Origin: Oceaniradius stylonematis
GTDB lineage: Bacteria; Pseudomonadota; Alphaproteobacteria; Rhizobiales; Rhizobiaceae
Direction of reading: 5' to 3'
Length of the DNA: 64,000 bases
NCBI RefSeq assembly: GCF_003149475.2
Contig: NZ_QFWV02000008.1
Coordinates: 354,980 to 418,979 of the forward strand
Part shown: one piece after another, positions 1 to 64,000 of the stretch
How positions within the stretch are numbered: position 1 is the first letter of the stretch
How the letters are laid out: each line of letters opens with the position of its first letter
Notes under the pieces: generated by a model
The model's database searches: none
What the model saw: the letters and a program-made list of their open reading frames with translations, nothing else
Told to the model about the DNA's origin: nothing
Program-made: the position numbers and the translations under genes

Positions 1-452
1 TGTCAGACCCCGGCGCCGACACAGACACGCTGATCGAACTGCTGTTTTTCGCCTATCGCGATTTCATCGCCGATCCCGACGCGATCCTCGCCGAACTCGA
101 TTTCGGCCGCGCGCACCATCGCGTGCTGCACTTCATCGACCGCAAACCGGGGCTGACGGTCGCCGAACTGCTCGATTTTCTCGGCATCACCAAACAGAGT
201 CTGGCCCGCGTGCTCAAGCAGCTCGTCGATGGCGGCTTTGTGCGTCAGGATGCCGGCCATGGCGACCGGCGCCGGCGCGAACTGCATCTGACGCCGAAGG
301 GCGCCGATCTGATCGCCCGGCTGCGCGAGCCACAGTCTCGCCGCATCCACGCGGCATTGACCGAGTCCGGCCAATCGCCGGACGAGATGGCCCGTTTCCT
401 GCGCGCGATGACCGATGCGCAGGGACGTGCCCAGATCGAGGCGCTGACGTGA
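1..452 (+). CDS. MarR-family transcriptional regulator, PetP-like (5' end at window edge)
   Basis: Winged-helix DNA-binding regulator of about 150 residues. The reading frame is open from position 3, and the first two bases (tg) could be the end of an ATG followed by Ser-Asp-Pro, so at most a few residues seem to be missing. The recognition region (ITKQSLARVLKQLVDGGFV) and the wing with its DRRRR motif are typical of MarR proteins. Its stop lies just before an OmpR-type response regulator. This pairing resembles PetP/PetR, which in Rhodobacter capsulatus sits next to the cytochrome bc1 genes; here petABC lies about 24 kb away. The assignment to the PetP group is inferred from arrangement and similarity; the target genes are unknown. 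Confidence 0.85.
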   Translation, partial: SDPGADTDTLIELLFFAYRDFIADPDAILAELDFGRAHHRVLHFIDRKPGLTVAELLDFLGITKQSLARVLKQLVDGGFVRQDAGHGDRRRRELHLTPKGADLIARLREPQSRRIHAALTESGQSPDEMARFLRAMTDAQGRAQIEALT

Positions 453-490
453 CCACGGGACCGGCGGCGACGCAGCCAAGGGAGGCAGCC

Positions 491-1219
491 ATGGCGCAAC
501 CGCAGCACACCGACCGACCGGTGCCCGAACCGCCGGACGATCAGGCGCCGCACATTCTCATCGTCGATGACGACACACGCATCCGCCAGCTCCTGACGCA
601 ATATCTGTCGCAGAACGGCTATCGCGTCACCGCCGCCGAGGACGCCGCCGATGCCCGCCGCAAGATGGAGGGGCTGGCCTTCGATCTGATGGTGCTCGAC
701 GTGATGATGCCCGGCGAGAACGGCGTGTCGCTGGCGCGCTCCCTGCGCGGTGCCGAAAGCGATGTGCCGATCCTGATGCTGACCGCGCGCAGCGAAACCG
801 ATCAGCGCATCGAGGGGCTGGACGCCGGCGCCGACGATTATCTGGGCAAGCCGTTCGATCCGCGCGAACTGCTGCTCCGCATCGGCAATATCGTGCGGCG
901 CCGCATCCCCGAGGATATCGGCCTTGTCGAGCAGATCGTCTTCGGACCGTTCATCTTTCTGATCGGCAAGCGAGAGCTGAAGAAGAGCGGCGAGGTGGTC
1001 AAGCTGACCGACCGCGAGCGCGACATTCTGGTGCGCTTTGCCCGCAATCCCGGCGAAACCATCGCCCGCCACGCCCTGGTCGACGACGATGCCGAGATCG
1101 GCGAACGCACGATCGACGTGCAGATCAACCGCCTCCGCCGCAAGCTGGAAGCCGACCCCGCCAATCCGCGTTATCTTCAAACGGTGCGCGGAATGGGCTA
1201 CCGTCTGTCGATCGAGTGA
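491..1219 (+). CDS. OmpR/PhoB-family response regulator, PetR-like
   Basis: Two-component response regulator of 242 residues: a receiver domain (about 20-135) followed by a winged-helix DNA-binding domain (about 145-240). The acidic pocket (IVDDD, residues 24-28), phosphoacceptor Asp70 in LMVLDVMMP, Thr98 and Lys120 in LGKPF are all present, so phosphorylation should be possible. A GTG at 449 overlapping the MarR stop would add 14 residues. I prefer the ATG at 491 because AAGGGAGG lies 6 bases ahead of it. The cognate kinase is probably the histidine kinase at 1268. The resemblance to PetR is from memory of the family and the MarR neighbour. Confidence 0.9.
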   Translation: MAQPQHTDRPVPEPPDDQAPHILIVDDDTRIRQLLTQYLSQNGYRVTAAEDAADARRKMEGLAFDLMVLDVMMPGENGVSLARSLRGAESDVPILMLTARSETDQRIEGLDAGADDYLGKPFDPRELLLRIGNIVRRRIPEDIGLVEQIVFGPFIFLIGKRELKKSGEVVKLTDRERDILVRFARNPGETIARHALVDDDAEIGERTIDVQINRLRRKLEADPANPRYLQTVRGMGYRLSIE

Positions 1220-1267
1220 CGGTGGCGCTGCCACCGCCAGGGCGGAGATGACGGGCGGCCGGGCGCA

Positions 1268-2695
1268 ATGACACTGGCACACAATGACGGCGCCAGGGCC
1301 GGCGCCCCGCAGCGGCGCAGCCTGCGCCGGCGTCTGGCGCGCGCCAGCCGCTACACGGCGCTCAAATGGCGCCAGTGGATTTCGCGCGCCACGCTCACCC
1401 TGCCGCGCGGCCTTTATGCGCGTTCGCTGATCATCATCATCGCGCCGATGGTGCTGCTGCAATCGGTGATCGCCTTCGTCTTCATGGAGCGGCACTGGCA
1501 GACCGTCACCCAGCGCCTTTCGACCGCCGTCACGCGCGACATCGCCGCGATCATCGATGTGATCGAAACCTACCCGCAGGACCAGACCTACGCGGAAGTG
1601 ACGCGCATCGCCCGCGAGCGGCTCGCGCTGAACGTCGCCATCCTGCCGCCCGATCCGCTGCCCGCGCCGGCGCCCAAACCGTTCTTCTCGATCCTCGACC
1701 AGATCCTGTCCGAAGAAATCACCCGGCAGATCGGCCGGCCCTTCTGGATCGACACGGTCGGCAATTCCAACCTGGTGGAAATCCGCATCCGGATGGAAGA
1801 CAAGGTGCTGCGCGTCTTCGCCCGGCGCAGCCAGGCCTATGCCTCCAACACCCACATCTTCCTGTTGTGGATGGTCGGCACGTCGCTCGTCCTCTTGTTC
1901 ATCGCCATCCTGTTCCTGCGCAACCAGATCAGGCCTATCCAGAAGCTCGCCGAGGCAGCCGAGGGCTTCGGCAAGGGCCATGCGCTTCCCGACAGTTTCC
2001 GGCCGCGCGGCGCCATCGAGGTGCGCCAGGCGAGCCTTGCCTTCATCCGGATGCGCGAACGCATCGAAAAGCAGATCGAGCAGCGCACCGAGATGCTGGC
2101 CGGCGTCAGCCACGACCTGCGCACCATCCTGACGCGCTTCAAGCTGCAACTGGCGATGAGCGAGCCGTCGGACGACATTGCCGCGATGGAAAAGGACATC
2201 GACGACATGCAGTCGATGCTGGAGGGCTATCTCGATTTCGCCAAGGGCGATGTCGAGGAGGAGACCGGCGAACTCGACCTGCGCGAGGCGCTTGACGAGA
2301 TCGCCGCCCAGGGCCGGCTGCACGATCGCGAGGTCGTCGTCAGCGTCCTGGGACGGCGCGACATCGTTGTCCGGCCCGTCGCCTTCCGGCGGCTTCTGGC
2401 CAACATCGCCTCGAACGCCTTCCGCCATGCCGAGCGGCTCGAAGTGGTGGCTCAGGTTTCTCGCGGCCGGCTGACGCTGACGATGGACGATAACGGCCCG
2501 GGCATTCCCGAGGACGAGCGCGACGACGTGTTCCGGCCCTTCTACCGGATCGACGATGCGCGCAATCTGGACAAGAGCGGCACGGGCCTGGGCCTGTCGA
2601 TCGCCCGGGACGTCGCCCGCAAGCATGGCGGCGACATCGTGCTCGACGATTCGCCGCTTGGCGGTTTGCGCGTGACCGTGCGCCTGCCGGTCTAA
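1268..2695 (+). CDS. EnvZ-type sensor histidine kinase
   Basis: Inner-membrane sensor kinase of 475 residues, encoded 48 bases after the response regulator and in the same direction, so probably its partner. Two hydrophobic segments (about 53-73 and 197-217) bracket a periplasmic sensor region of roughly 120 residues. A HAMP region follows (218-270), then the H box with His282 in GVSHDLRT, the N box with Asn383, the G1 motif DDNGPGIP and the G2 motif GTGLGLSI. All catalytic motifs are intact. The signal sensed cannot be told from the sequence. The N-terminus is rich in Arg, and no strong Shine-Dalgarno is visible before the ATG. Confidence 0.92.
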   Translation: MTLAHNDGARAGAPQRRSLRRRLARASRYTALKWRQWISRATLTLPRGLYARSLIIIIAPMVLLQSVIAFVFMERHWQTVTQRLSTAVTRDIAAIIDVIETYPQDQTYAEVTRIARERLALNVAILPPDPLPAPAPKPFFSILDQILSEEITRQIGRPFWIDTVGNSNLVEIRIRMEDKVLRVFARRSQAYASNTHIFLLWMVGTSLVLLFIAILFLRNQIRPIQKLAEAAEGFGKGHALPDSFRPRGAIEVRQASLAFIRMRERIEKQIEQRTEMLAGVSHDLRTILTRFKLQLAMSEPSDDIAAMEKDIDDMQSMLEGYLDFAKGDVEEETGELDLREALDEIAAQGRLHDREVVVSVLGRRDIVVRPVAFRRLLANIASNAFRHAERLEVVAQVSRGRLTLTMDDNGPGIPEDERDDVFRPFYRIDDARNLDKSGTGLGLSIARDVARKHGGDIVLDDSPLGGLRVTVRLPV

Positions 2696-2710
2696 GGGAT
2701 TGGCATCGTC

Positions 2711-2867
2711 CACCTCCCCTTGAGGGGAGGTCGGCGAATGGCGAGCAAAGCGAGGCAGAGCCGGGCGGGGGTAATCGCCAGCCCATACATCTGACTGTCA
2801 CCCCCACCCGCTCGCCCGACGCAAAGCTTGGTCTCGCGTGCCTCGCCTCAAGGGGGAGGCTGGCAGG
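2711..2867. repeat. Intergenic palindromic repeat, copy A (inverted relative to copies B and C)
   Basis: A ~160-bp element fills most of the gap between the kinase gene and csaA. Each end is itself a short palindrome (CCTCCCCTTGAGGGGAGG at 2713-2730; a mirrored version at 2841-2861). The middle carries GGCGGGGGT and CCCCCACCCG, which can pair. The reverse complement of this copy aligns along its length with copies at 18891 and 19535. It lies downstream of both flanking genes, as bacterial interspersed palindromic elements often do. Confidence 0.8.
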
Positions 2868-2870
2868 CGC

Positions 2871-3215
2871 CTACATCAGCCGCTGGCCGTTCTTGACGGG
2901 CTTGTCGATGGCGGCCAGCACGACCGCGCCGTCTTCGTCCTCAAACCCCAGGGTCAGCACCTCCGAGCGCATCGGCCCGATCTGGCGCGGCGGAAAGTTC
3001 ACGACCGCCATCACCTGCCGGCCGACCAGTTCCTCGGGCGTGTAGTGCACGGTGATCTGCGCCGAGGATTTCTTGATGCCGATCTCCGGTCCGAAATCGA
3101 TCTTCATCCTGATCGCCGGCTTGCGCGCCTCTGGGAAGGGCTCGGCCTCGACGATCGTGCCGGTGCGGATGTCGACCTTCAGAAAGTCGTCGAACGCGAT
3201 AAAGTCGTCGCTCAT
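2871..3215 (-). CDS. csaA: CsaA-like tRNA-binding protein
   Basis: A 114-residue single-domain OB-fold protein of the CsaA / tRNA-binding (EMAP II-like) family. The pattern [24 protein letters not shown] at the start, [19 protein letters not shown] in the middle and a C-terminal region ending VKNGQRLM are typical. Length matches the family (about 110). CsaA proteins bind tRNA and in Bacillus were proposed to have chaperone or secretion-related activity; the role in alphaproteobacteria is unclear. It starts 3 bases after the YbjN-domain gene stop, so the two are probably co-transcribed. Confidence 0.88.
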
Positions 3216-3218
3216 CGG

Positions 3219-3719
3219 TCACGCCTCGCCGACGGTCTCGAACATCGCATGGTCGAGCGCGACGCGCGCATTGACGCCCGACCAGACGACCGACTGGAAC
3301 GCCTGGAAGTAGCTCTCGCACGTCTCGATCGCGCTCGAGAGCATCACCTCCACCTGCGCTTCGGTGGGCTCGGCCCCGCCAGCCAGGATCAGCGAATGAC
3401 GGAACATCACCGCCCCTTCCTGCTCCCAGAAGTCGAAATGGCCGATCAGCAATTGCTCGTTGATCAGCGACAGGAGCCGGGTGAGTTCCACCATCCGGTT
3501 CTTCTGCACCGTCACGTCGAACGCGCAGGCAAAATGCAGCGATTCAAAATCCGGCATCCAGGCATAGGAGATGTGGTAATTGGTCCAGTTGCCGGCCACC
3601 GCGACCGCGATCTCGTCATCGCCGGTGCGCTCGAAATTCCAGTCGCGCGCATAGGCGACATGCTCGATCACATCGACCGGGTGGGCGATCCTGTCATCGT
3701 CCAGTTCAAGAAGGCTCAT
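3219..3719 (-). CDS. YbjN domain-containing protein
   Basis: A 166-residue protein of the YbjN family, which has a fold like type III secretion chaperones and no settled function. The conserved body runs from LDALMSLLELDDDRIAHPVDVIEHVAYARDW-like sequence through the WTNYHISYAWM and MVELTRLLSLINEQLLIGHFDFW regions. I start at the ATG at 3719, where homology begins; a GTG at 3785 would add 22 poorly conserved residues. It is the first gene of a short operon with csaA. Confidence 0.8.
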   Translation of the reverse strand: MSLLELDDDRIAHPVDVIEHVAYARDWNFERTGDDEIAVAVAGNWTNYHISYAWMPDFESLHFACAFDVTVQKNRMVELTRLLSLINEQLLIGHFDFWEQEGAVMFRHSLILAGGAEPTEAQVEVMLSSAIETCESYFQAFQSVVWSGVNARVALDHAMFETVGEA

Positions 3720-3949
3720 CAACGCATCCAAGGCTAGGCCGGAACGGTCCGGCGTGCAGGGTGCTTGGGCACCGCTGCGAATCACTCAATAATTTCAGTG
3801 TATTGATGAGAGGGCGCGGGGAAAGCCCCGGCGGGGCGTCATCGATCAAACAGATGTGGACGGCCGGTTTTGCCCACAGATTCGACCGTAGCGTAAGCGA
3901 CTCTCGCCAAAGGGCTTTTTGAAGGCGCGGACTCGGTTCGTTCCTGTGG

Positions 3950-3972
3950 AAAAAAACCGTTGTACAACGGTC
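3950..3972 (-). terminator. Rho-independent terminator after the UbiK-like gene
   Basis: Read on the minus strand, the perfect palindrome ACCGTTGTACAACGGT is followed directly by seven T residues. It folds as a 6-bp stem with a GTAC loop. It begins about 25 bases after the stop of the gene at 3997-4260, the expected place for an intrinsic terminator. Confidence 0.8.
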
Positions 3973-3996
3973 ATCAAAGCCGCGCAGGCGGCCCGA

Positions 3997-4260
3997 TTAC
4001 GTGTCTTCGAGCTTGGCGACCCGCGCTTCCAGCGCATCGACGCGCTCTGCGAGCGCTTCGGCCCGGGCGCTGGCGGAAAGCGCGGCTTCCTTCATCGCCT
4101 CGAACTCCTCGCGCTGGACAAGATCCATCGAGGCAAGAAACTTTTCCGCCTGCGCCTGGAACATCGTCTCGGCCTCGCGCCGCATGCCCTGCGCCGCGCC
4201 GGCGGCATCGGTCATCAGCTTGGCGAAATCGTCAAATATCCGGTTGGGGCCTGTTGTCAT
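3997..4260 (-). CDS. UbiK-like accessory factor (BMFP domain protein)
   Basis: An 87-residue helical protein of the BMFP / YqiC (DUF526) family. The N-terminal half (NRIFDDFAKLMTDAAGAAQGMRREAETMFQAQAEKFLASMDLVQREEFEAMKEAA) is the amphipathic membrane-fusogenic region, and the end (about 66-86, ERVDALEARVAKLE) is a coiled coil for trimerization. In Escherichia coli UbiK helps the UbiJ-containing complex in ubiquinone biosynthesis. Length fits the family. It is divergent from lgt with a 90-base gap and is followed by a clear terminator. Confidence 0.82.
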   Translation of the reverse strand: MTTGPNRIFDDFAKLMTDAAGAAQGMRREAETMFQAQAEKFLASMDLVQREEFEAMKEAALSASARAEALAERVDALEARVAKLEDT

Positions 4261-4350
4261 GTCGCTATCTCCACTATGGCACCTTACCTATGAGACCGCG
4301 CCGTCACAGACAAGGCGCCAACCGAATCAGGACCTGCGAAAGCCGCGCGC

Positions 4351-5226
4351 ATGGACGTTTTCACCCCCGCCCTTCTCACACAGACCGCTCTCGCCTTTCC
4401 CGACATCGACCCGGTGCTGATCCAGATCGGCCCGGTGGCGATCCGATGGTATTCGCTGGGGTACATTGTCGGCATCGTCATCGGCTGGGTGCTGGCCCGC
4501 CGCATGGTGCACAACGAGCGCCTCTGGGGCGGCCCTGCGCCGATCCAGCCGGTCGACATCGATGATTTCCTCCTCTGGGCGACGATCGGCATCATCGCCG
4601 GCGGACGGATCGGCTATGTGCTGTTTTACGATCTGGGCACCTTCCTCGCCGAACCGCTGCGCATCTTCACGGTGTGGCAGGGCGGCATGTCCTTCCACGG
4701 CGGGCTGATCGGCACGACGCTGGCCATGCTCTTTTTCGCCCGCTCGCGCGGCATCGATCCCTGGCGCCTGTTCGATGTCATCGCCGCCGTCGCTCCCATC
4801 GGCATCGGTCTCGTGCGCATCGCCAATTTCATCAACGCCGAACTCTATGGCCGCCCGTCGGACGTCGGCTGGGCGATGGTCTTCCCGACCGATCCCGAGC
4901 GCCTGCCGCGCCATCCCAGCCAGCTCTACGAGGCGTTTCTGGAAGGGCTGGTCCTGTTCATCCTGCTTTGGGTCGCCGTCCACATCTGGCTCAAGCTGAG
5001 AAACCCGCGCTTCGTCACCGGCCTGTTCGTCGGCGGCTATGGGGCGGCGCGCACCTTCGTCGAGTTCTTCCGCGAGCCGGACCCGCAACTGGGCTTCCTG
5101 CTCGGCACCGAATGGCTGACCATGGGCATGGTGCTGTCGATCCCCATGGCGCTTTTGGGTCTGGCGCTTGTGCTGTCGGCCCGGCCGGCCAAACCGGTCC
5201 CCGCCGCCACCGACGAAACAAAATGA
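4351..5226 (+). CDS. lgt: Prolipoprotein diacylglyceryl transferase
   Basis: Inner-membrane enzyme of 291 residues that moves diacylglycerol from phosphatidylglycerol to the lipobox cysteine of prolipoproteins. The family signatures are clear: the early [11 protein letters not shown] region, [11 protein letters not shown], and the Lgt signature around residues 151-166 ([15 protein letters not shown]), followed by RHPSQLYEA. Several membrane segments are evident. It is the first gene of an operon and overlaps the next gene by ATGA. Confidence 0.97.
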
Positions 5227-6323
5227 CCACGCCGCTCGCCGCGATCCTTGCCGCGCGCATCGCCGCGGCGGGGCCGATGACCGTCGCCGCCTATATGGCC
5301 GAATGCCTGCTGCACCCCGAGCACGGCTATTACGCCTCGCGGGAACCGTTCGGCGCGAAGGGTGATTTCGTCACCGCGCCGGAGATCAGCCAGCTCTTCG
5401 GCGAGATCGTCGGCGCGGTCCTCGTCAATGCGTGGCGACAGGCCGGGCGTCCCGCGCCCTTCCTTCTCGCCGAAGCCGGCCCCGGACGCGGCACGCTGAT
5501 GGCCGACATTGTCCGAACCGGGCGGATCGATCCCGCCTTTTCGGCCGCCGCGCGCATCGTTCTGGTGGAAGCGAGCGCCCGCCTGCGCGACGTGCAGCGC
5601 AAAACGCTCGGTACCGATGCGCGCCGCGCCACGTGGGTGGACCGGTTGGACGATCTGCCGGACCTTCCGCTCTTTCTGGCCGCCAACGAATTTTTCGACG
5701 CGCTGCCGTTCCGGCAATTCGTCAAGACGACCAATGGCTGGCGCGAACGCATGGTCGGGCTCTGCAACGACAGCGCCCTCACCTTCACCGCCGGCGCCTC
5801 CGTGCTTCCGGACGGCGAACGCCCGCCCGGTCATGCCGATGCGCCGGACGGGTCCGTCTTCGAGATCGCGCCGGCGCGCGAGGCCGCCGCAGCCACGGTC
5901 GGCGCACATCTCGCCGCGCATGGCGGGCTGGCCGTGCTGATCGACTACGGCCATCTTCAGACCGGCATTGGCGACACGTTCCAGGCGATGCGCGGCCATG
6001 ACTTTGCCGACCCGCTCGCCGAACCGGGCCTTGCCGACCTGACCAGCCATGTCGACTTCGAGTCGCTCGCTCGTGCCGCCGCTTCCGAAGGCGCGCGTGC
6101 CCTGCCGGCGATGACGCAAGGCGCGTTCCTGCTCGGCGGCGGCATCGTCGAACGGGCCGGCGCGCTGGGTGCCGGAAAGGATGCGTCCGCACAGGATGCG
6201 ATCCGCGCCGACGTTACCCGCCTGTGCGGTGATGGCGACGGCCAGATGGGGGCCCTCTTCAAGGTTTTGGGCCTGACCGGACCCGGCCTTGAAGGTCCCG
6301 TCCCGCCCTTTCAAGCCGGTTGA
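5223..6323 (+). CDS. MidA/NDUFAF7-like SAM-dependent methyltransferase (COG1565)
   Basis: A 366-residue class I methyltransferase. The N-terminus ([21 protein letters not shown]) and [18 protein letters not shown] are hallmarks of the COG1565 family, whose mitochondrial member NDUFAF7/MidA [12 protein letters not shown] arginine of complex I subunit NDUFS2. The SAM-binding stretch [15 protein letters not shown] (about 80-95) and the [11 protein letters not shown] motif are intact. The start ATG overlaps the lgt stop (ATGA), and this lgt / COG1565 / pgeF order is common in Rhizobiales. A role in complex I maturation is inferred from the family. Confidence 0.9.
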
Positions 6324-6376
6324 CAGCGCGGTGCCCATCCCACACCGTCGCCCCGCGATGAACAGGTCATGCACGC

Positions 6377-7168
6377 ATGAATGAGCACGGACCGCCGCCG
6401 CTTCAACCGGTGATTTCGAACGCGTTCGGCGCTGGCCGCGCCATCCGGCACGGCTTCTTCACGCGGGCGGGCGGGGTTTCCGAAGGTCTTTATGCCGGTC
6501 TCAACGCGGGGCTGGGCTCGGCGGACGATCAGGACCATGTGCGCGAAAACCGCCGCCGCATCGCCGGCTGGTTCGGCGTCGGAGAAATCGCCCTCAGCGG
6601 CTGCCATCAGATCCATTCCGCCGATGTCGTCACCATCGACGCGCCGATCCCGCTGGACGGCCGCCCCAAGGCCGATGCGCTGGTCACCGCAACGCCCGGC
6701 ATTCCGATCGGCGTTTTGACCGCCGATTGCGCGCCGGTCCTGTTCGCCGACTCGGACGCGCCGGTCGTCGGCGCCGCCCATGCCGGCTGGAAGGGCGCGC
6801 TGACCGGCGTTCTTGAAAATACCGTCGATGCGATGGTCGCCCTGGGCGCCGAAAGGGCGCGCATCGCCGCCATCGTCGGCCCGTCGATCAGCCAGCCCAA
6901 CTATGAGGTCGGCCCGGAATTCGCCGAGCGCTTCATGACCGCCCATCCGGACAATGCCGGCTGGTTCCGGCCAAGCGGCCGACCGGGCCATCATCTGTTC
7001 GACCTTGCCGGCTATTGCGTTGCCCGGCTTCAGGGGGCCGGCGTCACCGCCTCGGCCACCGGCGAATGCACCTATGCCGACGAGGCACGCTTTTTCTCCT
7101 ACCGCCGCACCACCCATCGCGGCGAATCCGATTATGGCCGGCAGATGTCGGCCATCATGATCGTCTGA
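6377..7168 (+). CDS. pgeF: Peptidoglycan editing factor PgeF (YfiH/DUF152 laccase-domain family)
   Basis: A 263-residue member of the YfiH family, once called polyphenol oxidase. In E. coli PgeF helps keep non-canonical residues out of peptidoglycan precursors; other members show purine nucleoside activity. The metal-binding triad is visible: His80 in HQIHS, Cys118 in TADCAPV and His135 in AAHAGWKG. The C-terminal FFSYRR motif is typical. It lies 53 bases after the methyltransferase gene in the same operon. Confidence 0.93.
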   Translation: MNEHGPPPLQPVISNAFGAGRAIRHGFFTRAGGVSEGLYAGLNAGLGSADDQDHVRENRRRIAGWFGVGEIALSGCHQIHSADVVTIDAPIPLDGRPKADALVTATPGIPIGVLTADCAPVLFADSDAPVVGAAHAGWKGALTGVLENTVDAMVALGAERARIAAIVGPSISQPNYEVGPEFAERFMTAHPDNAGWFRPSGRPGHHLFDLAGYCVARLQGAGVTASATGECTYADEARFFSYRRTTHRGESDYGRQMSAIMIV

Positions 7169-7192
7169 CGCCCACCACCGAGGAGAGTGCCG

Positions 7193-8344
7193 ATGGCCCT
7201 GCATTTCGACGATGACGAGTTCGCCGCGCGAAAAGGGCGTCTTCTGGCTGCCATGGCCGAGGACAAGCTCGACGCGATGCTGCTCTTCGCCCAGGAGAGC
7301 ATGTACTGGCTGACCGGCTACGACACGTTCGGTTTTTGCTTCTTCCAGTGCATGATCGTCGAAAAGAACGGCGATGTGGCGCTTCTGACCCGCTCGGCCG
7401 ACCTGCGGCAGGCGCGCCACACCTCCAATGTGGAGACGATCGTCGTCTGGGAGGATCGCAGCCATGCCAACCCGGCCAAGGATCTCAAGGAGCTTCTCGC
7501 CGACCGCGATCTGGTCGGCGCCCGTATCGGCGTCGAATATGACAGCGCCGGGCTGAACGCCCATTACGGCCGGCTGCTGGACGACCAGTTGGCAAGCTTT
7601 GCCGACATGCGCGACGCCTCGCGCCTGGTGTCCCGTCTTCGCGCGGTCAAGAGCGCCGCCGAGATCGCCTGCGTGCGCAAGGCCGCCGAACTGGCCGACG
7701 ACGCTTTCGACGCGGCGATGAAGAAGGTGCGCGCGGGCGCCGACGAGGCGGCGATCCTGGCCGCGTTGCAGGGGCATATCCTTGCCAAGGGCGGCGACTA
7801 TCCGGGCAACGAGTTCATCATCGGCTCCGGCCGCGACGCGCTGTTGTGCCGCTACAAGTCCGGCCGGCGCACGCTCGACGAAAACGACCAGCTGACCCTG
7901 GAGTGGGCCGGCGCCTGGCGCCGCTACCATGCCGCGCTGATGCGCACGGTGATCATCGGCAAGCCCACCGACCGCCATGTGGAGATGCACGCCGCCGCGT
8001 CCGCTGCGCTCGAGGCCGTCGAGGGCGCGATGCGCCCAGGCAGCACGTTCGGCGACGTGTTCGACGCCCATGCCCATGCGCTCGAGGATGCCGGCATGAC
8101 CCGCCACCGGCTGAACGCCTGCGGCTATTCGCTGGGCGCCCACTTCACGCCGTGCTGGATGGACCGGCCGATGTTCTATGCGGGAAATCCCGAAACCGTG
8201 GCCGAAAACATGACGCTCTTCGCCCATATGATCGTCATGGATTCCGACAGCGGCACCGCCATGACGCTGGGCCGCACCTATCTGACCACCGAAGGGGCGC
8301 CCGAGCCGCTGTCGCGGCTGGGCCTTGATTTGACCGTCGCATGA
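7193..8344 (+). CDS. M24-family aminopeptidase (Xaa-Pro peptidase-like)
   Basis: A 383-residue protein with a creatinase N-terminal domain (about 1-140, QESMYWLTGYDTFGF) and an M24 metallopeptidase pita-bread domain (about 155-375). The class includes Xaa-Pro dipeptidases, creatinases and related hydrolases; metal-ligand motifs are less canonical here than in PepP, so the substrate is open. I start at the ATG at 7193 because GAGGAGAG precedes it by about 6 bases; an in-frame GTG at 7187 lies inside that ribosome site. It sits 24 bases after pgeF. Confidence 0.85.
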   Translation: MALHFDDDEFAARKGRLLAAMAEDKLDAMLLFAQESMYWLTGYDTFGFCFFQCMIVEKNGDVALLTRSADLRQARHTSNVETIVVWEDRSHANPAKDLKELLADRDLVGARIGVEYDSAGLNAHYGRLLDDQLASFADMRDASRLVSRLRAVKSAAEIACVRKAAELADDAFDAAMKKVRAGADEAAILAALQGHILAKGGDYPGNEFIIGSGRDALLCRYKSGRRTLDENDQLTLEWAGAWRRYHAALMRTVIIGKPTDRHVEMHAAASAALEAVEGAMRPGSTFGDVFDAHAHALEDAGMTRHRLNACGYSLGAHFTPCWMDRPMFYAGNPETVAENMTLFAHMIVMDSDSGTAMTLGRTYLTTEGAPEPLSRLGLDLTVA

Positions 8345-8377
8345 GGTAAAGGCTCTGTAACAAAGGGTGAAAGGTCC

Positions 8378-9001
8378 ATGCAGACACAGCGCACCGTTGC
8401 GACCGGTCGAAATGCGCCAGCCCGCCTGGCCGCTTTGGCGACCCTTCTTGTACTGACACTTGCCGCAGCCGCCTGCACGACGCCCGACGATGGCTCCAAC
8501 ACCGTCGAAAACGCGCTCAGTGTCGAGAGCACGCCCGGCGCCGCGGTCGCCGTCGATCCGAACGCGGCCACGACCACCGGTGAAGCGCTGATCTCCGGCT
8601 CCGAGACTGCCGCCGCGCCGCAGGCCTTTGCGGCCAACGCCGCGCGCGTGCACTTTGCGCCGATCGTCGGCGCGCCGGTGGACCGCGTCGCCGCCCTGTC
8701 GCGCCGCCTGTCGGCATCGGGCGCCCGGAACAACATCAGCATCCTGCCGTCGGCGTCCTCGGGCGTCGATCACGAAATTCGCGGCTACTTCTCCGCCCTG
8801 TCCGAAAACGGGCAGACGACGGTGATCCATGTCTGGGACGTGTTCACCCCGTCGGGCCAGCGCGTCCACCGCATCCAGGGCCAGGAACGGGTGCCAGGCA
8901 CCAATGCCGATCCGTGGCAGGCCGTGCCCGCATCGGCGATGGAGCGCATCGCCGACACGATGCTGTCGGACTACAATGCCTGGCGCGGACGGGCCGCCTG
9001 A
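8378..9001 (+). CDS. Putative lipoprotein, conserved hypothetical
   Basis: A 207-residue protein with a lipoprotein signal peptide: a basic N-terminus, hydrophobic core LAALATLLVLTLAAAA and a lipobox cysteine at residue 33. The first 75 mature residues are rich in Ala, Thr and Ser and probably unstructured; the rest (about 100-200) contains a compact region with RVAALSRRL, EIRGYFSALSENGQTTVIHVWDVF and GQRVHRIQG motifs. I do not recognise a named family. The enzyme Lgt, needed for its maturation, is encoded 3 kb upstream. It ends 128 bases before prs. Confidence 0.75.
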   Translation: MQTQRTVATGRNAPARLAALATLLVLTLAAAACTTPDDGSNTVENALSVESTPGAAVAVDPNAATTTGEALISGSETAAAPQAFAANAARVHFAPIVGAPVDRVAALSRRLSASGARNNISILPSASSGVDHEIRGYFSALSENGQTTVIHVWDVFTPSGQRVHRIQGQERVPGTNADPWQAVPASAMERIADTMLSDYNAWRGRAA

Positions 9002-9129
9002 ACGGCGTTTGCGTTGCCGGTTTCGGCGCCTGCGGCAATTGCGCCGTGTGAAACATTGATGACAGCTTGCAATAGCCCCCGTGACCGCTAAAAGGCGGGC
9101 CAACCGATACGGCGAACGCGGGGCGGCCC

Positions 9130-10068
<939 letters not shown>

Positions 10069-11409
10069 TCAGACCATCATCGTCGCCAAGACGCCGGCCA
10101 CCGCCGCCGCGCCGAGGACGGCAAACAGGCCAAGCTTGAAGCGGATCAGCGCGACCGCCGCCGCGATCCCGATCGCCGCGGCCACCCGGTCGAAGCCGGC
10201 CCAGTCGATGTCCGGCACGAAGAACGGTCCCGTGCGGACATTTTCGAACGCGCCGAACAGCACATTGAGGCCGAACCAGACCGCCAGATTGGCGATGACG
10301 CCGACGACGGCCGCCGTGATCGCCGCGAGCGACGCGGCCAGCCAGCGCACATTGCGCAGCGCCTCGACATAGGGCGCGCCGGCGAAGATCCACAAGAAGC
10401 AGGGCACGAAGGTGAAGAAGGCGGCGACCAGCCCGCCCAGCAATCCGCCGACAAGCGGCTCCATGCCTCCGAGCGACGCGCCGCCGACAAAGCCGACAAA
10501 GACCAGCACCAGAACCAGCGGTCCGAGCGTGGTTTCGGCAAGGCCCAGTCCCGCCAGCATCTCGCCGGGCGTCAGCCAGCCATGGAGGTCGACCGCCTGC
10601 TGGCCGACATAGGCGAGCACCGCATAAGCCCCGCCAAAGGTGACGATGGCGGTCTGCGAGAAGAACAGCGCCGCATCGGCAAACACGTCGCCCCGCCCGA
10701 GAAGCACCAGCAGCGCGGCGAGCGGCACCAGCCATATCGCCAGCCACAGCACGGTGGTGCGGGCCACTGCGCCATGGTCCTGTCCGCGCACGGTGATGCT
10801 TGATGCGTGCGCTTCATCGCTGCCCTTTGCGGCGGGCAGAAGATGCGGCGCGGCCATGTGCAGCACAGCGCCGGTCAGCGCGGCCAGCGCGATGATCAGC
10901 GGGAACGGCAGCCGCAGCAGCGCGATGCCGACGAACGCCGCAATCGCGATGACGATCATCGCCGCCGAGCCGAGCGCCCGCCCCGACACCTTGATCAGTG
11001 CCTGGACGACGACGGCGAGAACCGCTGCCTTCAGCCCGTACAAAAGCCCGGCCACCACCGGGACGTCGCCGGCGACGACGAACACTGCAGACAGGGCGAG
11101 CATCATCACAAGTCCCGGCGCGATGAACAACAGACCCGCGATCAGACCGCCGCGAACGCCATGCATCAGCCAGCCCGCATAGGTGGCAAGCTGCATCGCC
11201 TCGGGCCCGGGCAGCAGCATGCAGAAATTGAGCGCGTGCAGGAACTGTTTTTCGGTCAGCCAGCCCTTTTCCTCGACAAGGATGCGATGCATTACCGCGA
11301 TCTGCGCCGCCGGCCCGCCGAACGACAACAGTCCGATCCGGGCAAAGGCGCGGGTCGCCTCGGCCGGCGGCACGTCGAGCGGGGCATGGGGGTTGGAGAT
11401 GTCTGTCAT
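10069..11409 (-). CDS. chrA: Chromate efflux transporter ChrA (two CHR domains)
   Basis: Inner-membrane transporter of 446 residues in the long-chain CHR family, with two homologous halves. The first half has FGGPAAQIAVMHRILVEEKGWL and LLPGPEAMQLATY, the second FGGAYAVLAYVGQQAV and GLAETTLGPLVLVL, the expected repeat of the CHR domain. About 10-12 hydrophobic segments are visible. Family members export chromate in exchange with sulfate-type gradients and give chromate tolerance. No regulator gene is adjacent. Substrate is inferred from the family. Confidence 0.9.
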   Translation of the reverse strand: MTDISNPHAPLDVPPAEATRAFARIGLLSFGGPAAQIAVMHRILVEEKGWLTEKQFLHALNFCMLLPGPEAMQLATYAGWLMHGVRGGLIAGLLFIAPGLVMMLALSAVFVVAGDVPVVAGLLYGLKAAVLAVVVQALIKVSGRALGSAAMIVIAIAAFVGIALLRLPFPLIIALAALTGAVLHMAAPHLLPAAKGSDEAHASSITVRGQDHGAVARTTVLWLAIWLVPLAALLVLLGRGDVFADAALFFSQTAIVTFGGAYAVLAYVGQQAVDLHGWLTPGEMLAGLGLAETTLGPLVLVLVFVGFVGGASLGGMEPLVGGLLGGLVAAFFTFVPCFLWIFAGAPYVEALRNVRWLAASLAAITAAVVGVIANLAVWFGLNVLFGAFENVRTGPFFVPDIDWAGFDRVAAAIGIAAAVALIRFKLGLFAVLGAAAVAGVLATMMV

Positions 11410-11468
11410 TGCGGGTCCGGCGCGCGTGCTGTGCCCGGCTCATGTGACAAACAGATGTCGGCCGTCAA

Positions 11469-12158
11469 TCACCAGTCGATCGGCTTGCCGTCGCGGAAAA
11501 AGCCCCCCGTCGGCCCGTCATCGGGCAGCGTCGCCGCCCAGACGATGCCGCGCGCGCCCTCGGGCACCGGGCGCCCGCCGCCGCCCATGTCGGTCGCCGT
11601 CCACCCCGGACAGACCGCGTTGACCAGGATGCCGTCGCGCCGGAACTCGCTGGCCATCATGCGCGTCAGGCCGTTCAGGCCCAGCTTCGACAGCGAATAG
11701 GCCGGCGTCGTCCCGGTCATCGACGACCAGGCGCCCGATTCCGAGGACACGTTGACGATGCGCGGCGCCTCCGAGCGCCTGAGCAGCGGCAGCGCCGCCA
11801 CCGCCATCCGCCAGGCGCCGACCGTGTTGACCGCCAGCGCCTCCTCGACGATGGCGAAGTCCGGCGCCCCGACGCGCTGGTGCGTGTCGTAATGGACCGC
11901 CGCATTGTTGATCAGGACATCGAGTTGGCCGGCCGAATGCCAGATGGTATCGGCGGCCGCCTCGATCGTTTCGGGCGCGCGCATGTCCAGTTCGACGAAA
12001 TCGGCGGCGATGCCGGCACCGCGCAACAAAGCCTCGGCGCGCCGGCCCGCTTCCGGATTGCGAACGCCGGCGAACACGTGAAAACCCTTCTCGCCAAGCT
12101 GGTGCGCCGCCTCCAGCCCCAGCCCGCGGTTGGCTCCCGTGATCAGCACAGTCTTCAT
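11469..12158 (-). CDS. SDR-family NAD(P)-dependent oxidoreductase
   Basis: A 229-residue classical short-chain dehydrogenase. The cofactor motif TGANRGLG lies at residues 6-13, NNAA follows in the middle, and the catalytic Ser and Tyr-x3-Lys (PAYSLSK) are present. The VNAVCPGWTATDMGG segment is typical of classical SDRs resembling carbonyl reductases. I start at the ATG at 12158, which has AGGAGG six bases upstream; an upstream in-frame start at 12185 would include that ribosome site in the coding region. Substrate unknown. Confidence 0.88.
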   Translation of the reverse strand: MKTVLITGANRGLGLEAAHQLGEKGFHVFAGVRNPEAGRRAEALLRGAGIAADFVELDMRAPETIEAAADTIWHSAGQLDVLINNAAVHYDTHQRVGAPDFAIVEEALAVNTVGAWRMAVAALPLLRRSEAPRIVNVSSESGAWSSMTGTTPAYSLSKLGLNGLTRMMASEFRRDGILVNAVCPGWTATDMGGGGRPVPEGARGIVWAATLPDDGPTGGFFRDGKPIDW

Positions 12159-12265
12159 CGCCGCCTCCTGCAACAGATCCGACATGACCGAAGCTTAACT
12201 TGCACCTCGGCGCCACTGCCGCCATGCTTTTCTTGGGATGATGCCTTTCGCAAAAGGATTTCGCC

Positions 12266-13024
12266 ATGAAGAAATTTTGCATCACCACAATGGCCGTCAT
12301 CGCTGCATCGGCAACCGCTGCAACGGCGCTTGCCCATGACAATCATGTCTCCATCGAACAGACCGGCGACCAGATCTGCATCACCTCGAACGGACTGCCG
12401 AACCATGCGACCGGCACATTCCCCAATCGCGGCAACCCGCATTCCATCTCCGAACAGCGGCTGCGCCATTGCGTCAGCGCCAATCCGGTCAAGGGCAGCC
12501 GCAAGACCGACATTACCCGCGGGCCGGTCGGCATCGGGCTCAACGGCATCCTGTTCCGGCCCGAAACGGCGGACTATTACGATCCGTCCTCGCCGCGCGG
12601 CTTCTCGCGCGACCGGTCTTCGGGCTGGAACCTCGAGGGCATGGGCGCCGCGGAGTTGCTCGGCATGGACCAGCACAACGCCCATGTCGACAATCGCGGC
12701 ATCTACCACTATCACGGCAAGCCCGAAGGCTTGGTCGCCTCGGTCTCCAGCACCCATATCGGCTATGCCGCCGACGGCCACGAGATCCACTATGTCGGCT
12801 CCGCCGCGCAATCCGGCTGGACGCTGAAGTCGGGCACCCGGCAGGGCGGCCCGGGCGGGCGCCACGACGGCACCTATGTGGAAGACTGGGAATATGCCGG
12901 CGCCGGCAATCTCGATGAGTGCAATGGCGGCACGCTGGATGGCCGGTATGTCTATTTCGCCACCGACACCTTCCCGTTCTACCCGCGCTGCTTCTGGGGC
13001 GATGTGAGCAGCGACTTCCGGTAG
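12266..13024 (+). CDS. YHYH domain-containing exported protein
   Basis: A 252-residue protein with an N-terminal Sec signal peptide (about 1-24, ending ATALAHD). The defining YHYH motif is at about residues 150-153 (GIYHYHGKP), in the middle of a domain of about 150 residues. Three Cys pairs could form disulfides in the periplasm. The biochemical role of YHYH proteins is not known; the histidine cluster suggests metal binding, but that is inference. GGAT lies a few bases before the ATG. It is divergent from the SDR gene. Confidence 0.82.
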   Translation: MKKFCITTMAVIAASATAATALAHDNHVSIEQTGDQICITSNGLPNHATGTFPNRGNPHSISEQRLRHCVSANPVKGSRKTDITRGPVGIGLNGILFRPETADYYDPSSPRGFSRDRSSGWNLEGMGAAELLGMDQHNAHVDNRGIYHYHGKPEGLVASVSSTHIGYAADGHEIHYVGSAAQSGWTLKSGTRQGGPGGRHDGTYVEDWEYAGAGNLDECNGGTLDGRYVYFATDTFPFYPRCFWGDVSSDFR

Positions 13025-13059
13025 CGATGACGCCGACCGGTAACGGCGAACCTGACCCG

Positions 13060-13359
13060 CTAGAGCCGGCCCGCCAAACGACGCATCAGGTCCATCCGCT
13101 CGTGAAACAGTGCGATGATGATGGCCTCATCATCGCCTCTCAAGAAGAAGATGACATGGTGCTGGCATCGATGGGAATGAACCCCCTCAGCGCCAGGCAC
13201 AACCCGGCCCGGCGCAGTACCGGCAGAAATCCTGGCACTGCAATCAAACAATGCCTCGACATACCGGTCGGCTTGGTCTTCGCCCCAGGTTTCTTCCGTG
13301 TACAACCAGATGTCCGCCAAATCTTCACGTGCGCCGGGCGTGAAGAGATAGCCTGCCAT
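13060..13359 (-). CDS. RelE/ParE-family toxin
   Basis: A 99-residue toxin of the RelE/ParE superfamily. The N-terminal YLFTPGAREDLADIWLYTEETWGEDQADRYVEAL and the C-terminal HHVIFFLRGDDEAIIIALFHERMD are typical of ParE. ParE members act on DNA gyrase, while RelE members cut mRNA; the sequence leans to ParE. The ATG lies one base after the antitoxin stop (TGACATG), so the pair should be translationally coupled. The track-length alternative start 39 bases upstream would overlap the antitoxin end. Confidence 0.88.
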   Translation of the reverse strand: MAGYLFTPGAREDLADIWLYTEETWGEDQADRYVEALFDCSARISAGTAPGRVVPGAEGVHSHRCQHHVIFFLRGDDEAIIIALFHERMDLMRRLAGRL

Positions 13360-13360
13360 G

Positions 13361-13627
13361 TCAGGCTCTACGGCGCGCCTTTGCCCGGCTTTTGACATCG
13401 GAAAGCGTCACGCCGACGGCCTCTCCGGCATCCGCTTCCGCGATTCGGGGCGCAAGAAGCTGCTTGAGCGCGCCGAGTGCCTCCTCGTCCGTCATTGTCT
13501 CGGCATCCGGCATATCCACAAGCGCGCGCGAAAGGACATAGTCCTTGATTGACTGCCCCTTCAGGGCTGCCATGGCCTTCAGTTGCTGATGCTGGCGTTG
13601 ATCGAGTTCGATCGACAATCGCGGCAT
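13361..13627 (-). CDS. ParD-like ribbon-helix-helix antitoxin
   Basis: An 88-residue antitoxin. The N-terminal half (MPRLSIELDQRQHQQLKAMAALKGQ, then SIKDYVLSRAL) is a ribbon-helix-helix DNA-binding fold; the C-terminal half, rich in Asp, Glu and then Arg, should wrap the toxin. I start at the ATG at 13627, where the family begins; the upstream frame runs on to 13681 without similarity. It is the first gene of the pair, as usual, and a perfect 16-bp palindrome lies 47 bases upstream for autorepression. Confidence 0.87.
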   Translation of the reverse strand: MPRLSIELDQRQHQQLKAMAALKGQSIKDYVLSRALVDMPDAETMTDEEALGALKQLLAPRIAEADAGEAVGVTLSDVKSRAKARRRA

Positions 13628-13673
13628 TATGCTCTCCAACGTTGGCGGCACACTAGCTGCAAACACCAACGGC

Positions 13674-13689
13674 GACAACAATTGTTGTC
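13674..13689. promoter_or_regulatory. Putative autoregulatory operator of the toxin-antitoxin pair
   Basis: GACAACAATTGTTGTC is a perfect 16-bp palindrome, 47 bases upstream of the antitoxin ATG on the minus strand. Its right half includes TTGTCG, which with TAGTGT 17 bases on could be the -35 and -10 of the operon. Ribbon-helix-helix antitoxins commonly bind such palindromes over their own promoter. Confidence 0.65.
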
Positions 13690-13711
13690 AATGGGGTGGG
13701 CCAACCACTGC

Positions 13712-15139
13712 TCATTGCACCGGAAGCGGCCGATACAAGTCGCTCGTCACGCCGAAATAGGAATCCCAGGCGAACCAGTAGGCCATGTGCCCGGCCACAC
13801 GGTCGAGCCGGGTACCGTCGGGGCCGACAAGCGCGGTCTCGGTGATCCGCCAGGGTTCGCCGTCGCGCGTCAGCGTATCGGTCGACGCGCCCTGTTCAAA
13901 TTCCCGGTCGCCGCGCTCATAGGCCCGCACGGTGCCGACATCGGCATCGCCGACCAGTACCAGCGCCCGGTCGCCGATCGCGTCGTTGATCACCGGCTCG
14001 GCGGCGAAGGCGGCGATCGGCCAGGCCTTCTGGATGCCGACATCGCGCACGCCGAACACCCGGTCCTTGCGCGCAACCACGCTCTCGTCGCGCACATTGA
14101 CGGGAAACATGAGGTCGGGGCTGGCGAAATAGTCCGCATAGGCCGCGCCCTCGCCATAGTCGCGCAGATGGCCCGTGTTCGGCGACAGGACCGTCGTGTC
14201 CGGATGTCTGGCGAGCCATTCGCCCCATGTGGTCAGCACGATCGGCCGCACCTTCAGCCGGAGCCCCGAGAAGGCCAGCGGCCCGGTGACCGGCTCGCCG
14301 GAAAACTGGTTCCACAAACTATCGGTCTGCCGGTCGTACATCAGCTTGTTGGACCGGTAGAGAAGGCCCGACGTGCCGAAGGTGAAGGGCTCGTCGAACC
14401 CGTCGACATCGGTCTCGTACAATATGCCCGCGCCGCACAGCGTGCAGAAGGCCAGCGAGACCGGCACATCGCCGATGATCGCATTTGCCATTTCGTGCCA
14501 GGCGAGGATGCGCAGAGGATACGCCCGCGTGTCGCCATTGATCGACACGCCGAAAACCAGATTGCCGTCGGCCATGAAGGTGGCGTTCTCCGGCAGCCAC
14601 ATGATCGGATCGTCCAGCGTAGGAATGTCGCCGATCATCACGCCGCCCCAGACGATCTCGTCGAGCCGGATGCGCATCTTGTCCGGCATCGACCGCTCAC
14701 CGCCGAGAAAGCGCATGAAACGGGCGTCGCGGCGCATGAAGACGCGCAGCCGGATCTCGCGCGCCGCCGGATGGGCCCTGACCTGCGGATTGCGCTCCTG
14801 CCAGAGCATCGCATCGTGCCAATTGTTGATCGGCTCGCCGGCCAGCTGCGTGAGCGCGATCCGCACCTCGTCGTCGATCACCACATGGCGCATGCCGACG
14901 ATCAGCGCCGCGATTGCGTCCTTTGCGTCGCGTTCGACCAGAGCTTCGAGCGCGGCGTGCCGTTCCGCCTTCCAGCCGAAGACTGCCGTGCGGATCAGTT
15001 CGGCATGGGCGGCATCGTCCTCCGACACGGGTTCATGGAAGACAGGCGCATCCATCGGGTCGTCCGCATAGGCGGGCAGCAGCGTCAGGCCAAGAACGAC
15101 AATCAGCGAAACGGAAACGAGGGTGATGAAACGCGGCAT
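13712..15139 (-). CDS. DUF3179 domain-containing exported protein
   Basis: A 475-residue protein with a signal peptide (MPRFITLVSVSLIVVLGL, cleavage near AYA-DD at about 25). The rest is a DUF3179 domain, with RAYPLRILAWHEMANAIIGDVPVSLAFCTLCGAGILYE (about 265-300), GTSGLLYRSNKLMYDRQTDSLWNQFSGE and ending YWFAWDSYFG. The two nearby Cys in FCTLCG are conserved in the family and suggest a redox or metal site. Function is unknown. The start at 15139 is chosen because the signal peptide begins there. Confidence 0.85.
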   Translation of the reverse strand: MPRFITLVSVSLIVVLGLTLLPAYADDPMDAPVFHEPVSEDDAAHAELIRTAVFGWKAERHAALEALVERDAKDAIAALIVGMRHVVIDDEVRIALTQLAGEPINNWHDAMLWQERNPQVRAHPAAREIRLRVFMRRDARFMRFLGGERSMPDKMRIRLDEIVWGGVMIGDIPTLDDPIMWLPENATFMADGNLVFGVSINGDTRAYPLRILAWHEMANAIIGDVPVSLAFCTLCGAGILYETDVDGFDEPFTFGTSGLLYRSNKLMYDRQTDSLWNQFSGEPVTGPLAFSGLRLKVRPIVLTTWGEWLARHPDTTVLSPNTGHLRDYGEGAAYADYFASPDLMFPVNVRDESVVARKDRVFGVRDVGIQKAWPIAAFAAEPVINDAIGDRALVLVGDADVGTVRAYERGDREFEQGASTDTLTRDGEPWRITETALVGPDGTRLDRVAGHMAYWFAWDSYFGVTSDLYRPLPVQ

Positions 15140-15369
15140 GGTCGGCTCCGGAACGGAACGCCAGACTAGCCGCGCCCCGGCGGTCCCGGTAGCGCCGGTC
15201 ACCGGCTTGTGTTCAGACGTGAAGGGCACCGGCCACCGGCGCTTGCGCGCGCGGGCCTTTTCCGTTATGGCACCGCCACCCGCGCGGACACCCTTGGAGG
15301 CAGCGCGGCGGGCCGCGCAGCGGCCGGAGCGATGCTCCACCTCTCCTATGCCCTCGAAAGGACAATGCC

Positions 15370-16038
15370 ATGAGCGACAGCTACGTGCTCACGGCCGAGG
15401 CGCGCGACCGGGTCGGTAAGGGGTCCGCCCGGGCCATTCGGCGCCAAGGCAAAATTCCAGCCGTGATCTACGGCGACAGCAAGCCCCCCATGACGGTAAC
15501 CCTGCCGCGCAAGGACGTCTTCATGCATATGCAGGCCGGCGGTTTCATGACCACGGTCGGCGAAATCGATGTCGACGGCACCAGGCACAAGGTGCTCGCC
15601 AAGGACTACCAGCTCGATCCGGTCAAGGATGTCGTGCTGCATGTCGACTTCCTGCGCATCTCGGCCAAGACGACCGTGACGGTCAACATTCCGGTGCACT
15701 TCGAGAACGAGGACATCTGCCCGGGCATCAAGCAGGGCGGCGTCTTGAACATCGTGCGCCACGATGTCGAAGTGAACTGCCCGGCCGACTCCATCCCCGA
15801 GGCGTTCACGCTGGATCTGGCCACCGCCGAGGTGGGCGACGCGCTGAAGATTTCGTCGATCACGCTGCCCAAGGGCGTCGAGCCGACCATCACCGACCGT
15901 GACTTCACGATCGCGACGATCGCGGCCCCCGGCGGCGGCGTTCAGGATGATGATGAGGCCGAGGCCGAAGTGGCGCCCGACGAGGTGGAAGCCACCGAGC
16001 AGAAGGCCGAAGGCGAAGAGGACAAGGGCGAGGAGTAA
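15370..16038 (+). CDS. rplY: 50S ribosomal protein L25/general stress protein Ctc
   Basis: A 222-residue protein of the long (Ctc/TL5) form of L25, which binds 5S rRNA. The N-terminal domain (about 1-95, [30 protein letters not shown]) and the C-terminal beta domain (about 96-195) are both present, followed by a strongly acidic tail rich in Glu and Ala, common in alphaproteobacteria. A GAAAGGAC ribosome site precedes the ATG. It is 30 bases ahead of pth, the usual rplY-pth operon. Confidence 0.95.
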
Positions 16039-16068
16039 GCCCTGGTCCGGACAGGCGGAGCGGCCGGC

Positions 16069-16809
16069 ATGCAGATCATCGCAGGTCTTGGCAATCCCGG
16101 CCCCCGCTACGCCGAAAACCGGCACAATATCGGCTTCATGGCGGCGGACGCGATCGTTCGCCGCCATTCTTCGTTCGGCCCCTGGCAGAAGAAGTGGAAC
16201 GCCGAGATCGCCGAGGGCCGGATCGGCAGCGAAAAGGTCCTCGTCATCAAGCCGCAGACCTTCATGAACCTTTCCGGTCAGGCGGTCGGCGAGGCGATGC
16301 GCTTCTACAAGCTCGGCCCGGAGGACCTCACCGTCCTTTACGATGAACTCGACCTGGCGCCAGGCAAGGTGCGCATCAAGCGCGGCGGCGGCTCGGGCGG
16401 CCACAATGGCATCAAGTCGCTCGACGCCCATTGCGGCAAGGATTATCGCCGCGTGCGCCTGGGCATCGGCCATCCGGGCGACAAGGCCCGGGTGCAGGCC
16501 CATGTATTGGGCGATTTCGCCAAGGCCGACCAGCAATGGCTGGAGCCGCTGCTCGACGCGCTGGCCGACAATGTCGACCTGCTCGTCGCCGGCGACGAAT
16601 CGGGCTTCATGAACAGGCTGGCGCTGGCCGTCGGCGACAAGGCGAAAGGCGCCATCGGCGCCCCCGCCGGCAAGGAACCGGCCGCGAAATCATCATCCAA
16701 GCCCGCCTCCAAACCCCAAAGCCACATCCGTCAGGCGCGGCAATCAACGCAGGACGCCAAGCCGACCGGGCCGATGGCGGAGATGTTGAAGCGGTTGTTG
16801 GGGAAGTAG
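16069..16809 (+). CDS. pth: Peptidyl-tRNA hydrolase
   Basis: A 246-residue enzyme that releases peptides from peptidyl-tRNA dropped by ribosomes. The catalytic core (about 1-190) has [18 protein letters not shown] with the catalytic His at residue 19, [39 protein letters not shown] and RLGIGHPG. The last 50 residues are a Lys-, Ala- and Ser-rich extension with no core motif, as in other Rhizobiales. It follows rplY by 30 bases and converges on the LuxR-type gene. Confidence 0.96.
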
Positions 16810-16855
16810 GGGGCGCGCGTCGGCCTTCACGTGCGGTTGGACTCCCATCGCTATC

Positions 16856-17392
16856 CTATGCGGTCCCACGATTGGGCTTGCCGCCGTCAGTTACGACCGG
16901 CGGGCGCTGCAGCAGGTCCTCGATGAAGAGCGAGACGAACTGCCCGCGATTGGAGACCCGCGCCTTGCCGTAGACGCTGGCAAGCTGCGCCCGCACGGTT
17001 CCCTCTGCCGCACCGCGCACCGCCGCGATCTCCGAGATGTCGAGGCCCTTGAGCGTCAACAGCGCCACGTCGGTCTCCGCCGGCGTCAGACGCCAGTCGC
17101 GAAACTGTGCCTCGATGAATTCGAAGAATGCGCCGGACGCGGCCAGGATCCCGGTTTCGGCATAGCGCAGCTGCTGCAGCATGCGGCGCATCTGCACGGC
17201 GCCGAACATCGTGCCAACCACCAATGCCACGGCCACGAGCGCCTCGAGCCCCGAATGCGCGGTCAGACCGCCCCATTGCAGGTCGCGCGAGACGTCGGCC
17301 ATGAAGAAGACGGCCGCCAACGCCTGTGTCGCGAGGACTGCCGCGAGTATCCTGACCTGCCAGCGCTTCGCTCCGACCCGTTCAAAGGTCAC
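16856..17392 (-). CDS. Membrane-anchored LuxR-type regulator
   Basis: A 178-residue protein with two predicted membrane helices (about 16-35 and 48-67) and a C-terminal LuxR/GerE helix-turn-helix (about 100-165: LTPAETDVALLTLKGLDISEIAAVRGAAEGTVRAQLASVYGKARVSNRGQFVSLF). There is no receiver or autoinducer domain, so any signal would come through the membrane part. It is the last gene of an operon after the PepSY and cytochrome b561 genes, 16 bases downstream, which suggests it responds to the state of those membrane partners. That link is inference. Confidence 0.82.
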   Translation of the reverse strand: MTFERVGAKRWQVRILAAVLATQALAAVFFMADVSRDLQWGGLTAHSGLEALVAVALVVGTMFGAVQMRRMLQQLRYAETGILAASGAFFEFIEAQFRDWRLTPAETDVALLTLKGLDISEIAAVRGAAEGTVRAQLASVYGKARVSNRGQFVSLFIEDLLQRPPVVTDGGKPNRGTA

Positions 17393-17408
17393 GTTGCGGT
17401 CCTTCGCG

Positions 17409-18005
17409 TTAAGACCTGCGGCCCGTGATCATCGCCGCAATCAGGTTCTGACCCGAAAGGCGCGACTCGGCGAACGCACCGATCACATGCAGGGCCGCCA
17501 GCAACAATAGCAGATTTGCCGCCGCCTCGTGCACCTCTTCGATCGCCTCACCGGCCTCGCTCTCGCCTCCCCACTCCTGTTCGACATGTTCGTAGCGCTC
17601 CTGATGCGTTTCCTGCGGAAACGGATCGCTTTGCATGAGGACGCCCGTCGCCGCCACGATCAGGAGCGTGGCCCACAGGGCATACACCATGAGCGCCCCG
17701 AGAGGATTGTGAGACCGGTGGCGGATGTGCCTGCCGGCGATCAGAGAGCGCACATGCGCGAGTGCACCACCGAGGCTCGGCGGAAACGCGCTGAAGCGCG
17801 CACTCTCTGTGCCGATGAGACCCCAGAACAGCCGCAGCAGGAGAAGTGCGAGCGCGCCATAGCCGATCCAGATGTGCGCAATGTCGCCGTCGCGGAGAAG
17901 GACGCCATTGATCAGCACGGCCAGTGCGATACCCCAGTGGGTCAGCCGGACGAGCGGGTCCCAGACCCGCACGCCGACCGATCGGCTTGCCAGGTCGCTC
18001 ATCAT
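17409..18005 (-). CDS. Cytochrome b561 / Ni-Fe hydrogenase-type cytochrome b
   Basis: A 198-residue di-heme membrane cytochrome with four hydrophobic segments. The first contains VWDPLVRLTHWGIALAV with its heme-ligand His; further candidate ligands are in the second segment (IAHIWIGYGALALLLLRLFWGLIG) and the last (NLLLLLAALHVIGA). A Glu-rich loop (about 140-170) interrupts before the last segment. Such proteins pass electrons between quinone and periplasmic partners. Two ATG codons in a row (18005 and 18002) overlap the PepSY stop; either could start it. Confidence 0.85.
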   Translation of the reverse strand: MMSDLASRSVGVRVWDPLVRLTHWGIALAVLINGVLLRDGDIAHIWIGYGALALLLLRLFWGLIGTESARFSAFPPSLGGALAHVRSLIAGRHIRHRSHNPLGALMVYALWATLLIVAATGVLMQSDPFPQETHQERYEHVEQEWGGESEAGEAIEEVHEAAANLLLLLAALHVIGAFAESRLSGQNLIAAMITGRRS

Positions 18006-18460
18006 CCCTCGGCCTCCACGCTGAGGACCTCGCCGGTTCCGGGGTGAACCTCGATCTCCCAAAGGCGGCCATCCTTCTTGGCGTAGACCTCGATTTTCCG
18101 CCTTTCGCGCTCGAAGGTCACGATCTCGTAGCCCTGGCCGGCCAGCATCGTGCGGACCTGTTCCTCGCTTACGCCGGGCAGCGGCGACGGCCCGCGGCGC
18201 GTCGTGCTTTCCACGCGGGTGATTTTGCCAGTCACCACATCGATGTAGACCTCGTGACGGACATCGCCCTTGACCGCGTAGACTTCAATCGTGTCGGCGC
18301 TCTTGTCGTAGCGGATGATCTCGAATCCGTTTTCGGACAGTTCGCCCGAAATGGCAGCGATGCCCGTTCCCAACCGGGTGCCGGGAACCAGATCGAGGGC
18401 ATAGGCCGCCCCGGACACAAGGGCGGCGGCAAGGGCCAGAAAAAGAGCTTGGTTCTTCAT
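18002..18460 (-). CDS. Exported protein with two PepSY repeats
   Basis: A 152-residue protein with a signal peptide (MKNQALFLALAAALVSGAAYA, about 1-21) and two PepSY repeats (about 35-75 and 95-150; ENGFEIIRYDKSADTIEVYAVKGDVRHEVYIDVVTGKI and the similar second copy). PepSY domains occur in periplasmic proteins next to b-type cytochromes and regulators. GAGGAG precedes the ATG. It heads the operon with the b561 and LuxR genes, overlapping the former. Confidence 0.87.
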   Translation of the reverse strand: MKNQALFLALAAALVSGAAYALDLVPGTRLGTGIAAISGELSENGFEIIRYDKSADTIEVYAVKGDVRHEVYIDVVTGKITRVESTTRRGPSPLPGVSEEQVRTMLAGQGYEIVTFERERRKIEVYAKKDGRLWEIEVHPGTGEVLSVEAEG

Positions 18461-18636
18461 GACAGTCTCCTCGATTGACGAGCAGGCGCCTTCAGCGACG
18501 CTGCTGGACTAAAGATGCGACCGTTGATCCCACGACTGCCATAGGTGATGGGCTTATGCGGCGTAATTAAGCGCCTGCTTATGAGCCATGATCCGCTTTG
18601 GTTCGCGGCCATCGCGTCGCGACCACTCACAGCCGA

Positions 18637-18885
18637 TCAGGAGAAGGGCGCGTCCCGCTTCACCGCCTTGAGCACATCGGGCACGGTCCAACTGACCAGA
18701 TCGTCCAGCCGGCGTCCGACCGCCTGCTTCCAGCCCGGCTTGGCCGCGATATCGGCTTGCACCGGCGTCTCGCCATAGCCTTTCGGGATCTGCAGATTGC
18801 CGCCTGACAGAAGCTTGGGTGTGTCGGCCAGGAGGCGAATGTAGCATGTGGGGCGGTGTCGATCATCAGCGCCGTCATCCGGCAC
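18637..18885 (-). pseudogene. Truncated DUF1801-family gene
   Basis: The recognisable part (about 60 residues) reads TPKLLSGGNLQIPKGYGETPVQ, then KPGWKQAVGRRLDDLVSWTVPDVLKAVKRDAPF. This is the start of a DUF1801 protein, which is normally about 130-150 residues. A TGA follows APFS, and none of the other frames carries the usual C-terminal half (GWFLSFHCF-type sequence). The 5' edge abuts repeat copy B at 18891. The gene therefore looks like a broken remnant. Confidence 0.65.
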
Positions 18886-18890
18886 GGCAC

Positions 18891-19053
18891 GCCTCCCCCT
18901 TGAGGGGAGGCACGAGAAGCAACCTTCGGGCTTGACCCGAAGGGCAGCTGATCGGGTGGGGGTGTCGATTGGAAACGACCAGCGGTTCTTACCCCCACCC
19001 GGCTCTGCCTCTCTGTGTTCGGCAATCGCCGACCTCCCCTCAAGGGGGAGGTT
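18891..19053. repeat. Intergenic palindromic repeat, copy B
   Basis: Ends GCCTCCCCCTTGAGGGGAGG (18891-18910) and GACCTCCCCTCAAGGGGGAGG (19031-19051) are inverted copies of each other. Inside, GGGTGGGGGT and ACCCCCACCCGGCTCTGCC pair across a spacer. The layout matches copies A (inverted) and C. Confidence 0.8.
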
Positions 19054-19534
19054 GGGCGGCCGTCCTTGAAAAACTTATCCAACCGTTTTCCGCCTCGCCT
19101 ACAATCCCTGCCACCGCGCCCATCGGAACGTCGGATGGCCACCACCTTCGGCGGGCGCGGCGGTGGCCTGCCGGGTGATGCGAGAGGTCGCATGGCTGGA
19201 TGCTGAATCCCCACGGCAGGGCGGAACGAAGGTGTGCGGCGTCCATCCGCGCCTGACCCCGGCCAGACCCGGCCGGCGGCCAGGATCGGACGGGGCCGGA
19301 GGATGGTCTCATCGCGTCGCGGGTCTGCGGCGGATGGAACCCATCCAAAGGCCACGGCAGGGCGCGAGCCTCGCGCCGGCGCCGCACATGACGATCACCG
19401 CAAGCCCGCCGGACGGGCGGTTTGGCGATCGCAACATACAAACTACGGATCGCGGCTCTCCAAACCGCCCGTTGTTCTGTTTCGGCAGCAAGCTCTCGAC
19501 TTCGAAAGGAAGTGCGGCGTCGATCATGCACGCC
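19054..19534. other. 481 bases with no recognisable gene, flanked by repeat copies B and C
   Basis: Several frames stay open because of high GC, but none gives a protein I recognise and none has a convincing ribosome site. The stretch holds a 13-bp direct repeat (CCACGGCAGGGCG at 19211-19223 and 19352-19364), a small inverted repeat (GGATGGAACCCATCC, 19332-19346) and the long hairpin at 19413-19472. It may be a decayed gene or a further repeat family. Confidence 0.5.
19413..19472. repeat. Long imperfect hairpin
   Basis: Perfect 12-bp arms (CGGGCGGTTTGG at 19414-19425 and CCAAACCGCCCG at 19460-19471, extended by an A-T pair) enclose an inner 5-bp stem (CGATC at 19426-19430, GATCG at 19448-19452). 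No T-run follows, so it is not a standard terminator. Confidence 0.7.
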
Positions 19535-19698
19535 CGCCTCCCCCTTGAGGGGGTGAGCCTGCGAACGGCGATTGGTCCAGCGAAGCCGGGCCAGAGCGGG
19601 TGGGGGTGGCAAATAAGCGCGAGGTGAGCCACGACCCCCACCCGGCTCTGTCTCGTTTACACTCGCCACTCGCCGACCTCCCCTCAAGGGGGAAGTGG
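19535..19698. repeat. Intergenic palindromic repeat, copy C
   Basis: Same orientation as copy B. Left end GCCTCCCCCTTGAGGGGG at 19536; right end GCCGACCTCCCCTCAAGG to about 19694; central GGGTGGGGGTGG and ACCCCCACCCGGCTCTG. It lies 90 bases before ychF, so transcription of that gene must start within or after it. Confidence 0.8.
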
Positions 19699-19788
19699 GT
19701 CGGCTTGTACATCGCACGTCCCGAACCCCTTGACCCCTCACCCCGCTTGCCCGAAAAGCCGGGCGACAGATGCGAAGGACCAATCCCC

Positions 19789-20892
19789 ATGGGTTTCAAA
19801 TGCGGCATTGTCGGCCTGCCCAATGTCGGCAAGTCGACCCTCTTCAATGCGCTGACCAAGACCGCCGCCGCCCAGGCGGCCAACTATCCGTTCTGCACGA
19901 TCGAGCCCAACACCGGCGAGGTGGCCGTGCCCGACCCGCGCCTGGCGCAGATCGCGCAGATCGCCCGGTCGAAGGAAATCGTGCCGACGCGCATCTCCTT
20001 TGTCGACATTGCCGGCCTGGTGCGCGGTGCGTCCAAGGGCGAGGGGCTCGGCAACCAGTTCCTCGCCAACATTCGCGAGGTGGACGCGATCGTCCATGTG
20101 CTGCGCTGCTTCGAGGACGACGACGTCACCCATGTCGAGGGCCGCATCGATCCGGTCGCCGACGCCGAGACGGTCGAGACCGAACTGATGCTGTCGGACC
20201 TTGAGAGCCTGGAGCGCCGCATCGCGGGGGTACGCAAGAAGGCAACCGGCAAGGACAAGGAAGCGCTCACCGTGCTGCCGATGATGGAACAGGCGCTGGC
20301 GCTGCTGCAGGATTCAAAGCCCGTGCGGCTTTTGCTGGACGGTATCGCCGCCGAAGACCTCGCCATCCTCAAGGGGCTGAACCTTCTGACCTCCAAACCC
20401 GTCCTTTACGTCTGCAACGTCGCCGAGGACGAGGCCGCGACCGGCAACGCGCATGCCGAGGCCGTCGCCGCCATGGCCGCCGAACAGGGTGCGTCCACCG
20501 TCACCATCTCCGCGGCGATCGAGGCGGAAATCGCGCAGCTGGATGCGGACGAGGCGCGCGAGTTTCTCGACACGCTCGGCCTTGAGGAAGCCGGTCTCGA
20601 CCGGCTGATCCGCGAGGGCTACGACCTGCTCGACCTGATCACCTTCTTCACCGCCGGCCCGAAGGAATCGCGCGCCTGGACGGTCAGGAAGGGGTCGCGC
20701 GCGCCGCAGGCCGCCGGCGAGATCCACACCGATTTCGAAAAGGGCTTCATCCGCGCCCAAACCATCGCCTTCGACGACTATGTCGGCCTTGGCGGGGAAA
20801 ACGCGGCCAAGGAAGCCGGCAAGGCGCGCGACGAGGGCAAGGACTATGTGGTGCAGGATGGCGACGTGATGCTGTTCAAGTTCAACGTCTGA
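19789..20892 (+). CDS. ychF: Redox-regulated ATPase YchF (Obg-related)
   Basis: A 367-residue P-loop protein of the Obg-HflX family that hydrolyses ATP rather than GTP. It has the P-loop GLPNVGKST (about 8-16), the G3 motif DIAGLVRGASKGEGLGNQFL (about 67-86), a coiled-coil arm (about 130-200) and a C-terminal TGS domain (about 280-365, LITFFTAGPKESRAWTV). Length is normal. GAAGGA lies before the ATG. It is a universal gene associated with ribosomes and stress. Confidence 0.97.
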   Translation: MGFKCGIVGLPNVGKSTLFNALTKTAAAQAANYPFCTIEPNTGEVAVPDPRLAQIAQIARSKEIVPTRISFVDIAGLVRGASKGEGLGNQFLANIREVDAIVHVLRCFEDDDVTHVEGRIDPVADAETVETELMLSDLESLERRIAGVRKKATGKDKEALTVLPMMEQALALLQDSKPVRLLLDGIAAEDLAILKGLNLLTSKPVLYVCNVAEDEAATGNAHAEAVAAMAAEQGASTVTISAAIEAEIAQLDADEAREFLDTLGLEEAGLDRLIREGYDLLDLITFFTAGPKESRAWTVRKGSRAPQAAGEIHTDFEKGFIRAQTIAFDDYVGLGGENAAKEAGKARDEGKDYVVQDGDVMLFKFNV

Positions 20893-20941
20893 GCTGCGCT
20901 CAAGGCGCCGCCGCCGGGCCCTGCAATCGTCCACAACCGCG

Positions 20942-21151
20942 TCACGCCGCCTTGTCGCCGCGCGTGTTGATGCCGAGCAGTGAATAGAGCGCGCACCGCG
21001 ACATGATGCCCGTCGCCAGCATCACGACGCCGACCAGCGCGACAATCCAGCCCCATGCACCCAGTTCGACGAAGAAGAACAGGGCCAAAAGAACGGCACC
21101 CGCCACAATGCGGATCATGCGGTCGGTGCTGCCAACATTTACGTCAAACAT
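20942..21151 (-). CDS. Small membrane protein, DUF2892/YgaP family
   Basis: A 69-residue inner-membrane protein with two hydrophobic segments (RIVAGAVLLALFFFVELGAWGWIVALVGVVMLATGI) and a short Cys-containing tail (SRCALYSLLG). The N-terminus NVGSTDRMIR is the family signature. I start at the ATG at 21151, with GGAGG five bases before it; a longer frame to 21235 has no support. In other bacteria this domain is found with rhodanese or sulfur-stress genes. An 18-bp inverted repeat sits 20 bases upstream and a Crp/Fnr regulator is encoded just before it. Confidence 0.85.
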   Translation of the reverse strand: MFDVNVGSTDRMIRIVAGAVLLALFFFVELGAWGWIVALVGVVMLATGIMSRCALYSLLGINTRGDKAA

Positions 21152-21170
21152 CTTTGCCTCCAATGTCATT

Positions 21171-21188
21171 GACCGGATCATTCCGGTC
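21171..21188. promoter_or_regulatory. Inverted repeat, possible Crp/Fnr-type operator
   Basis: GACCGGATCATTCCGGTC: perfect 7-bp arms around a 4-base centre, 20 bases upstream of the DUF2892 start and 72 bases after the stop of the Crp/Fnr-type gene. The 7-4-7 layout fits a dimeric regulator, but the arms differ from the Fnr consensus TTGAT-N4-ATCAA. It could instead be a stem-loop in the leader. Confidence 0.45.
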
Positions 21189-21259
21189 CTGAAGATCGAG
21201 GATACACGGAAACGCCGACGAATGTCTGTGACCATGTCACCAAGAAGCGATGCGGCCGG

Positions 21260-21916
21260 TCATGTACCCGCGATCGCCGCCAGCCGTGCGCGGTCGCGGA
21301 TCAGGATCTCCTTGCGCCCGCCTTCCACGATGCCCTCGTCGGACAGCTTCTCGACATGGCGGGACACGACCTCGCGGGCGCTCCCGATCGCCGTCGCGAT
21401 CTCCGCGTGGGATGCCGCGGCCCTGCCGCCATCATCGGCATTGTCGAGCAGCCAGCGTGCCAGCCGGATTTCGATCTTCTGGAAGGCCACCATCTCCAAC
21501 AGCGCCGTCATCTCGCCGATCCGCTCGGCAAAAGCGCGAAAGACGAACTGCCGGAACCGGTCGGACCCGTCCATCAGCTCGCGAAAGGCCTTGAACGGCA
21601 CAATCGCGGCGACGACATCGGTGTCGGCAATCGCCTCGCCCGAATAGGGCTGGGCGCCAAGCAGCGCCAGTGTCGTCATCAGGCAGGTCTCTCCCGGCTC
21701 GATGGAATAAAGGCGCAGCTCGCGGCCTGTCCGGCTGTTGAGATAGACGTTGATCCGGCCGGACAGGACCAGGGCAAAGCCGCCGGGCGCTTCGCCGGGC
21801 CGGAACAAGATCGTGCCCTTGGGCACCAACCCGGGCGTCAGCCGGCCCAAGGCCTCCATGGTCGGCGCATCGAAGGCGGTTTCGAGTACGGTTCCCTTGA
21901 GCCAGTCAACGGCCAT
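21260..21916 (-). CDS. Crp/Fnr-family transcriptional regulator
   Basis: A 218-residue regulator with a cyclic-nucleotide-binding-type beta barrel (about 25-130, GTILFRPGEAPGGFALVLSGRINVYL) and a winged helix with recognition helix near SAREVVSRHVEKL (about 178-190). It lacks the Cys cluster of Fnr, so it is not an iron-sulfur oxygen sensor of that kind. One Cys is present in GETCLMTTLALLG, at a site seen in related sulfur and redox regulators. It overlaps the EamA gene by 11 bases and precedes the DUF2892 gene, its probable target. Confidence 0.88.
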   Translation of the reverse strand: MAVDWLKGTVLETAFDAPTMEALGRLTPGLVPKGTILFRPGEAPGGFALVLSGRINVYLNSRTGRELRLYSIEPGETCLMTTLALLGAQPYSGEAIADTDVVAAIVPFKAFRELMDGSDRFRQFVFRAFAERIGEMTALLEMVAFQKIEIRLARWLLDNADDGGRAAASHAEIATAIGSAREVVSRHVEKLSDEGIVEGGRKEILIRDRARLAAIAGT

Positions 21917-22787
21917 CGGAGGTTGCTCCTTCGCCTGTCATGCGGACCACACCCGACGACAGGGCGAGGCCCGACAAAATCAGCGCTCCGCCGGCAAAGA
22001 CGGCGAAACCGGGCCGTTCGCCCAGGAACACGATACTCGCCACCACCGAAACCGCCGGCATCAGCATGACGAAGGGTGTCACCTGCGACACCGGATTGCG
22101 GCGCATCAGGTCGAACCAGATCACATAGGCCAGAGCAAAGGCAACCAGCGCGATGAATGCCAGGCCGGCCCAGGCGGCGGGCGAGCCCGTGGTCAGCGCG
22201 GTCCACTGGCCGTCCTCGAAAAGAAGGGTGAACAGGATGAGCTGTGCCGCGCCGTGCAGGGCCACACGCTTGAGCAGGACCGCGCCATCGTCGCGGCCGA
22301 GCTTGGCGATCAGGGCCTGGCCCAACCCCCAGACCGCCCCGCCGGCGATCATCAGCGCAACGAAGCCTGGCGCCGGACGGTCCGCGGGAAGGCCGGCAAT
22401 GATCATCACGCCGCAAAGGGCGATCACGAACGCGACAAGCTTGGAGGGCTGGAACGGCTCGGTGCGCAGCAGCCATGCCCACAGCACCGCCAGCGGCACC
22501 TGGAACTGGGCTATGATCACGCCCGTGGAGGCTTCGAGGCCGGACAGTGCCGTGAAGATCAGCGCGGCCTGTCCCGAAACCGCGAAAAGCGCGATGCAGG
22601 CCGCCGCCAGATGCCCGGTGGCCGGCCTTCGCCGCTCAAAGGCCATCAACAGCAGCGCGGTGGCCGTGAAGCTGACCGCCATGATCAGGATCGGCGGGAA
22701 CTGCGCCATCGTGGGCTTGAGGACGGTGAACCCCAGCCCCCACATGGAGACGACGAAAACGGCCAGCGCGATGTCGCGTGGCGACAC
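21906..22787 (-). CDS. EamA/DMT-family transporter
   Basis: A 293-residue inner-membrane protein with ten hydrophobic segments and two EamA repeats (about 1-135 and 150-285). The first repeat has WGLGFTVLKPTMAQFPPILIMAVSFTATALLL; the second has WGLGQALIAKLGRDDG and VTPFVMLMPAVSVVASIVFLGE. Members export amino acids or other metabolites; substrate cannot be assigned. It starts 4 bases after apt and overlaps the Crp/Fnr gene, so apt, this gene and the regulator form one operon. Confidence 0.9.
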   Translation of the reverse strand: MSPRDIALAVFVVSMWGLGFTVLKPTMAQFPPILIMAVSFTATALLLMAFERRRPATGHLAAACIALFAVSGQAALIFTALSGLEASTGVIIAQFQVPLAVLWAWLLRTEPFQPSKLVAFVIALCGVMIIAGLPADRPAPGFVALMIAGGAVWGLGQALIAKLGRDDGAVLLKRVALHGAAQLILFTLLFEDGQWTALTTGSPAAWAGLAFIALVAFALAYVIWFDLMRRNPVSQVTPFVMLMPAVSVVASIVFLGERPGFAVFAGGALILSGLALSSGVVRMTGEGATSDGR

Positions 22788-22791
22788 GGGT

Positions 22792-23331
22792 TCAGTCGCC
22801 CTCGAATTCGATCAGCGTGCGCACCGGAACGCCCAGCGCCTCGATCTTGGCGCGGCCGCCCAGATCGGGCAGATCGATCACGAAACAGGCCGCAACGACG
22901 TCCGCGCCCATCTGCTGGAGAAGCTTGACGGCGCCCTCTGCGGTGCCGCCGGTGGCGATCAGATCGTCGACCAGGATCACCTTGTCGCCGGGCTTGACGG
23001 CGTCCCTGTGCATCTCCATCTCGTCGACGCCATATTCGAGACTGTAGGCAATGCGGACCGTGTCGTGCGGCAGCTTGCCTTTCTTGCGGATCGGCACGAA
23101 GCCGGCGGAAAGCTGGTGCGACATGGCCCCGCCGAGGATGAAGCCGCGCGCTTCGACGCCGGCGATCTTTTCGATCTTGGTGCCGGCATAGGGATGGACG
23201 AGTTCGTCCACCGACCGGCGGAACGCCGATGCGTCGCCCAGAAGCGTCGTGATGTCCCGGAACATGATGCCCGGCTTGGGATAGTCGGGAATCGTGCGAA
23301 TGGCGGTCTCAAGCGTTTCATGCAGCGTCAT
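22792..23331 (-). CDS. apt: Adenine phosphoribosyltransferase
   Basis: A 179-residue purine-salvage enzyme that converts adenine and PRPP to AMP. It shows [23 protein letters not shown] at the N-terminus, [17 protein letters not shown], and the PRPP loop [15 protein letters not shown] start at the ATG at 23331 because the family begins [12 protein letters not shown]; the upstream frame to 23391 lacks similarity. It is first in the apt-eamA-crp operon. Confidence 0.96.
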
Positions 23332-23394
23332 CGTCGGGTCCCGGCACAGAGCAAACGCGCCTTTGATAGCCAGCCACCAGCCAAACGGCAAAGG

Positions 23395-23418
23395 AAAAGG
23401 GCGCCCGGAGGCGCCCTT
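23395..23418 (-). terminator. Rho-independent terminator after petABC
   Basis: On the minus strand GGGCGCC and GGCGCCC arms flank TCCG, followed by CTTTTCCTTT. It lies about 30 bases after the petC stop and upstream of apt, the right place to end the petABC transcript. Confidence 0.8.
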
Positions 23419-23447
23419 TCAAATGTCACACCCTGTGCCGACGCGTC

Positions 23448-24296
23448 TCAGTGCTCGACGCGCGCCCAGACCTGCTTCTTGGACAGGTACAGGAGCGCCG
23501 CGAAGATCAGCAGGAACACCATCACGCGGAAGCCGAGCTGCTTGCGCTCGTCCATGTGCGGTTCGGCTGTCCACATCAGGAATGCGGCAACGTCCTTGGC
23601 CATGTTCGAGACGGTGGCCTCGGTGCCGTCGTCGAACTCATGCATGCCTTCGAACAGCGGCGGCGCCATCGCAAGCGCCGTACCGCTCGCGAAATAGGGG
23701 TTGTACCACAGGCCCTCGGGCACCGAGACGTCCTCGGGCACCTCATCCTTGTAGCCGGTCAGAAGCGAATAGATGTAGTCGGGCCCGTTTTCCGCATAGT
23801 TGCGGAACGGGTCGATCACGAAGGCGGGAAAGCCGCGGATCGGCGCCCGCGCCTTGGCGATCAGCGACAGGTCCGGCGGATAGGCGCCGCCATTGGCCGC
23901 GCGTGCCGCTTCCTTGTTGGGGAACGGCGAGGGAAACGCGTCCGCCGCCGTGGCCGGGCGGAAGAACATGTCTCCGAAATCGTCGGGACCGTCCTCGACC
24001 TCGTAATTGGCCGCGAACGCCTTGATCTGTTCGTCCGAGTAGCCAAGGTCGGCCAGATTGCGGAAGTTGACACGGCTGAGCGCGTGGCAGGCCGAGCAGT
24101 TCTCCGCGTAGATCTTCAGGCCGCGCTGCAGCTGCGCCTGATCGTACATGCCGAACGGTCCGGCGAACGACCAGTCCTGCTCGCGCGGCTTGTTCTTGGG
24201 ATAGGCGCTGGCAGCCCACGCCCCGGTCGCCATCACCGTTGCGGCGATGGCGGCGGCTCCGAGTTTAACAACAAGGTTTTTCATCATCGATTCCAT
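23448..24296 (-). CDS. petC: Cytochrome c1 of the bc1 complex
   Basis: A 282-residue membrane-bound c-type cytochrome of complex III. A signal peptide (about 1-28, VVKLGAAAIAATVMATGAWA) precedes the DWSFAGPFGMYD and CSACH heme-binding motif (Cys69-His73 by count). The probable axial Met lies in ALAMAPPL. A C-terminal anchor (FRVMVFLLIFAALLYL) ends with KKQVWARVEH. Three ATG codons at 24296, 24287 and 24284 could start it; only the signal peptide length changes. It ends the petABC operon. Confidence 0.95.
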   Translation of the reverse strand: MESMMKNLVVKLGAAAIAATVMATGAWAASAYPKNKPREQDWSFAGPFGMYDQAQLQRGLKIYAENCSACHALSRVNFRNLADLGYSDEQIKAFAANYEVEDGPDDFGDMFFRPATAADAFPSPFPNKEAARAANGGAYPPDLSLIAKARAPIRGFPAFVIDPFRNYAENGPDYIYSLLTGYKDEVPEDVSVPEGLWYNPYFASGTALAMAPPLFEGMHEFDDGTEATVSNMAKDVAAFLMWTAEPHMDERKQLGFRVMVFLLIFAALLYLSKKQVWARVEH

Positions 24297-24317
24297 CGTC
24301 TGTTCGAGGCCGGGCCG

Positions 24318-25631
24318 TCAGGACTTGTCGGCGGACGCTGTCGCATCGCCCAGTTGCGGTGATCCGCCGCCGGTCTTGGCCGATCGTTCGAGCACCGCCT
24401 CGGTGATCGAATTGGGCAGCCGCCGTGGTTTTTCGACCAGCCCCAGAACCGGCATGACGATCAGGAAGAAGCCGAAATAGATCGCCGTCGAGAGCTGGGC
24501 GAGCGCCACATAGACGCCTTCCGCAGGCTGCGAGCCGAGCCAGCCCAGGAACACCGAGTTGATCACGAACAGCCAGAAGGCCAGCTTGTACCAGGGACGG
24601 TAGACCGCCGAGCGCACCTTGGACGTATCGAGCCAAGGCACGACGAACAGCACCAGAACCGCGCTGAACATGGCGATGACGCCGCCCAGCTTGGCCGTGA
24701 TCGGGCCGATGTCGAACGTGATGGCGCGCAGGATCGCGTAAAACGGCAGGAAGTACCATTCGGGCACGATGTGCGCCGGCGTCACCATGGGATCGGCCGG
24801 GATGTAGTTGTCGGCGTGGCCCAGGAAGTTCGGCATGTAGAAGACGAAATAGGCATAGAGCGCCAGAAACAAGATCAGCGCGAACGCGTCCTTGATAGTC
24901 GCGTACGGCGTGAACGGCACCGTGTCTGTCTTCGACTTCACCTCGATGCCGGTCGGGTTCGTCTGCCCCGTCACATGCAGAGCCCAGACGTGCAGGATGA
25001 CGACGCCGGCGATCATGAACGGCAGCAGATAGTGCAGCGAGAAGAAGCGGTTCAGCGTCGGATCGCCGACCGCGAACCCGCCGAGCAGCAGCTCCTGGAT
25101 CGGAACGCCGATGACCGGGAAGGCGGTGAAGAAGCCGGTGATCACCGTGGCGCCCCAGAAGGACATCTGGCCCCAGGGCAGGACGTAACCCATGAAGGCG
25201 GTGGCCATCATCAACAGGTAGATGATGCAGCCCAGGATCCACAGAAGCTCGCGCGGCGCCTTGTAGGAGCCGTAATAGAGCCCGCGGAATATGTGCAGAT
25301 AGACCGCCAGGAAGAAGAAGTGGGCGCCATTCTGGTGCATGTAGCGCATCAGCCAGCCCGAGTTCACGTCGCGCATGATGTGCTCGACGCTGTCGAACGC
25401 CTTGGTCGCGTCCGGCACGTAATGCATTGCAAGAACGATGCCGGTCACGATCTGGATGACAAGGAAGATCGAGAGGATGCCGCCGAACGTGTAGGCATAA
25501 TTAAGGTTGCGCGGCACCGGATAGGCCACGAAGCTGTCATACATCAGCCGCGGTAGCGGCATGCGCGCATCGATCCATTTGCCGACGCCGCTGGTCGGCG
25601 TGTAGGTGCCGTGATGCTCGAGTTTGCTCAT
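24318..25631 (-). CDS. petB: Cytochrome b of the bc1 complex
   Basis: A 437-residue, eight-helix membrane subunit with two b hemes and both quinone sites. The paired His ligands are in helices B and D ([24 protein letters not shown] and [12 protein letters not shown]), and the Qo-site PEWY motif is in [12 protein letters not shown]. The C-terminal extension ([22 protein letters not shown]) is typical of alphaproteobacteria. It lies between petA (11 bases) and petC (21 bases) in one operon. Confidence 0.97.
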
Positions 25632-25642
25632 CGGGCGGCCTC

Positions 25643-26206
25643 CTAGACCTGGTCGGAGCCGACGATCAGGGTCGACTCATCGGCAAAAACATAGGGCGGA
25701 AGCGGCAGGTTGGTCGCCGCCGGGCCGCGCAAGATGCGGCCGACCATGTCGAACACCGAGCCGTGGCACGGGCAGAACCAGCCCTCCGGCGCGTTGTCGA
25801 CGATGTTGGGCACGCAGCCCAGATGGGTACAGGTGGCCGATACGATCACCCAGTTGCGGGTTTCGGCGCCGTCAGGACCGGCGATGCGTTCGGCGGCCGG
25901 CTGGTATTCCTTCATGTCGCCCTCGCCCAGCGTGTCGGCGGCGGCGATCTCGTCGTCCAGCAGCTGCCGGATGAAATAGGGCTTGGAGCGCCAGGTGACG
26001 ACAATGGTGCCGCCCGGCTCGATGGCGCTCAGATCGACCTCGATCGGCAGGCCGGCGGCGCGAACCGCCGCATCGGGGCGCATCTGGTCGATGAACGGCC
26101 AGGCAGCCGCAGCGGCGCCGACAACGCCCATCATCCCGGTGGCCACATAGATGAAATCCCGGCGGGTGGGCAGTTCGCCTTCCGGCTCCTGGGTCGCGTC
26201 TGTCAC
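25643..26206 (-). CDS. petA: Rieske iron-sulfur subunit of the bc1 complex
   Basis: A 187-residue subunit with a Tat-type N-terminus ([26 protein letters not shown]) as membrane anchor and a Rieske domain whose cluster ligands are in CTHLGC and CPCHGS. It starts at GTG 26206 with AAGGAC upstream; no ATG is close by in frame. It is the first gene of petABC. A MarR / response-regulator pair like PetP/PetR lies 24 kb away rather than next to it. Confidence 0.96.
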
Positions 26207-26348
26207 GGCGACGTCCTTTCCTTGCCAAAAATATTCGTCAAAAACTCAGGAATAATGCACGTCCCCGAGCGCAATCCGGCGCGTTAATAATGCCGGCTCA
26301 CCGCCATTGTCTACCCCAGACCAAGGCATGATGACACTGTGTCGCGCA

Positions 26349-28259
26349 CTATTCGGCAGCCTCGGCGAAGCTGAGGAAGCCGCCCGACTGGCGCGTCCAC
26401 ATCCGGGCGTAGAGACCGCCCTTGTCGCGCAGCAATTCGTCGTGCCGCCCGGTCTGGACGATACGGCCATTGTCGACGACGACCAGCCGGTCCATCGCGG
26501 CGATCGTCGACAGGCGGTGGGCTATGGCGATTACCGTCTTGCCGTCCATCAGCGTCGCCAGATTGTCCTGGATCGCCGCCTCGATCTCCGAATCGAGCGC
26601 CGACGTCGCCTCGTCGAGGATCAGGATCGGCGCATCCTTGAGCATGACCCGCGCAATCGCCACCCGTTGCCGCTGGCCGCCCGACAGCTTGATGCCGCGC
26701 TCGCCGACATGGGCGTCATAGCCCGACCGCCCCTTGGGATCGCGCGCGTCGAGGATGAAATCATGGGCCTTGGCCTTCTTGGCCGCCGCCTCGATCATCG
26801 CCCGCGTCGGATCGGCGGCGCCATAGGCGATGTTGTCCCTGAGCGACCTGTGCAGCAGCGACGGTTCCTGACTGACGACGCCGAACTGCCGCCGGAGCGA
26901 GGTCTGCGTGACCGACGCGATGTCGGTGCCGTCGATCGCGATCCGGCCGGTTTCCGGTTCGAACAGGCGCAGCATCAGCGACACGATGGTGGACTTGCCG
27001 GCACCCGACGGGCCGACAAGGCCGACCTTCTCGCCCGGCTTGATGTCGAGATCGAGCCCGTCGAACAGGCCGATATCGCCCTTGCCGTAATTGAAGCGGA
27101 CATCCTCGAACCGGATATGGCCCGATACGGGCGCCATGTCCGGCGCATCGGGCCGGTCACGGATCACCGGCTCGACGGAAATCGTCTCGATGGCGTCCTG
27201 AACGGTCGAAAAGGCGCGGATCAGCCCGTTGATGTTGAACATCATCCAGCCCGACATCTGGTTGAGCCGGAAAACGAGACCCATCGTTGCCGCGATCGCG
27301 CCGGTCGAGATCGTGCCGGCCATCCAGCCCGAAACGGCGAGCACCGCGACCGCGCTCATCATCAGCCCGTTCAGCACCGCGACCGAGGTGCGCACCAGGG
27401 TGATCATCCGCGTCAGATGCGTGACCGCGCCCAGATAGTTGCCCATCGCCTGCTTGACGTCGCCGTGCTCCCGGCGCCCGGTGTCGAACAGCTTGACCGT
27501 CAATATGTTGGTGAAGATGTCGACCAGCCGGCCATTGAGGACCGAGCGCTCATTGGCGTTGTTCTTACCCGCCGCCCGCAGCTGCGGCAGCAGGTAATGC
27601 ACCACCGCGCCATAGCCGAGCCCCCAGACGGCGACGACCACGCCCATGCGCCAGTCGAGCGTTGAAAGGACGATGAACGTCAGCGCGATGAAGGTCAGGA
27701 ACGACCAGAGCGACTGCAGCGAGGTGATGATGAAGTCGCCGACCGATTCGCCCGCCTGCGCGATCTTGGTGGCGATGCGGCCGGCGAAATCGTCCTGGAA
27801 GAAGGCATAGGGCTGCTCGATCACCCGGCGGAACGACTGCCAGCGCACCATGGTGTAAAAGCGCGGCACGATCACCTGCTGCTCGATCAGCGCGGCGCCG
27901 ACCATCACCAAGGCCCGCACGATCAGCAGCAGCGACAGAAGGCCGGCCAGCTCCCAGCCATGATCGGCCAGAAGCGTCGCCGGGGTCGAGCTGTCCAGAA
28001 TGTCGATCAGCCAGCCGACGCCCCAGTAAAGCGCCGCATCGACCGCCCCGACCAGACCGCCGACGAGGAGCAACACGATGAACGGCCCGCGTGCCTGCCG
28101 CGCGAAATAGGCGATGAACTGTCAGGCGTTCTGCGGCAGCACCTCGCGGTCGGTGTCCCCGAACGGTTCGATGAACCGCTCCACCCGGTTCCACACCGGG
28201 TGTTCGGTCCGCCGGTAGGCCGGATCGGGGTCCTGGCCGGTGCTGCCGTAACGCGCCAT
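26349..28259 (-). pseudogene. ABC exporter half-transporter interrupted by an in-frame TGA
   Basis: If read from the ATG at 28259 the frame encodes a ~636-residue half-ABC exporter, but codon 46 is TGA (28122-28124). The bases before it encode MARYGSTGQDPDP to VLPQNA; those after it encode QFIAYFARQARGPFIVLLL and then an intact membrane domain and nucleotide-binding domain (Walker A GPSGAGKST, signature LSGGQRQR, Walker B LILDEATSALD). The partner gene just upstream has TLFAFCWHYTRDIWPW at the matching position, which suggests a lost Trp (TGG to TGA). A GTG at 28076 (codon 62) could restart translation. The ATG follows the partner stop directly (TAGATG). Confidence 0.8.
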
Positions 28260-30110
<1,851 letters not shown>

Positions 30111-30229
30111 TTTTGGCCTCGAAGCGTAAGGATGTAGAGCCGCAAAACGCGAGCGCCAGCACCGGCACCGTGACCGGCGCGGTTTCATCAGGGGCGCGCG
30201 ACGCGCGAAGGGCTGCAGACAGAATCATG

Positions 30230-30269
30230 GTCGTGAACCGTTTGGCGGAACCAAACCGGCGGTCACGAC
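30230..30269. repeat. Stem-loop in the leader of the ABC transporter pair
   Basis: Outer arms GTCGTGA (30230-30236) and TCACGAC (30263-30269) and inner arms GTTTGG (30240-30245) and CCAAAC (30251-30256) around CGGAA. It lies between the small ORF (stop at 30307) and the ABC gene start (30110). No T-run follows on the minus strand, so it is not a plain terminator; an attenuator, processing site or operator are options. Confidence 0.6.
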
Positions 30270-30306
30270 GCGATGTCTTGAATGGAAGGTGTCGGAACCG
30301 CTGGTG

Positions 30307-30396
30307 CTAGAAGTCGGACGGGGCCGTGCAGAAACGCGGCAGGCCGATCCGGGGCGCGAACAGGATGTTCGAGCTGACAAACATCATAATTTTCAT
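30307..30396 (-). CDS. Small ORF of 29 residues, possible leader peptide or small protein
   Basis: Reads MKIMMFVSSNILFAPRIG and continues LPRFCTAPSDF to a TAG. The ATG has the perfect Shine-Dalgarno AGGAGG five bases upstream. A plausible promoter lies at 30432-30460, giving a short leader. The peptide is hydrophobic at first, then basic with a Cys and several Pro. It matches no family I know. Its position, 196 bases before the first gene of the ABC pair on the same strand with a stem-loop between, suggests a leader role, but expression needs proof. Confidence 0.5.
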   Translation of the reverse strand: MKIMMFVSSNILFAPRIGLPRFCTAPSDF

Positions 30397-30431
30397 GCCT
30401 GCCTCCTGTTCGGTGAGCACCAACGCGTCTG

Positions 30432-30460
30432 GCCATAGCGCAACGGGGCGCCTAAAGCAA
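30432..30460 (-). promoter_or_regulatory. Predicted promoter of the small ORF and ABC operon
   Basis: On the minus strand TTGCTT (30460-30455), a 17-base spacer and TATGGC (30437-30432) fit a sigma-70 type promoter. Transcription would begin about 30 bases before the small ORF start. Confidence 0.5.
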
Positions 30461-30493
30461 CGCACACTCGACCAAACCGGCACCCATACCGAC

Positions 30494-30982
30494 ATGACGC
30501 TGTCATCATCACCGCGCCCCGAACGCCTCTCCATCGCCCTCTACCAGCCGGACATTGCCGGCAATGCCGGCACGATTCTGCGCACCGCGGCGTGCCTCGA
30601 CTTTGCCGTCCACATCATCGAACCGGCCGGGTTCGATCTGTCCGACCGTGCATTGAAACGCGCCGGCATGGACTATCTGGAGATGGCGGCGCTGATCCGG
30701 CACGTGACGTGGGATGCCTTCGAACAGTGGCGACGGCGTCAAGGATTGCGGCTGGTGCTGCTGACGACCAAGGCCGACACGCCCTACACCGCCCACCGGT
30801 TCACATCCGATGACATCCTGCTGTTCGGGTCGGAATCGGCGGGCGTGCCGGAGACCGTACACAGTGTGGCGGACGAACGCCTGGCCATCACGATGGCCGA
30901 AGGCGCCCGCTCGCTCAATCTGGCCGTCTCCGTCGGCATCGCCGCCGCCGAGGCGATCCGGCAGATCAGCGTCCATAGCTGA
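30494..30982 (+). CDS. trmL: tRNA (cytidine/uridine-34-2'-O)-methyltransferase
   Basis: A 162-residue SPOUT methyltransferase that 2'-O-methylates the wobble base of tRNA-Leu. SIALYQPDIAGNAGTILRTAACLDF at the start and the knot region (LLFGSESAGVPETV, then LAITMAEGARSLNLAVSVGIAAAEAIRQ) are the family pattern. The start at 30494 fits the normal length (about 155); the frame extends back to 30326 without similarity. Its end overlaps the convergent VOC gene by 17 bases. Confidence 0.95.
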   Translation: MTLSSSPRPERLSIALYQPDIAGNAGTILRTAACLDFAVHIIEPAGFDLSDRALKRAGMDYLEMAALIRHVTWDAFEQWRRRQGLRLVLLTTKADTPYTAHRFTSDDILLFGSESAGVPETVHSVADERLAITMAEGARSLNLAVSVGIAAAEAIRQISVHS

Positions 30983-31361
30983 CCACTTCGAACTCGATGC
31001 CGTTCTCGTCCTTGAAATAAAAGCGCCGCCCGGGCTCGTAATCGTCATGGCTGTAAGGCTCGTGGCCCTCGGCCTTCACTCTCGCCTCCGTTGCGTCGAG
31101 ATCGTCCACCACGACGCCGACATGGTTCAGATGCCCGGTGCGCATCTTGTCGAACGAAGCGGCATTCGGCTCCGCCGGCGGCGTGAAGACGGCCAGATAG
31201 CTCACCTGGTTGCCGACATGGACAGTGTGGCCATTGCCAAGCGCCGGACCCTCCCATCGCACATGCCAGCCAAACAGGCGGCAGAGCATGGCGGCCGTGG
31301 CCTTGGCATCGGGAACCGTCAGGTTGACGTGCTCGAGGCGGGCGACATTGGCGTCGGACAT
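30966..31361 (-). CDS. VOC-family (glyoxalase/dioxygenase fold) protein
   Basis: A 131-residue protein of the vicinal oxygen chelate fold, with two beta-alpha-beta3 modules (about 5-60 and 68-130). The opening RLEHVNLTVPDAKATAAMLCRLFGW and HLNHVGVVVDDLDATEARV are typical, as is the final Glu in IEFEVVSY. Candidate metal ligands are His9 (EHV), His73 (NHV) and the C-terminal Glu. AAGGAG lies before the ATG. It is divergent from soxR and has a SoxR-type promoter, so it is probably induced by redox-cycling agents. Confidence 0.88.
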   Translation of the reverse strand: MSDANVARLEHVNLTVPDAKATAAMLCRLFGWHVRWEGPALGNGHTVHVGNQVSYLAVFTPPAEPNAASFDKMRTGHLNHVGVVVDDLDATEARVKAEGHEPYSHDDYEPGRRFYFKDENGIEFEVVSYGR

Positions 31362-31395
31362 GGTGGTCTCCTTCTTGATGATTGGCTCGCCGGGA

Positions 31396-31426
31396 GTCAT
31401 ACTTTCTCAAGTCAACTTGAGATCAA
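31396..31426 (-). promoter_or_regulatory. SoxR-regulated promoter with SoxR box
   Basis: Minus strand: -35 TTGATC (31426-31421), spacer of exactly 19 bases, -10 TATGAC (31401-31396). The overlong spacer is the mark of MerR-family activation. The SoxR box TCTCAAGTCAACTTGAGA (31405-31422) has perfect 8-bp arms around a 2-bp centre and matches the E. coli soxS operator pattern. It drives the VOC gene; soxR begins 16 bases after the box on the other strand. Confidence 0.85.
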
Positions 31427-31438
31427 GGAGAAAATCGT

Positions 31439-31927
31439 TTGCCGCGCAAGAGCCCTTTCCTGACCATCGGCGAGGTGGCCGCACGCACCGGTCTCGCGGT
31501 CTCCGCGATCCGCTACTATGCCGACGAGGGCCTGATCACGGCGCTGCGCAGCGAAGGCGGCAACCGCCGCTTCACGCGCTCCGAAATCCGCAAAGTGTCG
31601 TTCATCGCGATATCGCAGCGCCTGGGCTTCTCGCTGGCCGAGATCAGGGGCCAACTGGACCGGCTTCCCGGCGACCGCCCGCCCACCAAGGCCGACTGGG
31701 CGCGGATCAGCACCGGCTTCCGGGACGCGATCGATGAACGGATGGCGCAGCTCGAACGCCTGCGCGACCGGCTCGACGGATGCATCGGCTGCGGCTGCCT
31801 CTCGCTCGACACCTGCGCGATCTACAATGGCGACGACAAGGCCGCCGCGCTCGGTCCCGGCGCCAACTGGGTGGAAAAGCGTGAATCGGACCTGGGCCGG
31901 CCGGTCAGGCCCCAGCCGGCGGGATGA
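31439..31927 (+). CDS. soxR: Redox-sensitive transcriptional activator SoxR
   Basis: A 162-residue MerR-family regulator with a [2Fe-2S] cluster. The N-terminal winged helix (LTIGEVAARTGLAVSAIRYYADEGLI) is standard; the cluster Cys are at 115, 118, 120 and 126 (CIGCGC, then LDTC), the same spacing as E. coli SoxR. It starts at TTG 31439, with AAGGAG 8 bases upstream; no ATG fits. Oxidised or redox-cycled cluster twists the promoter DNA. Its box is just upstream. It converges on the GNAT gene with a 23-base overlap. Confidence 0.95.
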   Translation: MPRKSPFLTIGEVAARTGLAVSAIRYYADEGLITALRSEGGNRRFTRSEIRKVSFIAISQRLGFSLAEIRGQLDRLPGDRPPTKADWARISTGFRDAIDERMAQLERLRDRLDGCIGCGCLSLDTCAIYNGDDKAAALGPGANWVEKRESDLGRPVRPQPAG

Positions 31928-32372
31928 CCGGCGCCTGCATGTCCCGGTGCGGGATGCCCGCATCCATATAGACGCCGGAGCAGACCGAAAAGCCGAGCTT
32001 TTCGTAGAACGGCAGGGCATGCACCTGGCTCGACAGAAAGAAAGTGCGACCGGCCGCCTCGGCCTCGTTGGCCAGATCGGCCATCATGAAGCGCATCAGC
32101 GCCGCGCCAAGGCCGGTGCCCCGCGCCCGGGGCAGCACCGCGACGCGCTGGATTTTGTAGCGGTCTTCGAGCGGCATAACGCGGCCGGTGCCGACCGGCC
32201 CGTCGGCGCCCAAGGCCAGATAATGGATGCAGTCGCCGTCGCGGCCGTCGCGCTCCAGCGCTTCATCCACGCATTGCTCGCGCACGAACACCTGATGGCG
32301 GATCGCCACGCAGGCCGTCATGTCGTCTTCTCCCTGCGCCCGGCGCAGCGTCCAGTCATTGTCGAGTGTCAT
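31905..32372 (-). CDS. GNAT-family N-acetyltransferase
   Basis: A 155-residue acetyltransferase of the ElaA/YitI-like kind. The acetyl-CoA binding motif A (IQRVAVLPRARGTGLGAALMRFM) lies at about residues 73-96, and the C-terminal HALPFYEKLGF (about 118-128) is the standard beta-5/alpha-4 element. The substrate cannot be assigned. Its start is 3 bases after the stop of the small gene at 32376-32618, so those two are probably co-transcribed. Confidence 0.88.
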   Translation of the reverse strand: MTLDNDWTLRRAQGEDDMTACVAIRHQVFVREQCVDEALERDGRDGDCIHYLALGADGPVGTGRVMPLEDRYKIQRVAVLPRARGTGLGAALMRFMMADLANEAEAAGRTFFLSSQVHALPFYEKLGFSVCSGVYMDAGIPHRDMQAPVIPPAGA

Positions 32373-32375
32373 GGG

Positions 32376-32618
32376 TCAGTCCGCGGTCGGCAGGCGGCGC
32401 ATGGTGAATTCGATGACATCGCCGTCGAGCACGCGCCAGCTCTCGACCTGCGTCCAATAGGCGGCCTTGGGGTATTGATCGAACCATTCGCGCGCCTTGC
32501 GCCGCGCTTCGGGCCGGCTCAGCCGGTAGGTCTCCCGCACAAAGCCCGACGGGCCGCTCGAGCGGCTGGCTTCCAAATGGCGATTGACGAGCGCGCGCGG
32601 CGGCCTGGGCGGAGCCAT
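32376..32618 (-). CDS. Conserved hypothetical protein, 80 residues
   Basis: A small basic protein: Pro- and Arg-rich at the start, then a compact region (GFVRETYRLSRPEARRKAREWFDQYPKAAYWTQVESWRVL, about 25-64) and ending EFTMRRLPTAD. I recognise no named domain. The ATG at 32618 has GGAGG six bases upstream and coding-like sequence follows. It precedes the GNAT gene by 3 bases. Divergent from hemF. Confidence 0.65.
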   Translation of the reverse strand: MAPPRPPRALVNRHLEASRSSGPSGFVRETYRLSRPEARRKAREWFDQYPKAAYWTQVESWRVLDGDVIEFTMRRLPTAD

Positions 32619-32753
32619 CTGATACCTCCGCGTCAGACGATACCATATCGTTCCCGCGCGCCAAGTCCCCATCTGAAAGGTCACTGCTTGGCAAGGCCGG
32701 CGATGCGCGATAGGCACGACCCGATCGGGCACAAAGGGCAACGGGTTTGAAAC

Positions 32754-33668
32754 ATGGTTGAGCGGCCACAGCTGCCGGCGGGACTGCCGGCGGACATCGA
32801 GCACAAGAAGCGGCAGGCCAGCGCCTGGTTCGAGGAACTTCGCGACCGCATCTGCGCCGCTTTCGAGAAGATCGAGGACGATGTCACCGGCCCGTTCGCC
32901 GAATATGTGCCCGGCCGGTTCACCAGATCGCCCTGGGAACGCGACGACGGCAAGGGTGGAGGCGGCGTCATGTCGATGATGCATGGCCGCGTTTTCGAAA
33001 AGGTCGGCGTGCACACATCGACCGTGCATGGGGAGTTTTCCGAGGAGTTCCGCAAGCAGATCCCCGGCGCCGACGCCGACCCGCGTTTCTGGGCGTCCGG
33101 CATCTCGCTGATCGCCCATCCGCAAAACCCCAACGTGCCGGCCGTGCACATGAACACGCGCTTCGTCGTCACCACCTCCTGGTGGTTCGGCGGCGGCGCC
33201 GACCTGACGCCGGTGCTCGATGCGCGCCGCACCCAGGACGATCCCGACAGCGTCGCCTTCCACAAATCGTTCGAACTGGCCTGCTCCAAACACGCCGTCG
33301 CCGAATACCCCAAATTCAAGGACTGGTGCGACGAATACTTCCACCTTGCCCATCGCAACGAGCCGCGCGGCATTGGCGGCATCTTCTACGACTGGCAGCA
33401 TTCGGACGATGCCGCCGGCGGCTGGGAGGCGGACTTCGCCCTGACCCAGGATGTCGGGCGCACTTTTCTGGTGGTCTATCCGCATCTCGTCCGGCGCAAT
33501 TTCAACGACAACTGGACCGACGCCCAGCGTGAGGAGCAGCTGGTCCGCCGCGGCCGTTATGTCGAGTTCAACCTGCTCTACGATCGCGGCACCATTTTCG
33601 GCCTGAAGACCGGCGGCAATGTGGATTCGATCCTCTCATCCATGCCTCCGGCGGTGAAATGGCCATGA
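32754..33668 (+). CDS. hemF: Oxygen-dependent coproporphyrinogen III oxidase
   Basis: A 304-residue cytosolic enzyme of heme synthesis that decarboxylates coproporphyrinogen III with O2. The signature regions [27 protein letters not shown] and [21 protein letters not shown] are clear, as is GIGGIFYDW and the end [14 protein letters not shown]. Length is normal. No Fnr-type site is visible upstream. Confidence 0.97.
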
Positions 33669-33769
33669 CGCCCTGTCCGTTCGCCACTTAACCTCAGGCA
33701 AGGCGCACCGGCACAAAATCGTCAAAACTGCCCGTCATGATGACTTGGCGTCACCAGAGGAGGTGGATG

Positions 33770-33949
33770 ATGAAGGAATTCAAGTGCGGCCAGCTTGTGC
33801 CGGGATGCCACTGGCACACCCATGATGACGACGAGGCCGAAATCGTCCGGCGCGCCGCCGAGCATCTGCGCTCGGCCCATGGCGAGGCGCGTCTGCGCGA
33901 GACCATGGTCGAAGAGATCAAAAAGCGCGTGCACGAGGTGCCCGCCTGA
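33770..33949 (+). CDS. DUF1059 domain-containing small protein
   Basis: A 59-residue protein of the DUF1059 family: FKCGQLVPGCHWHTHDDDEAEIVRRAAEHLRSAHG. The Cys, Cys and two His of GCHWH and SAHG suggest a small metal site. AGGAGG sits 6 bases before the ATG at 33770 and only 3 before another ATG at 33767; I take the former. It is a single gene between hemF and cca, convergent with cca. Confidence 0.82.
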   Translation: MKEFKCGQLVPGCHWHTHDDDEAEIVRRAAEHLRSAHGEARLRETMVEEIKKRVHEVPA

Positions 33950-33967
33950 CAAGAGCGGCCCCAAGGG

Positions 33968-35200
33968 TTACTCCGGCGCGGGCACGTCGGCCAAAAGCCT
34001 ATCGCGGTCGAGCGAAAACCCGCTGTCGATCCAGCGCTTCTCGAGGGTCCGCAGGGCGTCGCCAAGCGCCGGCCCGCTGTCAAATCCCAGCGCCATCAGG
34101 TCGCGGCCGCTCAATGGAAAGGACGGTCGCGTCCATGAACCGGCATGATCGAGAAGGCGCACAAGGGATTGCGCGCCAACGTCGTCAGTGCCCAAAGCGG
34201 CGATGTCGAGCCGCATCCGGTCGGTGATCGCCTGCGGGTTACCCTGATACAACAGCCGTTCGAAATCGCCGGTCGCCATGTCCGGCGCAACGCCATGCGC
34301 CTGGCTGACGGCGACCAACCGGTCGCGCACGCGGCTCCCCAGCTTCCAGCGCTCCGCAAGTCCCTGCACGACCTCCTTGCGCAGCGGGATCAGCACCATC
34401 AGCCGCAGCACCGCGTCCGCTGGCCAGCCAAGGGCCTGTTCCGCCGCCATCAGCCCGTGAATGCCGTCAATGCCCCACTTCTCGCTCTCCGGCAGCACCA
34501 GCGACAGGACACCCGCCTGCCGCATCCACAACAGCGCACGCGACGGGTCGGGCGCCGCAAGAAGCTTGCGCATTTCCGTCCATATCCGCTCGGCGGAAAG
34601 CCCGGCCAGGCCCTCTTTGAGCCGCGCGCACGCCTTCAGCCCGTCCGCGTCGGGCCGGCCATGGCCATACCAGGCAAAGAAGCGGAAAAACCGCAGGATG
34701 CGCAGATAATCCTCGCGGATGCGCTGCTCGGGATCGCCGATGAACCGCACCAGCCGCCCCTCGATGTCAGCACGTCCGCCGACGGGGTCACGAAGCGTGC
34801 CATCGGCATCGGCATAAAGCGCGTTGATCGTGAAGTCGCGCCGCTCGGCATCGTGCTGCCAGCTGCGCCCGAACCGAACCACCGCCCGCCGGCCGTCGGT
34901 CTCGGTATCCTCGCGCAGCGTCGTGATCTCATAGCCGTGCCCGTCGATGACCGCCGTCACCGTGCCGTGCTCCATGCCCGTGTCGACCGCCTTGACGCCG
35001 GCCGCCTGAAGCCGCCGCATCGTCTCGCCCGGCTCGCTTGTGGTGGCGATGTCGATGTCCGTCACCGGCTGTCCCAGAAGCGTGTTGCGGATTGCGCCGC
35101 CGACGATGCGCGCCTCCTCGCCATCGGCGCCAAGCAGCGCCAGAAGCCGCTGCAGGCCGGCATCGTTCAGCCAGGAGGCCTCCAGTCGTCCCGCGCTCAA
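33968..35200 (-). CDS. cca: CCA tRNA nucleotidyltransferase
   Basis: A 410-residue class II nucleotidyltransferase that builds or repairs the CCA end of tRNAs. The head has ARIVGGAIRNTLLGQPVTDIDIATT with the catalytic DxD, then RRDFTINALYAD and RFIGDPEQRIREDYLRILRFFRF. The start is a TTG at 35200 overlapping the Nudix stop (TTGA); no ATG fits the beginning of the domain. The Nudix and DUF1285 genes precede it, a common Rhizobiales operon. Confidence 0.93.
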   Translation of the reverse strand: MSAGRLEASWLNDAGLQRLLALLGADGEEARIVGGAIRNTLLGQPVTDIDIATTSEPGETMRRLQAAGVKAVDTGMEHGTVTAVIDGHGYEITTLREDTETDGRRAVVRFGRSWQHDAERRDFTINALYADADGTLRDPVGGRADIEGRLVRFIGDPEQRIREDYLRILRFFRFFAWYGHGRPDADGLKACARLKEGLAGLSAERIWTEMRKLLAAPDPSRALLWMRQAGVLSLVLPESEKWGIDGIHGLMAAEQALGWPADAVLRLMVLIPLRKEVVQGLAERWKLGSRVRDRLVAVSQAHGVAPDMATGDFERLLYQGNPQAITDRMRLDIAALGTDDVGAQSLVRLLDHAGSWTRPSFPLSGRDLMALGFDSGPALGDALRTLEKRWIDSGFSLDRDRLLADVPAPE

Positions 35201-35829
35201 GCGTAGAGCCCTTCATAAACCGTGCGGATGATGCCCGCCGTCACGCCCCAGATGCGATGTTCGCCATAGGGCATTTCGAGGAAATAGCGGCGCTTGCCGT
35301 TCCAGACGACGCTGCCTTTTCGGTGATTGTCGCGGTTCATCAGAAACGCCATCGGCACCTCGAAAACGCTTTCAACCTCGTCCGGGTTCGGCCGCACCGG
35401 CGGGTCGCCCTCGATCACCGCCAGCACCGGGTGGATGCGAAAGCCCGATCCGCTCAGATAGACCGGCAGCCGTCCAACCGTCCGCACCGCGTCCCGCGGA
35501 ATGCCGGTCTCTTCTTCGCATTCGCGCAGCGCCGCCGCCTCCGGCGTCAAGTCGTCAGGATCGATCCGTCCGCCGGGCAGCGCGATCTGCCCCGAATGGG
35601 TGCGCAGCGCCTCGGTGCGCTTGGTCAGCACCATGTGGGCGCCGTCGCCGCGCTCGATCACGCTGACCAGAACGGCGGCATCCTTGCGCGCCATCGCGCG
35701 GATGGCATCGGTCGCATCGGGATTGTAGCGGAAATCGCCGGCTTCGGGACCGGACCCGTCGCCGCGGCGGACGGCCCGGTCGGAAAAGTCGGCGACGCCG
35801 AACGGTGCGGAACGCATGTCCACCGTCAC
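35197..35829 (-). CDS. Nudix hydrolase, CoA pyrophosphatase type
   Basis: A 210-residue Nudix protein. The Nudix box reads GGRIDPDDLTPEAAALRECEEETGI (about 87-111), and the preceding LTKRTEALRTHSGQIALPG matches the CoA-specific (NudL/UPF0035) motif. Such enzymes cleave CoA and derivatives to phosphopantetheine and 3',5'-ADP. It overlaps DUF1285 by ATGA and cca by TTGA in one operon. Confidence 0.9.
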   Translation of the reverse strand: MTVDMRSAPFGVADFSDRAVRRGDGSGPEAGDFRYNPDATDAIRAMARKDAAVLVSVIERGDGAHMVLTKRTEALRTHSGQIALPGGRIDPDDLTPEAAALRECEEETGIPRDAVRTVGRLPVYLSGSGFRIHPVLAVIEGDPPVRPNPDEVESVFEVPMAFLMNRDNHRKGSVVWNGKRRYFLEMPYGEHRIWGVTAGIIRTVYEGLYA

Positions 35830-36455
35830 GATGCCGCCTCGGCCAGCGCCGCCTCGAGATCGGCGCTCTTCATGACCGGGAACGCCTGCCCGCCCGAATG
35901 GACGACGAACATCGGCGTGCCGTCGATCTCCTCGTGTGAGCCGAGCGCGATCAGATCGTACATCACCGCGCGTGTCACCAGCGCCTCAAGCCGGCCGCGC
36001 ACATGCACATAGGGTTTGACGCCCATCGTCTCCGGCTCGATCTCAAAGCGAAGCGGATGGTCTTCACCCGCCTCGACGACATCGCCCACATGGGTGCGGA
36101 ACGTTAGCACCTGCGCGCCGTCGCGCGCGCCCACATGCATCTCGACGGCCAGAAACGGCGCATCGGCAACGCGGATGCCGACCTTTTCGACCGGCGTGAC
36201 CAGGTATGTCTTGCCGTCCTCGTCCTTGCGCAACACGCTCGAAAACAGCTTGACCAGCGCCGGGCGGCCGATCGGCGTGCCCATATAGAACCAGGTGCCG
36301 TCGGCGGCGATCTCCATATCCAGATTGCCGCAAAAGGGCGGGTTCCACTGCTCGACCGGCGGCGTGCCGCGCCCCTCGCCGGCACGCGCGACCAGCGCTT
36401 CGAGCCCTTTGAGGTCCGCCGGTGCCGCCGCCTTTGATTCGCCGTTTTCCGCCAT
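35826..36455 (-). CDS. DUF1285 domain-containing protein
   Basis: A 209-residue protein of the DUF1285 family, first gene of the operon with the Nudix and cca genes. Motifs are VEQWNPPFCGNLDMEIAADGTWFYMGTPIGRPALVKLFSSVLRKDEDGKTYLVTPVEKVGI (about 38-95) and the end of the region FRTHVGDVVEAGEDHPLRF. Its function is unknown. It is divergent from the MoxR operon, with a 146-base gap that must hold both promoters. Confidence 0.88.
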   Translation of the reverse strand: MAENGESKAAAPADLKGLEALVARAGEGRGTPPVEQWNPPFCGNLDMEIAADGTWFYMGTPIGRPALVKLFSSVLRKDEDGKTYLVTPVEKVGIRVADAPFLAVEMHVGARDGAQVLTFRTHVGDVVEAGEDHPLRFEIEPETMGVKPYVHVRGRLEALVTRAVMYDLIALGSHEEIDGTPMFVVHSGGQAFPVMKSADLEAALAEAAS

Positions 36456-36601
36456 TCACCTTCCCGGAGCCTGTTCGCGGCCAAATGCTGTGAAGTCACG
36501 AAATAGTCACCCCCGGCGCACTTGTCAGCACCCGGCCTTGATTTACCTTCGGTCGGGCAACCCTGTGCGAAGCGCGTGCCACGGGTCGATGGGAGATTGA
36601 G

Positions 36602-37609
36602 ATGAGCGTTCATGCCACCACCGAGACCGTCGATGAGGCCGCTATCGTCGCCCAGGCGGAAACCGCGCTCGGCGATATCGCCAACATCAAAAGCGAGATC
36701 GGCAACGTCATCTTCGGTCAGGAAGACGTCATCCAGAACGCGATCGTTGCCATCCTGTCGGGCGGCCACGCGCTGCTGGTCGGCGTGCCCGGTCTTGCCA
36801 AGACCAAGCTGGTCGACACGCTTGGCACGGTTCTGGGGCTCGACAGCGGCCGCATCCAGTTCACGCCCGACCTGATGCCTGCCGACATCCTTGGATCGGA
36901 AGTGCTCGAGGAAGCCGACGACGGCAAGCGCCATTTCCGCTTCGTCAAGGGGCCGATCTTCACCCAGCTCCTGATGGCCGACGAGATCAACCGCGCCAGC
37001 CCGCGCACCCAGTCGGCCCTCTTGCAGGCCATGCAGGAATACCACGTGACCGTCGCCGGCCAGCATTACGATCTGCCCGCCCCGTTCCACGTTCTGGCGA
37101 CGCAGAACCCGCTCGAGCAGGAGGGCACCTATCCCCTGCCCGAGGCACAGCTCGACCGGTTCCTGATGCAGATCGACATCACCTATCCCGAAGTGGAGGC
37201 CGAGCGCCGCATCCTGATCGACACGACCGGCATCGACGCGGCGGTGGCAAATCCGGTGGTCACCGCGCAACGCCTGCAGGAGTTGCAGACGCTGGTGCGC
37301 CGCATGCCGGTGCCCGAAAGCGTGGTCGAAGCGATCCTCAGGCTGGTCCGCTCGGCGCGTCCGGGCACCGGAACCGACGCCACCGACCGCCACGTGGCAT
37401 GGGGCCCCGGACCGCGCGCCAGCCAGTCGCTGATGCTGTGTGCCCGCGCCCGCGCGCTTTACGAAGGCCGGTTTGCGCCGTCCGTCGACGATGTGCGCGC
37501 CCTTGCCGAGCCGATCCTCCAGCACCGCATGGCGCTGACCTTTGCCGCCCGCGCCGAGGGCATGAGCGTCGGCACGGTGATCGCCGGTCTCGTGGACGCA
37601 CTGGAGTAG
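36602..37609 (+). CDS. MoxR-family AAA+ ATPase
   Basis: A 335-residue AAA+ protein. Walker A is weakly written as GVPGLAKTKL (about 63-72) and Walker B as MADEINRASPRTQSALLQAMQE (about 122-143), then ATQNPLEQEGTYPLPEAQLDRF. MoxR proteins act as chaperones for vWA-domain partners in the same operon. It is followed by DUF58, a BatA/DUF4159 protein and a large membrane protein. GGGAGATTGAG lies before the ATG. Confidence 0.93.
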   Translation: MSVHATTETVDEAAIVAQAETALGDIANIKSEIGNVIFGQEDVIQNAIVAILSGGHALLVGVPGLAKTKLVDTLGTVLGLDSGRIQFTPDLMPADILGSEVLEEADDGKRHFRFVKGPIFTQLLMADEINRASPRTQSALLQAMQEYHVTVAGQHYDLPAPFHVLATQNPLEQEGTYPLPEAQLDRFLMQIDITYPEVEAERRILIDTTGIDAAVANPVVTAQRLQELQTLVRRMPVPESVVEAILRLVRSARPGTGTDATDRHVAWGPGPRASQSLMLCARARALYEGRFAPSVDDVRALAEPILQHRMALTFAARAEGMSVGTVIAGLVDALE

Positions 37610-37619
37610 CCGGCCCCGC

Positions 37620-38558
37620 ATGGCGACCATCGGACAAAGAAGCGAACGGGCCAGCCAGGCGCACACCCTGCAAAGGGCCCGCCACCGCGCCTCGCTGGTG
37701 CCCGATCTTCTGGTCGATGCCCGCCGCATCGCCAACACGGTGATGGCCGGCTGGCACGGACGCCGCCGGCGCGGCATCGGTGAGACCTTCTGGCAGTACC
37801 GGCCCTATCAGGCAGGCGAGACGCTGGCCCGCATCGACTGGCGCCGTTCGGCCCGCGACGACCAAACCTATGTCCGCGATCTGGAATGGGAAGCGGCGCA
37901 CACGGTCTGGATCTGGGTCGACCTGTCACCCTCCATGCTGTTCCAGTCGCGCGGTGCGCGCACATCGAAAGAAGAACGCGCGCTGATCGTCGCCATCGCC
38001 ATGGCGGACCTCCTATCCCATGCCGGCGAACGCGTCGGCTATCCGGGACTGTTGCGGCCGCGGGCCTCGCGCAACGGCGCCGAGCGGCTCGCCACCGCGC
38101 TGATGGGCGATCTTGGCCATCCCAACGATGACTGGCCGCCGCTGACCATGGTGCGCCGCTTTTCCGAGATGCTCATCGTCAGCGACTTCCTGCGCCCGGT
38201 CGAAGAGTGCGAAGCCTTTCTCAACGACGTGGCCCAGCACGGACCGCGCCCGCATCTGGTCGAGGTGGCCGACCCGGCCGAAGAGGATTTTCCCTACAAG
38301 GGCCGCACCGAGTTCCTCGATCCGGAGACCGGCGAACGTATCACCTCCGGCCGCGCCCAGGACTGGCAGTCCGACTATACCGAATTGCGCGCCGCGCGCC
38401 GCGATGCGCTGCGCCAGCGCGCCCATGCGCTCGGCGGCAGTTTCACCGTCAGCCGCACCGACCGGCTGGCCTCGGAGACGCTGGTGCGCCTGCACGGCCT
38501 GATGACCGGCAATCCCGAAGAAGTCGCCGCGACCGACGCACCAGGTGATTCGCCATGA
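37620..38558 (+). CDS. DUF58 domain-containing protein
   Basis: A 312-residue protein in the DUF58 family, usually partnered with MoxR. RRRRGIGETFWQYRPYQAGETLARIDWRRSARDDQTYVRDLEWE (about 42-85) is the DUF58 signature, followed by a vWA-like metal-site motif DLSPSMLFQS. It begins 10 bases after the MoxR stop and ends overlapping the DUF4159 gene by ATGA. The complex it forms with MoxR is a matter of inference. Confidence 0.9.
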   Translation: MATIGQRSERASQAHTLQRARHRASLVPDLLVDARRIANTVMAGWHGRRRRGIGETFWQYRPYQAGETLARIDWRRSARDDQTYVRDLEWEAAHTVWIWVDLSPSMLFQSRGARTSKEERALIVAIAMADLLSHAGERVGYPGLLRPRASRNGAERLATALMGDLGHPNDDWPPLTMVRRFSEMLIVSDFLRPVEECEAFLNDVAQHGPRPHLVEVADPAEEDFPYKGRTEFLDPETGERITSGRAQDWQSDYTELRAARRDALRQRAHALGGSFTVSRTDRLASETLVRLHGLMTGNPEEVAATDAPGDSP

Positions 38559-41377
38559 TCGGTGCGATCGGCTTCACCTTTCCCGCTGTGCTCGCCGCAT
38601 TGGCGCTGCTGCCGCTGATCTGGTGGCTGCTGCGGCTGATCCCGCCGCGCCCGCAGACCGAACTGTTCCCGCCTCTCAGGATCCTTGCGCGCCTCGTCAA
38701 GAAAGAGGAGACGCCGGCCAAGAGCCCCTGGTGGCTGACGGCGCTGCGCCTTGGTTTGACCGCGCTCGTCATCCTCGCGCTCGCCCGACCGATCCTGAAC
38801 CCGCAGAGCGAACTGGCTTCGGGCGACGGCCCGTTGCTGATCCTCATCGACAATGACTGGTCCGCGGCCCCCGACTGGGACGATCGGGTCCGGACGGCGC
38901 AGGCGCTCATCGCCCAGGCCGGCGATCAGGGCCGCCCGGTGGCCTTGGCCCCGACGGTGGCCGGACCGGCAGCGACCGTTCAGCTCACCGACGCGGGCGC
39001 CGCCGCCGACATGCTGGGCGCGATCGAGCCGATTGCCGGACGCGCCGACCGCGACGCGACATTGGCGCGGCTGCTGGCCGCCACAGAGACCGCCGACGCG
39101 CCGCCGGTCCTCGCCATGATCGACACCGGGCTCGCCGAACCGGACGGCGAAGCGCTGAACGACCGGCTCGCCGGTGCCGGCCTGGATGGCCTGTTGCGCT
39201 TTTCAGCCACCGACCGGGACCTCGTTGCGATCACCGCCGCCGACAACCGCACCGACGGTTTCGCCTTGAGCCTTGCGCGCACGCCGGCAGCCGCCGAAAC
39301 CGCGAGCGTTGCACTCTACGACAGCCGCGAGCGGCTTCTGGGCCGGGGCGAAACCACGTTCGAAGCCGGTGCCGCCGAAACCATTATCACCTTCGACATC
39401 CCGTTCGAGCTGCGCAACGACATCGCCACGGCGCGGATCGACGGCGCGCCCCATGCCGGCGCGGCGTTCCTTCTGGACGAGAACAATCGCCGCCGCCGCG
39501 TCGCGCTTCTGACCGGTCTTGCCGGCGACGAGGCGCAGCCGCTGCTGTCGCCGCTTTTCTACATTTCGCGGGCACTCGCCCCGTTTGCCGACCTGATCGA
39601 GCCGCGCACCGGCGATCTGAGCGTCGACGTTCCCGAGATGATCGACCAGGGCCCGGCGATGATCGTCATGGCCGATATCGGCGTTCTGCCTGCGGCGGCC
39701 GCCGACCGGATCGATGAATGGCTGGCCGCCGGCGGAACGCTTGTCCGCTTCGCGGGTCCGCGCCTTGCCGCCTCGGCCCAAGACGATCCCTACCTGCCCG
39801 TGACGCTCCGAGCCGGCGAGCGCGCCCTTGGCGGAGCCCTCTCGTGGAGCGAGCCGCAGGCGGTCGCCGCCTTTGCCGCCGAAAGCCCGTTCGCCGGGCT
39901 CGAAGCGCCGCGCGATGTGACCGTGACACGCCAGATCCTTGCCCAGCCCGATGCCGACCTCGCCGACCGCACATGGGCGAGCCTCGCCGACGGCACGCCG
40001 CTTGTCACCGGCGTCCGGCGCGGCGAGGGTGCGATCGTCCTGTTCCATGTCACCGCCGAGGCGACCTGGTCGAACCTGCCGATCAGCGGCACCTTCGTCG
40101 ACATGCTCCGGCGGATCACCGATTTCGCGCGCAACACTGAACCGGGTCAGGCGCCGGTGACCGCTGCGGCCGAGAGCACGGCCGCCCTGCCCCCGCTGCG
40201 CATCCTGCGCGCCGACGGCACGCTCGCCATTCCGCCCGCCCATGTCCGCCCGCTCGACGCCGAAGCCGACGCCCGGCCCGGTTTCGAGAACCCCGCGGGC
40301 CTTTACGGCACGCCTGAGGGTTTCGTTGCACGCAACGTGCTTGCCCGCGACGAGACGCTGACGGCGTTTGCACCCGCGCCACCCGGCCTGGACGTGGCCG
40401 AGCAATCGCTGGTCGCCGAGGACGAGGCCGATTTGAGCGGCTGGCTGTTCCTCGCCGCCTTCGTCCTGCTGATCGCCGACACGCTCGCGGTCCTGTGGAT
40501 CAATGGCCGCCTGTCGTTCGGCACCGCGCCGCGCCGGCGCGCGCCGGCAAGCGCCGCCATCGCGCTTGCCGCCGGCCTCGTCGTCATATTCGGCGCCGGC
40601 ACGTCGCGGGCCGACGACACGCGGCCCGGCGACGATCTGATTCTCGATGCGCTGGAGACGACCCGCATCGCCTATGTGCTGACAGGCGACCGGACCGTCG
40701 ACGAGACGACCCGCGCCGGCATTGACGGGCTGACCCGCTTTCTGGCCTCGCGCACGGCATTCGAGCCCGGCGCGCCGGTCGGCCTCGATATCGAGGCGGA
40801 CGAACTGGCCTTCTATCCGCTGATCTATTTTCCGATGAGCGCGCAAGGCGACATGCCGTCCGAAACCGCCGTGGCGCGGCTCGACGCCTACATGCAGAAC
40901 GGCGGCACCATCCTGTTCGACACGCGCGACCAGCTCACCGGATCGTTCACCGACGGCGCGACACCCGAAACAGAACGGCTGCGCGACATTCTCGGCGGCC
41001 TCAACGTGCCGCCGCTCGAGCCCGTCCCGCCCGACCATGTGCTGACCAAGGCGTTCTACATCCTCGACAATTTCCCCGGCCGCTATGCCGGCTCGCCGCT
41101 CTGGGTCGAGGCGTCGGCGCTCGATGACGGACGCGCAGACCGCCCCGTGCGCACCGGCGACGGCGTCACGCCGATCATGATCACCGGCAACGATCTGGCC
41201 GCCGCATGGGCACTCGACGATGCCGGCCGGCCGCTGCACGCCATCGCCACGGGCGATCCGCTGCAGCGCATCTATGCGTTCCGGTCGGGGGTCAACATCA
41301 TGATGTACATGCTGACCGGCAATTACAAAGCCGATCAGGTGCACATTCCCGCCCTTCTCGAAAGGCTGGGGCAGTAG
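38555..41377 (+). CDS. BatA/DUF4159 domain-containing membrane protein
   Basis: A 940-residue protein. The N-terminus is BatA-like: two hydrophobic segments (FTFPAVLAALALLPLIWWLL and ALRLGLTALVILALARPIL). A vWA-like periplasmic region follows (LLILIDNDWSAAPDWDD), then a transmembrane segment near residue 640 (WLFLAAFVLLIADTLAVLW), and a C-terminal DUF4159 domain of about 210 residues (DLILDALETTRIAYVLTGDR). It ends TAG directly before the next ATG. These proteins accompany MoxR/DUF58 and may be part of a cell-envelope complex. Confidence 0.9.
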   Translation: MIGAIGFTFPAVLAALALLPLIWWLLRLIPPRPQTELFPPLRILARLVKKEETPAKSPWWLTALRLGLTALVILALARPILNPQSELASGDGPLLILIDNDWSAAPDWDDRVRTAQALIAQAGDQGRPVALAPTVAGPAATVQLTDAGAAADMLGAIEPIAGRADRDATLARLLAATETADAPPVLAMIDTGLAEPDGEALNDRLAGAGLDGLLRFSATDRDLVAITAADNRTDGFALSLARTPAAAETASVALYDSRERLLGRGETTFEAGAAETIITFDIPFELRNDIATARIDGAPHAGAAFLLDENNRRRRVALLTGLAGDEAQPLLSPLFYISRALAPFADLIEPRTGDLSVDVPEMIDQGPAMIVMADIGVLPAAAADRIDEWLAAGGTLVRFAGPRLAASAQDDPYLPVTLRAGERALGGALSWSEPQAVAAFAAESPFAGLEAPRDVTVTRQILAQPDADLADRTWASLADGTPLVTGVRRGEGAIVLFHVTAEATWSNLPISGTFVDMLRRITDFARNTEPGQAPVTAAAESTAALPPLRILRADGTLAIPPAHVRPLDAEADARPGFENPAGLYGTPEGFVARNVLARDETLTAFAPAPPGLDVAEQSLVAEDEADLSGWLFLAAFVLLIADTLAVLWINGRLSFGTAPRRRAPASAAIALAAGLVVIFGAGTSRADDTRPGDDLILDALETTRIAYVLTGDRTVDETTRAGIDGLTRFLASRTAFEPGAPVGLDIEADELAFYPLIYFPMSAQGDMPSETAVARLDAYMQNGGTILFDTRDQLTGSFTDGATPETERLRDILGGLNVPPLEPVPPDHVLTKAFYILDNFPGRYAGSPLWVEASALDDGRADRPVRTGDGVTPIMITGNDLAAAWALDDAGRPLHAIATGDPLQRIYAFRSGVNIMMYMLTGNYKADQVHIPALLERLGQ

Positions 41378-43459
41378 ATGGAAACCAACACGCTTTCGCT
41401 GACCTTCGAGCCGTTCCTCGCCTGGCCGCTGATCGCCGTGGCGGCGCTGCTGGCGGCGGCGCTTTGCGCGACGATCATCGTCATGGGCCTGCGCGGCGCG
41501 TGGCTGCGGACGCTCGCCGCCGCCTGCCTTGTCCTCGCGCTCGCCAATCCCGTGATCCTCAACGAGGAGCGCGCCGCGCTGCCGACGACGGTCGCCATGG
41601 TGCTCGACACCTCGCAAAGCCAGCGGCTCGGCGAGCGGCTCGACCAGACAGATGCGGCAGCAAGCGAGCTCGAACGGGCATTCGAACGGTTCGGCCAATT
41701 CGATCTGCGCATCGTCGAGACCGGCGCGGCGGCGACGGGAACGGCCACCGAAACCCGCCTGTTCGACGCGCTGCGTTCGGCCCTGCGCGACGTGCCGCCC
41801 GCGCAGGTCGGCGGTGCCGTGATGATCACGGACGGCCAGATCCACGATCTTCCCGAGACGCTCGCCGAACTGGGGTTCGATGCGCCGGTTCACGGGCTGA
41901 TCACCGGGCGCGACGATGAGTTCGACCGCAAGATCGAACTGGTCGAAGCGCCGCGCTTTGCCATCGTCGGCACGCCGGTCGAGATGAGCTACCGCGTCAC
42001 CGATCAGGGCGCGATGCCCGCCGCCGGCCAGGTGGTCAATGTCGAACTTTTCCTCAACGGCGAACTGCATGCGACGGCGCAGGCGGTGCCCGGACAGGTC
42101 TATCCGATCGACATCGAGCTGGACCGGGGCGGCGCCAACATCGTCGAATTGCGCGTCGCCGAACTGGACGGCGAACTGACCGGTAACAACAACCGCGCCA
42201 TCATGCGCATGGAGGGCATTCGCGAGAACCTGCGCGTGCTTCTGGTTTCGGGCGAACCCCATTCGGGCGAACGCACCTGGCGCAATCTCTTGAAGTCCGA
42301 CGCCTCGGTCGATCTGGTCCACTTCACCATTCTGCGCCCGCCCGAAAAGCAGGACGGCACGCCGATCAACGAACTGTCGCTGATCGCCTTTCCGACGCGC
42401 GAACTGTTCGTCGAAAGGATCGACGATTTCGACCTGATCATCTTCGACCGCTACCAGAACCGCAACGTGCTGCCGACGCTCTACTACGATTTCATCGCCC
42501 AATATGTGCGTGGCGGCGGCGCGCTGCTCGTTGCCTCGGGCCCCGAATATGCGGGCCCGAACTCGGTCGCCCGCACGCCGCTCGTCAGCGCGCTGCCCGC
42601 CGCGCCGACCGGCGGTGTCGTCCAGGCGGGGTTCTATCCGAGGCTGACCGACGACGGCGCGCGCCACCCTGTGACCCGCGATCTGGAAGGCGCCGGCAGC
42701 GAGCCGCCGCAATGGGGCCGTTGGTTCCGCAATGTCGGCGTCACCGACATCGAGGGTACCACGGTGATGCAGGCCGGCGGCGACGCGCCGCTTCTGGTGC
42801 TCAACACTTACGAGGAAGGCCGCGTCGGGCTGATGCTGTCGGACCATGGCTGGCTGTGGGCGCGCGGCTTCGAGGGTGGCGGCCCCCATGTCGGCCTTTA
42901 CCGGCGCCTCGCCCACTGGCTGATGAAGGAACCCGAACTGGAAGAGGAGGCGCTGACGGCGACCTCCGAGGGCGACCGCCTCTCCATCCGCCGCCAGACC
43001 ATGGCCGAGACCGCCGGGCCGGTGACCGTGACCACGCCATCGGGCGATGTGCTGACGCTCGATCTGGTCGAGCGCGCACCGGGCCTGTTTGAAGCGGAAC
43101 TGCAGACCGACGAGATCGGCCTTTTCAACCTGGAAGATGGCGACCTGACTGCGCTGGCCCATGTCGGCCGCACCGATGCGCCCGAGTTCCGCGACATGAT
43201 CTCGACCGTCGAACCGCTGGCCGAAGCCGTGCGCGAATCGGGCGGAACTGTCCGGCGCCTTGGCAACGATATCGACGTGCCGTCCATCCTGCCCGTGCGC
43301 TCGACCGCCGATGCCAGCGGCCGCGACTTCATGGGGTTCAGGACCTCGGCGGAAACCGAACTGCGCGGCGTCGGCCGTCAGGCGCTGTTCGGCGGGTTTC
43401 TCGGGCTCGGGCTGATGATCCTCGTCATCGCCTCGATGTGGTACCGCGAAGGCCGGTAG
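41378..43459 (+). CDS. Large membrane protein of the MoxR operon, glutamine-amidotransferase-like fold
   Basis: A 693-residue protein with two N-terminal hydrophobic segments (about 10-65), a periplasmic vWA-like stretch (VGGAVMITDGQIHDLPE, about 145-161), a region with LLVASGPEY-type motifs seen in class I amidotransferase-like folds, and a C-terminal helix (FLGLGLMILVIASMWYREGR). Its ATG follows the DUF4159 stop directly. Function unknown; it is co-encoded with MoxR/DUF58/DUF4159 in other alphaproteobacteria. Confidence 0.85.
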   Translation: METNTLSLTFEPFLAWPLIAVAALLAAALCATIIVMGLRGAWLRTLAAACLVLALANPVILNEERAALPTTVAMVLDTSQSQRLGERLDQTDAAASELERAFERFGQFDLRIVETGAAATGTATETRLFDALRSALRDVPPAQVGGAVMITDGQIHDLPETLAELGFDAPVHGLITGRDDEFDRKIELVEAPRFAIVGTPVEMSYRVTDQGAMPAAGQVVNVELFLNGELHATAQAVPGQVYPIDIELDRGGANIVELRVAELDGELTGNNNRAIMRMEGIRENLRVLLVSGEPHSGERTWRNLLKSDASVDLVHFTILRPPEKQDGTPINELSLIAFPTRELFVERIDDFDLIIFDRYQNRNVLPTLYYDFIAQYVRGGGALLVASGPEYAGPNSVARTPLVSALPAAPTGGVVQAGFYPRLTDDGARHPVTRDLEGAGSEPPQWGRWFRNVGVTDIEGTTVMQAGGDAPLLVLNTYEEGRVGLMLSDHGWLWARGFEGGGPHVGLYRRLAHWLMKEPELEEEALTATSEGDRLSIRRQTMAETAGPVTVTTPSGDVLTLDLVERAPGLFEAELQTDEIGLFNLEDGDLTALAHVGRTDAPEFRDMISTVEPLAEAVRESGGTVRRLGNDIDVPSILPVRSTADASGRDFMGFRTSAETELRGVGRQALFGGFLGLGLMILVIASMWYREGR

Positions 43460-43472
43460 GTTCTAGTTCGCC

Positions 43473-44615
43473 CTACTCGGCCGCCACCGGCAACGCGTCG
43501 CGGCCGGCAAAGGCGCGGATTTCGGCAATCACGCGGTCCTGATCGGCTTCGCTCAGATAAGGGTGCATCGGCAGGCACAGGATCGTCGCGGGCTTGGCCT
43601 CGGTGACCGGCAGCCCGCCCGGCGCAACCGGAAAACGGTCATAGGCGGCCTGCTGATGCAGCGGCTTGACGTAATAGACGACCGAGGGGATCTGCTTGTC
43701 GGCCAGATGCGCCTTAAGCGCATCGCGCTCGCTGCTCTCGATGGCATATTGCGCCCAGGCCGAGCGCATGCCGTCGGGATTGCGCGCGGTCTTCACCACA
43801 TCCTTCAGCCCATCATGATAGCGCTGCGCCACGCGCTGGCGCGCTTCCATCTCGTCTTCGAGAATGTCCAGTTTGAGGTTCAGGATCGCCGCCTGGATCG
43901 TGTCCAGCCGCGAGGTCAGGCCGATCCGCACATTGTCGTACTGGTTTTCGCCCTTGCCGTGGAAGGCGACCGACCGCATCACCTCGGCCAGATCGTCATC
44001 GTCGGTCATCACCGCGCCGCCATCGCCGTAACAGCCCAGCGGCTTGGCCGGATAAAAGCTGGTGGTCGCCACATCGCCGAAGGCGCCGCAGAACGCGCCA
44101 TCCTTCTTGGCGCCCGCCGCCTGGGCGGCATCGGAAATCACCTTGAGCCCGTGCGCCCGCGCAACCGGCATGATCGCGTCATAATCGGCCACCATGCCGA
44201 ACAAATCGACCGGAATGACCGCGCGCGGCGTCAGCCGGCCTTCGGCCTCGATCATCGCGATCGCGCTTTCCAGCGACCGAACATCCATCAGGTAGGTTTC
44301 CGGATCGATGTCGACGAAGACAGGCTCGGCGCCCAGAAGCGCTACCACTTCGGCGGTCGACGCGAAGGTGAAGGAGGGCACGAACACCGCGTCGCCGGGA
44401 CCCACACCCCACGCCATCAGCGGGATCTGCAGCGCGTCCGTGCCACTGGCGCAGCCGATCACATGCTTGACGCCCAGATAGTCGGCGAACCGTTTTTCGA
44501 ACTCGGCGACCTGCGGCCCAAGAATGTAGGCGCCGCCATGCACCGCCGTGCTGACGGCCTCGTCCAGCGCCGAGCCCAAACGTGTGCGCTGCGCTGCCAA
44601 ATCGATAAACTGCAT
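43473..44615 (-). CDS. DegT/DnrJ/EryC1/StrS-family aminotransferase
   Basis: A 380-residue PLP enzyme of sugar-nucleotide metabolism. MQFIDLAAQ opens it; GCASGTDALQIPLMAWGVGPGDAVFVPSFTF, then SDAAQAAGA, and the PLP-binding Lys in TSFYPAKPLG are clear. It resembles WbpE-type enzymes of UDP-amino-sugar synthesis. I start at the ATG at 44615 as the family begins FIDLA. The Gfo/Idh/MocA dehydrogenase upstream on the same strand fits the same route (152-base gap). No acetyltransferase is adjacent. Confidence 0.9.
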   Translation of the reverse strand: MQFIDLAAQRTRLGSALDEAVSTAVHGGAYILGPQVAEFEKRFADYLGVKHVIGCASGTDALQIPLMAWGVGPGDAVFVPSFTFASTAEVVALLGAEPVFVDIDPETYLMDVRSLESAIAMIEAEGRLTPRAVIPVDLFGMVADYDAIMPVARAHGLKVISDAAQAAGAKKDGAFCGAFGDVATTSFYPAKPLGCYGDGGAVMTDDDDLAEVMRSVAFHGKGENQYDNVRIGLTSRLDTIQAAILNLKLDILEDEMEARQRVAQRYHDGLKDVVKTARNPDGMRSAWAQYAIESSERDALKAHLADKQIPSVVYYVKPLHQQAAYDRFPVAPGGLPVTEAKPATILCLPMHPYLSEADQDRVIAEIRAFAGRDALPVAAE

Positions 44616-44767
44616 CCGAACCCCATGCCCCCGGGACAATTGTTGTTGTGAACGCGCCCCGTTCAGCCCTAGCCTGACCTATCGCCACCGCCCATTGAAA
44701 TAAAGTATACGTCCGGTCACACATGCGCCCGGCCTGTAACCGGCGGTGATCGCTTGGTTTTCCGGGC

Positions 44768-45718
44768 TCACGGCGCCGTCGAGAGGATGCGGACCACGTC
44801 GAGCCCCTGCATGCCTGACGAGAGCGGCGTCGCGCCGGTGCGCACGCAATCGAGGAAATGGACCAACTCGTCGGTCAGCGCCATGCCGGGCTCGACGGCG
44901 ACAGGCTGCGCCTCGCCCTTGTCCTGCTGCCAGCGCCCATCGTCGCCGCGCCGCACCGTGTGGGGCACCAGATGCAGCTTGTCGGGCCAGTCGGCCAGAT
45001 CGTCCCAGACCAGCGTACCGGTTTCCCCCGTCGCCGCAAAGCGCCGCTCGCCATAGGCGGAATGGCGCGAAACGAAGATGTGCGCCGTCGGTCCGCCGGC
45101 GAAATCGAGGTGCACATGGGCCATGTCCGTCTGACCGCCGGTGACCGACACGGGCCGCACATCGACCGACCGCGGCGCCCCCTCGGCCAGGCTGAGCACC
45201 AGCGACAGGTCGTGCGGCGCGAGATCCCACAGCGCGTCGAACCGGTCATAGAATTTGCCGAAGCCGAGCCGGTGGCTCTGAATGTGCCGGACCTTGCCGA
45301 TCCGGCCGGCTTCGATTGCCCCGACCAGCGCACGGAACGCGTTGTGATAGCGCAGGACATGACCGACCATCAGCACCCGGCCGCAATCGCGCGCGGCGGC
45401 GACCATCTTCTCGGCATCGGCGACGGTCAGCGCGATCGGCTTTTCGACCAGCACATGCTTGCCCGCCTCCAGCGCCGCACAGGCAAGCGCGGCATTTTCT
45501 TCGGCCGGCAGCGCCAGAACCAGCGCTTTCACCGCCCTGTCGGCGACGAGCGCCTCGACCGGAGCCGCATGCGCGCCGTGCTCTTGGGCAAGCGCTGCCG
45601 CGCGCTCCGGATGCCGGTCGGCGACGGCGGCGAGCGCGCCCAGCCCGGCCAGCGTTCGCACATGGTTTCGGCCCCATTGGCCGCAGCCGATGACGGCGAC
45701 GGATTGTTGGTCTGACAC
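44768..45718 (-). CDS. Gfo/Idh/MocA-family oxidoreductase
   Basis: A 316-residue NAD(P)-dependent dehydrogenase. The Rossmann motif VAVIGCGQWGRNHVRTL lies at about residues 7-23, KHVLVEKPIA at about 85-95 (with the family EKP), and RVLMVGHVLRYHNAFRAL at about 112-129. It starts at GTG 45718; the frame runs upstream without similarity. AGGAG is 11 bases before it, slightly distant. Substrate may be a UDP-uronic acid as in WbpB/WlbA, given the aminotransferase downstream. Confidence 0.88.
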   Translation of the reverse strand: MSDQQSVAVIGCGQWGRNHVRTLAGLGALAAVADRHPERAAALAQEHGAHAAPVEALVADRAVKALVLALPAEENAALACAALEAGKHVLVEKPIALTVADAEKMVAAARDCGRVLMVGHVLRYHNAFRALVGAIEAGRIGKVRHIQSHRLGFGKFYDRFDALWDLAPHDLSLVLSLAEGAPRSVDVRPVSVTGGQTDMAHVHLDFAGGPTAHIFVSRHSAYGERRFAATGETGTLVWDDLADWPDKLHLVPHTVRRGDDGRWQQDKGEAQPVAVEPGMALTDELVHFLDCVRTGATPLSSGMQGLDVVRILSTAP

Positions 45719-45931
45719 GAGTGGCGGAACTCCTGATCGCGAAACTGGCGCGGTGGTAGCGGCGCCGGTGCGCCGGCGCAAGCCGCATGATCTGCGAACC
45801 TGCGCGCAAGACGTCGGGCGGGGCCGGCGCCTCCGGTCGCCGATTGCGCCCCGTGACCGCCTTTGCGGCAAGCGATTGTGCGCCCCCCGAACGGCACCGG
45901 AAACCGGCACAAAAACCCAGGGCCTGCTCGC

Positions 45932-45961
45932 TTGACAGCGCAAAGGCCCGGCCCTTATATC
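45932..45961 (+). promoter_or_regulatory. Promoter of tRNA-Met
   Basis: A perfect -35 TTGACA (45932-45937) followed by TATATC (45956-45961) with an 18-base spacer. It lies 34 bases ahead of the mature tRNA. Confidence 0.75.
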
Positions 45962-45994
45962 CGCCACGCTTCAGATGGGCACAAGCGCCCCTTT

Positions 45995-46071
45995 GGCGGA
46001 GTAGCTCAGTCGGTTAGAGCAGTGGAATCATAATCCATGTGTCGGGGGTTCGAGTCCCTCCTCCGCTACCA
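45995..46071 (+). tRNA. tRNA-Met (CAT), elongator type
   Basis: A 77-base cloverleaf including an encoded CCA. The acceptor (GGCGGAG with CTCCGCT), D arm (GCTCAGTCGGTTAGAGC), anticodon stem (GTGGA with TCCAT), loop ATCATAA and T arm (GGGGGTTCGAGTCCCTC) all pair. The anticodon is CAT. The acceptor is not the C1-A72 mismatched type of initiator tRNA, and the body looks like elongator tRNA-Met, though a lysidine-type tRNA-Ile cannot be excluded by anticodon alone. Confidence 0.93.
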
Positions 46072-46217
46072 TCAATCCACACATCCGTTTGACACCGTCT
46101 GGATAGGCGCGTTCGCCAAGGATCGTGTGGCGCGCCCGCAGCTTCTGGAAATTTTGCCCTTGGCATTTGGACACCAACTCGAGGCGCCCGCTCCACACGC
46201 TGCATGGATAGCCCCAC

Positions 46218-47162
46218 CTATTGACCGTCCTCGAACCGCTCGATGCGCTCAAACCGCGTCGTGAAGCCGGGGTCTCGGAGCGAGCCCGACAATGTCAGGC
46301 TCTGTTCTTCGAAACAGTCCGGCCCATCAGGGGTCCGGAACAGGGTCGCGTCGAACCTCACGCGATCGCCACGGGACAGCTGCGCAAGCCGATCGAACAT
46401 GGGATTGGTTGGCTCGATGAGCGTCGCGTCGAACGTATCGGAGAACGCGTTGTTCCAGGTCTTCAAGACCGCATCGCCACCAATCGCGACGCCCAGCACA
46501 CCCTTGCCCTCGCCGTTCGTCGTCAGCGTCCGGATCGTCCCGGTCCAGCCCCGAACCGCGGAGCCGGAAACCACCGCGCACATGGCCGCCTTTCGATCCC
46601 GGCGCGCAGCGCCCCTTTGGAGGTCGTTCTCGGCTTCACGTGCGGTCGCGGCGGCAGCCGTGACAGCCTCGACGAACCTGCGTTGATCGTCAGGCACCGA
46701 ATAGAAGGCATCACGTTCAGCCGCCTGGGCCACTTCGATCTCGGCCTGGCGTGCGGCTTCTGCTTCCTGTTGGGCACGCGCGGCCGCTGCCGCCTCGGCC
46801 GCCTCGGCGGCCTCCTGATCCCGGCGTGCCTGGTCGGCGGCTTCGCTTTCGGCCCGACGCGCCGCCTCGGCCTGACGCTCGGCCAGAACGGCGGCCCATT
46901 GAGCCGGATCGTCAATGCCGGCATCTCGTGCCGCTCTGTAGCTTGCCGCATCTGCAAAACCGGCCTCCAGGGCCAGCTGACTGTCCTGGTTGCCGATCAA
47001 AAACCCGAACGCGCCGAACGACACGATCATTGCAAGAAGGGCGAGCAGAAACCGGGATCGGAACGCCTTCTTGCGCTCTTTCCTGACAAACAGCCAACGC
47101 AGCAAAAACCAAACCGTCGCAAGCAATGCGACCAGCACAATCAACGCCAAAGCAATATCCAT
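46218..47162 (-). CDS. Membrane protein with long coiled coil, hypothetical
   Basis: A 314-residue protein. Two N-terminal hydrophobic segments (about 4-27 and 36-58), then an alanine- and glutamate-rich coiled coil (about 85-150), and a C-terminal globular part (about 185-314) with CAVVSGSAVRGWTGTIRTLTTNGEGKGVLGVAIGGD and RGDRVRFDATLF motifs. I know no family for this combination. It lies just after the tRNA on the opposite strand, next to a recombinase relic, in a region with a more accessory character. Confidence 0.7.
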   Translation of the reverse strand: MDIALALIVLVALLATVWFLLRWLFVRKERKKAFRSRFLLALLAMIVSFGAFGFLIGNQDSQLALEAGFADAASYRAARDAGIDDPAQWAAVLAERQAEAARRAESEAADQARRDQEAAEAAEAAAAARAQQEAEAARQAEIEVAQAAERDAFYSVPDDQRRFVEAVTAAAATAREAENDLQRGAARRDRKAAMCAVVSGSAVRGWTGTIRTLTTNGEGKGVLGVAIGGDAVLKTWNNAFSDTFDATLIEPTNPMFDRLAQLSRGDRVRFDATLFRTPDGPDCFEEQSLTLSGSLRDPGFTTRFERIERFEDGQ

Positions 47163-47253
47163 GGTCGTCCCATCCCAAATCAGCCAAGTACATCAGACAG
47201 CAGCGCCCATCGAACGTCAATTGGTCCGACCAGGTCAGCTTCTACGTCCGATG

Positions 47254-47785
47254 TCACATCTGCGGCGTGCCGGCCGGAAGCAGCTGAATGCCGCAATTGA
47301 CGCTGCCGCGGGACGTGCAACGAAGCTTGTGCGCCAGATCGCGGTGCATGCATCCGTGATTGCGGCCAAAACGGGTTATCATGGGCTCCAGATCGATCTC
47401 GGCGGAGTGATAGCAGGACGGATCGCGATAGACGGTCACGGTTTCGACCAGCACCGGTGTTTGCTTCTGCGCATTCCTGATCGCCTGAACGGATGCCTGC
47501 CGCCAATGCGCGCTGCAGGTTTTCGAGCAGCTCTTCATGACGTTTCAGGATGGCGGGATGCGGTGATACGACCTGCAAGGCGCGTCGGACCTTCTCCGGT
47601 TCTGCAAGAACCGCCTCGCGTTCATGAAAGAGATCCGTCGAGCGGAAACCGATCGCGTACGGATCGCCAATACCGTTGGCGAGGCGATCGATCAGCCGGT
47701 CGATCTCGCGCTTGAGCTGATCGGAAGGGCGTTCAAACCGCATTCGATTGGCACCGGCCTCGGCCGGCGGTGGCGGTGCATGGCG
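47254..47785 (-). pseudogene. Relic of a serine recombinase (C-terminal part, frameshifted)
   Basis: One frame reads [25 protein letters not shown] and VRRALQVVSPHPAILKRHEELLENLQRALAAG; a different frame continues SVQAIRNAQKQTPVLVETVTVYRDPS. Joined near 47485 they match the C-terminal coiled-coil region of large serine recombinases (resolvase/invertase family with zinc ribbon). The catalytic N-terminal domain is not present in the window. The nearby tRNA-Met (1.2 kb) suggests an old integrated element. Confidence 0.6.
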
Positions 47786-48062
47786 GAGATTGGCCGACGC
47801 GCAATTGCTCGCCGCCCCGGCAAGACATCATCGCCGCAAGGCGGCGCATTTCAGCCGATGTCTGGAAATCGCGAAACGGATGGGGCCCGCTCAGGTCCCA
47901 TTGCCGCGACATGCGCTCGGCAACGGTGTCTTCCGACACAGTCGGCCGGTGATTGCTCCGCATTTTCGGGTGCCCGGAATGCGGCGATGGAGACATTGCC
48001 CGCGCCGTGGCGAATTGACATCCGTCAAGGAAGGCAGCGCGCCCTTGCTTTACCTTGCCATC
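47786..48062. other. Gap before the efflux operon, no gene recognised
   Basis: 277 bases between the recombinase relic and the ABC gene. A minus-strand frame spans it but has no similarity. The promoter of the efflux operon should lie here; I see no clear -35/-10 pair. Confidence 0.4.
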
Positions 48063-48788
48063 ATGTCACCCAGCCACCACGGCACCGAGCCTGTTTTTGA
48101 CGTTACCGGGGTCACCAAGGTCTACACGTCGGGCGAGGTCGAGGTGCGTGCACTCGCCGGCATCGATCTCCAGCTCTTTGCGGGTGAGATCGCCGTCCTT
48201 CTGGGACCGTCCGGCAGCGGCAAGTCGACACTGCTGAACATAATCGGCGGTCTGGACCGCGCCACCTCGGGATCGGTTCTGTTCAACGGCCGCGACCTGA
48301 CCGACTTCAGCGATCGCCAACTGACCCGCTTTCGCCGAGATCACATCGGCTTCGTGTTCCAGTTCTACAATCTCATCCCGAGCCTGACGGCCTGGGAGAA
48401 CGTCTCTCTGGTCACCGAGGTCGCGCGTGATCCGATGACGCCCGACGAAGCGCTGGCCATGGTGAACTTGACAGATCGAATGTCGCATTTTCCCGCGCAG
48501 CTGTCGGGAGGAGAGCAGCAGCGCGTGGCAATAGCGCGCGCGATTGCCAAACGCCCCGAAGTGCTCCTTTGCGACGAGCCGACCGGCGCGCTGGATTCAA
48601 AGACCGGCGTGATCGTCCTCGAAGCGCTCACCCGGATCAACACCGAATTCGGCACGACCACCGCGATCATCACCCACAATGCCGGGATCCAGCAGATCGC
48701 CCACCGCGTCTTCCAGTTCCTCGACGGACGCATTGCATCAATGCATGTCAACGAAGCACGGATTGCGGCGACGGAGGTCGAATGGTGA
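48063..48788 (+). CDS. MacB/LolD-type ABC transporter ATP-binding protein
   Basis: A 241-residue ATPase of the MacB/LolD (FtsE-like) family. Walker [10 protein letters not shown], the Q-loop region [21 protein letters not shown], signature [14 protein letters not shown] and Walker [16 protein letters not shown] are all present; the ALDSKTG ending is a mark of MacB-type ATPases. A weak ribosome site precedes the ATG at 48063. The next gene encodes its FtsX-type permease. Confidence 0.92.
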
Positions 48789-48789
48789 A

Positions 48790-51156
48790 ATGCTGAGCGC
48801 ACTCGACCGCAAACTCGTCCGCGACCTGACGCGCCTCTGGGCGCAGGTGCTTGCGGTCGGGCTCGTCATTGCCTGCGGCGTCATGACGATTGTGCTGTTC
48901 GTCGGTGCGACCCGGTCACTCGATGAGACCCGGTCCGCCTTCTACGAACGCTACCGGTTCGCGAGCGTTTTCGCGTCGGCCAATCGCGCACCGGAGCGGC
49001 TCAAGCGTGATCTGGCCGCCATAGAAGGGGTAGCGGCCGTTGAAACGCGGATCGTCAAGGATCTGATTCTCGATATTGACGGCATGATAGAGCCGGCCGC
49101 CGGCATCGCCGTGTCGCTGCCGGACGCAGGCGAGGCACGCGTCAACAGGCTTTACCTGCGTCAGGGCAGGCTGCCGGAACCGGACCGGTCTGACGAAGTC
49201 GCGGTGGTCGAGACATTTGCATCCGCGCACGGCTTCCGCCCGGGTGACCGCTTCCGCGCCCAGATAAACGGCAAGAGCCGGGAGCTGACGATAACGGGCG
49301 TCGTTCTGTCGCCTGAGTTCATCTACGCGATCGGGCCCGGAGACATGGTTCCCGACCAGCGCCGATACGGAATCTTGTTCATGCCGCGCAAGACGCTTGC
49401 CGCCGCATTCGACATGACCGGATCGTTCAACAGCGCGGTCCTGACAACATTGCGCAATGCCGATGTCGAGGTCATCACGGAAGCCGTTGACGACCTGCTT
49501 CGGCACTATGGCGGCACCGGTGCGTATGGACGCGAAGACCAGACGTCGCATGCCTTTCTCGATGCCGAATTGACGCAGCTCGAGGCCATGGCGGGCGTCA
49601 TTCCGCCGATTTTCCTGTTTGTTTCCGCCTTCCTGGTCAACATGATCCTGTCGCGCCTGATCGCCCTGGAACGCGAACAAATCGGCCTGCTCAAGGCAAG
49701 CGGCTACACAAGTGTCGGCGTTGCCTGGCACTACGCGAAGATGGTGCTCGCCATCGTCCTCGTCGGGCTCGTGATCGGCAGTGTCGCGGGCGCATGGCTG
49801 GGCGGATCGCTGGCGCGCCTCTACGCCCAGTTCTTCTCGTTTCCGTTCCTTGTCTTTGCCGGCAGCGCCGATCTCTATGTCATTGCGGCCGTCGTATCGG
49901 TGATCGCGGCGCTCGCCGGCGCTGCGAGCGCCATACGAACCGTTGTCGCCTTGCCGCCTGCAGTCGCAATGCGGCCGCCGGCGCCGGCGAACTACAGGAG
50001 CCTCGGTCTCGATCTTGGCATTCTGCATTCCGTTTTTTCACAGCTGACGACGATGGCGCTGCGCCACCTGTGGCGGAACCCGGTGCGCACCGGCCTCACC
50101 GCGTTGGGTACATCGTTCTCGGTGGCACTGCTTGTGACGGCGCTGTTTTCATTCGACTCCATTGACCACATGATCGACCAGATCTTCTTCCAGACCTCGC
50201 GCGAGGACGCGGTCATTGCTTTCGCCGGCGACCGGCACCCCGATGCCTTGCGTGCGGTGCGCCGCATGCCGGGCATTCTTGCCGCCGAGCCCTACCGGCA
50301 GGTACCCGTCACGATGTCCAACCGCCACATCGAAGAGCGGCTGGTCCTCGAGGGCCTGCCGTCGATGACGGATCTGACGCGTGTGCTGGACCGGGATCAG
50401 CTTCCGCTTGCCCTTCCGTCGAACGGAATCGTGCTCTCTGATCGCGTCGCCGAGCGGCTTGACCTGCGGGTGGGCGACCTCGCGTCCATCGAGGTCATGC
50501 AGCAAGATGACAGGATCGTCCACGTTCCCGTCGCCGGTACGATCCAGAGCCTCGTCGGTCTGACCGCATATATGGACCTCGAAGCCTTGAACAGGCTTGT
50601 GCGCGACGGCGACCGCATCAGCGGCGCCCGCGTCAAGCTCGATGCAGACCGGCTCGGCCAGACCTACGCGGCAGTCAAGGAAACACCCGGCATTTCCTCG
50701 ATCGCACTGACCAACCTGTCGCGCGCGAATTTCCGCGCGACCATCGAAGAGAACATCGTCATCAGTATCACCATCTATACCGTGCTCGCGGTGATCATCA
50801 CCTTCGGCGTGATCTACAACTCCGCACGTATCCAGCTTTCCGAACGCGGCAGGGAGCTTGCCAGCCTCAGGGTCTTTGGCTTCACGCGCGGCGAAGTCTC
50901 CTCGATTCTGATGATCGAACTGGGGGTCGTTGTCCTCTTTGCCCAGCCTCTCGGCTGGGCGCTCGGATACGGCTTCGCATGGTCGGTAGCGCAGGGATTT
51001 GAAAGCGATCTCTACAGGATTCCATTGGTGGTGGAGCAGTCGACCTATACGACCGCGAGCCTGGTCGTGACCGCAGCGGCCGTCGTCTCTGCGCTGGCCG
51101 TGCGCAGGCGCATCGATCGTCTCGACCTTATCGAAGTACTCAAGACACGGGAATAG
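48790..51156 (+). CDS. FtsX/MacB-type ABC permease
   Basis: A 788-residue permease with eight or so hydrophobic segments and two FtsX cores. One helix is N-terminal (about 14-40), then a large periplasmic region (about 45-265), three helices near 270-410, three near 430-520 and a last group near 660-770. MacB-type permeases pass periplasmic substrates to an outer-membrane duct. It starts at 48790, one base after the ATPase stop. The adaptor gene follows. Length is large because of a duplicated FtsX module. Confidence 0.9.
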
Positions 51157-51160
51157 TCTG

Positions 51161-52372
51161 ATGAAAGGCACCTGGTCGAAATGGTTGTTTGGTCTTATCG
51201 TGATCGGCGTGATCGCTTACGGTGCGTTCCTTTCGCTGCGCGAGCGACCGGTGCTCGTCGATCTGGGGCAGGTCACCCGCGGACAGATGGTCGTCTTCGT
51301 TGACGAGGAAGGCGTAACCAGGGTGCGGGACGTTTATGCCGTCTCGTCCACGCTTGCCGGACATCTCGACCGCATCGATCTTGAGGAAGGCGATCTTGTC
51401 TCAAAGGGTGACGTCATCGCCACGATCCACCCGCTCGCTCCGCCGTTCATCGACGAGCGCACCAGAACCGAACTCGAGGCCGCGATCGAAGCCTCACGCG
51501 CCGCCGTGGCGCTGGCCAATGTCGAACATGCGCGCGCGCAGACCGCACTCCGGCTGGCGCAATCCGCATACGATCGTGCGTCACAACTCGCCAAGACGAG
51601 AATCGTCTCCGACAGCGATCTTGAGCGGGCCTATGGCGAACTCCAGATCAAGCAGGCCGAGGTTGAGAGCGCAATGGCGGGCATCAACCTGCGCCTGGCA
51701 GAGCTTGCCAGCGCCCAGGCCCGCCTCGCCCAGCCGGTCGACATGGCCGGAACCGGTGAAAACGGCCGATGCTGCGTCTCATTGCTCGCACCGATCGACG
51801 GCGTCACGCTTGCCATCAAGGTTCGCAGCGAACAGGCGGTCGCGGTTGGCACTGTCGTGGCCGAATTCGGGCGCCCCGACAATCTCGAGATCGCCGTCGA
51901 TCTGCTGTCTTCAGATGCCGTTCGCATCGGTCCGGGCACCGAGGCCGTCATTTCGGACTGGGGTGGCGACCAGGACCTGCATGCCACCGTCCGGAAGATC
52001 GAGCCGGCCGCGTTCACGCAAGTGTCGGCGCTGGGCATTGAGGAACAGCGTGTCAATGCGGTTCTCGACATCGACGAGGTACCGGAAGGACTTGGCCATG
52101 GCTACCGCATCGTGGCGCGGCTTGCCCTCTGGCGGGGCGAAGACGTGCTTCAGGTTCCCATCAGCGCACTGTACCGTGACCAGGGCGAATGGGCGGTCTT
52201 CGTCGCCGAGAACGGGCGCGCGCGTATCAGGAGCGTTGAACTTGGACATCTGAACGATAGCGCTGCCCAGGTCTTGTCGGGACTGTCGGAGGGAGACGCG
52301 GTTATCCTGTTTCCGAGCGATGTATTGGCCGACGGCCGCGTGATTGCCGACCGGGCAAGCGAAGGCCGCTGA
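51161..52372 (+). CDS. HlyD/MacA-type periplasmic adaptor protein
   Basis: A 403-residue membrane-fusion protein. One N-terminal helix (about 5-25), then a biotinyl-lipoyl-like hammerhead domain (VSSTLAGHLDRIDLEEGDLVSKGDVIATI), an alpha-helical hairpin (about 95-190) and beta-barrel domains. It starts 4 bases after the permease stop. No outer-membrane partner is encoded nearby. A large stem-loop straddles its stop codon. Confidence 0.9.
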   Translation: MKGTWSKWLFGLIVIGVIAYGAFLSLRERPVLVDLGQVTRGQMVVFVDEEGVTRVRDVYAVSSTLAGHLDRIDLEEGDLVSKGDVIATIHPLAPPFIDERTRTELEAAIEASRAAVALANVEHARAQTALRLAQSAYDRASQLAKTRIVSDSDLERAYGELQIKQAEVESAMAGINLRLAELASAQARLAQPVDMAGTGENGRCCVSLLAPIDGVTLAIKVRSEQAVAVGTVVAEFGRPDNLEIAVDLLSSDAVRIGPGTEAVISDWGGDQDLHATVRKIEPAAFTQVSALGIEEQRVNAVLDIDEVPEGLGHGYRIVARLALWRGEDVLQVPISALYRDQGEWAVFVAENGRARIRSVELGHLNDSAAQVLSGLSEGDAVILFPSDVLADGRVIADRASEGR

Positions 52373-52407
52373 CAACCGAGGGCGGCCTTGCGCGTTTGCT
52401 TGCCCGG
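52351..52407 (+). terminator. Bipartite stem-loop over the end of the efflux operon
   Basis: Outer arms CCGGGCAAGC (52351-52360) and GCTTGCCCGG (52398-52407) are a perfect 10-bp match; inner arms AAGGCCGC (52362-52369) and GCGGCCTT (52382-52389) match over 8 bp. The TGA stop (52370-52372) is in the 12-base loop. Downstream is GTGTGCTTTT, a weak U-run. Probably a terminator. Confidence 0.65.
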
Positions 52408-52801
52408 TCTGTGTGCTTTTCCGGCAGCGAAACGGCTCTATCCGTGGCGCACGGCGTCGAAGACGGCTTCGTGCAATCGACGGTTTCGGAAACCGCTGGT
52501 TATACCGCTGGAGACTCCCCCGGGATATCGGAGGCACGGACTGAGCGGCCCGTTCAAAGCGGGAGACTTCGTTTTGCTCGCGTCGACAATCGCTCCTGAC
52601 TGTCGGACATCGCCCGCCGCAATTTGGTCCGGTCGAGTTGATTGCCAGCATCTGCGAGGGCGGCAGTGCGATTCAAGATGATCTCTTCGGGTTCGTATCG
52701 CATCGCGCGCACGCCGTTTGTGCCTCGAACAAGCCAATCTGTCACTCGAGGTGGCTGCGTTCAAAAGGGTACGGGTCACGGCAGCGTGGCTTGGGACCGG
52801 A
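52408..52801. other. 394 bases with no recognisable gene
   Basis: Short frames are open on both strands, but none matches a family or has a good ribosome site. It contains a 15-base palindrome CGGTTTCGGAAACCG (52481-52495). The convergent polyol kinase gene ends at 52802. Confidence 0.5.
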
Positions 52802-53467
52802 TCAGAGCCCCCCGGCGTCCGGAGGCACTGCAACGGTTACGTCCGACGGCAGCCGCGCCGCGATGATCCGGCGCGCGTTTGCGAGGTCGTTGCCCTCGGC
52901 CCGGGCGCGTGCCGCCTCGGGCGTGTGATCATGCGCCAGCCAACGTTCGACGGTGCGCTTAAGCACCAGTTCCTCGGGTGTATCGATCCAGATCGACAGA
53001 TCCCACAGCGGGGCAAGCGCATTCCATGGCGGTTCGTCGAACAGCAGATAGTTGCCTTCGACAATCGCCAGATCGCAGTCGGGCCCCACCCTGCCCGCTC
53101 CCGCCACCGCCAGATCCCGGCCACGGTCGAACAGCGGAAAGCAGGCCTCTTCCTCGGACTTCAGGCGGCGCATCATTGCGACGAACCCGCCCGCATCGAA
53201 TGTCTCGGGCGCGCCCTTGCGGGCGCGCAGACCGGCCTCGTCCAATAGGCGGTTGTCGAGGTGAAAACCGTCCATCGGGACGTTCGCACTTGTGTGGCCG
53301 GCCTGCGCCAGGTGTTCCGTGAGTGCCGCGGCCAGGGTCGACTTGCCGCTTGCCGGCGCGCCGGCGATAGCCACCAGCCGACGCCGTCCCTTCAAGGGCA
53401 GGGCGGCGATGCGCTCCACAAGTTGCGCCGGCGGCTTGAGCGAATGTGACGCCAATAGCACGGTCAT
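52802..53467 (-). CDS. P-loop sugar/nucleoside kinase (FrcK/uridine-kinase-like)
   Basis: A 221-residue kinase of the phosphoribulokinase/uridine kinase superfamily. Walker A GAPASGKST (about 36-44), DGFHLDNRLL (about 66-75) and WIDTPEELVLKRTVERWLAHDHT motifs match the FrcK-like group found beside sugar ABC transporters of Rhizobiales. It probably phosphorylates the ketose made by the two dehydrogenases upstream in the operon. It starts 4 bases after the mannitol dehydrogenase stop and is the last gene of the polyol operon. Confidence 0.85.
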   Translation of the reverse strand: MTVLLASHSLKPPAQLVERIAALPLKGRRRLVAIAGAPASGKSTLAAALTEHLAQAGHTSANVPMDGFHLDNRLLDEAGLRARKGAPETFDAGGFVAMMRRLKSEEEACFPLFDRGRDLAVAGAGRVGPDCDLAIVEGNYLLFDEPPWNALAPLWDLSIWIDTPEELVLKRTVERWLAHDHTPEAARARAEGNDLANARRIIAARLPSDVTVAVPPDAGGL

Positions 53468-53470
53468 CGG

Positions 53471-54979
53471 CTATCCGCTCACGCCCGTGCCCGCGCGCCC
53501 CGAAGTCACGGAGGCGTGTCCGACGTAGCACTCAAGCGCCGCTTCACACCCGTCCGACCAGATCAGGCCGAGCCACCGGGCAAAGCTCTCGCGTAAGCCT
53601 TCATTGCCAGCCAGATCGCCGTAGAACTGCCGCTGTTCGAGCCATGCCGCCGGCCGGTCCCTGGCAGCCCTGGCGGCACCGACAAGTTCGTCCCAGAACG
53701 GATCGTTGGGCGCGATCGCCGAACCGTCCTCACGCGTGCCGTCACACATGCGGGCCCAGAGGGCCTCGACCAACGCCAAGCCCTCAATCGGCGCGCCTGC
53801 GGCGAGGGCATCGCGGACGATCGGCAGGACAAAGCCGGTGTGCCGCGACGACCCATCGAACGCGACACGCCGGGTCGTGTCGACGACGGCCGTGTTGCTG
53901 AAGCGCCGCTCGACCAAATCGATGTAGGCCGCGGGCGTCATGTTGGGAACGGCGGCCACGTGGGGCGCGATCTCCTCTCGCTGAACCTTGTGGAACAGCG
54001 ACGAAACCAGGGGGTGGGCCATGCATTCGGCGATCGTTCCGATTGCCAGGATCTCGCCCGCGTTGGCGATCACCTGATGCCCCGCATTGAGAATGCGCAG
54101 TTTCATCGTCTCGTAGGCGTGCACATCGTCCGAAAAGGTCACCCCGACGCGATGCAGATCGGGCCGGCCGGCGCAGAAGTCGTCCTCCACCACCCACTGG
54201 CGGAAATCTTCGTGGGTCACCGGTGCGTCGTCCTCGATACCGAACGCTTGGACCAGCGCGATCTCCTGCGTTCCCGTTGCCGGGACAATGCAATCGACCA
54301 TGGAGTTCGGGAATGTGCAGTGCGTGTCGATCCAGTCCGCCAGATCCGGGTCGGACAGGCGGGCCAATGACACGACGGTCCGGCGCAACACCCGGCCGTT
54401 TTCCTGAAGGTTGTCGCAGCTCAGTCCGGTGAACGGGCCGTCGCCCGCTGCCCGACGGCGCGCGAGGGCCGCGACCATCGCGCCAAAGGCGGTTCGGGGC
54501 CGATCCGGGTTGGCTGCGTCATGGCGGATGTCGGGATGGCCGGCATCGAAGCCCTGGCTGACCGGGTCGACGTAGTAGCCGCCTTCGGTGACGGTCAAAG
54601 CGACGATGCGGATGCCCGGATCGGCCAGTTGATCGATGAGCGGCCCGTTGCCGTCCTCGATCGGCAGATAATCGATCATCGGTCCGATGACTTCCGCCGA
54701 TTTCCCCGACGGATCGAGCTCGATCAGCGTCGTCAGACAGTCCTGCGCCAGCAGTTTCTCGCGCATCTGCGCGTCATAGGGCCGAACCCCCGCGCCGATG
54801 ATCGCCCAATCGAGCGCTTCGCCCTGCTGCATCAGCCGGTGCAGATACCAGGCCTGATGCGCCCGGTGAAAATTCCCGACGCCGATGTGGACGATGCCGG
54901 GGCGGAGCGCGCCCCGGTCGTAATGCGGGCGCGCGACGGAGGCCGGCAATTGGCCAAGTGTCGCCTGCGATAGCCGCAT
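53471..54979 (-). CDS. Long-chain mannitol/polyol 2-dehydrogenase
   Basis: A 502-residue NAD-dependent polyol dehydrogenase of the mannitol dehydrogenase (MtlK/UxuB) family. The Rossmann region HIGVGNFHRAHQAWYLHRLM lies near residue 30-50, and the catalytic signature KLRILNAGHQ (Lys, Asn and His of the K-x4-N-x2-H motif) near 290. It oxidises a polyol such as mannitol to fructose. Its ATG overlaps the SDR stop (TGATG). Substrate among polyols is inferred from the cluster. Confidence 0.92.
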   Translation of the reverse strand: MRLSQATLGQLPASVARPHYDRGALRPGIVHIGVGNFHRAHQAWYLHRLMQQGEALDWAIIGAGVRPYDAQMREKLLAQDCLTTLIELDPSGKSAEVIGPMIDYLPIEDGNGPLIDQLADPGIRIVALTVTEGGYYVDPVSQGFDAGHPDIRHDAANPDRPRTAFGAMVAALARRRAAGDGPFTGLSCDNLQENGRVLRRTVVSLARLSDPDLADWIDTHCTFPNSMVDCIVPATGTQEIALVQAFGIEDDAPVTHEDFRQWVVEDDFCAGRPDLHRVGVTFSDDVHAYETMKLRILNAGHQVIANAGEILAIGTIAECMAHPLVSSLFHKVQREEIAPHVAAVPNMTPAAYIDLVERRFSNTAVVDTTRRVAFDGSSRHTGFVLPIVRDALAAGAPIEGLALVEALWARMCDGTREDGSAIAPNDPFWDELVGAARAARDRPAAWLEQRQFYGDLAGNEGLRESFARWLGLIWSDGCEAALECYVGHASVTSGRAGTGVSG

Positions 54980-55749
54980 CAGTTCATCCAGTTCCCGCCA
55001 TCGACATTGTAGGTCTGGGCGACGATGTAGTCGGCCTCGTCCGTGGCCAGAAAGATCGCCATCCCGGTCAGGTCGTCGGCCCGCCCCATCCGGCCAAAGG
55101 GAACCGCTTCGCCGACTTCCTTCTTCTTCTGGCCAAGCGGCTTGTTCTCATACCTGGAAAAAAACGCATCGACGCCATCCCAATGCTCGCCATCCACCAC
55201 ACCAGGCGCGATGGCGTTCACATTGATCCCGTGCCGGATCAGGTTGAGCCCGGCCGACTGGGTCAGGCTGATGACCGCGGCCTTCGTCGCGCAATAGACG
55301 GCGACGAGCGGCTCGCCCCGGCGGCCGGCCTGGCTGGCCATATTGATGATCTTGCCGCCTGCGCCGCCTTCGATCATGTGCCGTGCGACCGCCTGCAGCG
55401 TGAACAGCGTCCCGGCCACGTTGATGTCGAAGGCGCGCGCATAGTCCTCGCGGGTGATCTCGACGATCGGCGCGGCGGTGAAGATGGCCGCGTTGTTGAT
55501 CAGGATGTCGATGCGGCCGAGTGCGGCCACGGTTTCGGCGACGGCCGTGTCGATGCTGTCCTGCCGCGTGACATCCATTTCGATTGCCACTGCCGCATCG
55601 CCCAATGCTTGAGCGGAGGAACGTGCGCGCCCGATGTCGATGTCGGCGATCGCCACCCGCGCCCCTTCGCGCGCATAGGCTTCGGCAAGTGCAAGACCGA
55701 TCCCCCGCGCTGCGCCGGTGATCAGGGCAGTCTTCCCCTCAAGGCGCAT
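54979..55749 (-). CDS. Sorbitol/polyol dehydrogenase of the SDR family (SmoS-like)
   Basis: A 256-residue SDR. The cofactor loop TGAARGIG (about 11-18), NNAA, catalytic Ser and YCATK, and the C-terminal YNVDGGNWMN, which is close to that of bacterial sorbitol dehydrogenase SmoS/PolS, are visible. It converts a polyol such as sorbitol to the ketose. It overlaps both neighbours by TGATG, so translation is coupled to the ATPase gene upstream. Confidence 0.92.
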   Translation of the reverse strand: MRLEGKTALITGAARGIGLALAEAYAREGARVAIADIDIGRARSSAQALGDAAVAIEMDVTRQDSIDTAVAETVAALGRIDILINNAAIFTAAPIVEITREDYARAFDINVAGTLFTLQAVARHMIEGGAGGKIINMASQAGRRGEPLVAVYCATKAAVISLTQSAGLNLIRHGINVNAIAPGVVDGEHWDGVDAFFSRYENKPLGQKKKEVGEAVPFGRMGRADDLTGMAIFLATDEADYIVAQTYNVDGGNWMN

Positions 55750-56753
55750 CAGTCGATCCTCAGCCCTTGTGCGTCGAACCGGTGCATGTGCTCGCGTCGG
55801 GGCGTCAGATGCACGTCCGCCCCGTAACTCAGGGCCCGCTCGCCAGGCGCCCGCACCGTCAACGGCTCGGCCAAGCCGTCACACTGCACATGAAAAAACG
55901 TGTCGGATCCGAGGTGTTCCGACACGCCGATCGTGCCCTTCCACGCCCCATCGGTCTCCGAGATGTCGATGTGCTCGGGCCGGATGCCGATCGTGGTGGC
56001 GTCGTGCTTGGCCGCTTCCGGCCCGCAGATGAGGTTCATCTTCGGCGAGCCGATGAAGCCGGCGACAAACGTGTTGCGTGGACGCCGGTAGAGCTCGAGC
56101 GGCGATCCCACCTGTTCGATCACGCCGGCCTGCAGAACGACGATCTTGTCGGCCATGGTCATCGCCTCCACCTGATCGTGGGTGACATAGATCATCGTGG
56201 TCTTCAGGCGCTTGTGCAGTTCGGAGATTTCCAGCCGCATGCCAACGCGCAGCGCGGCATCGAGGTTCGACAGCGGCTCGTCAAACAGAAATGCGGACGG
56301 CTCCCGCACGATCGCGCGGCCGATCGCGACACGCTGGCGCTGACCGCCGGAGAGCTGGCCCGGCCGGCGGTCGAGATAGTCCGTCAGGTTGAGCACCTCG
56401 GCCGCCTGCTCCACGCGGCGCTTCTGTTCGGCGGGGGCGAGCCGGGCCATGCGCAGCGGGAATGCGATGTTCTTGCGCACGCTCATATGCGGATAAAGCG
56501 CATAGGACTGGAACACCATGGCCAAGCCCCGCCTGGCGGGCGGCACCTCGGTCGCGTCGGTGCCGTCGATGACGATCTTGCCGTCGGTCACGTCTTCGAG
56601 TCCGGCGATCAGGCGCAACAGGGTCGACTTGCCGCAGCCTGAAGGGCCGACAAAAACGACAAACTCCCCGTCCTCGATTTCGAGGTCCAGCTCCGGGATG
56701 ACGGTGACATCACCGAACCTCTTCTTCACCTGGTCGAGCACAATGCGTCCCAT
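55749..56753 (-). CDS. Polyol ABC transporter ATP-binding protein (SmoK/UgpC-type)
   Basis: A 334-residue ATPase of the MalK/UgpC group. Walker [10 protein letters not shown] (about 36-44), the Q loop [12 protein letters not shown], signature LSGGQRQR, Walker [13 protein letters not shown] and a C-terminal TOBE region (about 240-330). It serves the two permeases and the binding protein upstream. It lies between permease and SDR genes, 11 bases after the permease stop. Confidence 0.95.
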
Positions 56754-56764
56754 GGTGGGTCCCC

Positions 56765-57595
56765 TTACTTCACCGCGCCGAATGTCAGGCCGCGGACGAG
56801 TTGTTTCTGGCTGAACCAGCCGAGCACCAGGATCGGCGCGATCGCCATGGTCGAGGCGGCGCTGAGCTTGGCGAAGAACAGACCCTCGGGGCTGGAATAG
56901 CTGGCGATGAAGGCCGTCAGCGGCCCGGCTTTGGCCGCGGTCAGGTTGAGGGTCCAAAAGGCCTCGTTCCAGGCGAGGATGAAGTTCAAAAGGATGGTCG
57001 AGGCGATGCCCGGAACGGCCATCGGCGTCAGGATGTAGAGGATCTCTTCGCGCAGCGACGCCCCGTCCATCCGCGCCGCCTCGAGGATCTCGACCGGGAT
57101 TTCCTTGAAGTAGGTGTAAAGCATCCAGACGATGATCGGCAGGTTGATCAGCATCAGCACCACGACAAGGCCGATGCGCGTGTCGAGCAGGTTGAACTGC
57201 ACGAAGATGAGGGAGATCGGATAGAGCACGCCGACTGCGGGCAGCATCTTGGTCGACAGCATCCAGAGCAGGATGTCCTTGGTGCGCTTGGACGGCACGA
57301 AGGCCATCGACCACGCCGCCGGCACCGCGACGAGAATGCCCAGAAGCGTGGACCCGCCGGCAAGGACTACCGAGTTCCACAAGAAGCGCATATAGTCCGA
57401 CCGCTCCTGCACGATGGCGTAGTTTTCCAGCGTCCAGTCGAAGAAGAAGAACAGCGGCGGGTCGTTGATCGCCTGGGCTTCCGTCTTGAAGCTGGTCAGG
57501 ATCGTCCAGTAGATCGGGAAGAAGATCAGCAGTCCGATCGCCCATGCGACGGCGGTTGTGATGACCTTGCGGCGTGTTGTGGTTGCCCGTGCCAT
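56765..57595 (-). CDS. Polyol ABC transporter permease (SmoG-type)
   Basis: A 276-residue inner-membrane permease of the MalG group with six hydrophobic segments and the EAA loop [29 protein letters not shown] (about 160-190). It begins 9 bases after the other permease stop and pairs with it. Confidence 0.94.
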
Positions 57596-57604
57596 GTCTT
57601 CGCC

Positions 57605-58483
57605 CTACCGATCGAGGTTCTTGCCGACGATGCGCATCAGGAAGATGGCGATGATGTTGGCGAGGATGATGGCGTAGACGCCGCCGGCCGAACCAAGGCC
57701 GATGTTCTGACTGTCGACGACGCGCTGGAAGATCAGATAGGTGAGCGTCCGTGTGCCGAAGGACCCGCCGGTCGTCACGAAGATTTCCGCGAAGATCGAC
57801 AACAGGAAGATCGTCTGGATCAGGATCACGATGGTGATCGCCCGCGCCAGATGCGGCAGGATGATGAAACCGAACCGCGCGAACGCCGGCGCGCCATCCA
57901 TCTCGGCCGCCTCGAGCTGTTCGCTGTCGAGCGATTGAACCGCGGTCAGGAGAATGAGCGTCGCGAACGGCAGCCACTGCCAGGACACGATCAGGATGAT
58001 CGATTGCAGCGAGGCGTCCGAGAGCCACGACACCGGCTCGGCGCCGAAGAAGCGCCACAGATGTGCAAGAATCCCGTTGACCGGATCCATGAACATGTTC
58101 TTCCAGACCAGCGCGGACACGGTCGGCATCACGAAGAAAGGCGCGATCACCAGGATGCGGACGATCCCCTGACCCCAGAATGGCTGATCCAGCAGCAAAG
58201 CGAGCAGAACGCCGAGCACGACGGTAACCACGAGCACGCCGCCGACGATGACCAGCGTCGCCTGGACGCTGGGCCAGAAGGAACTCGAACTCAGGAACCG
58301 TGCATAGTTCTCGAAACCGACCCAGTCGAGACCCCGCTCGAGGGAGTCGCCGCGCAGCGGAAGATATCGCTTGAACGAGAAGAACAGTGTCATCGTCAGC
58401 GGCACCAGCATCCAGCCCAGAAGCAGGATCACGGCCGGTGCCATCATCAATCTGGCTGCGGAACGCGAATGCTGGGTTGCCAT
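57605..58483 (-). CDS. Polyol ABC transporter permease (SmoF-type)
   Basis: A 292-residue permease of the MalF group with six hydrophobic segments. The EAA loop reads [27 protein letters not shown] (about 190-215). It is first of the two permease genes, 115 bases after the binding-protein gene; a hairpin or partial terminator may lie in that gap, as usual after binding-protein genes. Confidence 0.94.
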
Positions 58484-58598
58484 GGATGCATCTCCCCCGT
58501 TGACGGTCCAAGCCCGTCTCAGACGATGCGACGATTAAAGGTGTTTGAGCGCCGGGGGGCAACGTGCGGCCGCCCCCCGGGAAATGCGGCGGAAGGGC

Positions 58599-59912
58599 CT
58601 AGCGGTAGCCGGCGGCTTCCATCGCGTCGTTGGTGATTGCCTGCGCCTTTTCCAGCGCTTCCTCGACCGATTGCTGGCCGGCATAGACAGCCGAGAACTC
58701 CTGGCTGACCTCTGTGGCGATACCGGCAAACTCCGGAATGGCGACGAACTGGATGCCGACATAGGGCACGGGTTTGACGGTCGGGTTGGTCGGATCGGCC
58801 GCGTTGATGGAGTCAAGCGTCATCTGGGCGAACGGCACGGCCTGATATTCCGGATTCTCGTAGAGCGAGGTCCGGGCGCCGGGCGGCACGTTGGCCCAGC
58901 CCTCGTTCGCGGCCACGAGCTCGATGTACTCCTTCGAGGTCGCCCATTCGATGAACTGCTTGGCTTCGGCCTCCTTCTGCGTGCCCGCCGGGATTGCCAG
59001 CGCCCAGGCCCACAGCCAGTTGGAGCGTTTGCCCATGCCCGTGTCGGGCGCCAGCGCGAAACCGACCGAGTCGGCCACGGTGGAGTCATCGGGATTGGTC
59101 ACGAAGGACGCCGCAACCGTGGCATCGATCCACATGCCGCATTTGCCCTGCTGGAACAGCGACAGGTTCTCGTTGAAGCCGTTGGTGGAGTATCCGGGAG
59201 GGCCGGCCTCGGCCATCAGGTCAACGAAGAAGTTGAGCGCGTTGGCCCACTCCGGCTGATCGAACTGGGCGTTCCAGTCCTCGTCGAACCAGCGCGCGCC
59301 GAACGAGTTCGCCGTGACCGTGATGAAGGCACCGCCCTCACCCCATCCGGCCTTGCCACGCAGGCAGATGCCGTTGATGTCGTTCTCGCGGTCGGTCATC
59401 GCAATCGCCGCTTCACGAATGAACTCCCAGGTCGGCGCCTCGGGCATTTCGAGCCCGGCGGCTTCCATCAGGTCGGTGCGGTACATGACCATGGAGCTTT
59501 CGCCATAGAACGGCGCGGCATAGAGCGTGCCATCGTGGGAAAGGCCACCGCGCATCGCCGGCAGGATATCGTCCACATCGTACTCGGCGGACAAATCGTC
59601 CAGCGGGATCAGCCAGCCGTTTGCGCCCCAGATCGGCGTCTCGTACATGCCGATGGTCATGATGTCGAACTGGCCGCCCTTGGTGGTGATGTCGGTCGTG
59701 ACGCGCTGGCGCAGGACGTTCTCTTCCAGTGTCACCCACTCGACGCCGATGCCGGTCGCCTCGGTGAATTGATCCGTATAGCCCTGCATCCGGATCATGT
59801 CGCCATTGTTGACGGTGGCGACGGTGATGGTGGAGTGGTTATCAGCAAAGGCGCTGCCGGCCGCAAAGACCGAAAGCGCGGTTGCCGCACAAAGTGCGTT
59901 CTTTCTCAACAT
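58599..59912 (-). CDS. Polyol ABC transporter substrate-binding protein (SmoE-type)
   Basis: A 437-residue periplasmic binding protein of solute family 1. A signal peptide (MLRKNALCAATALSVFAAG, cleaved near AFADN at about 23) leads a mature domain with DIMTIGMYETPIWGANGWLIPLDDL and YAAPFYGESSMVMYRTDLM. GGAGG precedes the ATG at 59912. It closely resembles polyol-binding proteins such as SmoE. A putative LacI-type operator lies 71 bases upstream. Confidence 0.93.
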   Translation of the reverse strand: MLRKNALCAATALSVFAAGSAFADNHSTITVATVNNGDMIRMQGYTDQFTEATGIGVEWVTLEENVLRQRVTTDITTKGGQFDIMTIGMYETPIWGANGWLIPLDDLSAEYDVDDILPAMRGGLSHDGTLYAAPFYGESSMVMYRTDLMEAAGLEMPEAPTWEFIREAAIAMTDRENDINGICLRGKAGWGEGGAFITVTANSFGARWFDEDWNAQFDQPEWANALNFFVDLMAEAGPPGYSTNGFNENLSLFQQGKCGMWIDATVAASFVTNPDDSTVADSVGFALAPDTGMGKRSNWLWAWALAIPAGTQKEAEAKQFIEWATSKEYIELVAANEGWANVPPGARTSLYENPEYQAVPFAQMTLDSINAADPTNPTVKPVPYVGIQFVAIPEFAGIATEVSQEFSAVYAGQQSVEEALEKAQAITNDAMEAAGYR

Positions 59913-59980
59913 CCTCTTCCTCCCTGACATGGATGTGGTCGGGAGGTTAGCCATCAAAATTGTCTGGCGTCAAGAAAAGT

Positions 59981-60000
59981 TTTTCGCGCGTAAATTTTTG
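59981..60000 (-). promoter_or_regulatory. Putative LacI-type operator for the polyol operon
   Basis: TTCGCGCGTAAATTTT (59983-59998) is nearly the same as ATCGCGCGCAAATTTT upstream of the regulator gene (61104-61119). The centre CGCGCG is palindromic with T-rich and A-rich flanks, which fits a LacI-family site. It lies 71 bases before the binding-protein gene. Confidence 0.55.
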
Positions 60001-60007
60001 GATCGCG

Positions 60008-61039
60008 TCATGCGGAGGCTCTCAGCACGAGGCGCGCAGCAAAAAGCGTCTCCGTGCGCTTCTGGAACCGTCCGCCCGCCTCGATCAGATCGTTCAGTGT
60101 CCCGATCGCGCAATTGGCCACCGCATCATAATCGTGTGCGGCGGTTGTCAGCGACGGACAGGTGAAGCGCGAGAACGGATGATCGTCATGCGAGGCGACA
60201 CGCAGCGCGCAGCCCTCGCCGCGTCCGACCCGGAAGCCCCGTTCGTAGCATGCCGACAGCAGCCCGATCGCCAGACGGTCGTTGCTGCACAGAACGATGT
60301 TCGTGGGGAAACCGCCGGCGTCGAGGATCCGCAGCGCACCCTGGCGCCCGATCTCTTCGAAGGCCCATCCTTCACCCTCGATCTTGATGACATGCGGTTC
60401 AAGCCCGAGGCGCTCCATCATTTCAAGATAGGCCAGACGCCGCTTGTTGGCGTTCGGATTTGCCGGTGTCATCATCTCGAAGAAGCAGGGCGGGTCGCCC
60501 GTGCGGGTCAGATACTCCACCGTCTGCGACACGAAGCTGAAATTGTCCGAACCGACAAAGGCTTCGCCGACACCTTCGATGTTGCTGTCGAACAGGACCG
60601 TCGGCACATCCGCACAAAAGCTCTCGACCGTCTTGCGGTCCGAGGCGCGGCCAAGCGGCGCCAAAAGGACGCCGGCGGGCTTGAGCGACCGGAGGCTGTC
60701 GAGAATGTCGTTTTCCAGGTCCTGCTGGCCATGGGCGCTGAAAAGGGTCGGCCGGAACCCGGCTTCGATGCAGCGCTGCTCCAGCTGACGCGCGATTTCG
60801 GCGAAGAACGGATCGGCCAGATAAGGAACCACGATGCCGACATTCTTGGTCAGCTTCCGGTTCTGGTTCATCGCGAAAATGTTTGGACGGTAATCGTACG
60901 TTTCGAGCGCCCGCTCAATTCGCTCGCGCGTCGATGGCCGGACACTGTCGGGATCATGGAAATATTTGGAGATCGTCGGACGCGAAATGCCGCTCACCGC
61001 GGCAAACTCCTCCATGTTCCGGATCTTCGTGTCTGACAT
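60008..61039 (-). CDS. LacI-family transcriptional regulator of the polyol cluster
   Basis: A 343-residue regulator. The N-terminal helix-turn-helix (FAAVSGISRPTISKYFHDPDSVRPSTRERIERALETYDYRPN, about 10-50) includes the hinge-helix region, and the rest is a sugar-binding periplasmic-protein-like domain. It is the first gene on the minus strand before the polyol operon and should sense a polyol or ketose. GGAG lies before the ATG. Two related operator-like sites lie ahead of it and of the operon. Confidence 0.9.
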   Translation of the reverse strand: MSDTKIRNMEEFAAVSGISRPTISKYFHDPDSVRPSTRERIERALETYDYRPNIFAMNQNRKLTKNVGIVVPYLADPFFAEIARQLEQRCIEAGFRPTLFSAHGQQDLENDILDSLRSLKPAGVLLAPLGRASDRKTVESFCADVPTVLFDSNIEGVGEAFVGSDNFSFVSQTVEYLTRTGDPPCFFEMMTPANPNANKRRLAYLEMMERLGLEPHVIKIEGEGWAFEEIGRQGALRILDAGGFPTNIVLCSNDRLAIGLLSACYERGFRVGRGEGCALRVASHDDHPFSRFTCPSLTTAAHDYDAVANCAIGTLNDLIEAGGRFQKRTETLFAARLVLRASA

Positions 61040-61103
61040 GCTGCTCCGCCGAGCGCCCAACTCGGCACAGGATCGGTACCATTACAGAAACTTACCATTT
61101 CTT

Positions 61104-61119
61104 ATCGCGCGCAAATTTT
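61104..61119 (-). promoter_or_regulatory. Putative LacI-type operator before the regulator gene
   Basis: ATCGCGCGCAAATTTT, 65 bases upstream of the regulator start; 14 of 16 bases match the site at 59983. It would allow autorepression. Confidence 0.55.
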
Positions 61120-61456
61120 CAACCATTTCGTCCACCGGCAGCCGGCGGCAGTCCGTAGGCAACGCCCCGGTGCAGTTCCCAGGAGCCCGCAGGCCTTCCA
61201 TTTCCATGCGGTATATCCGGACAGTCCTTCGGGATCGCGGAAGACCGGAGCGCGCGCCGCGATGGGACCTGCCGATGTTCTGGAAGCGCTCTGTCCGCTC
61301 CCGCTTCAGCGCGGGAGATCGCCGCGCCTATGGGACGAGCAGCCATGCAATCGGGCGGCGCGCACGCGGCATCCGGTCGAACTCGACGGTCCCGCCGCAA
61401 AGGCCGACATGCCGGACCTGACGGACGACGCCGGAATTGCAGCCGACAGAGCAAGA

Positions 61457-61475
61457 GGCCCGCACAAGGCGGGCC
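61457..61475 (-). terminator. Terminator-like stem-loop after the ribose-type operon
   Basis: GGCCCGC and GCGGGCC arms (7 bp) around ACAAG, extended by GA/TC pairs. It lies 66 bases after the binding-protein gene stop on the minus strand, with T-rich but broken sequence after it. Confidence 0.5.
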
Positions 61476-61493
61476 CTCCAAATTCCGGACCAG

Positions 61494-61553
61494 GCCGGCA
61501 CGGATCAGCAAGCCGGCACGGATCAGAATGCCGGCACGGATCAGAATGCCGGC
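61494..61553. repeat. 18-bp tandem repeat across a stop codon
   Basis: Three 18-bp units (GCCGGCACGGATCAGCAA, then twice GCCGGCACGGATCAGAAT) and a partial fourth. On the minus strand each unit encodes Val-Pro-Ala-Phe/Cys and a TGA, so three in-frame stops end the gene in succession. The first stop (61541-61543) is in the third unit. Confidence 0.9.
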
Positions 61554-62476
61554 TCGACACTGTCGACATTCGCCTTCGTCACGACGGTGAGCGGGATCGG
61601 CAGGCGGGCGCCGACCTCCTGACCGTCGAGGATCCGGGCCATGGTCTCGATCGCAAGCTTGCCGTCTTCCACCGGCGACTGGACGATCGTCGAATACATC
61701 TCGCCGGACTTGATCGACTCGAAGGCATCCCTCTGGCCGTTGATCCCGACGATCGGCGGCATCGGCTCGCCGGGCCTGGCTTCCTTCCATGCGTCGATGA
61801 AACCGCGCGCCATCGTGTCGTCATTGGCGTAGACGCCGTCGATACCGTCGCCGAAGCGGGTGATCAGGTCGCGGCTGACGACGAGCGCCTTCTGCTGATC
61901 GAAGTCCGCGTTCACCGTATCGAGCACCTCGATCTTGCTGTCGATCTCGGCCAGCCGGTCGACGAAGCCGCCGACGCGGCCGATTGTGGTGCCATTGCCC
62001 GCCTGTCCGGCGATCACGACGACCGAGCCCTCGCCGCCCAAAACGTCGGTGAGCGAGTCGGCGGCCATCCCGCCTTGCTCGTAGACATCGGGGCCGGTGA
62101 AAGACAGGATGAACTGGTTGGCCTGCTCGTCCATCGGCGAGTTGATCAGGATGGCCGGGATCTCGGCCTGCTGGGCCCTTGCCAGGCCGGGGATGTAGGC
62201 CTGCGGGTCAAGCGGCCACAGGATGATGCCGTCGGCGTTGCGCGCGATGCAGGTGTTGAGCTGCTGCGTGCCGGTCTGCACGTCGAAATTCTGGCTCAGC
62301 GTGATGACTTCGATGCCGAGTTCCTCGGCGCGTGCCTCCAGAGCCTCGTTGGCCGGGGTGGCATAGGCGTGCGCGTCGGCAGCGGTAACGTAGCAGACCG
62401 TCCTTGCCTCCGCCCAGCCAACAGAGGCGAGCAGCGCCAGCGCGCTGACGATCGTTCCGGTTTTCGCTTTGGTCAT
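61541..62476 (-). CDS. Ribose-type ABC transporter substrate-binding protein
   Basis: A 311-residue periplasmic binding protein of the ribose/galactose (Peripla_BP_4) type. A signal peptide (MTKAKTGTIVSALALLASVGWAEA) precedes the mature part with TQQLNTCIARNADGIILWPLDPQAYIPGL and DGVYANDDTMARGFIDAWKEA motifs. It ends VEPAF, in a tandem repeat. It is the last of a minus-strand operon whose permeases lie upstream in the window edge region. Confidence 0.92.
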   Translation of the reverse strand: MTKAKTGTIVSALALLASVGWAEARTVCYVTAADAHAYATPANEALEARAEELGIEVITLSQNFDVQTGTQQLNTCIARNADGIILWPLDPQAYIPGLARAQQAEIPAILINSPMDEQANQFILSFTGPDVYEQGGMAADSLTDVLGGEGSVVVIAGQAGNGTTIGRVGGFVDRLAEIDSKIEVLDTVNADFDQQKALVVSRDLITRFGDGIDGVYANDDTMARGFIDAWKEARPGEPMPPIVGINGQRDAFESIKSGEMYSTIVQSPVEDGKLAIETMARILDGQEVGARLPIPLTVVTKANVDSVEPAF

Positions 62477-62502
62477 GGTTTCCTCCTGGTGATTGTGGGA
62501 TT

Positions 62503-63465
62503 TCAGCCCGGGACGCCTGCCGCCGCATGTGTGCGCGGGCCCGGCCGCACGGTACGGTCGAGAACGACAAGCAGAATGAGAATGAGGCCGACGACGACCT
62601 GCTGGATGTAGGCGGGCACCGACTGGAACTCCATCGCGGTCGTCAGCGCGGCGATCGTCAGCACGCCGCCCAGCGTGCCGAGCGCGGAGCCGCGCCCGCC
62701 CTCGATGCGCGTCCCGCCGACCACCACCGCCGCGATCACGGTGACGATCAGCTCGGCGCCGAAAACGGGCGAGCCCGTATTGGTCGTCAGGCTCTGGAGC
62801 ACACCGGCCACGCCGGCCAGCGTTCCGGCGAAGACGAAGGCCAGGAACACGGTCCGGCCGGGCGCGATGCCGCTTGCCTCGGCCGCATCGGCATTGGAGC
62901 CGACCGCGAACAGGTTGCGTCCCGCCACCGTGCGCGTCAGCCAGAAATGAAGCAGCAGGATCGAGCCGACGAACAGCGCGCTGCGCAGCGTGAAAATCTC
63001 AAGATGGACCGTCGACAGAGCCAGCGACAGCATGATGTCGGTGCCGGGAACGGGCTGGCTGTCGGTCAGCCAGTGCGCGACCGAACGGAAGATCAGCATG
63101 GTGGCAAGCGTGGCCACCAGCGCATTGACCCTGAAGACAACCGAGAGCAGCCCGTTGAAGGCGCCCGCCGCCGCCCCTGCCAGCACGCCGGCAAGGGCGG
63201 CTGGCCAGATGCCGATGACGGGCTGAAGCATGATGGCGGTGATGCCGGCCAGCGCAAAGGTCGAGCCGACCGAAAGATCGATCTGGCGCGCGATGAGCAG
63301 CACCGTCATGCCGATCGCGATGATGCCGATCGTCGCGCTGCGGTCGAGCCCCAGGCCGAGCGTGGTGACGCTCGGAAATCCCGAAACCGTCAGCGAGGCG
63401 ATCAGCAGCGTCAGGCCGAGAATGACGGCGACGCGATAGCGGACGAGCCGCACAAGCACTGTCAT
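62503..63465 (-). CDS. Ribose-type ABC transporter permease
   Basis: A 320-residue inner-membrane permease of the RbsC/AraH group with about eight to ten hydrophobic segments. The typical motif ARQIDLSVGSTFALAGITA lies near residue 60-75 and GRNLFAVGSNADAAEASGI near 180. The stop of the upstream permease overlaps its ATG (ATGA). The two permeases may form a heterodimer. Confidence 0.92.
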   Translation of the reverse strand: MTVLVRLVRYRVAVILGLTLLIASLTVSGFPSVTTLGLGLDRSATIGIIAIGMTVLLIARQIDLSVGSTFALAGITAIMLQPVIGIWPAALAGVLAGAAAGAFNGLLSVVFRVNALVATLATMLIFRSVAHWLTDSQPVPGTDIMLSLALSTVHLEIFTLRSALFVGSILLLHFWLTRTVAGRNLFAVGSNADAAEASGIAPGRTVFLAFVFAGTLAGVAGVLQSLTTNTGSPVFGAELIVTVIAAVVVGGTRIEGGRGSALGTLGGVLTIAALTTAMEFQSVPAYIQQVVVGLILILLVVLDRTVRPGPRTHAAAGVPG

Positions 63466-64000
63466 AACGCCCCTCCTGCCCGCCGGCGAAGGGCGACATC
63501 GAGGGCGACCGCGATCGCGATCAGCAGACCGAGCGCAAAGCCCTGCACCGGCGTGCGCACGCCCTGCAGCACCATCACATTGGTCAGCAGCTGAACGAAC
63601 ACCAGTCCGGCTATCGCGCGCGGCACCGAGCCGAAGCCGCCCATGATCGAAACCCCGCCGACCACAACCGCCGTGATGGCGCTGAACTCGTAGCCCGTGC
63701 CCACCAGCGGCCGGGCGCTTTGCAGCGTCAATCCCAACAGCGCACCGCTCAAGCCCGCGCAGAGCCCTGTGATCACGAAGGCGCCGGCCTTGACCGCGCG
63801 CACCGGCACCGCACTCGCTTCCGCGGCGGCGTAGTTGCCGCCGGTCGCGATGGTCCACCGGCCCCAGTAGGAACGCGACAGCGCGAAGTGGCCGACCACC
63901 GCCACCGCCATGAAAATCAGCACGATGGCGGGTATGCCGAAAAGGCGGCTCTTGACCAGCGCGGCCGTGTCCGGGTTCGTGCCGTAGACGATCACGCCGC
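63462..64000 (-). CDS. Ribose-type ABC transporter permease, truncated by the window edge
   Basis: The C-terminal ~178 residues of a second RbsC-like permease. It has WTIATGGNYAAAEASAVPV and ITAVVVGGVSIMGGFGSVPRAIAGLVF motifs and ends RRRAGGAL. The frame is still open at 64000 with GTG just inside, so the start is outside. The ATPase and other genes are expected beyond the right edge. Confidence 0.9.
   Translation of the reverse strand, partial: GVIVYGTNPDTAALVKSRLFGIPAIVLIFMAVAVVGHFALSRSYWGRWTIATGGNYAAAEASAVPVRAVKAGAFVITGLCAGLSGALLGLTLQSARPLVGTGYEFSAITAVVVGGVSIMGGFGSVPRAIAGLVFVQLLTNVMVLQGVRTPVQGFALGLLIAIAVALDVALRRRAGGAL

Follow-up and report, generated by a model that had tools for sequence, protein, structure and literature searches.

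In the window, a stretch of 64,000 nucleotides from Oceaniradius stylonematis, the minus strand carried a tight operon of three genes, encoding in order a PepSY protein, a b-type cytochrome (PF01292) and a LuxR-type regulator with a predicted membrane anchor (hereafter TM-LuxR; Table 1). The ATG of the cytochrome gene was overlapped by the PepSY stop codon, and the TM-LuxR gene started with GTG less than 20 bases from the cytochrome stop, in line with the overlapping or nearly abutting arrangement described in an earlier note on this DNA. The host genome contained one copy each of the TM-LuxR and cytochrome genes, and an Rfam scan of the region found no RNA element.

Table 1. Features of the PepSY-cytochrome-TM-LuxR operon and its upstream region (positions in the window)
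Feature	Position	Strand	Basis
Proposed TM-LuxR operator TAAGCAGGCGCTTA, palindrome TAAGC-N4-GCTTA	18568..18581	-	Recurrence upstream of relatives
Third half-site TAAGC, 25 bases after palindrome start	18552..18556	-	Spacing conserved
CTATGG element, tentative candidate -10	18539..18544	-	C[AT]ATGG in several relatives
PepSY protein, 152 aa, first gene	18002..18460	-	PF13670 E=1e-16, PF03413 E=9e-7
b-type cytochrome, 197 aa	17409..18002	-	PF01292 E=2.8e-23
TM-LuxR, predicted two-helix membrane-anchored LuxR-type regulator, 178 aa	16856..17392	-	GerE helix-turn-helix, family profile, AlphaFold2
TM-LuxR predicted membrane helix 1, about residues 14-33	17294..17353	-	Hydropathy, column counts
TM-LuxR predicted membrane helix 2, about residues 48-66	17195..17251	-	Hydropathy, AlphaFold2 model
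TM-LuxR LuxR/GerE helix-turn-helix, about residues 102-161	16910..17089	-	GerE match, model, fold comparison

The PepSY protein possessed a signal-like N-terminus followed by two PepSY repeats. Used as a tblastn query against plasmids it returned no close homologues, yet annotated PepSY genes occupied the same position there, which indicates that this protein diverges fast. The cytochrome matched PF01292 (prokaryotic cytochrome b561 / Ni-hydrogenase b subunit) with 83 bits, against a gathering cut-off of 30.1, and on this similarity belongs with the quinone-linked b cytochromes of that family. It probably has four membrane helices, and the candidate haem-ligand histidines His22, 43, 98, 158 and 172 were invariant in its alignment. 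Its nearest solved relative was HyaC (4GD3; profile match E=1.5e-7), closer than the superoxide oxidase CybB (5OC0), whose profile match (E=0.018) was too weak for superoxide oxidase to be kept as a sure identity. No cysteine occurred in the PepSY protein or in TM-LuxR of the window, ruling out a thiol redox switch in either.

The GerE match of TM-LuxR (PF00196, residues 102-154) reached 21 bits, just under the Pfam cut-off of 23.5. The family profile matched the DNA-binding domains of VraR and DesR in the PDB, and a Foldseek search of the PDB with the AlphaFold2 model matched NarL/LuxR-type helix-turn-helix proteins, so that a C-terminal helix-turn-helix of GerE type was supported by profile and fold comparison despite the sub-cut-off Pfam score; no PDB structure matched the whole architecture. 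The model comprised a helix (residues 3-41), a long helix (48-99) and the helix-turn-helix (104-162), with a pLDDT of about 90 in the last and only about 50-70 in the membrane part. Hydropathy predicted two hydrophobic helices in TM-LuxR and, with few exceptions, in those relatives whose N-terminus is complete, and the domain search yielded no sensor domain besides these helices and the helix-turn-helix, and no receiver domain. The regulator described earlier, with two membrane helices, a LuxR helix-turn-helix and no sensor domain, was thus recovered by prediction, profile and structural model, and it combines a DNA-binding domain and predicted membrane helices in one chain, the one-component pattern. 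Four basic residues preceded helix 1, three followed helix 2 and one lay in the short loop; because more of them flank the hairpin than lie in the loop, TM-LuxR fits a hairpin whose two ends face the cytoplasm. Within the TM-LuxR clade of the window, Q23 (mid helix 1), F29, F30, D33, D37 and E50 (at the predicted periplasmic end of helix 2) were invariant and H46 was present in 15 of 19 members. These hairpin residues were also retained in solo members without PepSY and cytochrome genes.

The nearest named family was NF047608 (LIC13292 family transcriptional regulator), of similar length, which matched 13 of the 13 aligned members; the match of TM-LuxR to it (55.6 bits) missed the cut-off of 200 and covered residues 70-161, leaving the N-terminal membrane part unmatched. 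CadC and ToxR are also helix-turn-helix proteins anchored in the inner membrane; they consist of a winged helix of OmpR type at the N-terminus, a single membrane helix and a domain in the periplasm, and ToxR has a small partner, ToxS, that acts in the periplasm. TM-LuxR is predicted to share the membrane anchoring but carries a C-terminal LuxR/GerE domain after a hairpin with a very short loop.

The PepSY start was preceded, at a distance of about 115 bases, by a 14-bp palindrome, TAAGC-N4-GCTTA, a candidate operator of the palindromic kind seen in the LuxR/GerE family. With at most one mismatch it was present upstream in 17 of 18 members of the window's clade (clade support 98), whether the first gene encoded PepSY, the cytochrome or a solo TM-LuxR; one member (L140) lacked it even at two mismatches. 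It was found in none of 22 kinase-type PepSY-cytochrome operons and none of 23 other cytochrome loci. A second type of site, TAAAC-N4-GTTTA, lay upstream of the genes of a PepSY-only clade whose regulators carry K134, and a site of either type was detected in 23 of the 64 TM-LuxR loci scanned, compared to 0.7 in shuffles. R134 of TM-LuxR paired with TAAGC sites (17) and K134 with exact TAAAC-N4-GTTTA sites (8), and among loci with an exact site there was no exception to this pairing, which rests on few independent evolutionary changes and offers a simple candidate specificity code.

In nearly all relatives the third half-site followed 25-26 bases on, and after it a C[AT]AT-type sequence; no match to the sigma-70 consensus promoter turned up upstream of the operon. 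The palindrome would then sit at about -43, the arrangement of class II activation by LuxR-type proteins, but the proximity of the third half-site to the candidate -10 could also fit repression of the PepSY promoter. The window's copy was the only exact site in the 3.58-Mb genome, and 12 further genomes contained 15 exact sites, 7 of them in cognate promoters. Judged by exact sites, a larger regulon was unsupported; the ten other one-mismatch sites of the genome lacked the third half-site and were fewer than those of a control pattern. With a seemingly single target and a defined 14-bp operator, what PepSY proteins at the envelope sense or tune becomes a question that one promoter reporter could address. 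At two loci (L112, 4024-5486; L141, 5007-6413), a solo TM-LuxR gene was accompanied by a divergent gene for a DUF347 membrane protein (PF03988, tested for L112), with the palindrome between or beside both, which suggests that DUF347 may be another TM-LuxR target.

Conservation of the linkage was surveyed with profiles derived from the window together with annotated loci on plasmids, and up to 5-6 kb were read on each side of 73 TM-LuxR genes. Directly upstream were PepSY and cytochrome genes in 17 loci, PepSY alone in 26, a cytochrome in 7 and neither in 23, the last class including distant branches (Cupriavidus, Pseudoalteromonas) that are not to be counted as the same system. PepSY was therefore upstream in 43 of 73 loci, with the cytochrome in between in 17 of these, and the linkage of the three genes, for which the earlier note had proposed comparative genomics, was far above chance. 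PepSY was the most constant partner, also where the cytochrome was absent. Two of the seven cytochrome-TM-LuxR loci without PepSY had a distant, diheme-linked cytochrome type, which leaves five with the usual type; four cytochrome-TM-LuxR operons without PepSY belonged to the window's clade. TM-LuxR without either partner was represented by L003, L112 and L141. The TM-LuxR tree clustered loci by context, with 13 label changes against a shuffled mean of 38.7.

The trio was identified in Thioclava sp. FTW29, Paracoccus fistulariae (p7465), Sulfitobacter sp. SK025, Ensifer adhaerens and Psychromarinibacter sediminicola; in Thioclava, Ensifer, Paracoccus and Sulfitobacter it was plasmid-borne with overlapping start and stop codons, and on the Paracoccus and Sulfitobacter plasmids a VIT-family transporter gene (PF01988) was the fourth gene. 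The 7,465-bp mobilisable plasmid of P. fistulariae had the PepSY-cytochrome-TM-LuxR-VIT cassette as its main cargo (L036, 2184-4303), and this four-gene version, carried by so small a mobilisable plasmid, suggests a metal or redox function that is portable. Other gene neighbourhoods were also observed, and some of the 23 loci with neither partner upstream belonged to small operons of another kind, with a diheme cytochrome c or a ferric-reductase-type flavoprotein. In three loci (L097, L111, L117), genes for a diheme cytochrome c (DHC; PF09626, as tested in L097) and for a long cytochrome b immediately preceded a gene of the TM-LuxR clade, which makes this a second kind of electron-transfer operon that includes this regulator family. 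In two others (L096, L098), TM-LuxR directly followed a ferric-reductase-like flavoprotein (PF01794, PF08022 and PF00175, tested for L096). One locus (L114, 3123-6562) contained two units facing each other, PepSY-PepSY-TM-LuxR and, on the opposite strand, PepSY-TM-LuxR.

Searches from the cytochrome side turned up the same PepSY-cytochrome pair together with genes for a response regulator and a HAMP histidine kinase. In Methylovirgula (pHY1), Sphingomonas (NIC1, with VIT) and Agrobacterium (pAtCFBP6625b), these two genes occupied the exact position of TM-LuxR, and in other cases they were divergent from the pair. Ferritin, VIT or katG genes adjoined the kinase-type operons in some loci. Among the PepSY-cytochrome loci read across 240 sampled genomes of the class, 16 had a kinase/response-regulator pair nearby, 7 had TM-LuxR, 4 had neither and none had both (hypergeometric P=3.7e-4 for the lack of co-occurrence). 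One of the seven (L108) had a non-adjacent kinase pair about 2 kb further downstream, and in the wider set two loci (L035, L139) had one a few kb off. In the phylogeny of the cytochromes, the 21 rows of PepSY type linked to TM-LuxR all fell into a single clade (support 99), whose sister held PepSY-cytochrome operons with a response regulator and histidine kinase. A single regulator exchange would be the simplest reading of this tree, its direction depending on the root; the kinase type surrounds the TM-LuxR type. TM-LuxR is thus placed by these comparisons as a putative one-component stand-in for a two-component system. Because a histidine kinase and response regulator accompany the pair more often than TM-LuxR does, TM-LuxR would be an exchangeable controller rather than an obligate electron acceptor. 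The loci constitute a natural experiment, with one PepSY-cytochrome output, two kinds of controller and the exchange placed on a tree.

In agreement with the earlier note, which knew of no described system of this composition, the literature searched contained no description of PepSY, a b cytochrome and a membrane LuxR regulator together. The composition appears to be new, and it fits best as a one-component variant of the modules that join PepSY to a two-component system. Such modules include Vibrio cholerae DbfQ-DbfR-DbfS and Pseudomonas aeruginosa PA2658/PA2659-BqsRS, and the PepSY protein DbfQ acts by binding the adjacent membrane kinase DbfS from the outside, a precedent for PepSY control of a sensor (PMC12714742). 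The operon resembles them in having a small periplasmic PepSY gene directly upstream of a membrane signal receiver with DNA-binding output. It differs in that a single TM-LuxR replaces the histidine kinase and response regulator, without a phosphorelay, and in that a b-type cytochrome is added; lacking kinase and response regulator, it is not a strict DbfQRS member. With the kinase-type PepSY-cytochrome operons it shares homologous genes in the same order, a regulator right after the cytochrome and, in some, a nearby VIT gene, whereas the regulator type and the operator differ. The tandem PepSY protein UipA binds uranium and iron according to work cited in PMC8963506.

The operon is therefore read, with rather more belief than doubt, as an autoregulated, single-target membrane one-component variant of the DbfQRS-like PepSY-kinase modules, in which the hairpin senses and PepSY tunes. 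TM-LuxR would be anchored in the inner membrane by its helical hairpin, with the N-terminus and helix-turn-helix in the cytoplasm, and a dimer would bind the palindrome upstream of PepSY and drive PepSY, the cytochrome and itself, most likely by activation. The hairpin is the likeliest sensor because its residues are invariant even in solo members without PepSY and cytochrome, and the cue would most likely be read at the periplasmic membrane face by D33, D37, E50 and usually H46. Periplasmic PepSY most likely tunes TM-LuxR from outside and so provides feedback; their contact is proposed by analogy with DbfQ and DbfS. The cytochrome would be the effector, a quinone-linked haem protein for redox or metal chemistry in the periplasm. 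The cue may be redox or metal in nature, and a metal or oxidative-stress role is weakly hinted at by the VIT, ferritin and katG neighbours, the hint being weak because VIT was seen near the plasmid copies only; the VIT gene of the host genome lies away from this operon.

It is unlikely, though worth serious consideration, that the hairpin senses a cue alone (for example Fe/Mn at the D33/D37/H46/E50 face, or membrane stress), with PepSY and the cytochrome as regulated output only and PepSY giving no feedback. Two of the solo members (L112, L141) retain both site and hairpin residues without either partner, operons of cytochrome and TM-LuxR without PepSY occur, and such a cue would fit the VIT gene in fourth place on two plasmids as well as the ferritin, VIT or katG genes beside kinase-type operons. 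Against this, PepSY accompanies TM-LuxR more constantly than any other gene, even where the cytochrome is missing, and in DbfQRS a PepSY protein has been proven to partner a membrane sensor (PMC12714742).

A relay of the kind proposed in the earlier note, with TM-LuxR gated through the cytochrome (and PepSY) by electrons or by the quinone/haem redox state, appears improbable. The regulator family often lies beside genes for cytochrome b, DHC with cytochrome b, or ferric reductase, the cytochrome histidines are retained, and within the window's clade Q23, halfway along the first membrane helix, does not vary. However, the cytochrome is absent from the 26 PepSY-TM-LuxR loci and the solo loci, and neither PepSY nor TM-LuxR has a cysteine. 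As originally stated, the relay was not supported, as TM-LuxR occurs without the cytochrome, without PepSY (5 loci) and alone, and without its partners keeps the membrane-helix residues and, in the window's clade, the DNA site. Since the PepSY-cytochrome pair occurs with kinases too, the cytochrome need not signal to TM-LuxR; this, its dispensability for the regulator family and the lack of cysteines make the relay not the best reading. Release of TM-LuxR as a dormant factor by regulated proteolysis, the anchor being a latch rather than a sensor, is very improbable: a long helix links the second membrane helix to the helix-turn-helix in the AlphaFold2 model, but hairpin conservation exceeds what a latch needs and, in a general reading of the loci, no linked protease stood out.

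Beyond the PepSY-tuned one-component operon favoured here, TM-LuxR might found a new proteobacterial class of membrane-held one-component regulators dedicated to operons for membrane electron transfer and metal handling, gated by PepSY at the periplasmic face and having displaced a two-component system in an operon that is conserved in other respects. This broader proposal is tentative and somewhat doubtful as a whole, including the operon types that it would unite (PepSY, cytochrome b, diheme cytochrome c, ferric reductase and VIT).

Elsewhere in the window, a segment rich in CCTCCCCTCAAGGGGGAGG palindromes was present in two copies about 644 bases apart (18885-19060 and 19532-19704) and looks like a dispersed intergenic repeat. 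On the minus strand at 20942-21916, a gene for a YgaP-like membrane protein lay beside that of a Crp-family regulator, a possible redox-linked pair.
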